A stretch of 64,000 nucleotides of DNA from Arsenicicoccus dermatophilus (GTDB taxonomy: Bacteria; Actinomycetota; Actinomycetes; Actinomycetales; Dermatophilaceae): assembly GCF_022568795.1 (NCBI RefSeq), contig NZ_JAKZHU010000001.1, positions 992,001-1,056,000 on the forward strand. The letters run 5' to 3'. This document shows positions 1 to 64,000 of this stretch, one piece after another. A model generated the notes under the pieces. The model was not told the origin of the DNA. It did no database searches and saw only the letters and a program-made list of their open reading frames with translations. Numbering within the stretch: position 1 is the stretch's first letter; every line of letters begins with the position of its first letter. Made by a program: the position numbers and the translations under genes.

Positions 1-51
1 CCCAGCCCGACCCTCCCGACCCATCAAGCTCAGTTTCAACGAGGAGACACC

Positions 52-852
52 GTGATCGTCCACGCGTGGCCTGCCACCAGCAGCCTTCCGGCCGCGAGCG
101 GCGAGGGTTTCACCCCGCCGTCCCCGGAGGAGTTCTACGTCCCGCTGGTCGGTGACTGGTTCACCCGACCGATGCTGCTGGTCCTGATCTCGGTCGTGCT
201 GATCCTGGCCTGGCTGCTCTGGGCGACCCGGCGGGTGTCCGTGGTGCCCTCGAAGAGGCAGTGGATCCTGGAGAGCGTCTACGACTTCGTGCGCAACGGC
301 GTGGCCCGGGACATGATCGGCACCCGGGACTTCAAGCGCTTCACCCCGCTGCTGTTCTCCCTGTTCCTCTTCGTCCTGGTCAACAACTGGTTCGGTTCGC
401 TGCCCTTCGCCAACTTCCCGCCCACCGCGCGCATCGGCGTGGTGCTGCCCCTGGTCGCCATCGTCTATCTCGCCTACCACTACGCCGGCATCAAGAAGCA
501 CGGCCTGGGTGGTTACTTCTCCTCGATGGTTCCCAAGGGCATCCCCGGCTTCGTGGTGCCGGTCATCTTCGTCGTGGAGCTGATGACCTTCTTCATCACG
601 CGCCCGCTCACCCTCACCCTGCGACTGTTCGGCAACATGATGGCCGGGCACATCCTGATGGGTGTGTTCGTGCTCGGCGGCGCCTACATGCTGATGTCCG
701 GCAAGCCCGTGCTCATGGCGGGATCCATCGGCGCCTTCGGCCTCGGCTTCGGGATGCAGCTCCTGGAGCTGCTGATCCAGGCCATCCAGGCCTACGTGTT
801 CGTCATGCTGGCGGCCTCCTACCTGGGTGCCTCCGTGGCCGACGAGCACTGA
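52..852 (+). CDS. atpB: ATP synthase F0 subunit a
   Basis: Subunit a is the membrane stator subunit that forms the two proton half-channels next to the c-ring. The 266-residue product has several hydrophobic helices and the family signature in the penultimate helix (PLTLTLRLFGNMMAGH), whose arginine faces the c-ring glutamate, followed by a last helix containing QAIQAYVFVMLAASYL. The length is normal. The GTG start is 5 nt after a GAGGAGA ribosome site. It is the first gene of an atpB-E-F-H-A-G-D run on the same strand; anything upstream (such as atpI) lies outside the window. Confidence 0.97.
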   Translation: MIVHAWPATSSLPAASGEGFTPPSPEEFYVPLVGDWFTRPMLLVLISVVLILAWLLWATRRVSVVPSKRQWILESVYDFVRNGVARDMIGTRDFKRFTPLLFSLFLFVLVNNWFGSLPFANFPPTARIGVVLPLVAIVYLAYHYAGIKKHGLGGYFSSMVPKGIPGFVVPVIFVVELMTFFITRPLTLTLRLFGNMMAGHILMGVFVLGGAYMLMSGKPVLMAGSIGAFGLGFGMQLLELLIQAIQAYVFVMLAASYLGASVADEH

Positions 853-950
853 CCGATCGCTCTCCCCGCAGACCTGCTGACCACAACCGCACAACCCCCA
901 CCTCCCGGGCGGGCCGCCCCCCGGGTCACCCCTAGAGAGAGAATCCTGAG

Positions 951-1172
951 ATGCACCACTTCCTGGAGATCACCGGCTCGCTGTCCCTCATCGGCTACGG
1001 CATCGCCACGCTGGGCCCGGCCATCGCCATCGGTCTCATCTTCGCCGCCCTGCTCAACGGCATCGCGCGTCAGCCCGAGGCCGCCGGACTCATGCGTCCC
1101 CAGGCCATCCTGGGCTTCGCCGTCGCCGAGGCCCTCGCCATCCTCGCCTTCGTCGGGCTCTTCATCGCGTGA
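951..1172 (+). CDS. atpE: ATP synthase F0 subunit c
   Basis: This is the proton-carrying ring subunit. The 73 residues form a two-helix hairpin: a glycine/alanine-rich first helix, the polar loop ARQPE (residues 39-43) that contacts gamma/epsilon, and a second helix with the ion-binding glutamate at about residue 60 in the AVAEALA context. No extra glutamine suggesting sodium specificity is evident, so protons are the likely coupling ion. It starts with ATG about 100 nt after atpB, with a purine-rich AGAGAGA stretch upstream. Confidence 0.96.
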   Translation: MHHFLEITGSLSLIGYGIATLGPAIAIGLIFAALLNGIARQPEAAGLMRPQAILGFAVAEALAILAFVGLFIA

Positions 1173-1867
<695 letters not shown>

Positions 1868-1868
<1 letters not shown>

Positions 1869-2680
1869 TGCAGGGGGCATCGCGTGGAGCCCTCGTCGAG
1901 AGCCGCCGGACGCTGCAGGGGGTCCTGGACTCCGGGACCGACTGGTCCCGGCTCTCCGACGACCTCTTCGCGGTGACCTCGGTGCTGGACGGGTCCGCCA
2001 CCCTCCGCCGCGCTTTCGCCGACCCGACGCGTGACGCCGAGAGCAAGCGAGTCCTGGCTCGCCGCCTGTTCGACGGCAAGGTGACGCCCGCCGCCATCGC
2101 CGTGCTGTCCGCCGTGACGGCCCAGCGCTGGTCCAGCGAGCGCGACCTGTCCGACGCCGTCGAGCTGCTGGCCGTGGAGACCCAGGTCGCCATGGCGGTG
2201 GCCGGTCGTCGCGCGGACGACGTCGAGGAGCAGCTGTTCCGCTTCGAGCGCACGGTGGCGGGCACGCCCGCCCTGCGCGAGGCGCTCGCCGACCCGCAGG
2301 CCCCGGTCGAGAGCAAGGCCCAGCTCATCGAGCGCCTGCTCTACGGCAAGGTGCATCCCGAGACCGGCCGGCTGATCCACCAGGCGGTCACCGCGGGACG
2401 CGGCCGCAAGCTCTCGTCGACGCTCGAGGAGTACCTCGCCGTCGCGGCCGAGCGCCGTGACCAGCTCAGCGCCGTGGTCACCGTGGCCGCCCCGCTCACC
2501 GCGGAGCAGCAGTCTCGGCTGACCGCAGCCCTGGGGCGCACGTACGGGCGCGCGGTCCTGCTCAAGGTCGTCCTGGACCCCGAGGTCGTGGGCGGCATCC
2601 GGGTGCAGGTCGGCGACGAGGTCGTCGACGGCACCATCGTCACCAAGCTCGACGCAGCGCGCCGCCACTTCGGCGCCTGA
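1868..2680 (+). CDS. atpH: ATP synthase F1 subunit delta
   Basis: Delta links the top of F1 to the b stalk. The 270-residue protein has the OSCP/delta fold pattern: an N-terminal helical domain and a C-terminal region ending in the conserved segment VDPEVVGGIRVQVGDEVVDG. It is longer than the 180-residue E. coli protein, as usual in actinomycetes, where the N-terminal half is expanded. The ATG overlaps the atpF stop codon (TGATG). It is part of the atp operon. Confidence 0.94.
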
Positions 2681-2747
2681 GCGGGTCCGACGCACCACCT
2701 GACTACGAGTCGGTCCCCGCGACCGCTACGAGGAGAAGAGACACACA

Positions 2748-4382
<1,635 letters not shown>

Positions 4383-4395
4383 CCTGACGAGCAGC

Positions 4396-4437
4396 ACGGT
4401 GCCGGGGGCCTTGCCCCGGCGAGGCCCCCGGCACCGT
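4396..4437 (+). promoter_or_regulatory. 15-bp hairpin between atpA and atpG
   Basis: A perfect 15-bp inverted repeat (4396-4410 with 4423-4437) encloses a 12-nt loop. The stem is almost all G/C. No U-tract follows, and atpG begins 56 nt downstream on the same strand. It may act as a partial terminator, an mRNA processing or stability element, or a device lowering atpG-atpD output relative to the upstream genes. The structure is seen directly; its role is inferred. Confidence 0.55.
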
Positions 4438-4492
4438 ACTCGTCGGCCAGTGACACCCCGGACACGACAGACAGCAGAGAGGCGGCAACTAC

Positions 4493-6909
<2,417 letters not shown>

Positions 6910-6930
6910 TCAGCTAGTCGCACCACCCAT

Positions 6931-6971
6931 GGCATCGGGGCCGTCACCGTCGAGGTGACGGCCCCGATGCC
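6931..6971 (+). terminator. Strong hairpin ending the atpB-D transcription unit
   Basis: An 18-bp perfect stem (6931-6948 with 6954-6971) has a 5-nt loop and lies 22 nt after the atpD stop. It has no U-tract, as is common for terminator hairpins in GC-rich actinomycetes. It would end atp transcription before the polysaccharide cluster and isolate atpD from atpC. Confidence 0.8.
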
Positions 6972-7023
6972 GATCGTCGCGACCGCCCCACCACCCGCCG
7001 TACCGATCTCGAAGGAGACCTGC

Positions 7024-8013
7024 GTGGCACCGCGCCGCCCCATCCTGTCGACCGTGGGAGACCCCGACACACCTGCCTGGGGGGAGCGCATGGAGGCCGC
7101 ACACCCGGAGCTGGGGCACCCCGCCCGGTCGCTCGTCGACCTGTTCCGCCGATCGCCCCACCGCCAGGCGCTGGTGCTGCGCGGCTCGGTCACCATGGGC
7201 GAGTGGTACCGCGACCTGGTGTTCGCCCTCGCCCTGCGCTGGCACCCCCACCCCCCGCGGACCCTGATGACCGACGCCACGTGGGAGCCGCGCAGCCGGT
7301 CGCTGACGGCCAGGTTCCCTTGGCTCGAGCCGGTCATCCCCGCCGTCGCCCGGGTGCTCATCCGGGCGCTGGACGGGCCGCACATGAAGTTCGCCGTGCT
7401 GTCGGAGGGCGAGCGCACGACCTTCAGCGAGCAGTGGGGGATCCCCGAGGAACGGGTGGTGTTCACCCCCTTCCCGATGACGCTCTACGAGGACTTCGAC
7501 CGGCCGGTCACGTCGGGGGACTACATCTTCGCCGGCGGGAACTCGCTGCGGGACTACGACCTGCTGGCGGAGGCCGTGCGGGGGACCGGTATCCGGGTGC
7601 GGGTGGCCACCACCTGGCGGCCCGAGGTGCCGTGCCCCGAGCTGGAGGTCGGTCCCACGAGCCACGAGGAGTTCGTCGACCTGCTGGCGGGCTGCCGCGC
7701 CATGGTGCTGCCCCTGCAGAGCTCGGTGCGCAGCGCCGGCCAGCAGACCTACCTGAACGCGATGGTCCTCGGCAAGCCGGTCGTCGTGACGGAGGGACTG
7801 GGCGTCACCGACTACATCACCCCGGGGGTGACCGGCGTGGTGGTCTCCCGGGACGTCGACAGCCTGCGAGCCGCCCTGCGCCACGTCATGGACCCGGCCA
7901 ACGCTCCGGAGTATGCCGAGATGGGGCGGCGGGCCCGTGCGGACGTCAAGGCGCGGTTCATGCCGGAGCACTACGTGGAGTCGATCCTGGCGGTGCTGGG
8001 CTACCGCCCCTGA
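7024..8013 (+). CDS. GT-B fold glycosyltransferase (family 4-like)
   Basis: This is a probable cytoplasmic sugar transferase of the polysaccharide cluster. The 329-residue product has a Rossmann-like C-terminal half with DYIFAGGNSLRDYDLL, ELEVGPTSHEEFVDLLAGCRAMVLPL and LNAMVLGKPVVVTEGLGVTDYI, the layout of the nucleotide-sugar binding domain of GT-B enzymes; the N-terminal acceptor domain is weakly conserved. GTG 7024 is chosen because GGAG lies 7 nt upstream. An upstream in-frame start at 6955 would overlap the atpD terminator. It is the only gene of the cluster's left end on the plus strand and converges on the next gene. Sugar specificity cannot be read from the sequence. Confidence 0.8.
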   Translation: MAPRRPILSTVGDPDTPAWGERMEAAHPELGHPARSLVDLFRRSPHRQALVLRGSVTMGEWYRDLVFALALRWHPHPPRTLMTDATWEPRSRSLTARFPWLEPVIPAVARVLIRALDGPHMKFAVLSEGERTTFSEQWGIPEERVVFTPFPMTLYEDFDRPVTSGDYIFAGGNSLRDYDLLAEAVRGTGIRVRVATTWRPEVPCPELEVGPTSHEEFVDLLAGCRAMVLPLQSSVRSAGQQTYLNAMVLGKPVVVTEGLGVTDYITPGVTGVVVSRDVDSLRAALRHVMDPANAPEYAEMGRRARADVKARFMPEHYVESILAVLGYRP

Positions 8014-8043
8014 CCCGCCCGACAGGGCGCGGGGTGAGCCGGG

Positions 8044-9294
8044 TCAGCGCACCGACCGCAGGAAGTCCGCCATGGCAGGACCGGCCGTCTGCGGGGTGAA
8101 CTCCTCCAGGACGCGGGCGCGCCCGGCTCGGCCCTGGGCGGCTCGTCGCTGCGGGTCGGCGGCCTCGTCGGCCAGGGCATCGGCCAGCGCGTCGCCCCGG
8201 CCCGCGGGGATGACCCGGCCCATCTCCTGGTCAGCCACCAGCTCGGTGACGCCGGCGATCCGGGTGGTCACGACCGGCAGCTCGGTGGCGAGCGCCTCCA
8301 TCAGCACCACGGGCAGCCCTTCCTGGAAGGACGGCAGGCAGAACACGTCGGCCCAGTGGTAGTGCTCGGGAAGGTGGTCCTGCCCGACCGCCCCGGCCAG
8401 CTCGACGAGCTCGCCCAGGTCCTGCCGGGCGATCTGCTCCCGCAGCGAGTCCTCCAGCGGACCCGAGCCGATGATCCGCACCTGGACCGGGATGCCGCGG
8501 TCGCGCAGGCGCCGGACGGCGTCGAGGAGGACCGGTCCGCCCTTCTCCGGGACCAGGCGGCCGACATACAGCACCCGCAGGGGAGCGCCCTCCCGGCCGG
8601 CGCGGCCGTCGGCCGGCGGCCGGTAGCGGTCCGCGTCGACGGTCATCCGGACCAGGGCCAGCTTGTCCCACTCGCCGGGCTCCACCATGCGCATCAGCTG
8701 GCTGCGGCAGAAGTCGGAGATGCACGAGACGCCGGACGCGGACCGGACCTTGGCCGGCAGGTCGAAGCGGTCGACCGCCTCGAACTCGGTCGGCCCGTGC
8801 ATGGTGAAGGACCAGCGCCACCCGGCCTCCGGACCGTCCAGGTCCCGGCCGAGGGTGACCACGTGGCGGGCGACGTCGGCGGACACGTTGGCGAAGTGGG
8901 CGTGGACGTGGCGCAGCCCGCGGCGCCGCATCAGGTCGTAGAGCACGACCGCCTCGCCGAGGTAGAACACCTGCCACAGGCGTGCCTTGGGGGTGGCCTC
9001 CCCGGTGCGCAGCGCGGTGCCGAGCAGTCGGCCCCATGCGCCGGCGTCGCGGCGCAGGACGCCCAGGTGGGCACGGGCCCAGGTCAGGGCGGACGCGGTC
9101 TTCACCGGGGTGGTCGTCGCCGCGTCGGCGCGCATCGCCTGCGAGTGCAGCTGCTCGGCCGGGGTCTCGTTGATGGTGAAGGTGTCGACCTGGGCGCCGA
9201 GGCCGCGCAGGGCCAGCACCTCGCGCTCGATGAAGGCGTGCGACAGGGCTGGGTAGGCGCTGACGAGATAGGCCACCCGCAGGGGTGCGGTCAT
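8044..9294 (-). CDS. Glycosyltransferase family 4, colanic acid WcaL-like
   Basis: A 416-residue retaining glycosyltransferase of GT-B fold. It begins MTAPLRVAYLVSAYPALSHAF, typical of the WcaL/AmsK-like subgroup acting on lipid-linked oligosaccharides. The C-terminal domain has LRVLYVGRLVPEKGGPVLLDAV, then the EX7E-type segment SFQEGLPVVLMEALATELPVV. ATG 9294 is preceded by GAGGAGG at 5 nt; more upstream starts lack a ribosome site. It heads the 3' end of a three-gene leftward run (10195, 9341, 8044). Confidence 0.88.
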   Translation of the reverse strand: MTAPLRVAYLVSAYPALSHAFIEREVLALRGLGAQVDTFTINETPAEQLHSQAMRADAATTTPVKTASALTWARAHLGVLRRDAGAWGRLLGTALRTGEATPKARLWQVFYLGEAVVLYDLMRRRGLRHVHAHFANVSADVARHVVTLGRDLDGPEAGWRWSFTMHGPTEFEAVDRFDLPAKVRSASGVSCISDFCRSQLMRMVEPGEWDKLALVRMTVDADRYRPPADGRAGREGAPLRVLYVGRLVPEKGGPVLLDAVRRLRDRGIPVQVRIIGSGPLEDSLREQIARQDLGELVELAGAVGQDHLPEHYHWADVFCLPSFQEGLPVVLMEALATELPVVTTRIAGVTELVADQEMGRVIPAGRGDALADALADEAADPQRRAAQGRAGRARVLEEFTPQTAGPAMADFLRSVR

Positions 9295-9340
9295 GGGTTC
9301 CTCCTCGCGGCCGGGGCCGCGTCGTGGGCTGGCTCGGTGC

Positions 9341-10198
9341 TCAGCGGGTCGAGGTGTCGCGCTCCCACTGCGTGGCGGACGCACGCCGGGCGCGCCACCG
9401 GGCGACCACGGTGACGGCGAGATAGACGAGCACGGCCGGTATGGCGGCAGGACTGCGCCGCACCAGCCGGACGATCGCGGACACGGTCCCGCCGGTCGAC
9501 GGGGTGAAGTCGCCCTCGGCGGCCTCCGGCCCGTGCTCGGCGAGCTGGCGGTTGCCCTTGGCGACGCGCACCCGCACCCTGAGCAGGTTGGTCAGCGTGC
9601 GCGGGACCTGGACGAGGAAGGTGCTCGGGACGACGACCCGCTCCTCGGCGGAGAACAGCCGCTGGACGAAGAGGTCGTCGCTCGTCAGGTCCGGGAAGCG
9701 GTCGAACCTCGCCCGCCCGGCGGCGTTGAGCCCGTAGACCCCGAGGCCCACGAGCTTGTTCTGCACGTAGGGCAGCTCGGCGAAGACCGAGTAGAACGCC
9801 CGCACGGGCCAGCTGGAGCCGGTGGTGGCGAACTGCACCGTGGGGCCGCTGGTGATCGCGCGGTCGGTGTCGAGCGCGCTGATCATGTCGCGCAGGGCCT
9901 CGCGGGACAGGACGATGTCGGCGTCGAGGTAGATCCGGGGGAAGGTCCGCGCGGCCTCGTCCCCGGCGTTGAGCGCGGCGACCTTGGAGGGGGTGGCGAG
10001 GTCGAGGACGCGCACCCCGGGGAAGGCCCGGGCCCGCTCGACGGTGTCGTCGGTGCAGCCGTTGGCGGCGACGACCACGTCGAGGGGGATCTCGCCGGCC
10101 GCGGTGCGCAGCGCCTGCAGGCAGTCCGAGATGACCCGGCCCTCGTCGTGCGCCGGGATGATCACGCTCGCCCGGGGGCGGGCGGAGTCGAAGGTCAC
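9341..10198 (-). CDS. Glycosyltransferase family 2, membrane-anchored
   Basis: A 285-residue GT-A enzyme. The start ASVIIPAHDEG is the family 2 N-terminal motif; AANGCTDDT and the DXD-type IYLDADIVL bind nucleotide-sugar and metal. A hydrophobic helix near the C-terminus (AAIPAVLVYLAVTVVARW) suggests attachment to the inner face of the membrane. Its GTG start overlaps the stop of the upstream glycosyltransferase in a GTGA arrangement, so the two are translationally coupled. A longer reading from 10687 is only an artefact of the overlapping frame. Confidence 0.87.
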   Translation of the reverse strand: MTFDSARPRASVIIPAHDEGRVISDCLQALRTAAGEIPLDVVVAANGCTDDTVERARAFPGVRVLDLATPSKVAALNAGDEAARTFPRIYLDADIVLSREALRDMISALDTDRAITSGPTVQFATTGSSWPVRAFYSVFAELPYVQNKLVGLGVYGLNAAGRARFDRFPDLTSDDLFVQRLFSAEERVVVPSTFLVQVPRTLTNLLRVRVRVAKGNRQLAEHGPEAAEGDFTPSTGGTVSAIVRLVRRSPAAIPAVLVYLAVTVVARWRARRASATQWERDTSTR

Positions 10199-11184
10199 CG
10201 GCTCTGGCCCTCGGCGGCGCGACCGGTCTCCAGGTCGGTGGTGGCCAGGCGGCGGGCGTAGGCCTGGGCCGCCAGGGGGATACGTCCGACCAGCTCGGCC
10301 TTGAGGCGGATCCGGCGGGCGCTCGGCATCAGGCGGGCCGCGAGCGCGAACCGCTCCGCGGCGGTGGCGCGGTCGCCGGCCCGCAGGGCGGCCTCGCCGA
10401 GGTCGATCTGCTGCATGGCCGACCCCTGGGACAGGCGCAGGTCGAGGAAGGCACGCTCCGGCGGGCTCAGCCGGTCGCCGTGCCGGTCGGCCACGTGGCG
10501 CAGCACCTGCTGCTCCCCGGCATACATCCGCTCCCGCTGGGTGGACAGGCTGCCCGCGCCGCGGCGGTAGAACGCCTGGCGCTCGGTGACGAAGTGCGCG
10601 GTCCAGCCGCGGAAGATCGCCTGTGCCCAGAAGTCGTAGTCCTCGCACACCGGCATCGACTCGTCGTAGCCCCCGAGCTCGTCCCACAGAGCCTTGGGGT
10701 AGACCGAGAAGATGGAGACGAAGTTGTTCTCCAGGATCTGCATCCGCTGGCGCGCCGCGCCCGGGGTGCCGGACGGCAGGACCGCGCGGCCCTCGACGAA
10801 GCCGGCAGGTGTCAGCAGGTGCGCGTCGCAGGTGACGAAGGAGCGCGGGTCACCGGCCGCCAGCCAGGTGCGCACCGCCGTCTCGAGGTACGGCGGCAGC
10901 CAGACGTCGTCGGCGTCGAGCAGGGCGATCAGCTCGCCCCTGGCGGCGCGGATCGCGGTGTTGCGCGCGGCCGAGACGCCGCGGTTGGGCTGGGTGATGA
11001 CGCGCACCCGGTCTGCGTAGGCCGCGGCCACGGCCTCGGTGCGGTCCGTGGCGCCGTCGACCACCACGATGATCTCGACCTCGGGGTAGCTCTGCGTGAG
11101 AGCGCTGGAGATGGCCGCTCCGACGACGTCCTGCGCCTGGTAGGCCGGGATGACGACGGAGACGAGCGGTTGCCGTCCGAGCAC
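10195..11184 (-). CDS. Glycosyltransferase family 2
   Basis: A GT-A enzyme of about 329 residues. PLVSVVIPAYQAQDVVGAAI, IIVVVDGATDRTE and LIALLDADDVWLPPYL mark the family 2 fold with its acidic metal-binding motif. The C-terminal part has helical, TPR-like character (GEAALRAGDRATAAERFALAARL), as in other exopolysaccharide family 2 enzymes. GTG 11184 has a GGAAGGG site at 6 nt; the alternative ATG at 11241 lacks one. It is the first gene of the leftward run and diverges from the flippase gene. Confidence 0.86.
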   Translation of the reverse strand: MLGRQPLVSVVIPAYQAQDVVGAAISSALTQSYPEVEIIVVVDGATDRTEAVAAAYADRVRVITQPNRGVSAARNTAIRAARGELIALLDADDVWLPPYLETAVRTWLAAGDPRSFVTCDAHLLTPAGFVEGRAVLPSGTPGAARQRMQILENNFVSIFSVYPKALWDELGGYDESMPVCEDYDFWAQAIFRGWTAHFVTERQAFYRRGAGSLSTQRERMYAGEQQVLRHVADRHGDRLSPPERAFLDLRLSQGSAMQQIDLGEAALRAGDRATAAERFALAARLMPSARRIRLKAELVGRIPLAAQAYARRLATTDLETGRAAEGQSR

Positions 11185-11350
11185 GTGGAACCCTTCCGTG
11201 GCGGGGGAGGGCACCGTCCGCGGCCCCCTGCTGACGACCATGGTATGCGGCCGTCCCGGCCGGGAGGGGACAGGTCCTCACCGCGCCCCTCACCTCGGCA
11301 CTTCCGCCGAACGACATGGTGGTCCCAGCGCGGTTCCGTACGATGGGCGC

Positions 11351-11425
11351 GTGTACCCCCATCCCTGGAACGCGCCGAGCCGCCTGCCCGCGAGCGGGAG
11401 CCGTCGTCCCAGGGGCCGCTCGTGA
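11351..11425 (+). CDS. Possible 24-residue leader peptide upstream of flippase
   Basis: A GTG codon at 11351 lies exactly 6 nt after TACGAT (11339-11344), the arrangement of leaderless actinomycete mRNAs. The 24-codon frame it opens (beginning VYPHPWN) ends in a TGA at 11423-11425 that overlaps the flippase GTG start (11422) as GTGA. This looks like a leaderless upstream frame that delivers ribosomes to the flippase start, which has only a weak AGGGG site. No protein family supports it, so it is positional inference. Confidence 0.4.
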   Translation: MYPHPWNAPSRLPASGSRRPRGRS

Positions 11426-13026
11426 GTGCCGATCCGGAGGCCTACGCCTCTCCCGAGGGCTACCCCGACCCGGCCGCCGCGGCCCATCAGCCGCCGCCCC
11501 CGTCGTCGGCGGCGAAGACCCTCCTGCGCGGGGCGAGCTGGCAGACCGTGGCCCAGGTGGCGCCCCTGGCGCTGAACCTGCTCCTGACGCCGGTGGTCCT
11601 GGGCTACTTCGGGCTCGAGGCCTACGGCAAGTTCCTGCTCGTCAACAGCCTCGTGGGTGCCATGGCGACCTTCGACGGCGGCATCGGGGCGAGCGCCCAG
11701 CGCTACTTCACGCTGTATGCCGGCAAGGACGAGCGGGACCGGATCACCAGCCTGCTCGTGTCCCTGCTGGGGATCATCACCGTCGTGTCGGTCGTGGTGT
11801 TCGCCGGGCTGTGGAACGCCGCCCACCCGATCCTGGCCTTCTTCAAGACCTCCGACCGGCTGATGCCGGAGACGGCCTATCTGTTCCGCACGATGGTGGT
11901 CGTGGTCGGGGTGGCGCTCGTGCGCCAGCTGTTCGCCTGCGTGCTGTTCGCCATGCAGAAGTTCTCGGTCCCGAGCATCACCGGCCTGGTCGGTCACGCG
12001 ATCTACGCCACCGGTCTGCTCCTGACGATCCACCTCGACCTGGGGCTCTACGGCGTCGCCTACACCTTCATGGTCCAGCAGGTGATGAGCACCCTGCTCA
12101 TCGTCCCGAGCGCCATGCGCTTCCTGACCTTCCGCCGGTTCCGGTTCCTCACCGGGGCCGAGACGCGCGAGTTCTTCGGCTACGCCTGGAAGGCGCAGAT
12201 CGCGTCGGTGCTGGAGATGGCCGGGCTGCAGGGCGACATGCTCATCGTGCAGCGCTTCGCCTCGCCGTATGCCGCGATCTTCGGCACCGGCTCGCAGTTC
12301 GCCATGCAGCTGCGGATGCTGCCCACCAACGCCGGCACCCCGATCCAGGCGACCCTCGGTCGCTGGGTGGGGGAGAACGGCGCCGAGGACACCCTGCCGA
12401 AGTTCGAGAAGATCCAGAGGCTGTGGGTGACGGTGGTGTCGGGCTGGGTGGCCGTGGGGGTGCCGGCGTGCCTGTTCGGCGTGGTGGAGTGGCTCCGGAT
12501 GCCGTCGCCGCTGCCGGGTCAGGTGGCCGCGCTCGCGCTCGCGGGTCACTTCTTCCCGCTGCTGGCGCTGCCGACGATCCTGTGGGTCCTCACCCTCGGC
12601 CACCCCGAGATCGACATGCGCTACGGCTTCGTCAACGTGACGCTGAACCTCGCGCTCACCGCGGCGGTCATCGTGCCCTTCGGGGTGCTCGGCTCGGTCG
12701 CGGCGACCGTGACCGCCCAGTTCGTGTCCCTGCTCTACCTGCTGCACCAGGTGCGTCGTCACCTGCCGCTGCCGCCGCGCCCGCCGCTGATCCACGTGCC
12801 CGTGCTCGAGATGATCTTCGCCGCGTCCATCTCCTACCTGGGGGTGTATGGCGTGAGCCGCATCATCGAGATGGGCTACCTGCCCAAGGGCGGGCTCGGC
12901 CTCGTCGTCTGCGGGCTGGGGGCGGTTCCCGCCGTCCTGGCCTACGTCTGGGCGACAGTAGGGTTCCGATCCGCCATCACCATGGTCAAGCAACGGCGTG
13001 GCGGGGACGACCTGGCCGCGGCGTGA
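11422..13026 (+). CDS. Polysaccharide flippase, Wzx/MOP superfamily
   Basis: Wzx-type proteins translocate undecaprenyl-linked repeat units across the membrane. The 534-residue product has a short Pro/Ala-rich N-terminal tail and then about 12-14 hydrophobic helices, starting with LLRGASWQTVAQVAPLALNL, a typical first segment of the polysaccharide biosynthesis subfamily. The reading frame extends upstream, but only from 11422 does the protein look like the family. The codon overlaps a short upstream frame. Followed by a lipoprotein gene 60 nt later on the same strand. Confidence 0.87.
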   Translation: MSADPEAYASPEGYPDPAAAAHQPPPPSSAAKTLLRGASWQTVAQVAPLALNLLLTPVVLGYFGLEAYGKFLLVNSLVGAMATFDGGIGASAQRYFTLYAGKDERDRITSLLVSLLGIITVVSVVVFAGLWNAAHPILAFFKTSDRLMPETAYLFRTMVVVVGVALVRQLFACVLFAMQKFSVPSITGLVGHAIYATGLLLTIHLDLGLYGVAYTFMVQQVMSTLLIVPSAMRFLTFRRFRFLTGAETREFFGYAWKAQIASVLEMAGLQGDMLIVQRFASPYAAIFGTGSQFAMQLRMLPTNAGTPIQATLGRWVGENGAEDTLPKFEKIQRLWVTVVSGWVAVGVPACLFGVVEWLRMPSPLPGQVAALALAGHFFPLLALPTILWVLTLGHPEIDMRYGFVNVTLNLALTAAVIVPFGVLGSVAATVTAQFVSLLYLLHQVRRHLPLPPRPPLIHVPVLEMIFAASISYLGVYGVSRIIEMGYLPKGGLGLVVCGLGAVPAVLAYVWATVGFRSAITMVKQRRGGDDLAAA

Positions 13027-13086
13027 CCCGTCCTGCCCGCTTCGAGCCGCACCGCCCTGCCTGCACAACCAACAGGAGCTCCCGAC

Positions 13087-14250
13087 GTGCCCACCCACCA
13101 CCGCGCCGCAGCCCTGCGCAGCGCCGCCTTCGTCCTCGTCCTGCTCTGCGCCGCGAGCTGCAGCGACGGGTCGGCGCCGCCGAGACCGACCACCACGGGC
13201 GGCACGTCGGCGCCGGGCACCACGTCCGCGCTGCCCAGCCCGCGGGTGACCCGCACCCAGATGGCCCTCGAGGGACCACAGACGCCGCTGGCCACCCCCC
13301 GGGCTGCCGACATCCCCCCGAGCCGGCTCTTCGCCCCCGACAACGTCTACCGGGTGGACCTCACCAAGGCTCCCGTGGAGCCGCGGTCCCCGGCGATGAT
13401 CAAGCACCTCATCGGTCAGATCACGCCGAACTGGAACGGGGTGGCGGGCTTCAACACCGATCAGTACAACACCAGCTACTACGTCGTCGACGACAAGACC
13501 CCCCGTCAGGACGTCGCGTTCTACGACTGCCAGACCAAGAAGGAGGTCCCGTGGGGGGTCCACGACGGGCCCGGGATGTGGAAGCAGGTGCCGATCCCGG
13601 CCGGGGCCCAGCCCGCGAACGGCACCGACAAGGCCATGAGCATCTACGACCGGAGCACCGACCAGCTCTGGGAGTTCTGGATCATGGAGCCGGTCAAGAA
13701 GGGCGGCACGTCCGGCTGGCGTGCCTGCTGGGGCGGACGCATCGACAAGGTCTCCACGGCCCCGGGGTACTACGACCAGGGATTCGGCGTCCCCGCCTCG
13801 GGTCTGACCCACGTCGGGACGATGATCACCCTGGACGAGGCCCGCAAGGGGGTCATCGAGCACGCCGTGGGTCTCGTCCTGATCGAGACGGGGGACTCCA
13901 GCCGGGTGTGGTACCCCGCGAACCGCAGCGACGGCGTCTCCAAGCATCCGGACGCCATCCCCGAGGGCGCCCGGCTGAGGCTCGACCCGGCGGTGGACGT
14001 GGAGTCGCTGCCGCTGCCCCCGATGGGCAAGGCCATCGCCAAGGCCGCCCAGCGCTACGGCTTCCTGGTGGTGGACACCTCCGGGGCCGTCGCGGTCATC
14101 GGTCAGTCCGGGCAGGGTGAGCAGGCGCGCACCGGCAAGGACCCGTGGAAGCAGATCCTCGGCAGCACCATGCCCTACGACGTGCTGAAGGGCTTCCCGT
14201 GGCAGCGGATGCAGGTCGTCCAGCGCGACTACGGCAAGCCCGTCGGCTGA
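13087..14250 (+). CDS. Uncharacterised lipoprotein of the polysaccharide cluster
   Basis: The 387-residue product has a signal sequence (AFVLVLLCAAS) ending in a lipobox-like AASC, then a Thr/Ser/Gly/Pro-rich tether to about residue 60. The remaining 320 residues are rich in Tyr, Trp and Asp (FNTDQYNTSYYVVDD, WEFWIMEPVKKG, WRACWGGRI) and look like an extracellular beta-rich domain. I do not recognise the family. A role in anchoring, modifying or exporting the polymer is inferred only from its position behind the flippase. The GTG start has AGGAG at 8 nt. A bidirectional terminator follows. Confidence 0.75.
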   Translation: MPTHHRAAALRSAAFVLVLLCAASCSDGSAPPRPTTTGGTSAPGTTSALPSPRVTRTQMALEGPQTPLATPRAADIPPSRLFAPDNVYRVDLTKAPVEPRSPAMIKHLIGQITPNWNGVAGFNTDQYNTSYYVVDDKTPRQDVAFYDCQTKKEVPWGVHDGPGMWKQVPIPAGAQPANGTDKAMSIYDRSTDQLWEFWIMEPVKKGGTSGWRACWGGRIDKVSTAPGYYDQGFGVPASGLTHVGTMITLDEARKGVIEHAVGLVLIETGDSSRVWYPANRSDGVSKHPDAIPEGARLRLDPAVDVESLPLPPMGKAIAKAAQRYGFLVVDTSGAVAVIGQSGQGEQARTGKDPWKQILGSTMPYDVLKGFPWQRMQVVQRDYGKPVG

Positions 14251-14260
14251 CGCGACAGCG

Positions 14261-14305
14261 ATGCCGCGAGGGCCGGCCTCGTGGCGGGGCCGGCCCTCGC
14301 GGCAT
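14261..14305. terminator. Bidirectional terminator between convergent genes
   Basis: An 18-bp perfect stem (14261-14278 with 14288-14305) with a 9-nt loop lies between the convergent lipoprotein and acyltransferase genes. Its position lets it serve both strands. Confidence 0.75.
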
Positions 14306-14331
14306 ACGCCCGTCTGCCGTGACGGGGGAGC

Positions 14332-14874
14332 TCAGCGCCCGCGGATCACCCGGGCCGGTGCGCCCGCGACGACCGAGTCCGCGGGGATCTCGCCGCGGAC
14401 CACCGAGTTGGCCGCGATGACCACGCCGTCCCCGATGCGCGCCCCCGGCAGGATCACGCTGCCGGCCCCGATCCAGACACCGTCGCCGATGGTCACGCCG
14501 TCGCCGGTCCAGGGCTGGTCCACGACCGTCTGCCCGGGGGCGGTGCCGTGGTTGGAGCCCACGATGGTGACGTGCTGGCTGATCAGGCACTTCTTGCCGA
14601 TGACGATCGGGGCGCCCGCGGCGCGGAGGTTGTTGAACTCGCCGATGTAGGTCTCCTCGCCGACGACGATCCGGGAGCCGATGAGGCCGCCCCCGTCCTC
14701 GCAGATGAGGATCGTGGGCCCGGAGACGTACACCTTCGGACCGAGCTCGACGCGCCTCGCGTCTCCTCGGAAGATCGCCCGGTGGGTCACGGAGGCGTGG
14801 GGGTTGCGGCGCCGCAGCTGCTCCTTGGGAAGCACGTCGCTGCGCACGTGGCGGAGAATGTCCTTCAGGCCCAC
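14332..14874 (-). CDS. Hexapeptide-repeat acyltransferase (left-handed beta-helix)
   Basis: The 180 residues are mostly imperfect [LIV]-G-x-x-x-x hexapeptide repeats (IGKKCLISQHVTIVGSNHGT, GVTIGDGVWIGAGSVILPGA, IGDGVVIAANSVV) ending in the cap AGAPARVI, typical of the maltose O-acetyltransferase/NeuD-like group. It probably O- or N-acetylates a sugar of the repeat unit. The histidine in GSNHGT is the likely catalytic base. The GTG start has GAGGAG at 6 nt and lies 10 nt inside the end of the polymerase gene, so translation is probably coupled. Confidence 0.88.
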   Translation of the reverse strand: MGLKDILRHVRSDVLPKEQLRRRNPHASVTHRAIFRGDARRVELGPKVYVSGPTILICEDGGGLIGSRIVVGEETYIGEFNNLRAAGAPIVIGKKCLISQHVTIVGSNHGTAPGQTVVDQPWTGDGVTIGDGVWIGAGSVILPGARIGDGVVIAANSVVRGEIPADSVVAGAPARVIRGR

Positions 14875-16241
14875 GAGGGGCTCCTCTCGAGGTGCGGCTC
14901 GTCGGGGTGCCCCTCGTCCGCGTCGTCCAGCGCCAGGGCCTCACGGGGCCGGACGAGGACCTCGCGGGCGACGATGCCGCCGATGAGCCAGGTCAGGATG
15001 TTGGGCAGGGGGAAGGGGTTGGGGCTGGTCATCGAGGGGACGATCCAGGCGAAGAAGCTCATCAGGCTGAACAACCACCAGCCGAAGAGCTCGGGGGTCC
15101 GCCGGTCCGGGCCCCGCAGGAGCCGGGCGAAGGGACCGGCGGCGCAGCAGACGATCCACAGGGCGCCGCCGATGAAGCCGGTCTCCACCGCGCGGGACAT
15201 GAAGACGTTGTGGATCTCGATGGTGACGGTCGTGACCGGGTAGTCCGGCGACTGCCGCACCCACTCCACGCCGTGATCGATGAAGGTGGACCACCCGGTG
15301 CCCCAGAAGGGGTGCTGCTCGAGGGCCCGCCACCCGGCCTCGTAGGTGTTCGCCCGGTCGTAGAGCGAGCGCGAGGTGGTCGCGCGGGAGGTCACCAGCG
15401 CGTTGAGGGCGGGTATGGCGAGGATGGCCGCGCCCAGGAGCACGGCGGCGGTGATGGCGGAGGGGATGAGCCAACGACGCAGTCGCGGGACGAACAGGCA
15501 GACGGACACCAGCCCGAGGATGCACGCCAGCCACGCGGACCGGGTCAGCGTCAGCATGACCCCGGCGAGACAGATGGGTATGGCGAGCACCGCGAGCCGA
15601 CGCCACCACCCGCGGAACCGGTAGACCGCGAGCCCGGCCGCGTAGACGCAGAGGTTGAGCGTGAAGCCGTTGGCCTCGGCGGTGAGGAAGGGGCCGACGG
15701 CGCGGTTGTCGCCGGCCACCAGCGGGTTGGTCTCCACGAAGGTCATGATGTAGCGCGGGTAGACCAGGCTGTGCGGGCCGAGGATGGTGAAGACGGCGTT
15801 GGTGCCGAGGTAGAGGCCGATGAGCACCAGCAGCTTGAGGACCAGGTCCCGTCGCCGCGGGGTCGCGAAGACCAGGGCCCCGACCGGGAACATCACGAAG
15901 GGCACCACGATGCGGTCGAGCAGACCGTAGAGCCCTTCCGGGGTGGTGAGGGTGTCCGCCGTGAGCGCCGACCACATCGTCCACAGGACCGTGGCGATCA
16001 TCCACCAGTAGACCGACCGCCAGCGCAGCCGCTCCCGGAAGGGGTCCAGGATCACCAGGACCAGGGCCAGCAGCAGCAGCCCCCGGTCCAGGGGGGCAGG
16101 GATGCCCAGCTCGCCCCACACGCCGGAGAACATGTTGGTGGCGAGGTAGGCCAGCATCACCCAGACGAAGGCCGGGATCCGCTCCTTGCCATGGACGGTG
16201 ACGTCGGTGTCCTCCGGAGCGGTGACCGCGGTGGCGGTCAC
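14865..16241 (-). CDS. O-antigen polymerase/ligase family (Wzy-like)
   Basis: A 458-residue integral membrane protein with about 10-12 helices and one large extracytoplasmic loop holding the conserved pattern SLYDRANTYEAGWRALEQHPFWGTGWSTFIDHG and the downstream EIHNVFM. In the Wzy_C/O-antigen ligase family this loop contains the catalytic arginine and histidine. It would polymerise or ligate lipid-linked repeat units outside the membrane. The GTG start overlaps the stop of the chain-length gene (GTGA). Confidence 0.87.
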   Translation of the reverse strand: MTATAVTAPEDTDVTVHGKERIPAFVWVMLAYLATNMFSGVWGELGIPAPLDRGLLLLALVLVILDPFRERLRWRSVYWWMIATVLWTMWSALTADTLTTPEGLYGLLDRIVVPFVMFPVGALVFATPRRRDLVLKLLVLIGLYLGTNAVFTILGPHSLVYPRYIMTFVETNPLVAGDNRAVGPFLTAEANGFTLNLCVYAAGLAVYRFRGWWRRLAVLAIPICLAGVMLTLTRSAWLACILGLVSVCLFVPRLRRWLIPSAITAAVLLGAAILAIPALNALVTSRATTSRSLYDRANTYEAGWRALEQHPFWGTGWSTFIDHGVEWVRQSPDYPVTTVTIEIHNVFMSRAVETGFIGGALWIVCCAAGPFARLLRGPDRRTPELFGWWLFSLMSFFAWIVPSMTSPNPFPLPNILTWLIGGIVAREVLVRPREALALDDADEGHPDEPHLERSPSWA

Positions 16242-17308
16242 TCGTCCTCGCTCCAGGGGGCGTCTGCGACCGCGTCGTCACGGGACGAGCCGGCCCCGCG
16301 GCGTCGCGCCAGGGAGACCGGGCGGGCGCTGCGACGGGTATCGACGGTGCGGGTGCTGCCGGTGTCGTGCTGGCGCGCCTCGGGCGAGTGGCCCTCGACG
16401 CGGCCGTCGACGGGACGGACCTCGGCCGTCCGGGGCCCGGAGGGGCGGCTCTCGACCCCGCGCTTCTCGGGCGTCGGGCGGGCGGCCACCTGGACCGAGC
16501 CGCGGCGACGGCGCTCGAGGAGCATGGCGCCGGCGAGGGCGAGACCGAGGCCGAGGGCGAGACCGACGAGGGCGCCGCGCTGCTGGTTGGACGCCTTGGT
16601 GGAGGCGGACATCTGGGCCGGGGCGACGACGCGCAGGTCGGCTGCGGTGGAGCCCTGGGAGACCTGCGAGCGGTACTTCTCGGAGAGCGCGTCCATCTGG
16701 GCCTGCAGCACGGCGGAGCGGGCAGCCGCGTCGCCGGAGACCTTCTGGAGCCGCTCGACCGCCTCCTGGGGCTTCTTGGCCCCGATGGCGCTCTGGACGG
16801 CGCTGTTGGCGGCGTCCGAGTCGGCCTTGGCCTGGCCCCACTTGGCGGCCGCCGCGTCCAGCTCCTTCAGCGTCGCCTCGGGGTCGCTGTCGCCCCGCTT
16901 GCCGTTGACGGCGGCCACGAGATCCTTGGCGGTCTTGTCGGCCGCCGCGACGACCTCGGCCTTGTCGGGGCCCTTGGCCTCGACCCGCACGACGTTGGAC
17001 TCCGGGATCGGCGACGCCGCGATGACGACGTCGCTCTGGGTCGTGCCTTGCGACTCCACGCCGCGGTTGTTGACCCACCGGGCGTAGTTGTCGGCCAGCT
17101 GCTGGGAGGCCAGCGGGAAGCCGGCGATCGCACCGGCGCTCAGGCTGCCGCTGCCCACCGCCACCCGGGACTCGGCGGTGTACTCCACCGGGCGGGTGCC
17201 GCCCACGACGAACCCCACCAGGGCCAGGAGCAACGGCAGCGCGAGGGCGAGCCACCAGTTGCGGGCGAGAGCCTGCAGCGGAGAGGCAGGGGGGTTCTTG
17301 ACGGTCAC
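16238..17308 (-). CDS. Chain-length determinant protein (Wzz-type)
   Basis: The 356 residues show the Wzz layout: an N-terminal membrane helix (WWLALALPLLLALVGFVV, about residues 18-36), an extracytoplasmic Ala/Lys-rich region with predicted long helices, then a second membrane helix (ALVGLALGLGLALAGAMLL) and a basic cytoplasmic tail. No Walker motifs or tyrosine-rich tail are present, so a BY-kinase is not fused here. The GTG start has AAGGAG at 5 nt. It precedes the polymerase gene with a 4-nt overlap. Confidence 0.85.
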   Translation of the reverse strand: MTVKNPPASPLQALARNWWLALALPLLLALVGFVVGGTRPVEYTAESRVAVGSGSLSAGAIAGFPLASQQLADNYARWVNNRGVESQGTTQSDVVIAASPIPESNVVRVEAKGPDKAEVVAAADKTAKDLVAAVNGKRGDSDPEATLKELDAAAAKWGQAKADSDAANSAVQSAIGAKKPQEAVERLQKVSGDAAARSAVLQAQMDALSEKYRSQVSQGSTAADLRVVAPAQMSASTKASNQQRGALVGLALGLGLALAGAMLLERRRRGSVQVAARPTPEKRGVESRPSGPRTAEVRPVDGRVEGHSPEARQHDTGSTRTVDTRRSARPVSLARRRGAGSSRDDAVADAPWSEDE

Positions 17309-17429
17309 GGTGCTCCTTGGATCGAACAGGCCTTACGAAGAGTTTGCCTCACGGATCGAGGTGTTCGCTCCGTGTTGGGCAGGAGTCACCGGCCCCGACG
17401 GCGTCTCCACCGGGGCTGGTGCCGCCCGC

Positions 17430-18440
17430 TCAGACGGTGCGTCCGGCGACGTAGGCCGAGCGCCTGGAGGCGGCGATCCGCTGCCCCACCCGGACGGGCG
17501 GGGCAGCCATCATCAGCGCCCGGAGCCCGGCGGCGGAGGGCTTGGCCTGCAGCGACAGCACGGCGTGGTGGCAGGCCTGGGTCCGGTCCCCCACGAGGAG
17601 GTACTCCCGGGACAGCCGCTCGTGGTCGCGGCACAGGACCAGGTCGTAGGTCGGCGAGCTCGGGTGGCGGCCGCTGCTGCGGGCCTCGCGCAGCACCCGC
17701 TGACCTGCCTCGAGGTTGGGGATGACGTTCTTGACCGAGTCGTTGGCCCCGTGGATCCGGTAGTGGGTCACCGGCTCGGGGTCGAAGTAGGCGGTCGCCC
17801 CGTCCTGGACGGACTCCAGCACGAGGTGGAGGTCGTAGGCGGTGTCGGCCCAGGCGGGGACGGCGTCCCAGTCGATCGCCGAGCGGCGCAGCACGCTCGC
17901 GGCCAGGCACACCGACCCTCGGATCGCCAGCTCGCTGGCGGGCGTGTGGTAGCCCGCGGCCAGGCCGACCCTGGCGGTGTCCACGCGCAGCTGGGCGGTC
18001 TGCTCCTGCAGGACCCTGCCCGCGAGGTCGACGAGGATCATCTCGCCGAAGGCGACGTTGGCGTCGGGTCGACGCTCGAGCGCCCCGACCAGTCGCTCCA
18101 GGGCGTCGGGCAGGAGGGCGTCGTCGTCGTCCAGCTTGACGACGTAGGTGCCCCGGGCCCGCCGGAAGCCGTCGAGGGCGTTGCCGATCATCCCCAGGTT
18201 GGTGGGGCGCGGGACGTAGTGGATGCGGTCGTCGGCGAAGGACGCCACCACCTCGCGGGTGGCGTCCTCGGCGGCGTTGTCGCAGACCAGGATCTCCAGG
18301 TCGGTCAGGGTCTGCCCGGTCGCGGAGGCCAGGGCCTCGCGGAGCAGGTGGGGCCGGCGGAAGGTCGGGACCACCACCGAGACGAGCGGTGGTCGGTGGT
18401 CCTGCTCCGGTGCGGCGGTGGTGCGGTCGGTCGTGGCCAT
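17430..18440 (-). CDS. Glycosyltransferase family 2
   Basis: A 336-residue GT-A enzyme with PLVSVVVPTFRRPHLLREAL, ILVCDNAAEDAT and the metal-binding VVKLDDDDALLPDALE. The C-terminal 130 residues (from about YRIHGAN) have the helical accessory region common in exopolysaccharide enzymes. ATG 18440 follows a GGGGGGA stretch at 5 nt. It is the first gene of the leftward glycosyltransferase-wzz-wzy-acyltransferase run; a 121-nt gap separates it from wzz. Confidence 0.87.
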   Translation of the reverse strand: MATTDRTTAAPEQDHRPPLVSVVVPTFRRPHLLREALASATGQTLTDLEILVCDNAAEDATREVVASFADDRIHYVPRPTNLGMIGNALDGFRRARGTYVVKLDDDDALLPDALERLVGALERRPDANVAFGEMILVDLAGRVLQEQTAQLRVDTARVGLAAGYHTPASELAIRGSVCLAASVLRRSAIDWDAVPAWADTAYDLHLVLESVQDGATAYFDPEPVTHYRIHGANDSVKNVIPNLEAGQRVLREARSSGRHPSSPTYDLVLCRDHERLSREYLLVGDRTQACHHAVLSLQAKPSAAGLRALMMAAPPVRVGQRIAASRRSAYVAGRTV

Positions 18441-18872
18441 CGGTGTCCCCCCAGGAGTCGGTCGAACGATGCTCCCCCGGCTCCGTCGGTCGGAGATCGG
18501 GGCGCGTGCTGTCGACGCGGTGCCGGTCCGGGCCCGAGGCCCCCGCCTCGGTGCGTCCCGGGCGGTATGTCGACGCGCTGCTCCTCGACCCTGCTCCACC
18601 GCCCGCGACCCGTCGTCCGAACCACGTCAAGATTACCGAGCGCCCCAGGTCAGAGGGCTGAGCGATGGCAGAACCCACCCGATTCCCCGACTCTCGCATC
18701 AGAGAGTGATCGGTGGTGACTGGGCGTGTGTCGGGGAGGGGGACGAAGGGGGCGAAGCTCTCCCTCGGGGAGCCCGCCTGCGACGCGAGGTGCGGGGGAC
18801 ACAGGTGGTCGTCGGCGCCGAGTCGTGCTTGTAGCATGGCAGGCACCACCCCCGAGCACCGAGGAGCCACCC
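18441..18872. promoter_or_regulatory. Divergent intergenic region before atpC
   Basis: This 432-nt stretch has no convincing gene on either strand. It holds a 6-bp inverted repeat (actctc...gagagt, 18690-18707) and a TAGCAT hexamer at 18832-18837 that could be the -10 of an atpC promoter; no clear -35 is visible. Because atpC is cut off from atpD by a terminator and 12 kb, it must be transcribed from here. Confidence 0.45.
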
Positions 18873-19145
18873 GTGCCACTCCAGGTCCAACTCGTCGCCG
18901 CGGACCGCTCCGTCTGGCAGGGCGAGGCATCGGCCGTCACCGCCCGCACGACCGAGGGGGAGCTCGGCATCCTTCCGGGGCACGCGCCGCTGCTGGGTGT
19001 GGTCGTCGCCGGTCCCGTGGCCATCACCTCCGGCGAGGGTCGGCAGGTCTGGACGGTGGACTCCGGATTCCTCTCCGTCCAGGACGACCAGGTCACCCTG
19101 CTCGCGGAGCAGGTCTCCCAGCCCACGACCGACAGCCGCCGCTGA
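18873..19145 (+). CDS. atpC: ATP synthase F1 subunit epsilon, short form
   Basis: Epsilon is part of the rotor and in many bacteria inhibits ATP hydrolysis. The 90 residues correspond to the N-terminal beta-sandwich domain: PLQVQLVAADRSVWQGEAS, then TTEGELGILPGHAPLLGVV. The C-terminal helical hairpin present in longer epsilons (usually about 120-140 residues) is absent; the protein ends soon after DDQVTLLAEQ. GTG 18873 has GAGGAG at 6 nt; upstream in-frame codons encode arginine-rich non-family sequence. The gene is 12 kb from atpD but keeps the usual actinomycete downstream neighbours (DUF2550, cobalamin adenosyltransferase). Confidence 0.93.
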   Translation: MPLQVQLVAADRSVWQGEASAVTARTTEGELGILPGHAPLLGVVVAGPVAITSGEGRQVWTVDSGFLSVQDDQVTLLAEQVSQPTTDSRR

Positions 19146-19158
19146 GCCGAGGCGAGCG

Positions 19159-19592
19159 ATGGACGACGGGCTGGCGATCACCGAGGTGGTCGCCGGGAGC
19201 CTGGTCGCCCTCGTCCTGATCTGCCTGGGCCTGCACGTCCTGCGGCGGCAGCTGATCGCCGGGGAGTGCCGATGTTCGTCTGTGCGTTCCGCACGGGCCG
19301 GCGGCGGTGGCGCTACGGCCTCGGCCGGTTCGACACCCATGCCCTCCTCGTCTACCCGCTCACGGGAGCGACCCTGCGCCCGGCGCTGCGACTGCAGCGC
19401 CGGGCGCTGTCGTTGGAGGGGGCACGTCGCGACGGACTCGACGACCTGTCCATCACGCTGGACGAGCCGGTGCTGGTCGACCTGTGCGCGGACGGGCAGC
19501 AGGTGGAGCTGGTGGTTCCCCTGTCCACCGCCACGGCGATGCGCTCCTGGCACGAGGCCACCTCACCGGGACCGCCGCCGAGGGCGGTCTAG
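19159..19592 (+). pseudogene. DUF2550 membrane protein, frameshifted
   Basis: The frame from ATG 19159 gives an N-terminal membrane helix (VVAGSLVALVLICLGLHVLRRQLIAG). Homology then continues in another frame from about 19266 (PMFVCAFRTGRRRWRYGLGR ... to the TAG at 19590). Adding one G to the GGGG run at 19261-19264 joins the two into one protein of about 144 residues with the DUF2550 layout: helix, then a basic domain beginning with a GxFxCxxR-like motif. DUF2550 genes commonly follow atpC in actinomycetes. This is either a real frameshift or a homopolymer sequencing error. GTG 19266 could otherwise start a separate 108-residue product. Confidence 0.7.
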
Positions 19593-19891
19593 GCCGAGCA
19601 GTCCTCGTGGCTCGCGGCCGCGAGGGCGGGGTTCTGCGCCACAGGTCCACCACGGTGGCGCGGACGGTGACCGGAGCCCCCGGTCGCGTCGGTGTCCGTG
19701 GTGGACGTGGCCTCGCGCCGACAGATGGAGCCGGCCTCCTCGGCGACCCGCACCGTGCGCGGTGGTGGACCGGCCCCCGTCAGCACGAGGTCGTCCTCGC
19801 CGGCGCGGTGCGCCTCGGCGTCGGCGGTCCGGAAGGGGCTGGTGGCGCCCCCCACGCGCGGAACCGTGGCCACGGGTGTCGCCGGGTCCAC
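19589..19891 (-). CDS. Hypothetical protein, doubtful
   Basis: A 100-residue frame with strongly G/C third positions and GGAG 5 nt before a GTG start. The product is hydrophilic, with no membrane segment and two cysteines (ICRRE, EDCSA). It lies downstream of the adenosyltransferase gene and overlaps the DUF2550 stop by a few bases. I recognise no family. The C-terminal third reads equally well in a neighbouring frame (APVTVRATVVDLW), so it may itself be frameshifted or not a gene. Confidence 0.3.
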   Translation of the reverse strand: MDPATPVATVPRVGGATSPFRTADAEAHRAGEDDLVLTGAGPPPRTVRVAEEAGSICRREATSTTDTDATGGSGHRPRHRGGPVAQNPALAAASHEDCSA

Positions 19892-19951
19892 CGCGTCTCC
19901 GTGGCCCGCTCCTCCCGCTGACCGGTCCGGCGACGTGGCCCCGGCAGGTGC

Positions 19952-20584
19952 CTAGTCGGAGGTCTCGCGCCCACCGCCGGGCTGCCACAGCACGTCCCCG
20001 TCGGCGTCCACGTTGGCCACCCGGGCCAGGATGAAGAGCAGGTCCGAGAGCCGGTTGAGGTACTTCGCGGTGAGGACGTTGATGCCCCCCTCGCCGCGCT
20101 CCGCGCCCCCGGCGGCCGGCTGGTCGCCATACACCTGGATGGCTGCCCAGGTGCTGCGCTCCGCACGGCGCACGACGGTGCAGGCCAGGTGCAGGTAGGC
20201 CGAGCCGGGCGTCCCGCCCGGCAGGATGAACGAGCGGAGCTTGTCCAGCTCCTCGTTGTAGCGGTCGCAGTCGGCCTCGAGCTCGTCGATCCACGCGGCC
20301 TGGACCCGCAGCGGGGGGAAGTCCGGCTTCTCGGCGGGGTCGCGCAGCGGGTTGCACAGGTCGGCACCGACGTCGAAGAGGTCGTTCTGCACCCGGGTGA
20401 GGGTGTCGCGGACGTCCTGGCGCAGGCCGCCGGCCGCGACGGCGACCCCGAGGGCGGCGTTGGCCTCGTTGGTGTCGGCATAGGCCTGCAGGCGTGGGTC
20501 GGTCTTGCTCGTCCTGCTGAAGTCGCCCAGGTGCGTGCTGCCGTCGTCACCGGTGCGGGTGTAGATGCGCGTGAGGTTGACCAT
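19952..20584 (-). CDS. pduO: Cob(I)alamin adenosyltransferase, PduO type
   Basis: This enzyme transfers adenosyl from ATP to cob(I)alamin to make coenzyme B12. The 210 residues start with the ATP-binding signature MVNLTRIYTRTGDDGSTHLG, followed by SKTDPRLQAYADTNEANAALG, and contain the RAERS segment with the conserved arginine. Length is normal. The product is the cofactor of the two acyl-CoA mutases encoded at 21138 and 39400. It sits head-to-head with a STAS gene. The atpC-DUF2550-adenosyltransferase order is an actinomycete arrangement also seen in Mycobacterium. Confidence 0.94.
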   Translation of the reverse strand: MVNLTRIYTRTGDDGSTHLGDFSRTSKTDPRLQAYADTNEANAALGVAVAAGGLRQDVRDTLTRVQNDLFDVGADLCNPLRDPAEKPDFPPLRVQAAWIDELEADCDRYNEELDKLRSFILPGGTPGSAYLHLACTVVRRAERSTWAAIQVYGDQPAAGGAERGEGGINVLTAKYLNRLSDLLFILARVANVDADGDVLWQPGGGRETSD

Positions 20585-20727
20585 GTCCGCATGGTCCCAC
20601 GCGTCGTGGGGAGCCAGTCGGGGCAGACCTGACCCAATGCCGGAAATTCTTCACCCGACGTGGTCGAATGTTCCCACGAGTAGCGACGACCGTGGCGGTG
20701 CAGCCCGGCAGCATGGCGGGAGGCTCG

Positions 20728-21051
20728 ATGAGGACCCAGCAGACGACCACCGTCGAGGTCGTCGCGCCCGGCCAGGAGCTGCGGGTGCAGGGCCGGCTCG
20801 ACGCGAGCACCGACCACGCGCTGCGCGAGGAGATCCACCGCGCCATCGTGCTGGGGACGGGCGAGCTCCTCGTCGACCTCGCGCAGGCCGAGCTCTACGA
20901 CGCCACCGCGCTCGCCCTGATCGCCGGCGCGCACCACCGGGCCCAGCGGGCCGGGCGCACCCTGGTCGTCGTGGACCCCTCGCCGCGGTTCGAGCGGGTC
21001 GTCGCGGCGATGCGCCTGGGCAAGGTGCTGCAGCGGCGGACCTCCTCCTGA
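20728..21051 (+). CDS. STAS-domain protein (anti-sigma antagonist-like)
   Basis: The 107-residue product is a single STAS domain: VQGRLDASTDHALREEIHRA, LLVDLAQAELYDATALALIAGAHHRA, and TLVVVDPSPRFERVVAAMRL. STAS proteins of this size usually bind anti-sigma kinases and are switched by phosphorylation of a serine after the LD motif. Here that position reads YDAT, so only a threonine is available. ATG 20728 has GGGAGG at 5 nt; an upstream in-frame start at 20668 adds unrelated sequence. No kinase partner gene is nearby. Confidence 0.78.
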   Translation: MRTQQTTTVEVVAPGQELRVQGRLDASTDHALREEIHRAIVLGTGELLVDLAQAELYDATALALIAGAHHRAQRAGRTLVVVDPSPRFERVVAAMRLGKVLQRRTSS

Positions 21052-21137
21052 GCGCCGATCCGCGTGTGTGGAGCGTCACCTGTGGTCACTTCCACGGACC
21101 GGTCGCGGGGCCAGGGACCCGCCGGTAGTTTGCGATC

Positions 21138-23240
21138 ATGGCTGACCAGACGGCTGACCCGACCGACCTGACGACCCCGCGCCCCAAGGACCGTCCCTGG
21201 GTGATGCGCACCTACGCCGGCCACAGCTCCGCCGCGGCCAGCAACGCGCTCTACCGCACCAACCTCGCCAAGGGCCAGACGGGGCTGTCCGTGGCCTTCG
21301 ACCTGCCGACGCAGACGGGGCACGACCCGGACCACGCGCTCTCGCGCGGCGAGGTGGGCAAGGTCGGCGTGCCGGTCAGCCACGTCGGCGACATGCGGGC
21401 GCTCTTCGACCAGATCCCGCTGGCGGAGATGAACACCTCGATGACCATCAACGCGACGGCGATGTGGCTGCTCGCGCTCTACGAGACCGTGGCCGAGGAG
21501 CAGGCCCTGGCGGCCGGCGAGGACGTCGCCCAGGCCCGGCACCGCCTCGCGGGGACCACGCAGAACGACATCATCAAGGAGTACCTCAGCCGCGGGACCC
21601 ACGTCTTCGGCCCCGGTCCCTCGCTGCGCCTGATCACCGACATGATCAGCTACACCGTCACCGAGATCCCGCGCTGGAATCCCATCAACATCTGCAGCTA
21701 TCACCTGCAGGAGGCCGGGGCGACCCCGGTGCAGGAGCTCGCCTACTCCCTCTCCACCGCCGTGGCCGTGCTCGACGCCGTGGTCGAGGCGGGCCAGGTG
21801 CCCCGCGAGCGGATCGGCGAGGTCGTCGGCCGGATCTCCTTCTTCGTCAACGCCGGGGTGCGCTTCGTCGAGGAGATGTGCAAGATGCGCGCCTTCGTCC
21901 AGCTGTGGGACGAGATCACGCGCGTGCGGTATGGCGTGCAGGACGCCAAGCAGCGTCGCTTCCGCTACGGCGTGCAGGTCAACTCGCTCGGCCTGACCGA
22001 GGCGCAGCCGGAGAACAACGTCCAGCGCATCGTCCTGGAGATGCTGGCGGTCACCTTGTCCAAGGACGCCCGCGCCCGGGCCGTCCAGCTGCCGGCCTGG
22101 AACGAGGCCCTCGGCCTGCCGCGCCCCTGGGACCAGCAGTGGTCCTTGCGCATCCAGCAGGTCCTCGCCTTCGAGTCCGACCTGCTGGAGTACGACGACA
22201 TCTTCTCGGGCTCGACCGTCATCGAGGCCAAGGTCGAGCAGCTGGTCGCGGACGCCAAGGCCGAGATACGCCGCGTCGAGGAGCTGGGCGGGGTGGTGGA
22301 GGCCGTGGAGTCCGGCTATCTCAAGTCGGCCCTCGTGGACGCCCACGCGGCGCGTCGGCGCCGGATCGAGGCGGGCGTGGACAAGGTCGTGGGGGTCAAC
22401 TGCTTCCAGGCGACCGAGCCCAGCCCGCTCACCGCCGACCTGGACACCGCGATCCACGTGGCCGACCCCGACGTCGAGGAGCGGGCCGTGGCCGCGGTGC
22501 GCCGCTGGCGCGAGGAGCGGGACGCCGACGCGACCCGCCGCGAGGCCGCCGAGGCCGCGCTGGCGCAGCTGCGCGCCGACGCCGCCGGCACGGCCAACCT
22601 GGTCCCCGCCTCCCTCGCCTGCGCCCGCGCCGGGGTCACGACGGGGGAGTGGACGGACGCGCTGCGCGAGGTCTTCGGGGAGTACCGCGCCCACACCGGG
22701 GTGTCGGGGGCCAGCGGCGGGTCGGCCCCCCGCGAGCTCGACCTGCCCTCCGCCGCCGACGGCGACGCCCCGATCCACCGGGTGCGGGCCGCGGTGCGCC
22801 GCACCGGCGAGGACCTCGGGACCCACCTGCGCTTCCTGGTCGGCAAGCCCGGCCTCGACGGGCACTCCAACGGCGCCGAGCAGGTGGCCGTCCGGGCGCG
22901 CGACGCCGGTTTCGAGGTGGTCTACCAGGGCATCCGGCTCACGCCCGAGCAGATCGTGGCCGCCGCCGTCGCCGAGGACGTCCACGTCGTGGGGCTGTCC
23001 ATCCTGTCCGGCTCGCACATGGCGCTCGTGCCCGACGTCCTGGACGGGCTGCGCGCCGCGGGCGTCACGGACGTACCGGTCGTGGTGGGCGGCATCATCC
23101 CCGAGGCCGACGCACGCGGGCTCACCGAGCTCGGGGTGGCCGCGGTGTTCACGCCCAAGGACTTCGGCCTCGACGAGATCATGGGCCAGGTGGTGGCGGT
23201 GATCCGGTCCGCCCGCGGGCTCGATCCTCTCGACGCCTAG
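21138..23240 (+). CDS. ecm: (2R)-ethylmalonyl-CoA mutase
   Basis: This B12 enzyme converts ethylmalonyl-CoA to methylsuccinyl-CoA in the ethylmalonyl-CoA pathway. The 700-residue protein joins a catalytic TIM barrel (RTYAGHSSAAASNALYRTNL, Tyr26; EYLSRG, Arg152; SYHLQEAGATP) to a C-terminal cobalamin domain with DXHXXG (GKPGLDGHSNGAEQ, about residue 575) and GLSILSGSH. The mutase body closely follows the Ecm/MeaA clade (GQTGLSVAFDLPTQTG, GEVGKVGVP) rather than methylmalonyl-CoA mutase. ATG 21138 lies 6 nt after TAGTTT, so the mRNA is probably leaderless. The adenosyltransferase, ccr, epimerase and meaB genes nearby support the role. Confidence 0.93.
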   Translation: MADQTADPTDLTTPRPKDRPWVMRTYAGHSSAAASNALYRTNLAKGQTGLSVAFDLPTQTGHDPDHALSRGEVGKVGVPVSHVGDMRALFDQIPLAEMNTSMTINATAMWLLALYETVAEEQALAAGEDVAQARHRLAGTTQNDIIKEYLSRGTHVFGPGPSLRLITDMISYTVTEIPRWNPINICSYHLQEAGATPVQELAYSLSTAVAVLDAVVEAGQVPRERIGEVVGRISFFVNAGVRFVEEMCKMRAFVQLWDEITRVRYGVQDAKQRRFRYGVQVNSLGLTEAQPENNVQRIVLEMLAVTLSKDARARAVQLPAWNEALGLPRPWDQQWSLRIQQVLAFESDLLEYDDIFSGSTVIEAKVEQLVADAKAEIRRVEELGGVVEAVESGYLKSALVDAHAARRRRIEAGVDKVVGVNCFQATEPSPLTADLDTAIHVADPDVEERAVAAVRRWREERDADATRREAAEAALAQLRADAAGTANLVPASLACARAGVTTGEWTDALREVFGEYRAHTGVSGASGGSAPRELDLPSAADGDAPIHRVRAAVRRTGEDLGTHLRFLVGKPGLDGHSNGAEQVAVRARDAGFEVVYQGIRLTPEQIVAAAVAEDVHVVGLSILSGSHMALVPDVLDGLRAAGVTDVPVVVGGIIPEADARGLTELGVAAVFTPKDFGLDEIMGQVVAVIRSARGLDPLDA

Positions 23241-23246
23241 TCAGGC

Positions 23247-23293
23247 GACGCAGCGGGCCGCCCTCGACACCGTGGAGGGTGGCCCGCTGCGTC
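23247..23293. terminator. Bidirectional terminator between ecm and nucS
   Basis: A 19-bp stem with one G-U pair (23247-23265 with 23275-23293) and a 9-nt loop lies between two convergent genes, 6 nt after the ecm stop. Confidence 0.75.
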
Positions 23294-23365
23294 CTGGTGG
23301 TCGCGTCGTCGAGGGCGGGGTCGCGCGCCGACGGGCGGGTGACCCCCCGGGTCTCGGCATACGCC

Positions 23366-24061
23366 TCAGAAGAGGAGGAACTCCGACCGGTCGATGCCCT
23401 TGAGCTCCTCGTAGTCGAGGGTGACGCAGCGGATGCCGCGGTCGGTGGCGAGGGTCCGGGCCTGCGGCTTGATCTGCTGGGCGGCGAAGATGCCCGTGAC
23501 CGGTGCCAGCGCCGGGTCCCGGTTGAGCAGCTCGAGATAGCGCGTGAGCTGCTCGACCCCGTCGATCTCGCCCCGGCGCTTGATCTCGACGGCCACGTGC
23601 GCGCCGGTCTCGTCGCGGCACAGGATGTCGACGGGGCCGATCGCCGTCATGTACTCCCGCCGCACCATGCTCCAGCCCTCGCCGAGGGTGTGGATGTGCT
23701 CGGCGAGCAGCCGCTGCAGGTGGGCCTCGACGCCGTCCTTGACCAGGCCCGGATCCACCCCGAGGTCGTGGGCGGAGTCGTGGAGGATCTCGTGGATCGC
23801 GATCCGGAGCGCGTCGCCCGACTTGGCGTTGCGGACGACCCAGACGGCCACGGCCCCCTCCTCGGTCTCCGCCTCCTCGGGAGCGACCTCGGCCAGCACG
23901 CACGGTGGAGACATCCAGTTGAGCGGCTTGTAGGACCCGCCGTCGGAGTGGATGAGCACCGAGCCGTCGCCCTTGACCATGAGCAGGCGGGTGGCGAGCG
24001 GGAGGTGGGCGGTGAGGCGGCCCTCGTAGTCGACGGAGCAGCGGGCTATGACGAGACGCAC
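23366..24061 (-). CDS. nucS: Mismatch-specific endonuclease NucS/EndoMS
   Basis: NucS cuts mismatched DNA and provides non-canonical mismatch repair in actinobacteria, which lack MutS/MutL. The 231 residues have the family N-terminus [20 protein letters not shown] (dimerisation/DNA-binding domain) and a C-terminal RecB-like nuclease domain with [24 protein letters not shown], giving the catalytic Asp, Glu and Lys. The C-terminus binds the sliding clamp in characterised homologues. GTG 24061 is chosen because TAGGGT ends 7 nt upstream (leaderless) and homologues begin there; GTG 24070 lies inside that promoter element. Confidence 0.94.
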
Positions 24062-24129
24062 GCGGAGCACCCTAGCCCGCGACCGGCGGCGTGATCGTCA
24101 CCACACGACGGTCACGCCCGCAGGAGACC

Positions 24130-24145
24130 ACTACCGAGCAGTAGT
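24130..24145 (+). promoter_or_regulatory. Candidate operator upstream of 3-hydroxyacyl-CoA dehydrogenase
   Basis: A quasi-palindrome with arms ACTAC...GTAGT (12 of 16 positions symmetric) is about 78 nt before the dehydrogenase start, next to TTTTGTGAC. Its size suits a TetR- or MarR-type regulator. No regulator gene is adjacent, so the binding protein is unknown. Confidence 0.35.
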
Positions 24146-24222
24146 TTTGTGACCAAGCCCGCAGTCCGACAGTCTTGCTGGCGTTCCCGCACACCGCAAA
24201 GACTCTCAGCATGGAGCGCACC

Positions 24223-25983
24223 GTGGACAGCATCGGAGTGGTTGGGCTCGGCACCATGGGTGCCGGCATCGTCGAGGTCTGTGCCAAGCACGGGCTACAG
24301 GTCGTCGCCGTCGACATGGACGAGGCGGCCGTCACCCGCGGCCGGGGTCACGTGGAGCGGTCCACCGGTCGGGCGGTGGAGCGCGGCAAGATGGCCGCCG
24401 ACGAGCAGCAGGCGCTGCTCGGGCGGATCACCTTCGCGGCGGAGCTCGAGGCGGTCGCCGGGTGCGACCTGGTCGTCGAGGCCGTCCCGGAGGTGCTGGA
24501 CATCAAGCGGGAGCTCTTCCGCCGCCTGGACCAGGTCGTGCGCCCCGAGTGCATCCTCGCGACCAACACCTCCAGCCTGTCCGTCACCGAGCTCTCCGTG
24601 GCCACCAGCCACCCCGAGCGGGTGGTGGGCCTGCACTTCTTCAACCCCGCCCCCGTCCAGAAGCTCGTCGAGATCATCTCGACGGTCGTCACCGACCCCG
24701 ACATCGTCACCGCGGCCCGCGAGCTCGCCGAGCGTCTGGGCAAGACCCCGGTCGTGGTGGGGGACAAGGCCGGCTTCATCGGCAACTACCTGCTCTTCGG
24801 CTACCTCAACCACGCGATCAGCATGTACGAGTCGCGCTACGCGACCCGGGAGGACCTCGACGCGGCGATGCAGCACGGCTGCGGCTACCCGATGGGTCCG
24901 CTGGCGCTGCTCGACCTGATCGGTCTGGACACGGCATACCAGGTGCTGGACACCATGTATCGCGAGGGCCGGGATAAGCTGCACGCCCCCAGCCCGATCC
25001 TCAAGCAGATGGTCACCGCGGGCCTGCTCGGCCGCAAGACCGGACGCGGCTTCTACACCTACCAGGCCCCCGGCTCCGGCACGATCGTCCCCGACGCCCA
25101 GACCCCCTCGCCCGAGGCGAGCACGGCGCCGACCCGCGAGGTCCGGACCGTCGGCGTCGTCGGCACCGGCACCATGGCCTCCGGCATCGTCGAGGTCTTC
25201 GCCAAGGCGGGCTACCCGGTCACCGTCGTGGGTCGCGGCCAGGACAAGATCACCGGCCTCACGGCTGCGATCACCGCGAGCCTGGACCGGGCCGTCAGCA
25301 AGGGCAAGGTCACCGAGGAGGCCAAGGCCGCCGCGCTCGGCCTGGTCACCGGTGCCACCGACGTCTCGGCGCTCGCGGACGCGGACCTCGTCGTCGAGGC
25401 CATCGCCGAGGACGTCGACGTCAAGACCGACATGTTCCGGCGCCTGGACGAGGTGTGCAAGGACGGCGCCGTCCTGGCCACCACGACCAGCTCCCTGCCG
25501 GTGATCCAGGTCGCGGCCGCCACCCGGCGACCCGCCGACGTGATCGGCATGCACTTCTTCAACCCCGCCCAGGTCATGAGGCTCGTCGAGGTCGTCTCCA
25601 CCGTCTCCACCGCGGCCGACGTCCAGGAGACCGTCGTCCGCCTGTGCGCCGGGCTCGGCAAGGTGCCGGTCCGCTGCGGCGACCGGGCCGGCTTCATCGT
25701 CAACGCCCTGCTGTTCCCCTACCTCAACGACGCGGTCAAGATGCTGGAGGCGCACTACGCCACCGCCGACGACATCGACACCGCGATGAAGAACGGCTGC
25801 GCGCTGCCCATGGGACCCTTCGAGCTGCTCGACGTGGTGGGGCTCGACGTGTCCTACGCCATCCAGAGGCAGCTCTACCTCGAGTTCCGCGACCGCGGGT
25901 TCGCCCCCGCGCCGCTGCTGGAGCACATGGTCACGGCGGGCTACCTCGGTCGCAAGACCAGGCGCGGCTTCCGCTCCTACTGA
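24223..25983 (+). CDS. Tandem 3-hydroxyacyl-CoA dehydrogenase (two modules)
   Basis: A 586-residue protein of two fused 3-hydroxybutyryl-CoA dehydrogenase copies. Each has a Rossmann motif (GVVGLGTMGAGI near residue 5; GVVGTGTMASGI near 310) and a complete active site: TSSL serine, LHFFNPAPVQKLVE or MHFFNPAQVMRLVE with His and Glu, and the asparagine of AGFIGN or AGFIVN. Both therefore look catalytic. It would supply or use (S)-3-hydroxybutyryl-CoA next to Ccr in the ethylmalonyl-CoA pathway, or serve beta-oxidation. GTG 24223 has GGAG at 6 nt; ATG 24211 is an alternative without a ribosome site. Confidence 0.9.
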   Translation: MDSIGVVGLGTMGAGIVEVCAKHGLQVVAVDMDEAAVTRGRGHVERSTGRAVERGKMAADEQQALLGRITFAAELEAVAGCDLVVEAVPEVLDIKRELFRRLDQVVRPECILATNTSSLSVTELSVATSHPERVVGLHFFNPAPVQKLVEIISTVVTDPDIVTAARELAERLGKTPVVVGDKAGFIGNYLLFGYLNHAISMYESRYATREDLDAAMQHGCGYPMGPLALLDLIGLDTAYQVLDTMYREGRDKLHAPSPILKQMVTAGLLGRKTGRGFYTYQAPGSGTIVPDAQTPSPEASTAPTREVRTVGVVGTGTMASGIVEVFAKAGYPVTVVGRGQDKITGLTAAITASLDRAVSKGKVTEEAKAAALGLVTGATDVSALADADLVVEAIAEDVDVKTDMFRRLDEVCKDGAVLATTTSSLPVIQVAAATRRPADVIGMHFFNPAQVMRLVEVVSTVSTAADVQETVVRLCAGLGKVPVRCGDRAGFIVNALLFPYLNDAVKMLEAHYATADDIDTAMKNGCALPMGPFELLDVVGLDVSYAIQRQLYLEFRDRGFAPAPLLEHMVTAGYLGRKTRRGFRSY

Positions 25984-26043
25984 CCGGCCGTCCGCCACCC
26001 ACCCGGTCAGGAGGCGTGGAGGGGACCGTGCTGGGCTGAGGTC

Positions 26044-27477
26044 GTGATCCCGACGACCCTCCAGATCCGCCGTTCCCTCCTCCCCGCCCTCGCCCTCGGT
26101 GTGCTTCCCGCTGCCCCCTCCTGGGCCGCGCCCACCCCGGACCCGGCACCCGTCGCCGCGACCCCCGCCGTCGCCGCCTCCGCCCGGCCGCTCGGGCCGG
26201 AGGAGGACCCGGGGGCCGTGGCCATCCCTGCGCTCGACGTGGCCGCCGAGACCTCCTGGGCACCCCGGCGGATCCACGCCGCCTGGCCGTCCGTCCCGGC
26301 CGCCACGGCACTCGACACGGAGCTGCAGACCCAGGTGCGGCGACGGATCGCCCAGGTCCCGCCCACCAGGCAACGGACCGACTCCGAGCTGACCACCACC
26401 TGGTCCGTGGTGGCGGACCACGGCGGCGTCCTCGGCGTCCGGCTGCGCACCGAGCAGACGAGCGGGACCCACACCGAGCGCGACAGCACGACGGTCTACG
26501 GCACGCGGGACGGGCGGGAGGTATGGCGCGGTCCCGACCTGATTACCCCCCAGGCTCGGAGTCGGGTGGCCGCTGCCGTGCACCACGCGGTGGGGCGTGA
26601 TCACCGCACCGCGTCGGCGCGGACCGGTGGGACGGACCGGGTCCTGGACGACCTCGGCTTCACCCGCCAGGGCGGGCTGCAGCTCGTCGTCCCGGCGCCG
26701 CAGGGTCGCACCGGGACGACCCGACAGGTGCTCGTCACCCTCGACCGGCCCACGAGCGATCGCCTGCTGTCACCGGCCGGTCACCGGGTCCGCGACGCCG
26801 TCGTGCGCTCGACCCCGGCATCCGCCGCCGCCGACCGACCCGTGGCCGCGCAGGCCCCCGCAGCCAGGCCCCCGGTCGACTGCCGCAAGGTCCGGTGCCT
26901 CGCCCTCACCTTCGACGACGGACCGGGCAAGCACACCGCCGCGATCCTGGACACGCTGGCCGCCCACAAGGCGCGGGCGACCTTCTTCACCTTGGGCCCC
27001 GCGGTCAAGGCCGCGCCGCAGACCATGCGTCGCATGCGTCAGCTCGGCATGGCCGTCGGCAACCACACCTGGACCCACCGTCAGCTGACCCGGTTGCCCG
27101 CCCAGACCGTGACCCAGGAGATCACCCGCACGACGAACGCCATCCGGTCCGCGACCGGGGCCGCCCCCGTCGCGGTCCGACCGCCCTATGGCGCCTTCGA
27201 CCGGCGCACCCCCCACGCCGGCCTCCCCTTCGTCCTGTGGGACGTGGACACCGAGGACTGGAAGAACCGCAACGCCGCGGTGACCACCCGCCGCGCGCTC
27301 GCGGGCGCCCGCCGCGGCTCCATCGTCCTGATGCACGACATCCACCCGAGCACCGCGCAGGCGTTGCCGGGCATCGTCAAGACCCTGCAGCGCCAGGGCT
27401 ACGTCCTGGTCACCGTGCCCGAGCTGCTCGGCCGGATGGACCCCACCAAGGCCTACTACTCCGGTCCCCGCCGGTGA
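26044..27477 (+). CDS. Secreted polysaccharide deacetylase (CE4) with DUF3298-like N-domain
   Basis: This 477-residue exported protein has a signal peptide (about residues 9-28), an N-terminal region of about 200 residues resembling the DUF3298/RsiV domain (TTTWSVVADHGGVLGVRLRT), and a C-terminal NodB deacetylase domain. The latter holds TFDDGPGKHT (metal Asp and catalytic Asp), NHTWTHRQLT (two metal histidines), RPPYGAFD and VLMHDIHP. It probably N-deacetylates peptidoglycan or an exopolysaccharide outside the cell. The start is GTG 26044, with a weak ribosome site. Confidence 0.87.
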   Translation: MIPTTLQIRRSLLPALALGVLPAAPSWAAPTPDPAPVAATPAVAASARPLGPEEDPGAVAIPALDVAAETSWAPRRIHAAWPSVPAATALDTELQTQVRRRIAQVPPTRQRTDSELTTTWSVVADHGGVLGVRLRTEQTSGTHTERDSTTVYGTRDGREVWRGPDLITPQARSRVAAAVHHAVGRDHRTASARTGGTDRVLDDLGFTRQGGLQLVVPAPQGRTGTTRQVLVTLDRPTSDRLLSPAGHRVRDAVVRSTPASAAADRPVAAQAPAARPPVDCRKVRCLALTFDDGPGKHTAAILDTLAAHKARATFFTLGPAVKAAPQTMRRMRQLGMAVGNHTWTHRQLTRLPAQTVTQEITRTTNAIRSATGAAPVAVRPPYGAFDRRTPHAGLPFVLWDVDTEDWKNRNAAVTTRRALAGARRGSIVLMHDIHPSTAQALPGIVKTLQRQGYVLVTVPELLGRMDPTKAYYSGPRR

Positions 27478-27540
27478 GGCGGGCCGGGGACAGCGCCCGG
27501 CAGCGGCCTCCCGCGTCGGTCGGTTTGCGACAATGACCTC

Positions 27541-27837
27541 ATGCCCCGCGCGAACCGACGCTCCGACCAGCACGTACCGCTGGCGGTCGGACGGCTCGCC
27601 GGCATGGAGCGGCGCGAGGAGCACCCCGACGGGGCGTGGATGGTGCGCGCCGTGCGGGGAGCGGCCACCGGCAAGGTCTACCGCTGCCCCGGCTGCCAGC
27701 AGGAGCTGCACGACTCCCTCCCGCACGTGGTGGCCTGGCCGGCGGAGGGGCTGCGCGGCCTGCCCGACCGGCGCCACTGGCACAGCGGGTGCTGGACCGC
27801 GCGCGACCACCGGCACCTGCCGGGGCGACGACGCTGA
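27541..27837 (+). CDS. Small conserved actinobacterial zinc-ribbon-like protein
   Basis: The 98-residue basic protein has a putative metal site YRCPGCQQE...HVVAW...RRHWHSGCW (CxxC, then His and HxxC). Similar small proteins are widespread in actinomycetes, often labelled ATP/GTP-binding, with no proven function. ATG 27541 is 6 nt after GACAAT (27529-27534), suggesting a leaderless mRNA. The alpha/beta hydrolase gene follows 76 nt later. Confidence 0.75.
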   Translation: MPRANRRSDQHVPLAVGRLAGMERREEHPDGAWMVRAVRGAATGKVYRCPGCQQELHDSLPHVVAWPAEGLRGLPDRRHWHSGCWTARDHRHLPGRRR

Positions 27838-27913
27838 CGCCCCGGCCCCGGACGGGCGGCGCTGACGCCGTCCTGCGGCATACGACCTGATCATCACCAC
27901 CGACGAGGAACCC

Positions 27914-28660
27914 ATGGCTGAGCACAAGATCCGCGCCAACACGATCCTGCCCGCGCGGCGGGAGGAGATCGAGCTGCACACCGCTGACGGGCTCACCCTC
28001 GTCGGCGAGCTCGCCCTGCCCCTCGAGCGGGACCCGGTCGCGACGCTGGTGACGCTGCACCCGCTGCCCACGCACGGCGGCTTCATGGACAGCCATGTCT
28101 ACAAGAAGGCGTCCTACCGGCTGCCGGCGCTCGCGGACATCGCCGTGCTGCGGTTCAACACGCGGGGGACGAGCTCGCCGCGTGGCACGTCCCAGGGGTC
28201 CTTCGACAACGCCGACGGGGAGCGCTTCGACGTCGCAGCGGCGATCGAGTATGCCGAGCTGCGCCAGAGCCCGGTGCTCCCGCACCGGTGGCTGGTCGGG
28301 TGGTCCTTCGGCACCGACCTGACGCTGATGTACGGCCTGGAGCCGGCGATCGAGGGGGCTGTCCTGCTGTCCCCCCCGCTGCGGTGGACCCAGCCCGAGC
28401 ACCTGCGCGAGTGGGCCGTGGACGGGCGACCGCTGGTGGCGCTGGTGCCCGAGCACGACGACTACCTGCAGCCGGAGGAGGCGCGGGAGAGGTTCGCGCT
28501 GGTCCCGCAGGCCGAGGTCGTCGGGATCGACGGGTGCAAGCACCTGTGGGTGGGGGAGACCTACGTGCGACGGGCGTTGGACGAGATCGTGGCCCGGGTG
28601 CGGCCGGGCTTCGGCCCGTTGCCGACGACCTATGCCGGCGAGGTGGCTGAGGGGTCCTGA
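27914..28660 (+). CDS. Alpha/beta hydrolase
   Basis: A 248-residue cytoplasmic hydrolase of the YfhR/CC_0125-like dienelactone hydrolase type. The nucleophile elbow is GWSFG (about residue 134), the oxyanion-side HPLP motif is near residue 50, and the acid and base are likely Asp in PEHDDYLQP and His in CKHLW near the C-terminus. Substrate unknown. ATG 27914 has GAGGAA at 3-4 nt. Likely in one unit with the small zinc-ribbon gene. Confidence 0.85.
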   Translation: MAEHKIRANTILPARREEIELHTADGLTLVGELALPLERDPVATLVTLHPLPTHGGFMDSHVYKKASYRLPALADIAVLRFNTRGTSSPRGTSQGSFDNADGERFDVAAAIEYAELRQSPVLPHRWLVGWSFGTDLTLMYGLEPAIEGAVLLSPPLRWTQPEHLREWAVDGRPLVALVPEHDDYLQPEEARERFALVPQAEVVGIDGCKHLWVGETYVRRALDEIVARVRPGFGPLPTTYAGEVAEGS

Positions 28661-28749
28661 TCGGAGCCTCGCGGGTCGTGGTCGGTCGTCTGCCTGCGAC
28701 GACGGGTGCCACGGGCCGGCGCGTGCCACCCGGGCACACCCCGCCCGCG

Positions 28750-29195
28750 TCACGGGATCCCGAGCGCCTCGTAGGCCTCGGGCGTGAATCCTCGGGCCTG
28801 GTGCGCCCGCAGGAGCTCGTGGGCTCGCTCCTCGGATCCCACGAGCGGGGAGAGGACGGCGACGACGTCCTCCAACGAGACCGGTCCGGCGCCGCAGGCC
28901 TCGGCCAGGGCGGGAAACCGGTCGACAAGGCCCCTCCGGGGACACCGTCCAGCGGGTCGCCGGACGCCCGGCCGAGGAGGGCAGCCAGGACGAGGGCGAT
29001 GGCGGTCCTGCGCTCGCCGCCGATCTGGTTCCTGGCCATGAACTCCTCGACAGGCTCCTGCCCGCTATAGGCGGCGCTCAGGGTCAGAGCTATCACGATG
29101 TCCTGCAGCTCCGACACTCTTCGGCTGAGGTCCTCGACGCTCTCCACGAGGGAGACGCTACTGGTCTGACCGACGCAGACGTCGTCCCGACGCAC
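28750..29195 (-). pseudogene. Hypothetical protein gene, frameshifted
   Basis: From GTG 29195 the frame encodes a helical N-terminal part (VESVEDLSRRVSELQDIVIA, then RTAIALVLAALLGRASGDPLDG). The C-terminal part continues in another frame (LVDRFPALAEACGAGPVSLE ... PEAYEALGIP, stop at 28750). One extra G in the minus-strand GGGG run (28931-28934) joins them into one protein of about 148 residues. The family is not recognised. It is probably one gene broken by a homopolymer indel, real or a sequencing error. Confidence 0.55.
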
Positions 29196-29283
29196 CGAGC
29201 CGGAACGTCTTGAGGCAGGTCACAGACCGGGATCTCGACGGCCGTGGTGAGCCGCGACCGCCGCGCCGGCGGCACGAGCAGGA

Positions 29284-29318
29284 CGGGGCCCGGGTCGCGG
29301 GCAGCGACCCGGGCCCCG
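29284..29318 (-). terminator. Terminator of ccr
   Basis: A 15-bp perfect stem (29284-29298 with 29304-29318) with a 5-nt loop begins 18 nt downstream of the ccr stop codon. Confidence 0.7.
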
Positions 29319-29335
29319 GTGAAGGCGGCGCGGGG

Positions 29336-30688
29336 TCAGACGTGACGGAAGCGGTTGATCTCGGTCAGCAGCTCGTCGCGCAGCTGCGGGTTGCTGACGC
29401 CGAGGCCCTCCTCGGGGGCCAGCGTGAGGACGCCGACCTTGCCCTGGTGGGCGTTGCGGTGGACGTCGAGGGCGGCCTGGCCCACGTCCTCCAGCGCATA
29501 GGTCACGGACAGCGTGGGGTGGATCAGACCGCGACGGATCAGCGAGTTGGCCTCCCACGCCTCGCGGTAGTTCGCGAAGTGCGAGCCGATGATCGACTTG
29601 AGGTTCATCCACAGGTAGCGGTTGTCGAACTCGTGCATGTAGCCCGAGGTCGAGGCGCAGGTGACGATGGTGCCGCCCTTGCGGGTGACGTAGACCGAGG
29701 CGCCGAAGGTCTCCCGACCGGGGTGCTCGAACACGATGTCCGGGTCGTGACCGTGGGTGAGCTCGCGGATCCTGGCCCCGAGGCGCTTCCACTCCTGGGG
29801 GTCCTGGGTGCGCTCGTCCTTCCAGAAGCGGTAACCCTCGGCGTTGCGGTCGATGACGAGCTCGGCGCCCATCTTGCGGCAGATCTCGGCCTTCTCCGGG
29901 GAGGAGACGACGCAGATCGGGGTGGCCCCGCCGGCGAGCGCCATCTGGGTGGCGTAGGAGCCGAGGCCACCGGACGCACCCCAGACGAGGACCCGGTCGC
30001 CGAGCTTCATGCCGGCGCCGTTGCGGGAGATGAGCTGGCGGTATGCCGTGGAGTTGACCAGGCCGGGGGAGGCGGCCTCCTCCCAGGTGAGGTGCCCGGC
30101 CTTGGGCATCAGCTGGTTGGCCTTGACGATGGCGAGCTCGGCCAGGCCGCCGAAGTTGGTCTCGAAGCCCCAGATCCGCTGCTCCGGGTCGAGCATCGTG
30201 TCGTCGTGCCCGTCGTGGTGCTCCAGCTCGACGGACAGGCAGTGGGCGACGACCTCGGCGCCGGGCTTCCAGATGTGGACGCCGGGGCCGGTGCGCAGGA
30301 CCACGCCCGCGAGGTCCGAGCCCACCACGTGATAAGGCAGGTCGTGGCGCTTGGCGGCGGTCGAGGTGCGGCCGTAGCGCTCCAGGAAGCCGAACGTCGG
30401 GACGGGCTCGAAGATCGAGGTCCACACCGTGTTGTAGTTGATCGAGCTGGCCATGACGGCGACGAGGGCCTCGCCGGGGGCGAGCTCGGGCAGCGGCACC
30501 TCGTCCAGGTGCAGGCTCTCGCGGGGGTCCTTGTCACGGCTGGCGCGACCCTCGAACATCCCGACCTCGTCCTTGTGGACGGTCACCGCGCGATAGGACT
30601 CGGGCAGGTCCAGGCCGGCGTAGGTCTCGTCGGTGCGGTCGCCGCTCATGATGGCGTCGCGGATGGCGATCATGCGGTCGTTCGTCAT
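29336..30688 (-). CDS. ccr: Crotonyl-CoA carboxylase/reductase
   Basis: Ccr reductively carboxylates crotonyl-CoA with NADPH and CO2 to ethylmalonyl-CoA, the key step of the ethylmalonyl-CoA pathway, and also supplies extender units for polyketides. The 450 residues match the MDR-family Ccr pattern: VHKDEVGMFEGRASRDKDPRE, SSINYNTVWTSIFEPVPTF (Asn of the CO2 site), YHVVGSDLAGVVLRTGPGV, and the NADPH fold VWGASGGLGSYATQMALAGG. The length is typical. The ATG start has AAGGAG at 6 nt. It diverges from a deacetylase gene. Confidence 0.95.
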   Translation of the reverse strand: MTNDRMIAIRDAIMSGDRTDETYAGLDLPESYRAVTVHKDEVGMFEGRASRDKDPRESLHLDEVPLPELAPGEALVAVMASSINYNTVWTSIFEPVPTFGFLERYGRTSTAAKRHDLPYHVVGSDLAGVVLRTGPGVHIWKPGAEVVAHCLSVELEHHDGHDDTMLDPEQRIWGFETNFGGLAELAIVKANQLMPKAGHLTWEEAASPGLVNSTAYRQLISRNGAGMKLGDRVLVWGASGGLGSYATQMALAGGATPICVVSSPEKAEICRKMGAELVIDRNAEGYRFWKDERTQDPQEWKRLGARIRELTHGHDPDIVFEHPGRETFGASVYVTRKGGTIVTCASTSGYMHEFDNRYLWMNLKSIIGSHFANYREAWEANSLIRRGLIHPTLSVTYALEDVGQAALDVHRNAHQGKVGVLTLAPEEGLGVSNPQLRDELLTEINRFRHV

Positions 30689-30818
30689 CTCTGGCTCCTT
30701 GGCAGGGCACCACCGTGTGCCTGTCTCGTCGACGTTACTGGCGCGTCGGGAGGGCTGCCAGGGGATGAGAGCCCCTTCACACCGGTGACGTCCGTCACGG
30801 GATGCCTACGATGGGTGG

Positions 30819-31679
30819 ATGAAGCGTGCGGGGCCAGGGCGGGGGTCTGGTGACGGGGGAGACCGCCAGGGGGCGGCCCCTGACCCCGGCATACCTCGGC
30901 GAACCATCCTGGTCGGCTCGGCGCTGTGCGCCCTGTCCGGGCTCGGGCTGACGGTGGTGCAGGACGGGCGGCTCGAGCTGGCCTGTGGCGGCCCGACGAC
31001 GTCCCCGCAGGCGCGGCGGGCGGCAGACCCCCGATGCATCAACGCCGTTCGCACCTCCCGCCCGTGGGTGGCGCTGACCTTCGACGACGGGCCGGACCCG
31101 GCATACACCCCCGCGGTGCTCGACCTGCTGCGGCGGTACGACGCCCACGCGACGTTCTTCCTCGTGGGGGCCAACGCCGCGGCCCACCCCCACCTCGCCG
31201 CCCGGATCCGCCGCGAGGGGCACCTCGTCGCCAACCACACGCACGACCATCCGGACCTGACCGCGGTCCCGGCGCCGGAGGCGGGGGACCAGATCCGGCG
31301 GGGGCGAGCCGCGGTGACGGCCGCGACCAGATCCGGCGGGGGCGAGCCGTGGCTGCTGCGACCGCCCGTCGGGCGCACCAGCCGGGCCGTCACGGGGCAG
31401 GCGCGCGCGGCGGGGGAGCGACAGGTCTTCTGGACCGACTGCCTGGAGGCCAACCTGCACGACGGCGTCGCGGCCGGGGGCCGTGCGCTGGGGGAGGACC
31501 TGGCGCCGGGCGCGGTGGTCCTCGCCCACGACGGCGGACACGTCGCCGGGCGATGGGCCCAGACCTACGACCGCAGCGCGACGGTGGAGGCGCTGCCCCA
31601 CCTGCTGGCGTCGCTTCGCGCCCGGGGGCTGACCTCGGTGACGGTGGCGGACCTCGCGGCGTCCGGCACGGTCCGCTAG
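30819..31679 (+). CDS. Polysaccharide deacetylase (CE4), membrane-anchored or secreted
   Basis: A 286-residue CE4 enzyme with an Arg-rich N-terminus and hydrophobic segment (RRTILVGSALCALSGLGLTVV) suggesting a signal anchor. The NodB domain has LTFDDGPDPAYT (catalytic and metal Asp), NHTHDHPDLT (metal histidines), RPPVGRTS and VVLAHDGG. TACGAT lies 6 nt before ATG 30819, so the mRNA is probably leaderless. It contains an exact 25-bp repeat read in two frames (see 31287). It likely modifies cell-wall or surface glycan. Confidence 0.87.
   Translation: MKRAGPGRGSGDGGDRQGAAPDPGIPRRTILVGSALCALSGLGLTVVQDGRLELACGGPTTSPQARRAADPRCINAVRTSRPWVALTFDDGPDPAYTPAVLDLLRRYDAHATFFLVGANAAAHPHLAARIRREGHLVANHTHDHPDLTAVPAPEAGDQIRRGRAAVTAATRSGGGEPWLLRPPVGRTSRAVTGQARAAGERQVFWTDCLEANLHDGVAAGGRALGEDLAPGAVVLAHDGGHVAGRWAQTYDRSATVEALPHLLASLRARGLTSVTVADLAASGTVR
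31287..31349 (+). repeat. Exact 25-bp direct repeat inside deacetylase gene
   Basis: The 25-bp sequence at 31287-31311 recurs at 31325-31349, 38 bp further on. As 38 is not a multiple of three, the copies are read in different frames (DQIRRGRA, then TRSGGGEP), yet the gene stays open and the domain spacing looks normal. Confidence 0.85.
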
Positions 31680-31691
31680 CCCGTCACGCGA

Positions 31692-31727
31692 CGGAGCGCC
31701 CGCCCCCGGTCAGGGACGAGCGCTCCG
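31692..31727. terminator. Weak hairpin between convergent deacetylase and epimerase genes
   Basis: An 8-bp stem CGGAGCGC/GCGCTCCG (31692-31699 with 31720-31727) with a 20-nt loop lies in the 71-nt gap between two convergent genes. It is a possible shared terminator. Confidence 0.35.
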
Positions 31728-31750
31728 CCATACGTGCTGGAGGCAGGACC

Positions 31751-32197
31751 TCAGTGCATGCCGCCCGGCGCGGGCTCGACCAGCTCGACGAGAACCCCAC
31801 CGGCGTCCTTGGGGTGGATGAAGTTGATGCGGGAACCGGCGGTGCCGCGCTTGGGCTCGGGGTAGAGCAGGCGCAGGCCGCGCTCCTTGAGCGTGGCGCA
31901 CACGGCGTCGATGGACTCGACGCGGTAGGCCATCTGCTGCATGCCGACGCCGCTCTTGTCGATGAACTTCGCGATGGTGCTCTGCTCGTTGAGGGGAGCG
32001 AGGAGCTGGATGTGGGAGGTCGAGTCGCCGACCGCCATCATCGCCTCGGCGACGCCCTGCTCCTCGTTGACCTCGCGGTGGGCCATCTTCATGCCGTACT
32101 TGGTCTCGTAGAACTCGATGGCCTCGTCGAGGTCACGGACGGCGATGCCGACGTGGTCGATGTGCGTGAACAGTCCCTGCAGGTCGTTGTCAGCCAT
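31751..32197 (-). CDS. mce: Methylmalonyl-CoA/ethylmalonyl-CoA epimerase
   Basis: This VOC-fold enzyme interconverts the (S) and (R) forms of methylmalonyl- or ethylmalonyl-CoA, feeding the mutases. The 148 residues show [22 protein letters not shown] (metal His), [24 protein letters not shown] and [11 protein letters not shown] (metal Glu), the standard epimerase layout. TAGGCT is 6 nt before the ATG, so the mRNA is probably leaderless. It diverges from the thiolase gene. Confidence 0.93.
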
Positions 32198-32379
32198 GCC
32201 CTCAGCCTAGGACCCCCGCGCCGGCGCGCCCCAGCCGGGGTCGGTCGCGAGGGGCCTATGACGAGAGTCACCACGACGCCCCACCAGCCACGACCTGTGC
32301 GTCGCGCTCCCCGCTGGCGCCGCTGACTATGGTGGGGATGCACAGACCTCACCCACCATCGCTGCTGGAGGCCTCACCC

Positions 32380-33577
32380 ATGTCCGCTGCATCCACCCCG
32401 TCGGTCATCGTCGCCGGCGCCCGTACGCCCATGGGGAGGCTCATGGGCTCCCTCAAGGGTTTCAGCGGAGCCGACCTCGGCGCCGTCGCCATCAAGGGAG
32501 CTCTCGACCGGGCCGGGGTCAGCCCGGAGCAGGTCGAGTACGTCGTCATGGGCCAGGTCCTCGGCGCCGGCGTGGGGCAGATCCCGGCCCGCCAGGCCGC
32601 GGTCAAGGCCGGGATCCCGATGACGGTCCCCGCCCTCACCGTCAACAAGGTCTGCCTGTCCGGCCTGGACGCCATCGCCCTGGCCGACCAGCTCATCCGC
32701 GCCGGAGAGTTCGACGTCGTGGTGGCGGGCGGCCAGGAGTCGATGACCAACGCCCCCCACCTGCTGCCCAAGTCCCGCGACGGGTTCAAGTACGGCGACA
32801 CCACGCTCGCCGACTCGATGATCGTGGACGGCCTGTGGGACGTCTTCACCGAGCAGCCGATGGGCCTGCTGACCGAGGCCGAGAACGTCGACGAGAACGC
32901 CGTCTCCCGCGAGGAGCAGGACGCCTTCGCCGCGCGCTCGCACCAGCTGGCGGCCAAGGCCTGGGCCGACGGCAGCTTCGAGGACGAGGTCGTCCCGGTG
33001 ACGATCCCGCAGCGCAAGGGCGACCCGATCGAGTTCAAGACCGACGAGGGCGTCCGCGCCGAGACCACGGCCGAGTCCCTGGGCAAGCTCCGTCCGGCGT
33101 TCAGCAAGGACGGCACCATCACGGCCGGCTCCGCATCGCAGATCTCCGACGGCGCCTGCGCGGTCGTCGTGATGAGCAAGGCCAAGGCCGAGGAGCTGGG
33201 CCTGGAGTGGCTCGCCGAGATCGGCGCCCACGGCAACGTCTCCGGGCCCGACTCGACCCTGCAGCTGCAGCCGGCCAACGCCATCGCGGCAGCCTGCCGC
33301 AAGGAGGGCGTCGACCCCAAGGACCTCGACCTGGTCGAGATCAACGAGGCCTTCGCCGCCGTCGGCATCGCGTCGGCCCGTCACCTCGGGCTGGACGAGG
33401 ACAGGATCAACGTCAACGGCGGCGCCATCGCCCTCGGCCACCCGCTCGGGATGTCCGGCGCGCGGGTCGTCCTCACGCTGGCCCTCGAGCTCAAGCGGCG
33501 CGGCCGGCACCGGCGTGGCTGCCCTGTGCGGCGGCGGCGGCCAGGGCGACGCCCTGATCGTCAAGGTCGCCAAGTAA
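32380..33577 (+). pseudogene. Acetyl-CoA C-acetyltransferase (thiolase), C-terminal frameshift
   Basis: Thiolase condenses two acetyl-CoA to acetoacetyl-CoA, the entry to the pathway. From ATG 32380 (GGAGG at 8 nt) the frame is a normal degradative/biosynthetic thiolase through [11 protein letters not shown] (acyl Cys) and [16 protein letters not shown] (His) to LALELKRRG. At about 33500-33508 the frame breaks; the expected ending [23 protein letters not shown] with the second catalytic Cys is in a neighbouring frame and stops at 33577. A loss of 2 nt (or gain of 1) in the GGC repeat explains it. Read literally, the product has a foreign tail to 33765 and lacks the active-site Cys. Confidence 0.85.
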
Positions 33578-33584
33578 GTCCCCG

Positions 33585-33619
33585 CTGCGCGGGCGCCTCC
33601 TGCCGGGGCGTCCGCGCAG
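33585..33619 (+). terminator. Hairpin after thiolase gene
   Basis: A 13-bp stem with one G-U pair (33585-33597 with 33607-33619) and a 9-nt loop lies 7 nt after the intended thiolase stop and 28 nt before meaB. It may partially terminate transcription between them. Confidence 0.55.
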
Positions 33620-33647
33620 CTCCCTACCTCCGGAGGAGCAGCACACC

Positions 33648-34607
33648 GTGTCCCGTCAGGTCGACATCCCGTCCCTCGTCGAGCAGGCCCGAGCCGGGGC
33701 CCCTCGAGCCGTCGCCCGGCTCGTCTCGATGGTCGAGGACGCCCACCCGGCCCTGCGGGAGGTGATGGCCGCGCTCGCGCCATACACCGGCCACGCCCAC
33801 ATCGTCGGGATCACCGGGTCGCCGGGCGTCGGCAAGTCGACCTCCACCAACGCCCTGGTCACCGAGCTGCGCAAGCGCGACCTGCGCGTCGGCGTGCTGG
33901 CGGTGGACCCCTCCTCGCCCTTCTCCGGCGGGGCGCTCCTCGGCGACCGGATCCGGATGGCCGACCACGTCCTGGACCCCCAGGTCTACATCCGCTCGAT
34001 GGCCTCCCGCGGCCACCTCGGGGGACTGTCCTGGACGACCCCGCAGGCCCTGCGCGTCCTCGACGCGGCCGGCTGCGACGTGATCCTCGTCGAGACCGTC
34101 GGCGTCGGCCAGAGCGAGGTCGAGATCGTGGGGCTCGCCGACACCACCATCGTGCTCCTCGCGCCCGGGATGGGTGACGGGATCCAGGCCGCCAAGGCCG
34201 GCATCCTCGAGATCGGCGACGTCTTCGTGGTCAACAAGGCCGACCGCGACGGCGCCGACAACACCGTGCGCGACATCCGCCACATGATCTCCCTCGGCGA
34301 CCGCACCGAGGCCGGCCTGTGGCGCCCGCCCGTGGTCAAGACCGTCGCCCACAAGCACGAGGGCGTCGGCGAGGTCGTCGAGGCGCTCGACAAGCACCTG
34401 GCCTGGATGCAGGACAAGGGCGAGCTGCGTCGTCGGCGCACCCGCCGGGCCGCCGACGAGATCGAGTCGATCGTCATCACCTCGCTGCGCGAGCGGATGG
34501 GCGACCTGCGCGGCTCTCACGGGATCGAGGCGCTCGCCGCCGCGGTCGTGGACGGGCAGAGCGACCCCTACCGCGCGGCCGACCAGGTGCTCGCCGACCT
34601 CACCTGA
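33648..34607 (+). CDS. meaB: Acyl-CoA mutase-associated GTPase chaperone MeaB
   Basis: MeaB-type G proteins gate adenosylcobalamin loading and protect acyl-CoA mutases from inactivation. The 319 residues contain the P-loop GSPGVGKST (about residue 58), the switch segment [28 protein letters not shown] and the specificity motif NKAD. The C-terminal helical region ([17 protein letters not shown]) is the dimerisation arm. The GTG start has GGAGGAG upstream. The mutases served are probably Ecm (21138) and the IcmA-like protein (39400). Confidence 0.94.
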
Positions 34608-34642
34608 GCCGGCCCCGTGCCCACGGGAGGGGACACGAGGCG

Positions 34643-34677
34643 AGGGGTATGCCGAGAGCCCTGCACGGCATACCCCT
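34643..34677 (+). terminator. Terminator after meaB
   Basis: A 12-bp perfect stem (34643-34654 with 34666-34677; AGGGGTATGCCG and its complement) with an 11-nt loop lies 35 nt after the meaB stop. It ends 6 nt before the TAGGCT promoter element of the next gene. Confidence 0.65.
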
Positions 34678-34695
34678 GATCGTTAGGCTGCCGGG

Positions 34696-35454
34696 GTGCC
34701 GTTCACGCTCGCTCACCCCGCCGTGGTGCTGCCCCTGCGGTGGTCGCACCTCCCGCTGGCGGCGCTCGTGGCCGGGTCGTTGTCGCCGGACGTGCCGATC
34801 TACGTCCCGGGGGGACTGCTCGGCACCCGCGACGAGGCACACTCCTGGACCCACACGTGGTTCGGGCTGGTGGCCTTCTGCGTGCCCGTCGCACTCCTGC
34901 TGACCGCCGTGTGGGGCTACTACCTGCGCGGCCCGGTCCTGGACGCGCTGCCCGACTGGTGCCGCGCCCGGATGACCGTGCGGCCGCCGGTCATGGACCG
35001 GGGCCACTGGCTGTGGTCCCTGCCCGCCGTGCTGGTGGGGTCGCTGTCGCACCTGGCCTGGGACCAGCTCACCCACGAGCCGTCCTGGCTGTCCGCCCAC
35101 CTGCCCTTCCTCGCCATGTCGCTCGGCGGGCTGCCGGTGGCCCGGTGGCTGATGTACCTCTGCTCGGTCCTCGGCCTCGCCGCCATCTGCTGGACCGCCT
35201 ACCACGACCTGGCCCGGCGCCCTCCGGACCTCGTGGCCCGACGTGTGCCCTCCGTCGCCGCGCTGCTGCTGCCCGTCCCCATGGCGGTGGGCGGCCTGGC
35301 CGCGCTCTACGAGCTCGTCACCGTCGGTCCCTACATGGGGGCCCACGCCATCGCCTACTACATGCTCACCGCAGCCGTCGCGTCCGCGGGGGCCCTCGTG
35401 GTGCTGCTCGCGGGAGCCTGGCACGGGGCCACCCTGCTCCACCGGAGGGCCTGA
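34696..35454 (+). CDS. DUF4184 membrane protein
   Basis: A 252-residue polytopic membrane protein with the family opening MPFTLAHPAVVLPL, then SHLPLAALVAGSLSPDVPIY and GSLSHLAWDQLTHEP. The conserved His and Asp residues near membrane faces resemble membrane-bound metal-dependent hydrolases (YdjM-like), but the function is unproven. GTG 34696 is 6 nt after TAGGCT (34684-34689), consistent with a leaderless mRNA. Confidence 0.8.
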   Translation: MPFTLAHPAVVLPLRWSHLPLAALVAGSLSPDVPIYVPGGLLGTRDEAHSWTHTWFGLVAFCVPVALLLTAVWGYYLRGPVLDALPDWCRARMTVRPPVMDRGHWLWSLPAVLVGSLSHLAWDQLTHEPSWLSAHLPFLAMSLGGLPVARWLMYLCSVLGLAAICWTAYHDLARRPPDLVARRVPSVAALLLPVPMAVGGLAALYELVTVGPYMGAHAIAYYMLTAAVASAGALVVLLAGAWHGATLLHRRA

Positions 35455-35474
35455 GCCCGAGGTACGTTCGCCTC

Positions 35475-35786
35475 ATGCTCTTCGCCTTCTCCATCGCCCC
35501 CGCCACCGCCGCCGACGAGTCCGGCTCGGTCTCCGACGCCGTGGCCGACGTCATCCAGGTCGTCCGCGACTCCGGCCTGCCGCACCGCACCGACGCGATG
35601 TTCACCACCGTCGAGGGCGAGTGGGACGAGTGCCTGGCCGTGATCAAGGCCGCCTGCGAGGCCTGCGCCCAGCACAGCCCCCGCGTCTCGCTGGTGCTCA
35701 AGGCCGACCTGCGGCCGGGGCGCACGGGCGAGCTCGACGGCAAGCTCGAGCGGCTCGAGGCCAAGATCGCCGGCCGCCAGGGATGA
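35475..35786 (+). CDS. MTH1187/YkoF-family thiamine-binding-like protein
   Basis: The 103-residue product fits the small ferredoxin-like MTH1187/YkoF fold: FSIAPATAADESGSVSDAVAD, VVRDSGLPHRTDAMFTTVEGEWDECLAVI, and VSLVLKADLRPG. Members bind thiamine or a related ligand or act as regulators; the exact role here is unknown. TACGTT is 6 nt before ATG 35475, suggesting a leaderless mRNA. Confidence 0.8.
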   Translation: MLFAFSIAPATAADESGSVSDAVADVIQVVRDSGLPHRTDAMFTTVEGEWDECLAVIKAACEACAQHSPRVSLVLKADLRPGRTGELDGKLERLEAKIAGRQG

Positions 35787-35841
35787 CCGAGTTCGGCCCT
35801 GAGGGCGACCGTCCAGGTCTGCGCCATACCAGCCCCCGCTG

Positions 35842-37017
35842 ATGGAACTTCTCCTGTGGGCGACCCTGGCCGTCGTCCTCGCAGTGGTGGGGAGGCGGGT
35901 GAGAGGGCGGGTGCGGGCACGGCATGCCCGTGCCTGGGCCGCGGGCGCCCGCCGCGAGATGGTGGCGCTGCTCGTCGACGAGCGGGAGGAGCTGGACCAG
36001 CAGGGGCACGTCACGGTCGTCGGTGACGTGCTCGAGTGGTCCTGCGACATCTGGCGCTGGCGCACGCCGCTGCACCTGCCGGGGGACGCGGTGTGCACCG
36101 TCCTGGAGGACGAGCACCGCCAGGAGACCTGGGTGCTGGAGGCCTGCCAGGGCCCCGACGGTCGTCGGCTGCTCGTGGGGGTCCCGCTGGCTGCGGTCGA
36201 CGCCCTGGACGCCCTCCGCCGCTCGTCGCGCCCCACCGGAGCCGACGGAGTCGTGCCCGGGGGGCCGGCCCCGGGTCGCCGGGCACGGTCCCGGCCCGCC
36301 CAGGTCGTGGCGGCACTCGGAGCGCTCTGCCTGCTCGGCGCCTGTCTCCTCTGGCCGATCTGGCTCACCAGCGTCGAGGTGGTCGCTCGCGTCGACGAGA
36401 CCCCGCATGACGGCAGCTGCGTGGTGAGCTGGCTGGATCCGCGGACCGCGGACCGGGTGTCCGGCGTCCACGTCGACTGCTCCGAGCACGACGGTCGGCC
36501 GGTCCAGGCCGGTGACCCGATCCAGGTGCGCGCGCACACCGGGCCCCTGCGAGGGGAGGGGATGTCCGACGAGGGACTGTCCAGCTTCCTGCGGTTCTGG
36601 GCGCCAGGTCTGGGGATCGGGCTGCTCGCCCTCGCGGGCTGGCTGCGCCGGCGGACTCGTGCCCGATTCACGGACATCCCTGCGATCACGCTCCAGCCGG
36701 TCCTGGCGGCCACCGCGCCACCGTCCAGCCCGCTGGCCCGAGACCCGCTGGTGCGGCGTGCTCTCGAGCTGTCCGCGCGGGAGGGCTGGGACGACGAGGG
36801 TGATCCGGACCCGGAACCGCTCTCCCTGGAGGAGGTGCGCTCCTGGTCCGGCCAGTTCTGGCTGACCCTGGCGGCCGGTGGCTGGTGGGTGGTGCTGGTC
36901 CTGGCCGCGCTGACGGCCGGGCTGGCGACCGACGAGGGAGATGCCCGCCGATGGGCGCCGCTCAGCGCGCTCGCGCTGCTGCTCGCGCTCGCGGTCCAGG
37001 CCGTGCGGGTGTGGCGG
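35842..37017 (+). pseudogene. Membrane protein gene, 5' part, interrupted by IS256-family element
   Basis: The first 392 codons of a multi-pass membrane protein: an N-terminal helix, a cytoplasmic segment, a helix pair flanking a small extracytoplasmic domain (VVALGALCLLGACLLWPIW, FLRFWAPGLGIGLLALAGWL), then two more helices ending in AVQAVRVWR. The architecture resembles DUF3592-type proteins; no firm family. The frame reads on into the insertion element to 37116. Removing the element and one target-site copy joins it in frame to 38428, giving RVWRARRSLVHLL. Confidence 0.75.
37010..37017 (+). repeat. Left target-site duplication of the IS256-family element
   Basis: The 8-bp sequence TGTGGCGG here is repeated at 38420-38427 on the other side of the element. 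A ninth base (G) also matches, so the duplication is 8 or 9 bp, as usual for IS256-family transposition. Confidence 0.8.
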
Positions 37018-38419
37018 GGTCAAGTCCCGTGGGGTGGTGTTGTTTCAGGTGGTGATGGCGGTTGGGATGTTCTCGGTGGTGAGCGTGTAGAGCAGTCGTC
37101 GCATGCTGGTGTCTGACAGGTAGCGGCGTTCGCCGTACTGCCATTCCTCGTGCTGCTCGAGGAGGACGGCGCCGACGAGGCGGGTGACGCTGTCGCGGTT
37201 GGGGAAGACCTGGACGACGTCGGCGCGGCGTTTGATCTCGCCGTTGCAGCGTTCGACGGGGTTGTTCGACCAGATCTTCTTCCAGTGCTCGGTGGGGAAC
37301 GCGGCGAACGCGGTCAGGTCGGCCTCGGCGTCGGCGAGCATGGCCGCGAGCTGGGGGAAGGAGGCCTGCAGGGACGCGGTGACCTGGTGATAGGTCTCCC
37401 GGACGGCCTCGGGGCTGGTCTGGGCGAAGATCGTGCTGACCAGGGCGTTAACAGGCTTGGACCGGGCGGACCCGAGGACCTGGGTGATGTTGCGGGCGAA
37501 GTGGACCCGGCAGCGTTGCCACGCGGCGCCGGGCAGCACGGCCTTGACCGCGGCCTTCAGCCCGGCGTGGGCGTCGCTGATGACCAGGGCCACGCCCTGG
37601 GGGTGGGCCGGTGTGGAGGGCGTCAGGCCGCGGGTGCGCAGGGATCGTAGGAACTCGGTCCAGAAGTCGGTGGACTCGCTGTCGCCGATGGCCATGCCGA
37701 GGATCTCGCGGCGCCCGGCGGCGGAGACCGCGATCGCGGTGACCACGGCCTGGGAGACGACCCGGCCGCCGTGACGGACGTCCAGATAGGTCGCGTCGAG
37801 GTACAGGTACGGGAACCACGTGTGGTCCAGGGACCGGGTCAGGAAGGCGTGGACGGAGTCGTCGATGTCGGCGCAGATCCGGGACACGGTCGACCTGCTG
37901 ATGCCGGTGTCGTTGCCCAGGGCCTTGACCAGGTCGTCGACCTTACGGGTGGAGACCCCGTCGATCCATGCGGTGCAGATCACGGCGTACAGGGCCTTGT
38001 CGACGCGTCGGCGTGGGTGCAGCAGGGAGGGGAAGAACGAGCCCTCGCGCAGCTTGGGGATGGCCAGGGTCAGCTCCCCGGCCGGGGTCGCCACGGTCTT
38101 GGGGCGGGTGCCGTTGCGGCGGGTCGTGCGATCTGGGGTCCGCTCGTAGCGGCCGGCGCCGATCTTGGCGGTAGCCTCGGCGTCGACGAGGTCTTGCAAC
38201 CCGGCCTGCAGCAGCCGGCGGAACACGTCGTCGCGGGCCAGGTCAGGATCGGCGAGGAGTTCACCGACGAGCGCGGACAGGGCAGACTGGGGACGGGTCA
38301 TCGCGGGTCCTTGGAGTTCTTGGCGGAATCCTGGAAGTACCCGCGATGACCCCCCTGAACAGCAGCAGCACCATCGCGGCGACCAGCGCGGGAATGCCAC
38401 CACGCTATGGGACGCACCC
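37018..38419 (-). mobile_element. IS256-family insertion sequence, about 1.4 kb
   Basis: The element holds one transposase gene, is flanked by an 8-9-bp direct repeat, and has imperfect terminal inverted repeats. About 22 positions starting GGGT...GTCCC at 37017 match 17 positions of the complement of the sequence ending ...GGGACGCACCC at 38419. An inner repeat pair (37044-37061 and 38341-38359) is also similar. The exact end is uncertain by 1-2 G residues shared with the target. The target repeats are intact and the host frame is restorable, indicating a fairly recent insertion. Confidence 0.88.
37045..38301 (-). CDS. IS256-family transposase (Mutator type)
   Basis: The 418-residue DDE transposase has the family pattern: an N-terminal helical DNA-binding region, LREGSFFPSLLHPRRRVDKAL, DGVSTRKVDDLVKALG, then catalytic Asp in YLYLDATYLDVRHGG, Asp in VISDAHAGLKAAV and Glu in NNPVERCNGEIKRR. 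It appears complete. ATG 38301 has AAGGA at 7-8 nt; a longer frame to 38448 would start outside the element. It is transcribed opposite to the interrupted gene. Confidence 0.95.
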   Translation of the reverse strand: MTRPQSALSALVGELLADPDLARDDVFRRLLQAGLQDLVDAEATAKIGAGRYERTPDRTTRRNGTRPKTVATPAGELTLAIPKLREGSFFPSLLHPRRRVDKALYAVICTAWIDGVSTRKVDDLVKALGNDTGISRSTVSRICADIDDSVHAFLTRSLDHTWFPYLYLDATYLDVRHGGRVVSQAVVTAIAVSAAGRREILGMAIGDSESTDFWTEFLRSLRTRGLTPSTPAHPQGVALVISDAHAGLKAAVKAVLPGAAWQRCRVHFARNITQVLGSARSKPVNALVSTIFAQTSPEAVRETYHQVTASLQASFPQLAAMLADAEADLTAFAAFPTEHWKKIWSNNPVERCNGEIKRRADVVQVFPNRDSVTRLVGAVLLEQHEEWQYGERRYLSDTSMRRLLYTLTTENIPTAITT

Positions 38420-38427
38420 TGTGGCGG
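38420..38427 (+). repeat. Right target-site duplication of the IS256-family element
   Basis: This is the second copy of TGTGGCGG (see 37010-37017). The following G continues the match for one base. Confidence 0.8.
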
Positions 38428-38762
38428 GCACGCCGCAGCCTCGTGCACCTGCTGACCGCGCCGTGGGCGCAGTCCCGCACCGTGGTCGGACTACCCCTCG
38501 GTCCCGGAGCGGATGCGGTGCTCGTGATGGTGGGGGAGCAGCCCACCTGGATCGTCGAGGTGGCCGGTCGCCCGCCACGCCAGGCGGTGCTGCAGGTGCG
38601 TGGCGAGCTGACCGAGGGGGTCGAATCGAGCTGCGCAGCCCGCGAGGCACCTGGGTGGCCACCTCGCCCGTCGCGCGGGTGGATCGCGCGGCGCTGGCGG
38701 ATCTGCTCGACGAGGTGGCCGGGGAGACCCCGCCCTGGGGTCGCGGCGACGACGCGCGGTGA
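38428..38762 (+). pseudogene. Membrane protein gene, 3' part after the IS, with a second frameshift
   Basis: This continues the gene begun at 35842 in the same frame (ARRSLVHLLTAPWAQSRTVV ... PTWIVEVAGRPPRQAVL). The frame then shifts at the GGGGG run 38616-38620: after ELTEG the family-like sequence goes on one frame over (GRIELRSPRGTWVATSPVAR ... to the TGA at 38760). One added G restores a C-terminal segment of about 111 residues and a total of about 503. The segment is soluble, with beta-strand-like alternation. ATG 38407 upstream lies inside the IS end and is probably not a real start. Confidence 0.65.
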
Positions 38763-38794
38763 CTCTCACCCGGCCGCGCCTCTATCCTGCGCGG

Positions 38795-39403
38795 GTGACC
38801 CCGCTCAACCTGCCCTTCGACCCGATCGCCCGCGCCGAGCTGACCTGGCGGGAGCGGTGGGGCGACGAGGCGCCCGCCACCCAGATGGCGACGGCCACCA
38901 GCCTGCTGCGGGTCGCCCAGGTGCTGACCATGCAGCTCGACCAGGCGTGCGGTCGGCACGGGCTGACCTTCGCGCGCTACGAGGCGCTGGTGCTGCTGGC
39001 CTTCGCCCGGGCGAGGGGGCTGCCGATGACGCGCATCGGGGAGCGGCTGATGGTGCACCCGACGAGCGCCACGAGCATCGTGCAGCGGCTCGAGACCCAG
39101 GGTTTCGTGCGGCGGGTGCCCAACCCGGACGACGGTCGGGGGACCCTGGCGCAGATCACCGACGCGGGCCGGGCGGTCATGGAGGCGGCGACGGCCGACC
39201 TGCACGCCCTGGGCTTCGGGCTGGACGTGCTCGACGACGCCGAGCACGCACAGCTCTTCGGCGTGCTGCGCCGGGTGCGGGTGGCGGCGGGGGACTTCGC
39301 CGACGGCGAGGACCCGGCCGAGGACGAGGACACCGTCCACGCCGGGCCGGAGCGCGCCGGGCACGGACAACTACTAGGACGTCCACGTATGTTGTCGCCA
39401 TGA
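38795..39403 (+). CDS. MarR-family transcriptional regulator
   Basis: A 202-residue winged-helix regulator: dimerisation helices around VLTMQLDQACGRHGLTFARY, recognition region GERLMVHPTSATSIVQRLETQGFVRRVPNPDDGR and the wing, then a C-terminal helix and an acidic tail. GTG 38795 is 6 nt after TATCCT (leaderless). The stop overlaps the start of the mutase gene by 4 nt (ATGA). MarR genes often precede this mutase in actinomycetes and probably sense an acyl-CoA or fatty acid. Confidence 0.88.
   Translation: MTPLNLPFDPIARAELTWRERWGDEAPATQMATATSLLRVAQVLTMQLDQACGRHGLTFARYEALVLLAFARARGLPMTRIGERLMVHPTSATSIVQRLETQGFVRRVPNPDDGRGTLAQITDAGRAVMEAATADLHALGFGLDVLDDAEHAQLFGVLRRVRVAAGDFADGEDPAEDEDTVHAGPERAGHGQLLGRPRMLSP
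39372..39389 (+). promoter_or_regulatory. Candidate MarR operator overlapping the icmA promoter
   Basis: TACTAGGACGTCCACGTA is a near-palindrome (14 of 18 positions) centred on GGACGTCC. It abuts TATGTT (39388-39393), the probable -10 of the mutase gene 6 nt before ATG 39400. A regulator bound here would block an internal promoter at the end of its own gene. Confidence 0.5.
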
Positions 39404-41202
39404 CGATCCAGGAGACCCAGCGCAGCGACTCCACCACCCCCGAGCACCGCAGCCAGGGCCGCAGCCGGTGGCAGGCGCGGTACGACGAGGCGGTGGCCAC
39501 GGGCCGCCTCCGCCAGGCCGACTTCACCACCCTGTCCGGCCTCGAGGTCGAGCCGGTCTACGGCCCCACCGACGAGCAGGCGGCCGCCGACGAGCGCATG
39601 GACCGCATCGGCTGGCCCGGCGAGTTCCCCTACACCCGAGGGCTGCACGCCACCGGCTATCGCGGGCGCACCTGGACGATCCGGCAGTTCGCCGGGTTCG
39701 GCAACGCCGTGCAGACCAACGAGCGCTACAAGATGATCCTCGCGCGCGGCGGCGGCGGGCTGTCCGTGGCCTTCGACATGCCCACGCTGATGGGGCGCGA
39801 CTCGGACGACCCGATGAGCCTCGGCGAGGTGGGTCACTGCGGCGTCGCCGTCGACTCGGCCGCCGACATGGACATCCTGTTCAGCGACATCCCGATGGGC
39901 GACACCACCACGTCGATGACGGTGTCCGGGCCCGCCGTCCCGGTGTTCTGCATGTACCTCGTGGCCGCCGAGCGTCAGGGCGTGGACGTGGGCACCCTCA
40001 ACGGGACCCTGCAGACGGACATCTTCAAGGAGTACATCGCCCAGAAGGAGTGGCTCTTCGCGCCCGAGCCGCACCTGCGCCTCATCGGCGACCTGATGGA
40101 GTACTGCGACCAGAACATCAAGGCCTACAAGCCGCTCTCGGTCTCCGGCTACCACATCCGCGAGGCCGGGGCGACGGCGGCGCAGGAGCTGGCGTTCACC
40201 CTTGCCGACGGCTTCGGCTACGTCGAGCTGGGGCTGTCCCGCGGGCTGGACGTCAACTCGTTCGCGCCGGGCCTGTCCTTCTTCTTCGACGCCCACGTGG
40301 ACTTCTTCGAGGAGATCGCGAAGTTCCGTGCCGCGCGGCGCATCTGGGCCCGCTGGATGCGGGACGTGTATGGCGCGACGAGCGAGAAGGCCATGCAGCT
40401 GCGCTTCCACACCCAGACCGCCGGGGTCTCGCTGACCGCGCAGCAGCCCTACAACAACGTCGTGCGCACCGCCGTCGAGGCGCTCGCGGGCGTCCTGGGT
40501 GGCACCAACTCGCTGCACACCAACGCCCTGGACGAGACCCTGGCGCTGCCGACCGAGCAGTCGGCCGAGATCGCCCTGCGCACCCAGCAGGTGATCATGG
40601 AGGAGACGGGTGTCACGAACGTCGCGGATCCGCTGGGCGGTTCGTGGTACGTCGAGGCGCTGACCGACCGCATCGAGGCCGAGGCGGAGGCGATCTTCAC
40701 CCGCATCCTGGCGATGGGCACGACGCGGGTCGACTCGACGGACAAGCCGCGCCTGGCCGAGGCGGTGCGCGAGGCCGTGCAGTCCGGTGCGGACGCGCCC
40801 GGCATGCCGATGACCTCGGGGATCCTGCACGGGATCGAGGAGGGCTGGTTCATGCTCGAGATCGGCGACGCGGCCTTCCGCCACCAGATCGCGCTGGAGG
40901 AGGGGACCAAGAAGATCGTCGGGGTCAACTGCCTCACCGAGTCGGTGAGCTCCGAGCTCGACATCCTGCGGGTCTCGCACGAGGTGGAGCGTGAGCAGGT
41001 GGCAACCCTCGGCCGGCGCCGGGCCGGGCGCAAGGAGGAGATCGCCCGGGACGCCGTCGAGCGGATGGTCAAGGTGTCCCGCACGAGCGACAACATGATC
41101 CCGGCCATGCTCGACGCGGTCCGCGCCGAGGCGACGCTGGGCGAGATCTGCGACGCGTTGCGCGAGGAGTGGGGCATCTATCGCGAGCCCGCCCGCTTCT
41201 GA
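39400..41202 (+). CDS. icmA: Isobutyryl-CoA mutase-type large subunit
   Basis: A 600-residue acyl-CoA mutase large subunit without a cobalamin domain, so it needs a separate B12-binding small subunit not encoded here. Substrate residues point to isobutyryl-/n-butyryl-CoA rather than methylmalonyl-CoA: Phe97 in TIRQFAGFG and Gln215 in EYIAQKEW replace the Tyr89 and Arg207 of methylmalonyl-CoA mutase, with the same spacing of 118. The active-site histidine is in [14 protein letters not shown]. It would link valine/isobutyrate carbon to butyryl-CoA and so to Ccr. ATG 39400 overlaps the MarR stop and follows TATGTT at 6 nt. Confidence 0.9.
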
Positions 41203-41262
41203 AGGACCTTTCGGGCGCGCGGGTTTTCGCCATACCTGCGACGCTGCGACAGAATGAGCCGT

Positions 41263-42198
41263 ATGACGAGCCAGCCGTTCCCCGGCGCCGCTGCACGTGG
41301 CGCGGTCGACCTGTCCGGACTGTCCACCACCTCCGGGGGCGCGCCCCGGACGCCCGCCGGGCAGGGGGAGGCCCCGGCACAGCCCGCCGGCGGTTCGCGC
41401 GTCGTGGTCGAGGCCACGGACGCCACGATCCAGCAGATCATGCAGCAGTCGGTCAAGCACCCGGTCGTCCTGCTGGTGTGGAGCGGTCGTCAGGGCGGCG
41501 CCGAGACCGTCTCCGACTTCGCCGCCGTCGCCGAGGCGTCGGGTGGTCGGTTCCTGCTCGCCACCGTCGACGTCGACGCCTCGCCGGGTCTGGCCCAGGC
41601 CCTCGGGGTCCAGCAGATCCCGATGGCCGTGGGCCTGCTGCAGGGTCAGCCGGTCCCGCTGTTCGTCGGACCGCAGCCCCGCGAGGTCATCCAGCGGTAT
41701 GTCGACGAGCTCGCCAAGGTCGCCGTCGCCAACGGGGTCACCGGCCGGGTCGAGGGCGCGGACGCCGCCCCCGAGCTGCCGCCTCTGTCGCCGGAGCACG
41801 AGGAGGCCTATGCCGCCCTCGACCGGGGTGACTTCGACGCCGCCCGCGCGGCGTACGACAAGGCGCTGGCCAAGGACCCCAAGGACCGCGACGCCGCGAT
41901 CGGCAAGGCCCAGGTCGACCTGCTCCAGCGCACCACCGGGGTCGACCTGCTCGCCGCCCGCGCGGCGGCGGCCGCGGACCCGTCCGACGTCGACGCCCAG
42001 CTGCTCGTGGCCGACCTGGATGTCATGGGCGGCCACGTGGAGGACGCCTTCCTGCGCCTGGTCGACCTGGTCCGCACCCTGGCGGGCGACGACCGGGAGC
42101 GGGTGCGGCTGCACCTGGTCCAGCTCTTCGACGTCGTCGGGGCCGAGGACCCGCGTGTCAAGAAGGGGCGCACGGCCCTGATGTCCGCGCTCTTCTGA
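41263..42198 (+). CDS. Thioredoxin-fold/TPR protein (CnoX/YbbN-like)
   Basis: A 311-residue protein with an N-terminal disordered tail (GAVDLSGLSTTSGG), a thioredoxin fold (VVLLVWSGRQGGAETVSDF, ATVDVDASPGLAQALGVQQIPMAVGLLQGQP) and a C-terminal TPR region (YAALDRGDFDAARAAYDKALAKDPKDRD, DAFLRLVDLVRTLAGDDRERVR). The CxxC is replaced by SGRQ, so it is not a redox enzyme; related proteins are holdases that hand clients to chaperonins. ATG 41263 fits a leaderless start after CAGAAT; ATG 41254 is an alternative. Confidence 0.85.
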   Translation: MTSQPFPGAAARGAVDLSGLSTTSGGAPRTPAGQGEAPAQPAGGSRVVVEATDATIQQIMQQSVKHPVVLLVWSGRQGGAETVSDFAAVAEASGGRFLLATVDVDASPGLAQALGVQQIPMAVGLLQGQPVPLFVGPQPREVIQRYVDELAKVAVANGVTGRVEGADAAPELPPLSPEHEEAYAALDRGDFDAARAAYDKALAKDPKDRDAAIGKAQVDLLQRTTGVDLLAARAAAAADPSDVDAQLLVADLDVMGGHVEDAFLRLVDLVRTLAGDDRERVRLHLVQLFDVVGAEDPRVKKGRTALMSALF

Positions 42199-42317
42199 GC
42201 CGGCCGCCACCCCGGGCACGGTGGGTCTGAGGACCACCGCGTCCGGGGCCCGGGTGGGCGAGGCCACCCTGCGGCGGCGGGACCACGGGGCCGAGGGGCG
42301 GCGAGATCGGTGGTGGC

Positions 42318-43103
42318 TCAGCGCTGGTCGGCGGGCAGGCAGGTGCGCATCGCCGCGGCGACCTCGCCCACCGCGGTCGGGGTGCCCGCCACGTGCCAGA
42401 CGTGCCCGCCCACCTCGACCAGCTCGGTCACGCCCCCTGCGGCCTCGACGAGGGCGCGTCCGGGATACCAGTCCCAGGGGTGGCAGTCCGCCTGGTACCA
42501 CACGCCCAGCCTCCCGGCGGCCACCCAGGACAGGTCCACCGACGCCGAGCCGAGCATCCGCACCGTGGCGCACCTCTTGGTCGCCTCGGCCCAGGGGGCG
42601 ATCATCTCGGGCCGGTCGAAGCGGGTCGGGTGCAGATAGGTCGCGGCGCTGACCAGGGCGAGGGGCTGGTCCTCGACCGGGCTGACGGGCACGCCGTTGC
42701 GGCTCGTCGGGTGCTCGCGGCCGCCGAGCCACAGCTCGTCGGTCTGCGGGTGGTAGACCGCGCCGAGCACCGGCCCGTCCGCGTCGACCAGAGCGAGCGC
42801 GGAGCACCAGTGGGTCATCCCCCCGAGGAAGTTGTAGGTCCCGTCGACCGGGTCGATGTACCACGTCCGTCCCGTGGTGCCGCCCTCGGACGTGCCTTCC
42901 TCGCCGATCATCCCGTCGTCGGGGCGCTCGGCGCGAAACCGGGTGCTGACGAGCTCCTCGGCGGCATGGTCGGCGGCGGTCACCACGTCGGAGACGGAGG
43001 TCTTGCGCTCGCCCTCGAGCCCCTCCGATCGCATCTGCAGGGCCAGGGCGCCCGCGGTGCGCACCAGGTCGGCGGCCAGCGCGAGGTCGTCGGCAAAGGT
43101 CAT
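42318..43103 (-). CDS. Inositol-monophosphatase-family phosphatase
   Basis: A 261-residue metal-dependent phosphatase with both family motifs: IGEEGTSEG (metal Glu) and WYIDPVDGTYNFLGG (DPxDGT), plus the C-terminal DCHPWDWYPGRALVEAAGG (WDxxxG region). Substrates could be inositol phosphate, histidinol phosphate or fructose bisphosphate; the sequence does not decide. TAGGCT is 6 nt before the ATG (leaderless). It converges on the thioredoxin/TPR gene. Confidence 0.88.
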   Translation of the reverse strand: MTFADDLALAADLVRTAGALALQMRSEGLEGERKTSVSDVVTAADHAAEELVSTRFRAERPDDGMIGEEGTSEGGTTGRTWYIDPVDGTYNFLGGMTHWCSALALVDADGPVLGAVYHPQTDELWLGGREHPTSRNGVPVSPVEDQPLALVSAATYLHPTRFDRPEMIAPWAEATKRCATVRMLGSASVDLSWVAAGRLGVWYQADCHPWDWYPGRALVEAAGGVTELVEVGGHVWHVAGTPTAVGEVAAAMRTCLPADQR

Positions 43104-43223
43104 GCGGTCAGCCTAGCCGCGCGGACGGATCCTGCCGTATGACGGCCCTGCGGGCAATGGCCTGCCCAGCGCGTCGGACGCCGCGCCCACCGACCCGGCC
43201 GGGCCGACGGGCGCGGCATACCC

Positions 43224-43436
43224 TCATCGGGTCGCTCGGTCGTCCTCGGCCGTCGCCCGCAGCCCGAAGCCCGCGAGGAGCAGCCCGGCGCCGCCCCACT
43301 GCAACCCCTTGGCCAGGGAGCCGCGCAGCCACCACTCCCCACTCCGGGCGCACCAGGAGCAGGACGCCGAGGCCGACGAGGCACAACAGCCCGAGGGCGA
43401 GCAGGAGCGTGCCGGCGAGGCGTCGTAGGCCCCGGT

Positions 43437-43440
<4 letters not shown>
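43224..43440 (-). pseudogene. Small membrane protein gene broken by a 7-bp tandem duplication
   Basis: From ATG 43440 the frame gives [20 protein letters not shown] and more hydrophobic sequence to LLVRPEW, after which it loses sense. A neighbouring frame continues (WLRGSLAKGLQWGGAGLLLAGF ... RATAEDDRATR, stop at 43224). A tandem duplication of 7 bp (43332-43338 and 43339-43345) sits at the break, and deleting one copy restores a 69-residue protein with two membrane helices. The gene overlaps the pgm stop by 4 nt, as in an operon. Function unknown. Confidence 0.75.
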
Positions 43441-45101
<1,661 letters not shown>

Positions 45102-45148
45102 GGGCTCATCCTCGCAAGCCGGCCGGGCTGCTGCACCTCGCAGGCCGG

Positions 45149-45237
45149 GCCGACCGCCGCCGACGAGCAGGTATGGCGGTCGGCTCGGTCTGTCACTACC
45201 ATGCCTTAGCCCGCTGACCTGCATCGATGTAGCGCAG
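45149..45237 (+). promoter_or_regulatory. Inverted repeats upstream of the permease gene
   Basis: Two structures sit in the divergent pgm/permease gap. One is a 10-bp perfect inverted repeat GCCGACCGCC/GGCGGTCGGC (45149-45158 with 45175-45184, 16-nt spacer). The other is a 24-nt near-palindrome (45214-45237) centred on CATCGATG, with 9 of 12 base pairs symmetric and outer CTG/CAG arms. The second lies about 42 nt before the permease start and looks like a repressor site. Confidence 0.45.
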
Positions 45238-45278
45238 GGTAGGGCAGCAGTGACTCCCCGCTCGTGGAAGGCCTCCCC

Positions 45279-46253
45279 GTGGACCTGTCAGCCCTCCGCC
45301 GCAGCCCCCTGGCTCCGGCGTTGCTCCTGCTGGGGGTCCTCGCGGCCCTGGCGATGTGGTCCCGAGCGCCGGTCGCCGGGGCGGTGGCCGACCACCCCGC
45401 CCTCCAGGCCTGGCTGACGACGATGCTGTCCATGTCGGTGCAGGCCCTGCCCTTCCTGGTGCTGGGGGTGCTGCTGTCGTCGGCCATCAGCGTCCTCGTG
45501 CCGCCGCGGCTGCTGGAGCGCGCGCTGCCCGCCAACCCGGTGGCGGCCGTCCCCGTGGCCGGCACCGCAGGCATCCTGCTCCCCGGCTGCGAGTGCGCCT
45601 CGGTGCCGGTGAGCTCGGCCCTCATGCGCAGCGGGGTCGCCCCCGCCGTGGCCCTGACCTTCCAGCTGGCGGCGCCTGCGGTCAACCCGGTCGTCCTCGC
45701 GTCGACCGCGGTGGCCTTCGGCGGCAGCTGGACCATGGTCACGGCGCGGTTCCTCGCGTCCTGGCTGACGGCCGTGGTCGTGGGGCTGGTCTGGATCAAG
45801 CTCGGCAAGGACCACGTGCCCGCGATCCGCGCGCGGCACGAGCACGAGCACGGACGCTGGCGGGCGCTCATGGACGAGCTGTCGCACGACGTGCTGCAGG
45901 CCGGCGGCTACCTGGTCGTCGGCGCGACGATCGCCGCTACCCTCAACGTCGTCGTGCCGACCGAGTGGGTCGGCACCGTCGCCGGCAACCCGGTGCTGTC
46001 GGTGCTGGCCCTGGCGCTGCTTGCGATGATCGTCGCCGTCTGCTCGGAGGCCGATGCCTTCGTGGCGGCCGGCCTCTCGGCCTTCTCGCCGCTGGCTCAG
46101 CTCGTCTTCATGGTCGTGGGGCCGGTCGTCGACATCAAGCTCATCGCCATGCAGGTCGGGACCTACGGCAAGAAGTTCGCGCTCGTCTTCGTCCCCCTCA
46201 CCCTCGTCGTCGCGCTCAACTGCGCCAACTGGATCGGAACCCTGCTGCTGTGA
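45279..46253 (+). CDS. Permease of the PF03773 (ArsP_1/DUF318) family
   Basis: A 324-residue protein with about eight membrane helices. The family core includes [35 protein letters not shown] (conserved Cys-Glu-Cys), [25 protein letters not shown] and GPVVDIKL. A cytoplasmic loop carries [11 protein letters not shown], a His-rich potential metal site. The substrate is unknown; metal ions or organoarsenicals are proposed for relatives. GTG 45279 has GGAAGG at 7 nt; GTG 45264 lacks a site. It overlaps the next gene by 4 nt. Confidence 0.88.
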
Positions 46254-46930
46254 AGCGTCCTGTGCAAGCCGCCCTGCTGCTGGCCGTCGCGGTGACGACG
46301 GCGGGCATCATCCTCAACGGCACCTACCTCAACCTCGTCCGGCCGACGATGCGCTGGCCGCTGCTCGCGACCGCCGCCGTCCTCGCCGCGTGCGGGGTGA
46401 CGCTGCTGCTGGCCCGGCGCGACGAGCACGAGCACGACCACCGCGCCTCGCGCATGGGGATCGCCCTGGCCCTGCCCTTCGTGGCGATGGCGGTCGTGCC
46501 GATCAACCCGCTGACCTCGTGGTCGGCCGACCGCTCCCAGGTCGACATGGGCGGGGACCCCTCGGGCAGCTTCGACCCGCTGCCCGACGACGAGGTCCTC
46601 ACGATGAACGTGTCGGACTTCGTGGACCGGGCGACCTTCGACAGCCAGTCCTCCCTCACGGGCCGCAAGGTGCGGCTCGTGGGCTTCGTCTCCCCGGACG
46701 GCGACGGGTGGGCGGTGACCCGCATCCGGGTCAAGTGCTGCGCAGCCGACGCCCGGCCGTTCAAGGTGGGCGTCGTCGGGGTCCCGGCCCCGCCGAAGGA
46801 CTCGTGGGTCGAGGCCGTCGGCACCTGGGTCGCCCGCCCGCCCTACTCCGGTGAGGGCCGGGTGACCTGGCCGCAGCTGCGGGACGCGGTGGTCAGGTCG
46901 GTGCCGGCGGAGCCCAACCCCTACGAGTGA
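46250..46930 (+). CDS. TIGR03943-family protein (YcgQ-like), permease partner
   Basis: A 226-residue protein with two N-terminal helices, a His-rich linker (RRDEHEHDHRASR), a third helix, and a C-terminal extracytoplasmic domain with VRLVGFVSPDGDGWAVTRIRVKCCAADARP (conserved CC). Homologues pair with PF03773 permeases as two-gene operons; the function is unproven but probably metal-related. The GTG start overlaps the permease stop (GTGA). Confidence 0.85.
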   Translation: MKRPVQAALLLAVAVTTAGIILNGTYLNLVRPTMRWPLLATAAVLAACGVTLLLARRDEHEHDHRASRMGIALALPFVAMAVVPINPLTSWSADRSQVDMGGDPSGSFDPLPDDEVLTMNVSDFVDRATFDSQSSLTGRKVRLVGFVSPDGDGWAVTRIRVKCCAADARPFKVGVVGVPAPPKDSWVEAVGTWVARPPYSGEGRVTWPQLRDAVVRSVPAEPNPYE

Positions 46931-46974
46931 CGGCCTCCCGGCTCCGGGGCGCATCCCGACCCGGCGGTACGACA

Positions 46975-47023
46975 ACAGGCCCCGTGCCCGGCCCCCCTGC
47001 AGGGAGGCGGGCACGGGGCCTGT
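46975..47023. terminator. Bidirectional terminator between permease operon and alpha-glucan operon
   Basis: A 16-bp perfect stem (46975-46990 with 47008-47023) has a 17-nt loop that is itself partly self-complementary. It lies between two convergent units. Confidence 0.75.
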
Positions 47024-47041
47024 CGCACCAGGACCGGTCGG

Positions 47042-50000
47042 TCAGCCCTCGGCGGACGTCTCGCTCAGCTCGGGCCGCTCGGCGGCGTCGGCCGCCTCCC
47101 GGGCCTCCGCCGCGCGCTGGGCCTCGGCCGCGGCGACGAGCTCGGGGCGCTCCTGGGCCCGGGACGCCTCGTGGTGACGCTCGACGTCCTCCTCGGCGGC
47201 GAGCCACACCGTGGCGAGCGGCGGGCAGGTGATCACCGCGGACCACGCGAAGCCGTGCCACGGGACCGGCTCGGCGACGACCTGGCCGAGGTTGCCGACC
47301 CCTGAGCCGTTCCACTCGGCGGCGTCGGTGTTGAGGACCTCGCGCCAGACCCCCGGCCCGGGCAGGCCGATCCGGTAGCCCTCGTGCGGGGCACCCGCGA
47401 AGTTCGAGACGCAGGCGACGGCGGGGACCCGTCCCGAGCCGCCGTCCTTGCCGTAGCGCACGAACGAGAAGACGTTGCCCGTGGCGTCGTTCGCGTCGAT
47501 CCACTGGAAGCCCTCACCGCTGGTGTCGAGCTGCCACAGGGCGGGGGAGGCCTGGTAGGTCGCGTTCATCGACCGGACCATCTGGTGCGCGGCCCGGTGC
47601 CAGGGCTGGTCGAGGAGCCACCAGTCCAGCGAGCTGCCGTCGGCCCACTCGGCCTCCTGCGCGAACTCCTGACCCATGAACAGGAGCTTCTTGCCGGGGT
47701 GCGCCCACATGAAGGCGAGGTAGGCCCGCAGGTTGGCGAGCTGCTGCCAGCGGTCGCCTGGCATCTTGCGCAGCAGCGAGCCCTTGCCGTAGACGACCTC
47801 GTCGTGGGAGATCGGCAGCACGAAGCTCTCGCTGAACGCGTAGACGAGCCCGAAGGTCATCTCGCCGTGGTGGTACTGCCGGTGGATCGGGTCGTGCTCG
47901 ACGTAGTCGAGGGTGTCGTGCATCCAGCCCATGTTCCACTTGAAGCCGAAGCCCAGACCGCCCGCCTCGGTGGGGCGGGTGACGCCCGGCCAGGAGGTGG
48001 ACTCCTCGGCGATCATCATGGCGCCGGGGTGGCGGCGGTAGACGGTCGCGTTGGTCTCCTGGAGCATCTGCACGGCCTCGAGGTGCTCCCGCCCGCCATA
48101 CACGTTGGGCAGCCACTCGCCGTCCTTGCGGGAGTAGTCGAGGTAGAGCATCGAGGCGACGGCGTCCACGCGCAGGCCGTCCACGTGGAACTCCTCGAGC
48201 CAGAACAGCGCGTTGGCGACGAGGAAGTTGCGGACCTGCGGCCGGCCGAAGTCGAAGACGTGCGTGCCCCAGTCGGGCTGGTCGCCGCGGCGCGGGTCGG
48301 GGTGCTCGTAGACCGCCTCCCCGTCGAACCGCGCGAGCGCGAACGCGTCCTTGGGGAAGTGGGCGGGCACCCAGTCGAGGATGACGCCGATCCCGGCCTG
48401 GTGCAGGGCGTCGACGAGGTGACGGAACTCGTCGGGCGAGCCGAACCGCGACGTCGGGGCGTAGTAGCCGGTCACCTGGTAGCCCCACGAGGGGCCGTAG
48501 GGGTGCTCGGCGACGGGCAGCAGCTCGACGTGCGTGAACCCGAGGTCCTTGACGTAGTCGACCAGCTGGGTGGCCAGCTCGGTGTAGCTCAGTCCCTGTC
48601 GCCAGGAGCCGAGGTGCACCTCGTAGACCGACATGGGGGCCTCGTGGCGCGAGGTGGCGTCCCGCTCGGCGATCCACTCCTGGTCGTGCCAGGTGTACGA
48701 CGAGCGCTCGACGACCGACGCGGTGGCGGGCGGGATCTCGGTGGCCCGGGCCAGCGGGTCGGCCTTGCCGCGCCACTGGCCGTCCTTGCCGAGGATGTCG
48801 TACTTGTAGCGGATGCCCTCCTCGACGCCGGGGACGAACAGCTCCCACAGGCCGGACGAGCCGAGCGAGCGCATCGGGTGCGCCTGGGAGTCCCAGGTGT
48901 TGAAGTCGCCGGCCAGGCGCACGGCCTGGGCGTTGGGGGCCCACACCGCGAAGGCCGTGCCCCGGGTGACGCCCATCGGCCCGTCGTACTCGCGCACGTG
49001 CGCGCCGAGGACCTCCCACAGCCGCTCGTGGCGCCCCTCGCCGATGAGGTGGATGTCCATCTCGCCGAGCGTGGGCAGGAACCGGTAGGGATCGTCGATG
49101 GTGTGCTTGAAGCCGTCGCCGTAGTCCACCGCCACGCGGTAGTCGGGGACGTCGGTGCCCTCGATCGTGGCGACCCAGACGCCCTCGTGCTCGTGCGCGA
49201 AGGGGACCGTGCGGCCGCCCTCGAGGAGGAGGTCCACCGTCGCGGCCCGCGGCTTGAAGGTGCGGATGGTGACCAGGCCATCGCCGACGCGGCCGCCGAG
49301 GACCGAGTGGGGGTCGTGGTGGTGGCCGTGGACCAGCCGGTTGATCTGGTCGGTGGGCACGGGCAGGTGGCGGGCGGCGCCCTCCGGCTGCCGGCCGTCG
49401 GTGGCCGGGTCCTGCTCCTGGTCGTACGCCGGGGAGGCGGGCTCCGGGTTCGCGCCGTCCGTCGCCGGCCTCGGGGTCGGCTCCAGGGGTGCCGTGGTCT
49501 CGTCGGCCATCAGGGTCTCCTCGGTCAGGTCCGGTGTGGGCTCCTCGACGGCAGGCGCGCCGGCCGTGGCCTCGACGGCGGCGACCGGCTCGGGAGCAGG
49601 CTCGGGCGTCTCGACGGCGGAGCCCTGGACCTCGGCAGGCTCGTCGATCTGTGCCGGTGCCGGTGCCGGTCGTGCGTCGGTCGTCGGGGCGTCCTCGGCC
49701 AGGTCCGGCCCGTGGTTCTCGGCCGCCGGTGCGACGGGCGTCGGGTCGGTGCCGGCGACCGGATCGGTGGCGCGGGCGTCCTCGGAGGGACGGTCGTGAC
49801 CGCCGGCCGGGACCGGACCGGACGCTGCGACGGGCTGCACGGTGCCGGTGGTCGCGGTCCTCGCGACGGTCCGCGCCACGAAGCGGGCGGTCGAGCCCAG
49901 CTGGGCCGCGATCCCGGACACCGCGGCGCTGACCGGCGCGTGGCGGACCCGACGAGACGCACCGGCGGTGGTCGCGTCGGCGGTGTCGTCCTCGGGGGCC

Positions 50001-51640
50001 GCCGGGGCGGGTGTCTCGGGCTCGGAGGCGGCCGGGGCGGCGGCCTCATCCTGGACCGTCGCGGCCGGTGCGGTCGGGGGCTCCTCCTCGGAGGCCGCCG
50101 GGGCGGGTGTCTCGGGCGTGGTCCGCGCCGCCAGGGCCGGCGCCTTCTCCTCGACCGGGACCGTGGCAGCCTCGTCCTCAGGGGTCTGGGGGAGGCGGTG
50201 CTCCTGCTGCCCCGTGGTGTCTCCCGTCGCAGCGGTCACGAGCCGGGTGACGGCGCTGGTGGGGATGGGCAGCCACGACGGGCGGTTGCGCGCCTCGTAG
50301 TCGATCTCGTACAGCGCCTTGTCGAGCTCCAACGCGCGCAGCACCTCCGGCTCGCGGCGCGGGTCGACGCCGGTCGCCTCGGCATACCCGGCCACGAAAG
50401 CCGCCCGGGCGGCCTCGGCCCAGGCGCGGGCGGCCTCGGCGCGGGACGGATCCTCCTGTGCCACCGACCCGGCGGCATAGTCGAAGGACCGCAGCATGCC
50501 GGCGACGTCGCGCAGCACCAGGTCGGGACGGGTCCGCTGCCGCAGCGGCCGCAGCGGCTCCCCCTCGAAGTCGAGCAGCACCCAGCCGCGGCCGGGGACG
50601 TCGAGGACCTGGCCTAGGTGGTAGTCGCCGTGGATGCGCTGCAACCGGGGCCACTCGGCGTCGCGGGCCGCGCCGAGCACCCGCTCGATCTCGGGCTCCT
50701 GGGCGCGCAGCGGCGGGTGCGCCTCCGCGGCGAGCACGAAGCGGTTGCGCATGGACAGCGCCAGCGTCCTGCGGTCCTCGGCCGTGGCTACGGCCGTCTC
50801 CATGGTGTCGGCCAGGGTGCGGTGGACCTCCCCGGTGGCAACGCCGAGGGCGCGGGCACGCTCGGTGAAGTCGCCTCCGGTGGAGGCGGACTCGAGGGCC
50901 ACCCGCCAGGCGTCGCGCACGTCGGGCAGGAACTCCTGGGCGAAGGCCAGGTGCCCCGAGACCTGGCGGCCGTCCCGGGTCCACCGGCCGCGCAGCGCGC
51001 CGGCGGGGCTGGGCACCAGCGTCGAGCCGGCGGCCGCCAGGGCGGTCTGGACGGTCACGTCCGGGTTGTCGCCGGGGGACAGGATCCGGAAGACCTTGAC
51101 GATCAAGGGTTTCCCGTCGGTCTCCACGATGATCGAGGTGTTGGACTGCTCGCCGGACAGGACCCGCGCGGAGCGGACCGTCATCGGCGAGCAGGCATCC
51201 GTCGGCTCCCCGGTGACGTGCACGTCGGGGGTGCCGTGGTCCGGGGTCGAGCCGGTGTCCGACTCCACGATGGTGCGGACCAGCTCGGCGACGTAGACCG
51301 GGTCGTGGGTGGCGTCGTAGACATGGCGGGTGCCGAGCACGGAGTGCTCCACCACGCCGACCAGCGCGTGGTCTGCCCCCTCGAGCGGTGCCCCGCGATA
51401 GGTCAGCGGGACCTGGTAGGTCACCGGCGGCTGCACCGAGACGTCCCGCAGCAGCAGGGTCTCGATGCCCACCTCGTGGGCGGGGTCCTCGAAGCGATAG
51501 CTGCCGACGCGCTCGAGCCGCGGTGCCACGCCCGAGCCCTTTCCGACATACCACCGCTGCCGTCCGATCCACGCCTGGACGGTCTCGCGCTTGTCGGGCG
51601 TGATCGTCGCGCCCTTCTCGATCCGGGAGGTGCCGGCCAT
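47042..51640 (-). CDS. glgB: Maltokinase-alpha-1,4-glucan branching enzyme fusion
   Basis: One 1532-codon frame encodes two enzymes. Residues 1-470 are maltokinase (cap domain [17 protein letters not shown]; kinase motif [12 protein letters not shown] near 336; LLDFEGEP), which makes maltose 1-phosphate for GlgE. Residues 470-760 are an Ala/Pro/Glu-rich linker. From 770 on is GH13 branching enzyme, with nucleophile in [14 protein letters not shown] (Asp about 1159), acid in MIAEEST and ISHDEV; a charged Ala-rich tail follows. An internal ATG at 49510 (residue 711) has GAGGAG at 6 nt, so a separate 822-residue GlgB may also be made. The start is 1 nt after the treS stop. Confidence 0.93.
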
Positions 51641-51641
51641 G

Positions 51642-53375
51642 TCAGGACTCGTTTCCGGTGTCGGTGGTGGGGGCTGCGGGGACCAGCTGCAGCCAGAAGA
51701 AGTCGCGCGAGCCCATCGTGACCACGAAGCGGCCCTGCTCGTCGACGGGCACGAAGCCCGATCCGCCGAAGAGGTCCACGACCTGGGCGCCGACGAAGCG
51801 CTCCGGGAGCTGGATGCGCGTGCCCTGGGGACGGGGGGAGAGGTTGTTGACGCAGAGCACGGCCTCGGCGGGCCCGTCCTCGGTGGCGTCCTCGGGACGG
51901 ATCTCCCGCAGGAAGGCCAGGATCGCGTCGTTGTCGTTGGCCTGCACCTCGAAGGTGCCCATCCCCATGACGGGGTGGTGCCTGCGCACCGACAGCATCC
52001 CGCGGATCCAGTGCAGCAGCGAGGAGCTCGAGGCCATCTGTGCCTCGACGTTGACGTTGTTGTGGTGGTACACGAGCGACTGGATGACCGGGAGGTAGAG
52101 CTTGCCCGGGTCCGCGGTGGAGAAGCCCGCGTTGCGGTCCGGCGTCCACTGCATCGGGGTGCGGACGGCGTCGCGGTCCTGCAGCCAGATGTTGTCGCCC
52201 ATCCCGATCTCGTCGCCGTAGTACAGGCAGGGCGAGCCGGGCAGCGAGAGGACCAGCGCGTTGATCAGCTCGATCTCGGCGCGGGAGTTGTCGAGGAGCG
52301 GGGCCAGGCGGCGCCGGATGCCGACGTTGGCCTTCATCCGCGGGTCGGGGGCGTACCACCCGTACATCGCGGCCCGTTCCTCCGGGTCGACCATCTCGAG
52401 GGTGAGCTCGTCGTGGTTGCGCAGGAAGGTGCCCCACTGGGTCCCCGGCGGTATGGCGGGGGTGTCCTCGAGGACCTTGACGATCGACGTCGCCTTGCCC
52501 TCGCGCAGCGCGTAGTACAGCCGGGGCATCACCGGGAAGTGGAAGCACATCTGGCACTCCGGGTCCTCCTCGGACCCGAAGTAGTCGACGACCTCGTGCG
52601 GCATCTGGTTGGCCTCGGCCAGCAGGATCCGGCCGGGGTACTCCGTGTCGACCATCCGCCGCAGCCGGGCGAGGAACTCGTGGGTCTTGGGATGGTTCTC
52701 GCCGTTGTGCCCCTCCTCCTCGAACAGGTAGGGGACCGCGTCGAGCCGGAAGCCGTCGATGCCCATGTCCATCCAGTAGCGGACGACGTCGAGCATCTCC
52801 TCCTGGACCTTCGGGTTCTCGAAGTTCAGGTCCGGCTGGTGGGAGAAGAAGCGGTGCCAGAAGAACTGCCGCCGGACCGGGTCGAAGGTCCAGTTCGACA
52901 CCTCGGTGTCGACGAAGATGATGCGCGCCTCGGAGTAGAGCGTGTCGTCGTCGGACCAGACGTAGTAGTCGCCGTACGGGCCGTCGGGCTCGGACCGGCT
53001 CGCCTGGAACCACGGGTGCTGGTCGCTCGTGTGGTTCATCACGAAGTCGGTGATGATCCGGATCCCGCGGGCGTGCGCCTGCGCGACGAGCTCCGTGAAC
53101 TCCGGCAGCGTCCCGAACTCCGGCAGCACCGCGCGGTAGTCGGCGATGTCGTAGCCGCCGTCGCGCAGGGGCGAGGCGTAGAACGGCGGCAGCCAGAGGC
53201 AGTCCACGCCGAGCCACTGCAGGTAGTCGAGCTTGTTGATCAGACCGGTGAAGTCGCCTGCGCCGGAGCCGTTGCTGTCGGCGAAGGCCCGGATCAGGAC
53301 CTCGTAGAACACCGCCTTGCGGAACCAGCTGGGGTCGTGCTGAAGACCGGGCTGGTTGAGCGACAGGCCCTGCAC
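51642..53375 (-). CDS. treS: Trehalose synthase (maltose alpha-D-glucosyltransferase)
   Basis: TreS interconverts trehalose and maltose, feeding maltose to maltokinase. The 577-residue GH13 protein has [34 protein letters not shown], the nucleophile in [15 protein letters not shown], the acid in LLAEANQMP and the transition-state Asp in [12 protein letters not shown], then a C-terminal beta domain. GTG 53375 has GGAGG at 8 nt, overlapping the end of glgE. No kinase is fused to it; kinase is the next gene. Confidence 0.95.
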
Positions 53376-53377
53376 GC

Positions 53378-55399
53378 TCAGAACCTCCGCACGTGGATAA
53401 CGTGGACCGGCTCGCCCTCGCGACCGACGCGGACGAAGTCGTGCTGGCCCCAGTGCCACTCGGCACCGGTGATCTCGTCGCGGGCGACGAAGCCGTCGTC
53501 CGGCCCCAGGCCCAGGGCGCCCATGTCCAGGTGCACCCAGGACTCGCGCGTGGAGTGGGGGTCGAGGTTGGCCACGACGATCACGGTGTCCTCCCGGCCG
53601 TCGGGCAGGGTCGCCGTCTTGGAGAACACGATGATGTTCTCGTCGTCGCAGTGGTGGAAGGTGATGTTGCGCAGCAGGTGCAGGCTCGGGTGGGCGCGGC
53701 GGATCTCGTTGAGCCGGCGCAGGTAGCCCGCGAGCGACTGCCCCTCCTTGGCGCCGCCCGGCTCGTAGTCCGCCCAGCGGCGGTCCTTGAGCTGGTACTT
53801 CTCGTTGTCGATCTGCTCCTCGGCGCCCGGACGGGCGACGCACTCCATGAGCTCGTAGCCCGCGTAGATGCCGTAGGTGGGGACCAACGTCGCGGCGAGG
53901 GCCGCGCGGGCCTTCCAGGCAGCCGGTCCGCCGAACTGCATGTACGGCGTGAGGATGTCGTGCGTGGTCGGCCAGAAGGACGGCCGCATGTAGCTCGCGG
54001 CGTCGCCGGCCAGCTCGCGGACGTACTCCTCGAGCTCCCACCTCTGGTTGCGCCAGGCGAAGTAGGTGTAGCTCTGCTGGAAACCGATCTTGCCCAGGGT
54101 GTGCATCATCGCCGGCTTGGTGAAGGCCTCGGCCAGCCAGATGGTCTCGGGATGGTCCTGAGCGACGTCGGCGATGAGCCACTGCCAGAACTCCACCGGC
54201 TTGGTGTGCGGGTTGTCGACGCGGAAGAGCGTGACCCCGTGGTCGATCCAGACCTGGATCACGTCGCGGACGGCCTGGTAGATGCCGGCCGGGTCGTTGT
54301 CGAAGTTGAGCGGGTAGATGTCCTGGTACTTCTTGGGGGGGTTCTCGGCGTAGGCGATCGTCCCGTCGGCGCGCGTCGTGAACCACTCCGGGTGCTCGGT
54401 CACCCAGGGGTGGTCGGGCGAGCACTGCAGCGCGATGTCGAGCGCGACCTCCAGACCGAGCTCGCGGGCGCGGGCCACGAAGGCGTCGAAGTCCTCGAAG
54501 GTCCCCAGCGACGGCTCGATGGCGTCGTGACCGCCCGCCTCCGCGCCGATGGCATAGGGCGAGCCCACGTCCAGCGGGCCGGCGGTCAGCGTGTTGTTGG
54601 GGCCCTTGCGGTTGGTGGTGCCGATGGGGTGGATCGGCGTGAGGTAGACGACGTCGAAGCCCATCTCGGCGATCGCGGGCAGGCGCTCGGCGGCTGTGCG
54701 CAGCGTCCCAGTGTGCCAGGTGCCGTCCTCGTCCTGGTAGGCGCCCTCGGAGCGCGGGAAGATCTCGTACCACGCGCCGCACAGGGCGAGCGGGCGCTCC
54801 ACCAGCCAGGACTGGGCGGGCGCGGGGGAGACCAGCTCGCGCAGCGGACGGGCGGTCAGCTCGTGCTCCACCGGGCCGGACGCCGCGACGTACAGGCGCT
54901 CCCGGGGGTCGCGGGTGGTGTCGCGCAGGGCGGCGATCGCGCCGGTGAGGATCGCGCGCTGCTCCGGGCTGCGCTCGACACGCTCGATGGCGCGCTCCAG
55001 GACGCGGGCACCCTCCTCCAGCATCAGCTCGACGTCGATGCCGGCCTCGACCTTGATGACGGCGTCGTGGTGCCAGGTGCCGTAGGGGTCCGACCAGCCC
55101 TCGACGGTGAACGACCACAGGCCCTCGCGGTCCGCGACGATCGTCGCCTCCCACCGGGACAGGCCGACGTTGGTGCAGGTCATCGGCAGGTAGGTCGTGG
55201 TGCCGGCGGGGTCCGTGACGGCTACGGAGGCGTTGACGGCGTCGTGCCCCTCACGAAACACGGTGGCCGTGACCGGTATCGGCTCCCCGACGACGGACGC
55301 GACGGGGCGCAGGCCTCCGTCCACGCTGGGCGTCACCGCCAGCACGGGGATGCGGCCGACAGGGGTCTGGGGGGCGGTGGAGAGGGGGTGGGAGCTCAC
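53378..55399 (-). CDS. glgE: Alpha-1,4-glucan:maltose-1-phosphate maltosyltransferase
   Basis: GlgE elongates alpha-glucan with maltose 1-phosphate. The 673 residues show an N-terminal immunoglobulin-like domain (VFREGHDAVNASVAVTDPAG), the GH13_3 signature YFTTRADGTIAYAENPPKKYQ-like segment, the nucleophile in TLFRVDNPHTKPVEFW, the acid in IWLAEAFTKPAMM, and KYQLKDRRWADY. GTG 55399 lies 7 nt after TAGCGT (leaderless). First gene of the glgE-treS-mak/glgB run, divergent from glgP; a glgE/glgP divergent pair also occurs in Mycobacterium. Confidence 0.95.
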   Translation of the reverse strand: MSSHPLSTAPQTPVGRIPVLAVTPSVDGGLRPVASVVGEPIPVTATVFREGHDAVNASVAVTDPAGTTTYLPMTCTNVGLSRWEATIVADREGLWSFTVEGWSDPYGTWHHDAVIKVEAGIDVELMLEEGARVLERAIERVERSPEQRAILTGAIAALRDTTRDPRERLYVAASGPVEHELTARPLRELVSPAPAQSWLVERPLALCGAWYEIFPRSEGAYQDEDGTWHTGTLRTAAERLPAIAEMGFDVVYLTPIHPIGTTNRKGPNNTLTAGPLDVGSPYAIGAEAGGHDAIEPSLGTFEDFDAFVARARELGLEVALDIALQCSPDHPWVTEHPEWFTTRADGTIAYAENPPKKYQDIYPLNFDNDPAGIYQAVRDVIQVWIDHGVTLFRVDNPHTKPVEFWQWLIADVAQDHPETIWLAEAFTKPAMMHTLGKIGFQQSYTYFAWRNQRWELEEYVRELAGDAASYMRPSFWPTTHDILTPYMQFGGPAAWKARAALAATLVPTYGIYAGYELMECVARPGAEEQIDNEKYQLKDRRWADYEPGGAKEGQSLAGYLRRLNEIRRAHPSLHLLRNITFHHCDDENIIVFSKTATLPDGREDTVIVVANLDPHSTRESWVHLDMGALGLGPDDGFVARDEITGAEWHWGQHDFVRVGREGEPVHVIHVRRF

Positions 55400-55626
55400 C
55401 GGGCCAACGCTACCGAACTGTGGTAGATGCTCACGACCCCCGTCCGGTCCGCGAGGGCCGGTCGAGGGCGCCCTGCGCCGGGCTCCGGGAGGGGCCGAGC
55501 CCAGGTGGCCCCCTGCGCGGATTCCACTACAGTGGCAGGCGAGTCCCCGGACCGTGGCACCCCGCGCTGTAGCGGACTGCGGGATCCTCCACGTTCCGGA
55601 CCCCATGCCGCGACACCGGAGGCGCA

Positions 55627-58188
<2,562 letters not shown>

Positions 58189-58195
58189 CCCGCCC

Positions 58196-58239
58196 GACGT
58201 CGAGGGGCCGCCCGCAGCAGCGGGCGGCCCCTCGACGTC
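58196..58239 (+). terminator. Terminator of glgP
   Basis: A 20-bp perfect stem (58196-58215 with 58220-58239) with an AGCA tetraloop begins 7 nt after the glgP stop. It may also serve the convergent glgX gene. Confidence 0.85.
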
Positions 58240-58279
58240 CGGTTCCCGGGCGGCGAGGACGTCGCGGTCAGCCCCGGCC

Positions 58280-58393
58280 CGTGTCGTTCGGGGCCAGGCT
58301 GGCCTTGAACGACACGGAAAGTGGCCTCTTTGATCGATCCACGGGGCCAGCCTGGCCCATGGAGGCGGCCCATGGAGGCGGCCCATGGAGGGG
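58280..58393. repeat. Palindrome and short tandem repeats between glgP and glgX
   Basis: A nested hairpin spans 58280-58316: outer 10-bp arms CGTGTCGTTC/GAACGACACG and inner GGCCA/TGGCC. The 13-mer GGCCAGGCTGGCC (58292-58304) recurs inverted at 58345-58357, and between them lies an AAAG...CTTT pair. Then 13-bp units beginning CCCATGGAGG repeat about 2.8 times (58356-58393). There is no coding capacity. It resembles a REP-like intergenic element, but copy number in the genome is unknown. Confidence 0.7.
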
Positions 58394-58447
58394 CCTGGGG
58401 TGCGGTCAGCGGTGGGCGGGGTCCACGGGGGCGGCTCGTGGGCGCGG

Positions 58448-60592
58448 TCAGCGCTCGGCGCGCCATACCTGCATCGACGGGCCGGGAGAGGTCCGCACCT
58501 GCCCGGGCAGCACCCGCTCCCCGGGGTCCTCGCCCGGGCGCTCCCAGGCGCTGTCCCACGCGAGCCGGTAGCCCGTGACCCCCGGCACCTGCGGCAGCGT
58601 GACCGGCAGGTCGACGGTCGAGCTGTGCATCACCAGCAGGAAGGACTCGTCGTCGCAGACACCGCCGTCGAGATAGGCCAGCAGCGTGACGTTGCGAGGG
58701 TCGTGCCACTCGTCGGCCCGCATCTCCACGCCCGCCGCGTCGAACCACATCAGGTCCCGACTCCCGTCGACGCGGGCGGCCCGGGGTCCGAAGAACGCCG
58801 TCTGCCGCAGCACCGGGTGGTCGCGGCGCAGCCGCGCCAGCCAGGCCGTGGTCTCGACCAGGTCCTCCTGCCAGGGAGCGAGGTCCCAGTCGACCCAGCC
58901 GAGCGGGTTGTCCTGGCAGTAGGCGTTGTTGTTGCCCTGCTGGGTCCGCCCGAGCTCGTCGCCGGCGACCAGCATGGGGACGCCGGCCGAGCACATCAGG
59001 GTGCCGAGGAGGTTGCGGATCGAGCGGCGGCGCAGCGCCTCGACGGCGACCCCGTCGTCGTCCGCACCTGCGGGACCCTCGACCCCGTGGTTCCACGAGC
59101 GGTTGTGGTCGGACCCGTCGCGGTTGTCCTCGCCGTTGGCCTCGTTGTGCTTGCTGTCGTAGGCCGTCAGGTCGGCCAGGGTGAACCCGTCGTGGGCGGC
59201 CACGAAGTTGATCGACGCGGCGGCGTTGCGGTCGTGCCGGGCGAAGAGGTCCTCGGATCCGGCGAGACGGGTGGCCAGGTCGGAGACGCCGTGTCCCGGG
59301 ACGCCCGTGCGGGAGCGGGCGGCGTCGACGAGCCAGAAGTTGCGGACGCCGTCGCGGAAGCGGTCGTTCCACTCCGAGAAGGGCGGCGGGAACTGGCCGG
59401 TGCGCCACCCGTTGAAGCCGATGTCCCAGGGCTCGGCGACGAGCTTGACGTCGCGCAGCAGGGGGTCGGCCCGCAGTGCCATGAGGAAGGGGTGGTCCGG
59501 GTCGAAGCCGTCGTCCCGGCCTCGCCCGAGCGCCACGGCCAGGTCGAACCGGAAGCCGTCGACGTGCATCTCCTGCACCCAGTGGCGCAGCGAGTCCAGG
59601 ACGAGCCGCAGCGGAACCACGTGCCGGGTGTCGACGGTGTTGCCGCAGCCGGTGACGTCGACGTCGTGCCCGCGCCCGTCGAGGCGGTAGTAGGTGGCGG
59701 AGTCGAGCCCGCGCAGCGACAGCGTCGCGCCGTCGACGGACTGCTCGCAGGTGTGGTTGTAGACCACGTCCAGGATCACCTCGATCCCGGCGCGGTGCAG
59801 GTCGCGCACCATCCGCTTGACCTCGTCGACGACGCCCTGGGGGTCGGTGGTCGAGGCATAGGGGGCGTGCGGCGCGAAGAAGCCGAGGGTGTTGTAGCCC
59901 CAGTGGTTGGTGAGCCCGCGGGTGGCCAGGTGGGGCTCGTGGGTGAAGGCGTGGATCGGCAGCAGCTCCACGGCGGTCACCCCGATCCGCCGCAGGTGGG
60001 CGACGGTCACCGGGTGCGCCATGCCGGCGTAGGTGCCGCGCAGCTCCTCCGGCACCCCCGGCAGGGTGCGGGTCAGTCCGCGCAGGTGCGCCTCGTAGAC
60101 GAAGGACCGGGCCGGCGGCGTGCGCGGGCGCTCGTCCCCCGCCCAGTCGAAGTCGTCGTCGACCACGACGCACCGCGGCACGAAGGCCGCGTCGTCCCGG
60201 TCGTCGCGCACCTCGTTCTCGCCGCGCAGGTCGGCGTCGACGCGGTGGCCGAAGATCTCCGGCCGCCAGGTGACCTGCCCCTCCAGGGCCCGGGCGTAGG
60301 GGTCCATCAGCAGCTTGGCGGGATTGTGCCGGTGGCCCTCGGCGGGGGACCACGGGCCGTGCACCCGATAGCCATAGCGCTGACCCGCGCGCATCCCGGG
60401 TATGACGTCGAACCACGTCCCGAAGGCCCGCTGCCGCAAGGGGATCCGCCGCTCGCTCGCTCCCGTGGCGTCGCCCGCCTCGAAGAGGCACAGCTCCACC
60501 GCCGTCGCGTGCCCGGCGTGGACGGCGACGGCCGCGCCGTCGGCCAGGAGGGTGACGCCGAGGCGCGGGGGCTGCTCGAGGGTGGCGGGCAT
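58448..60592 (-). CDS. glgX: Glycogen debranching enzyme (isoamylase type)
   Basis: GlgX/TreX removes short branches left by phosphorylase. The 714-residue GH13_11 enzyme has an N-terminal CBM48-like domain, EAHLRGLTRTLPGVPEELRG, VVYNHTCEQS, the nucleophile in DGFRFDLAVALGRG, the acid in VAEPWDIGFNGW and FVAAHDGFTLADLTAYDSKHN. ATG 60592 follows TATGCT at 7 nt (leaderless); ATG 60604 would lie inside that promoter. It converges on glgP. Confidence 0.95.
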   Translation of the reverse strand: MPATLEQPPRLGVTLLADGAAVAVHAGHATAVELCLFEAGDATGASERRIPLRQRAFGTWFDVIPGMRAGQRYGYRVHGPWSPAEGHRHNPAKLLMDPYARALEGQVTWRPEIFGHRVDADLRGENEVRDDRDDAAFVPRCVVVDDDFDWAGDERPRTPPARSFVYEAHLRGLTRTLPGVPEELRGTYAGMAHPVTVAHLRRIGVTAVELLPIHAFTHEPHLATRGLTNHWGYNTLGFFAPHAPYASTTDPQGVVDEVKRMVRDLHRAGIEVILDVVYNHTCEQSVDGATLSLRGLDSATYYRLDGRGHDVDVTGCGNTVDTRHVVPLRLVLDSLRHWVQEMHVDGFRFDLAVALGRGRDDGFDPDHPFLMALRADPLLRDVKLVAEPWDIGFNGWRTGQFPPPFSEWNDRFRDGVRNFWLVDAARSRTGVPGHGVSDLATRLAGSEDLFARHDRNAAASINFVAAHDGFTLADLTAYDSKHNEANGEDNRDGSDHNRSWNHGVEGPAGADDDGVAVEALRRRSIRNLLGTLMCSAGVPMLVAGDELGRTQQGNNNAYCQDNPLGWVDWDLAPWQEDLVETTAWLARLRRDHPVLRQTAFFGPRAARVDGSRDLMWFDAAGVEMRADEWHDPRNVTLLAYLDGGVCDDESFLLVMHSSTVDLPVTLPQVPGVTGYRLAWDSAWERPGEDPGERVLPGQVRTSPGPSMQVWRAER

Positions 60593-60699
60593 GGTTGGAA
60601 GCATAGGTGGGGGCTCCGGCAGCGCTCGCCCGAAGCGCGTCGGGGCCCCGGGGCTCCCCGTCTGGCGCGCGCCCCCGCGGCGGCGCTTAGGGTGGGGGC

Positions 60700-61197
60700 A
60701 TGACGGATCCCACCTCCATCCCCAGCTTCCCGCCGGCCGCCGACGAGCACCCGCTGCGCGGCCAGGTCATCGACGCCCTGCACGACGACGGGCTGATGGC
60801 CGACATCGACGCCGACGGCGACGTCTCGTTCAAGGTCCAGGGCCAGCAGCTCTTCGTCCGCTGCATCGAGGGCGAGGTCACGATCATGCGGGTCTTCGGC
60901 CAGTGGCAGATCGGCGACGACATCCCGCAGGACGAGCTGTCCCAGCTGCGCGCCTGCAACGAGCTCAACCTGCGCATGAGCGTCGTCAAGTCCGGGCTGG
61001 CCGGCGGCACCCTCGTGGTCACCGCGGAGCACGTGATGCTGCCCGGCACCGACGTCAAGACCCTGCTGCCCATGACCACCTCCGTGGTGCTCACCGCGGT
61101 CCACACCTGGCACCAGATCGTCACCGGCGACCTGCAGTTCGACACCGGCCTGGTGCCCGGCGAGGGCGACCAGCCCGAGGGTGGCCTGCCCAGCTGA
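60700..61197 (+). CDS. YbjN-domain protein
   Basis: A 165-residue acidic protein of the YbjN superfamily (type III secretion chaperone-like fold): FKVQGQQLFVRCIEGEVTIM, LRACNELNLRMSVVK, LVVTAEHVML. In actinomycetes such proteins are common and uncharacterised; a chaperone-like role is only suggested by fold. TAGGGT is 6 nt before ATG 60700 (leaderless). It diverges from glgX. Confidence 0.8.
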   Translation: MTDPTSIPSFPPAADEHPLRGQVIDALHDDGLMADIDADGDVSFKVQGQQLFVRCIEGEVTIMRVFGQWQIGDDIPQDELSQLRACNELNLRMSVVKSGLAGGTLVVTAEHVMLPGTDVKTLLPMTTSVVLTAVHTWHQIVTGDLQFDTGLVPGEGDQPEGGLPS

Positions 61198-61223
61198 TCA
61201 CCTGGCCGCTGCCCCGCGAGCCG

Positions 61224-61263
61224 ACGCGCCCCCGACCGTCCACCCGGACGGCCGGGGGCGCGT
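61224..61263 (+). terminator. Terminator after YbjN gene
   Basis: An 11-bp outer stem (61224-61234 with 61253-61263) and an inner 5-bp stem (CCGTC/GACGG) are separated by a one-base mismatch. It begins 27 nt after the stop codon. Confidence 0.65.
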
Positions 61264-61296
61264 TGCATCGGGGTGTCGATCGTCTCGCACGGCAAG

Positions 61297-61310
61297 TTAC
61301 CTGCCGGTAA
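61297..61310 (+). promoter_or_regulatory. Candidate operator upstream of etfBA
   Basis: TTACCTGCCGGTAA is a palindrome with 5-bp perfect arms and a 4-nt spacer, about 70 nt before etfB in an AT-richer promoter region. TTACC/GGTAA half-sites suit TetR-type fatty-acid regulators of actinomycetes; the regulator is not encoded nearby. Confidence 0.45.
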
Positions 61311-61380
61311 TGTAGTTGAGTAGCACAAGCACGGGTCTCGACCGAGGCCACCGTGGACGATAGAGAAGAGGACCCGCACG

Positions 61381-62166
61381 ATGGACATCGTTGTCTGCGT
61401 CAAGCACGTGCCGGACGCCCAGGGCGACCGCGGCTTCGACGAGTCCGACTGGACGACCGACCGCCAGGCCGTCGACGGCCTGATGTCCGAGCTGGACGAG
61501 TACCCCATGGAGGAGGCCCTGCGCCTCGTGGAGGCCGGCGAGGGCACCATCACCGTCCTCACGATGGGTCCTGACGTGGCGGCCGACGCCATCAAGAAGG
61601 CCCTGCAGATGGGCGCCGACAAGGGCATCCACGTCAACGACGAGGCGCTGCACGGCTCGGACGCCGTCGCCACGTCGCTGGTGCTCGCGGAGGCGATCAA
61701 GAAGGCAGGTCAGCCGGACCTGGTGATGTTCGGCATGGCCTCGACCGACGGCGCCATGAGCGTGGTCCCCGCGATGGTGGCCGAGCGCCTGGGCCTGCCG
61801 CAGGTCACCCTGGCCTCCGAGCTCGGCGTCGAGGGCGGTACCGTGAGCATCCGCCGCGACGGCGACACGGCCACCCAGCGCCTCCAGGCCGCCCTGCCCG
61901 CCGTCGTCTCGGTCACCGACCAGACCGGCAACGAGCCGCGCTACCCCTCCTTCAAGGGGATCATGGCCGCCAAGAAGAAGCCCGTGGAGACCTGGTCGCT
62001 CGCCGACCTCGGCCTCGACGCCGACCAGGTGGGCCTGGGTGCCGCCCGCACCAAGGTCGAGCAGGCCACCCCTCGCCCGCCGCGCGAGCAGGGCACCATC
62101 GTCAAGGACGAGGGGGACGGCGGCGCCAAGCTCGCCGAGTTCCTCGTCGCCAAGAAGTTCGTCTGA
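61381..62166 (+). CDS. etfB: Electron transfer flavoprotein beta subunit
   Basis: EtfB binds AMP and, with EtfA, carries electrons from acyl-CoA dehydrogenases to the quinone pool. The 261 residues have MDIVVCVKHVPD, the signature VLTMGPDVAADAIKKALQMGADKGIHV, and the C-terminal segment FKGIMAAKKKPVETW that wraps around EtfA. ATG 61381 has AAGAGG at 8 nt. An etfBA operon with a 31-nt gap. Confidence 0.95.
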   Translation: MDIVVCVKHVPDAQGDRGFDESDWTTDRQAVDGLMSELDEYPMEEALRLVEAGEGTITVLTMGPDVAADAIKKALQMGADKGIHVNDEALHGSDAVATSLVLAEAIKKAGQPDLVMFGMASTDGAMSVVPAMVAERLGLPQVTLASELGVEGGTVSIRRDGDTATQRLQAALPAVVSVTDQTGNEPRYPSFKGIMAAKKKPVETWSLADLGLDADQVGLGAARTKVEQATPRPPREQGTIVKDEGDGGAKLAEFLVAKKFV

Positions 62167-62197
62167 GCCGGCCACCGCGACAAAGGAGTTCACTGAC

Positions 62198-63148
62198 ATG
62201 GCTGAAGTTCTCGTTCTGGTCGACCACACCGACGGCAAGCTCAAGAAGACCTCCGCCGAGCTGCTGACGCTGGCGCGCCGCGTCGGCGAGCCCAGCGCCG
62301 TCTTCCTCGGCAAGGGCGTCGAGACCGCCCTCCCGGTCCTCGCCAAGTACGGCGCCGAGAAGGTCTACGTCGTCGACGACGACTCCTTCGGGCAGTTCCT
62401 CGTCGGCCCGGCCGTCGACGCCCTGGCCGCCGTGGTGCAGCAGACCTCGCCCGCCGCGGTCCTGATGACCACCGGCACCGACGCCAAGGAGATCGCGGCC
62501 CGCCTGGCCGTCCGCTGCGACGGTGGCCTGATCACCGATGCCGTCGACGTGCAGGGCGGCGGCAACGGCGTCCTCGCCACCCAGTCGGTCTTCGCCGGGA
62601 ACTGGACCGTGCAGTCCACGGGCACCCGGGGCACGACCTTCGTGACCGTCAAGCCCGCCTCCGTGGCTCCCGAGGCCGCCCAGGGTGCCGGCGCCCTGCA
62701 GCCCGTGGAGGTGCAGATCTCCGACGCCGCCAAGGCCGTGCAGATCACCGACGCCCAGCCCAAGCAGTCCACGGGCCGTCCGGACCTGGCCACCGCCCAG
62801 GTCGTCGTCTCCGGCGGTCGCGGCACCGGCGGTGACTTCTCCACGGTCGAGGCCTTCGCCGACTCGATGAAGGCCGCCGTCGGCGCCTCCCGGGCCGCCG
62901 TCGACGCCGGGTGGTACCCGCACTCCTCGCAGGTCGGCCAGACCGGCAAGCAGGTGTCGCCGCAGCTGTACGTCGCGTGCGGGATCTCCGGTGCGATCCA
63001 GCACCGCGCCGGCATGCAGACGTCCAAGACGATCGTGGCGATCAACAAGGACGAGGAGGCCCCGATCTTCGAGCTCGTCGACTTCGGCGTGGTGGGCGAC
63101 CTCTTCTCCGTGCTTCCGCAGGCCACCGAGGCCGTCCAGAAGCGCTGA
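62198..63148 (+). CDS. etfA: Electron transfer flavoprotein alpha subunit
   Basis: EtfA holds the FAD. The 316 residues have an N-terminal domain ([20 protein letters not shown]) and the C-terminal FAD domain: [49 protein letters not shown] and [24 protein letters not shown] 62198 has AAAGGAG at 10 nt. Candidate electron donors include the methylsuccinyl-CoA dehydrogenase expected for the ethylmalonyl-CoA pathway, which is not encoded in this window. Confidence 0.96.
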
Positions 63149-63163
63149 GCCCCAGGCGCTCTC

Positions 63164-63204
63164 GCGGCGGGCCGCCCTCCCCGACGGGGAGGGCGGCCCG
63201 CCGC
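63164..63204 (+). terminator. Terminator after etfBA
   Basis: A 19-bp perfect stem (63164-63182 with 63186-63204) with a 3-nt loop lies 15 nt after the etfA stop. Confidence 0.8.
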
Positions 63205-63316
63205 CGTCATCCGGTTGCCGGCGCCCCGCCGGGGTGGAGGCAGGCCTCCTCGGGGGCCGCAGGCTGAGCCTGCGCCCGAGGCATCCCGGCCCCGGGGCCC
63301 GATCCCGAGGAGTGCC

Positions 63317-63577
63317 ATGCCCAGCTCCACCCTGGTGACCCAGGAGCGTTGGGCCCGAGCCACTTTCGCGCTCGGGATCTTGTGCGTGCTCGCCCTCGCG
63401 GCCCCGCTCGCCCACGTCGTGCTCGTCGTCGCCACCCTGACCTGCGCCTGGACGTGGCGGCGGGCGGGCGGCACCCGCACGGGCCGGGTGTGGGCGCTCG
63501 TCGGGCTGGGCCTGTGCCTGCTGCCGGTGCTGATCGTGACCGTGACGAGCCTGGCCACCGCGGGCGCCTCGAGCTGA
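63317..63577 (+). CDS. Small membrane protein, DUF4190-like
   Basis: The 86-residue product has two hydrophobic helices ([25 protein letters not shown] and [22 protein letters not shown]) joined by a short basic loop, as in DUF4190-type small proteins. ATG 63317 has GAGGAG at 5 nt; a start further upstream (63215) adds arginine/proline-rich sequence over the terminator region. Function unknown. Confidence 0.7.
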
Positions 63578-63662
63578 GCCGCGCGCCGTGGGGAACCGCG
63601 CGGTGCCAGGGTGCGTCCAGGAAGGAGTGCGGCGCCCGCCGCACACGATGGGGGAGGCACAG

Positions 63663-64000
63663 ATGACCGCACGACGGTCCCAGGTCGTGGCCCTCGGGAT
63701 CACGGCCGTCCTGGCCGGCACGCTGACCGGCTGCGCGCAGGAGACCCGCCGGACGTCCGCGGGGGTGTGCGTGGACGCGCAGACCAACGAGCGACTGCCC
63801 GACTCCGAGTGCGACGACCGGCGCCGCGGCGCCCACGGCGTGGTCGGACGCTGGGCCCGGTGGTACTACTACAGCGACGGCGCGCGGGTGCCCCGGGTGG
63901 GCGGCAAGGTCAGCGGCGGGTCGTTCAGCGCACCGAGCGACCACAGCTATGTCACCGGGGGCGTCGACCCCCGGGGCACCACGAGCCTGAAGTCCTCGAC
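63663..64000 (+). CDS. Putative lipoprotein, 3' end beyond window
   Basis: The frame is open to the end of the window (112 codons seen). It begins [20 protein letters not shown] and reaches a lipobox LTGC at residues 21-24, so it is probably exported and lipidated. The mature part has two cysteines (GVCVDA, SECDD), then [26 protein letters not shown]. Similar Tyr/Gly-rich secreted proteins of unknown function occur in actinomycetes. The ATG has GGGAGG at 5 nt. Confidence 0.7.

Follow-up and report, generated by a model that had tools for sequence, protein, structure and literature searches.

With a confidence slightly better than even, the two overlapping genes described here are read as an accessory, ATP-independent (secondary) transporter of divalent metal, most likely zinc, which could work in either direction, uptake or salvage being only slightly favoured over the other direction. 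They lie in a stretch of 64,000 nucleotides of the Arsenicicoccus dermatophilus genome (the window; positions are counted from its first letter). A metal-linked two-component transporter had been predicted from the window alone, and this part of the original prediction is supported and narrowed to zinc, because of the gene neighbourhood of relatives and because, in the passages cited from PMC6336718, the upstream region of BAS1632, an operon of Bacillus anthracis with a related permease, is bound by Zur. Several phyla, with pathogens among their members, have such pairs, to which the cited passages of the papers discussed below assign no substrate; neighbourhood and predicted fold point to zinc as the substrate, to residues that may form the metal site, and to what the partner protein may do.

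Genes and genomic context

Both genes lie on the + strand and were confirmed as real:

45279..46253, + strand: PF03773 (ArsP_1) permease, 324 aa from GTG 45279 (329 aa from GTG 45264)
46250..46930, + strand: TIGR03943 permease partner, 226 aa, with its start inside the permease stop

The overlap of stop and start is 4 nt, and the HEHEH, HEHDH and Cys-Glu-Cys motifs originally noticed in the two products are all present. GTG 45279 is more likely than GTG 45264 to be the permease start, because GGAAGG (45266-45271) stands 7 nt upstream of it. The permease ORF (45264-46253) scores 171.3 bits against PF03773 ArsP_1 (Pfam gathering cut-off 32.3) and the partner ORF (46250-46930) 106.3 bits against TIGR03943 (NCBIfam cut-off 88.8), which makes each a member of its family; the adjacent PF03773-type permease that belongs to the definition of TIGR03943 is present in the form of the 4-nt overlap.

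The pair is placed between glgB, identified in the window by Pfam, and pgm, in the order glgB, pair, pgm. On the - strand, 47042-51640 holds a 1532-aa ORF in which a maltokinase cap domain is fused to GlgB domains, and long ORFs akin to it adjoin the pair in two other loci, L118 (1568 aa) and L119 (1236 aa). A Mutator-family transposase (37045-38448, - strand, 414 bits) lies about 7 kb from the pair, and no called ORF in loci L121-L124 matched it. Between pgm and the permease, an 18-nt inverted repeat at 45141-45192 (89% complementary, 16-nt gap) is longer than the palindrome reported originally; no terminator-like site was found at it. Neither a sigma-70-like promoter nor an intrinsic terminator was found in 45050-47100, and the search for RNA elements at the locus gave nothing better than two weak matches to miRNA families, at E 0.44 and E 0.79, both far short of their gathering scores.

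The permease

Three short motifs mark the permease, numbered here from GTG 45279:

45585..45599, + strand: GCECA motif, residues 103-107, at the break of the discontinuous helix of repeat 1
45837..45851, + strand: HEHEH, residues 187-191, in the loop joining the two repeats
46041..46055, + strand: CSEAD motif, residues 255-259, at the equivalent position in repeat 2

GCECAS and CSEADAF show no variation across all 50 aligned permeases, a count that is partly built into the sample, most of these permeases having been retrieved by the peptide patterns LPGCECAS or VA[VI]CSEAD, so that every row carries at least one motif by construction. GCEC and CSEAD are equally invariant in the seven permeases obtained by a whole-protein search of the family (7/7), a set from which the degraded copy of G100 was set aside. 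The conservation originally claimed for Cys-Glu-Cys stands. When the two halves of the alignment were compared by hhalign, they matched at P 1.7e-6 with CECAS paired to CSEAD; the permease is an internal duplication with one motif per copy. The histidine cluster fares differently: HxH or HH occurs in 17 of the 50 inter-repeat loops, that of the window included, and judged by this alignment it is hardly a family trait. Charge is what places this loop, provisionally, on the cytoplasmic side.

In the AlphaFold2 model (pLDDT 88.8) helices are broken at 98-104 and 253-255, coinciding with the two motifs, and the two features by which an elevator-type carrier is recognised, sequence repeats and broken helices, are thus both present, the repeats by hhalign and the breaks in a predicted model. 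Foldseek gave the model no match at E 0.001 or below, the best being a nucleoside transporter at E 0.069. When the Foldseek candidates were passed to VIA-align, 47 entries were obtained at Z 7.4-13.4, followed by a drop to Z 4.2, in a method by which helical models can reach Z near 13 by chance; the best match was ArsB 10tp (Z 13.4, rmsd 4.9, 271 residues). We take 46 of the 47 to be elevator-type carriers, of the ArsB, NaS/INDY (DASS), Pho90, CNT, TRAP QM and AbgT types, 9a59_A being left unplaced, and so uniform a list argues against chance as the explanation of the Z scores. The permease is predicted, on its model, to resemble elevator-type carriers (ArsB, DASS, CNT, TRAP). Sequence searches for solved homologues returned none that was usable (an unrelated match at E 0.31, another at E 0.45, and nothing in the other searches).

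The partner

Two motifs are of interest in the partner:

46427..46441, + strand: HEHDH, residues 60-64, in the loop after the second helix
46736..46750, + strand: CCAAD, residues 163-167, in the OB-fold domain

The AlphaFold2 model (pLDDT 86.3) and the predicted helices (3-23, 32-54 and 68-82) place an OB-fold domain after the third helix. Residues 112-224 form this predicted OB fold, which carries the Cys-Cys and matches Ten1 4joi (Z 8.5, rmsd 3.5, 94 residues). Among 50 aligned partners, all of which, the window's included, match TIGR03943 at E of 0.001 or below, C163, C164, A166 and D167 are invariant and A165 nearly so. HxH or HH is present in 41 of the 50 partner loops, again including the window's, with up to 14 His. 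The histidine clusters predicted for both genes are thus upheld in part: in the aligned sequences the His-rich loop of the partner appears as a solid family trait, and it is the only one of the two that does.

The side of the membrane on which this loop lies can be approached through its charge, and the evidence is mixed, the mean number of Arg and Lys in the partners being 4.1 in the His loop, 2.4 in the preceding loop and 1.4 at the N-terminus; a cytoplasmic position for the loop is plausible. Each of the two alignments, of permeases and of partners, holds 49 relatives chosen by hand from 75 listed.

The upstream palindrome

The original prediction saw the pair under a palindromic operator, situated as follows:

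45214..45237, no strand: imperfect palindrome with CATCGATG at its centre, 9 of its 12 arm pairs matching, judged to be no operator

The sequence, CTGACCTGCATCGATGTAGCGCAG, is 24 bp long and lies 27-50 nt upstream of GTG 45264. Nine pairs in twelve is nothing unusual: the window has 118 centres that pair at least as well, 20 of which, counting this one, are intergenic. From base or dinucleotide composition the window would be expected to contain CATCGATG 0.4-1.0 times, and it occurs once. It was found upstream of the permease in none of the 83 other pair loci, so that the window's own copy is the only one in 84, and the pgm flank of four genomes of the same genus, from which the permease is missing too, does not contain it. 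Its 12-base core, allowing at most one mismatch, recurs at one other site in the 3.5-Mb genome. With no Zur box at this place either, the palindrome was rejected as an operator; it looks like chance and not a control switch, and it is not worth pursuing in that role.

A separate observation concerns one clade of Streptomyces, in which a 19-nt inverted repeat, TATGTTCGATCCGAACATC, is placed near the permease start (loci L083, L025, L087, L017, L074, L026 and L070). Within 3 mismatches it is found in 7 of the 31 clade members, three of which supplied the query sequence and match by construction, in none of the 53 other pair loci, and in none of 928 control upstream regions. This repeat is a candidate operator, and a better one than the CATCGATG palindrome.

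Zur in this genome

The genome holds one Fur-family gene, which clusters with genes for ZnuA, an ABC-3 permease of the ZnuB type, a CobW_C protein of the COG0523 type and the ribosomal proteins L28, L32, L33, S14 and L31. The znuABC genes, COG0523 and these ribosomal paralogues are classes of the Zur regulon in the cited part of PMC6103462. A Zur-type pattern occurs at 15 genome sites, compared with 3 for a control pattern; nine of the 15 were taken as genuine, having been picked by eye for their AT-rich flanks, and they resemble the 21-bp motifs given in the cited part of PMC2823685. The zur cluster accounts for three of the nine: one precedes znuA, another stands in the interval from the CobW_C gene to L28, and the third in that from L32 to L33. 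Zur-like boxes are also seen outside the znu-zur cluster of this genome (L100, L102 and L111-L114).

The matrix built from the nine boxes gives them scores of 20.6-25.1 by construction. The region before the window pair (45090-45300) holds no Zur box by this matrix, its best score being -9.5, with just 6 of the 84 upstream regions ranking beneath it. Zur control of the window copy was therefore rejected, the Zur-type boxes of the genome being elsewhere, and the pair lacks the upstream box that would assign it to the Zur regulon.

Distribution among relatives

The permease was matched in 8 of the 149 genomes of the family, a figure that counts its own genome and the partial copy of G100. Three of the eight, G128, G020 and Janibacter massiliensis (G049, L071), have the pair near recO-uppS and zur-znuB, and three more, which belong to another genus (G084, G002 and G054), have it between an LhgO-like gene and glgB; pgm is near the pair in G084 and G054, which is much like the order glgB, pair, pgm of the window. 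The names recO, uppS, LhgO, pgm, lipase, znuC and glgB in relatives come from reading of the sequences or from blastp to ORFs of the window. The degraded permease of G100 (L009, L120) matches residues 10-127 only, contains one in-frame TGA and reads GCEW; it lies close to recO-uppS-zur and znu genes.

The permease is missing from four genomes of the same genus, in all of which a different ORF, presumably lipase-like to judge by eye, adjoins pgm. In a quick tree, with SH-aLRT support only and a long-branch warning, the window permease groups with its own family (SH-aLRT 86), an unsure placement given its end branch of 1.42. Loss in the sister species and gain at the pgm site are indistinguishable here.

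Neighbouring genes and zinc

Because the wider sample takes the best 80 of 449 confirmed stretches, it is weighted towards closer relatives, above all Streptomyces and Lentzea. Together with 5 enlarged family loci these 80 stretches make the 85 pair loci used for neighbour counts. For upstream regions and trees, 87 loci were entered (L013-L092, the best 80 of 449, and L002-L008, with the degraded L009 left out), of which L015, L033 and L055 dropped out when the gene caller missed their permease, leaving 84; L005 is from the same genome as L071. Gene starts in the relatives' loci are those of the gene caller. The partner is found near the permease in 81 of the 84.

The neighbours scored were Fur, ZnuA, ZnuB, COG0523, L31, S18, L33, S14 and L28, one representative of each class being confirmed by Pfam. 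Genes of these zinc-type families are present in 30 of the 85 pair loci and in 2 of 40 random 14.9-kb stretches (Fisher P 1.5e-4), a test that leans towards the pair loci in that the neighbour HMMs were built from these loci themselves, many of which are close kin, and in which the control stretches come from 4 genomes of one family. Among the 73 pair loci of at least 13 kb, 24 have such a neighbour. Two or more zinc-type families occur in 17/85 pair loci, compared with 0/40 random stretches, and both of the positive random stretches carry L33. In 10 of the 30 zinc-type loci Fur stands alone, and 9 of these represent one Lentzea-type arrangement. When the zinc label was placed on the tree, 13 changes were needed, at least 8 of them forced by starred branches, compared with a mean of 24 for shuffled labels; 54 of the 83 tree rows have no zinc neighbour, most of them Streptomycetaceae.

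A Zur-like box scoring at least 8 lies upstream of 8 of the 84 permeases, these being from Kribbella, Nocardioides and Actinocorallia; for the remaining genes of these loci the figure is 16 of 774 (P 0.0012). The B. anthracis operon adds to the choice of zinc, its permease being of the ArsP_1 superfamily and likened by its authors to SMU_747c (PMC6336718, in the part cited).

Proposed mechanism and alternatives

On the preferred reading, the permease would be a two-repeat secondary transporter of the elevator type, as its predicted fold suggests, in which two broken helices would bring Cys104, Glu105 and Cys106 together with Cys255, Glu257 and Asp259 to form a buried metal site. The partner may hold metal in its His-rich loop and, through the invariant Cys-Cys-x-x-Asp, in the OB-fold domain, which is probably outside the membrane, and may hand it to or from the permease. 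In some relatives the pair is placed with zinc-starvation genes, and the window copy would be expressed without Zur or under another control. Several points weigh against this reading: most tree rows lack a zinc neighbour, no Zur box precedes the window pair, the B. anthracis boxes are placed as for positive regulation, SO_0444, a distant relative, has been described as an efflux protein, and the permease is missing from the four genomes of the same genus and broken in one genome of the family. A broader generalisation, in which PF03773/TIGR03943 pairs form a distinct class of elevator-type zinc transporters with a dedicated OB-fold, His-loop subunit, responding to Zur beside ZnuABC across Actinomycetota and freed from Zur in this lineage, is tentative and on the whole unlikely.

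One alternative makes the pair an efflux pump for a metal or metalloid, zinc, copper or organoarsenicals, as for SO_0444 and ArsP, with which the permease shares PF03773. SO_0444, which adjoins a ZntR-like regulator, owes its description as a Cu/Zn efflux protein to the fitness of mutants and is needed under Zn and Cu stress, according to the cited part of PMC3219624, and in a review (PMC12607644, as far as cited) B. subtilis YcgR is put forward as a possible organic-arsenic carrier. The Zur boxes of BAS1632 lie upstream of the -35 element, which its authors read as positive regulation by Zur (PMC6336718, passages cited), and a box so placed suits export better than uptake under starvation. 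ArsB is moreover the top structural match, and an ArsR-type gene, confirmed for one representative, lies near 11 of the 84 loci. Against this, the permease falls far under the cut-offs of SO_0444 (NF033936, 69.5 of 300 bits) and of the efflux transporter SaoE (NF040736, 57.2 of 325), and the zinc neighbours identified, among the families scored, are of the starvation type; we regard efflux as rather doubtful.

The pair might instead provide extracytoplasmic proteins, or the envelope, with metal or some other ligand, apart from cytoplasmic balance. Such a role would suit a partner whose conserved domain is probably outside the membrane, and it would agree with the stress and envelope ECF sigma factors that control the genes in B. 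subtilis and with the phenotypes of S. mutans and group A Streptococcus, which concern acid stress, biofilm and fitness in vivo (PMC5584981, in the passages cited). It sits poorly with znuA/B, zur and Zur-type ribosomal-protein genes as neighbours in several lineages, and is considered improbable. Control of the pair by a metalloregulator bound to the CATCGATG palindrome is very hard to credit: the rarity of its core and its position upstream of the permease are set against the many equal centres in the window and its absence both from the other loci and from the pgm flank of the same-genus genomes, which lack the permease as well.

Comparison with known systems

ArsP, the methylarsenite efflux permease, is the namesake of PF03773, the family to which the window permease belongs. 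The elevator-type carriers make up 46 of the 47 structural matches listed for the permease model at Z 7.4 or more; the permease differs in having no sequence match to a solved structure. SO_0444 is a distant profile relative, outside whose family (NF033936) the permease falls by its score. The BAS1632 operon has Zur boxes, whereas none was found at the window pair.

The closest resemblance in organisation is to YcgR/YcgQ of B. subtilis, ScfA/ScfB of group A Streptococcus and SMU.746/SMU.747 of S. mutans, in each of which a permease adjoins its partner as here (PMC5584981, passages cited). The window pair is likened to these by description and differs from them in being actinobacterial and in its glgB-pgm context. 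The cited passages of these papers assign no transport activity to the YcgR/YcgQ type of pair, and a search under the bare term TIGR03943 found no paper. The pair and its link to zinc in Bacillus are already known; what is added here, without a claim of being unpublished, is the actinobacterial neighbourhood, the internal repeat of the permease and the predicted fold.
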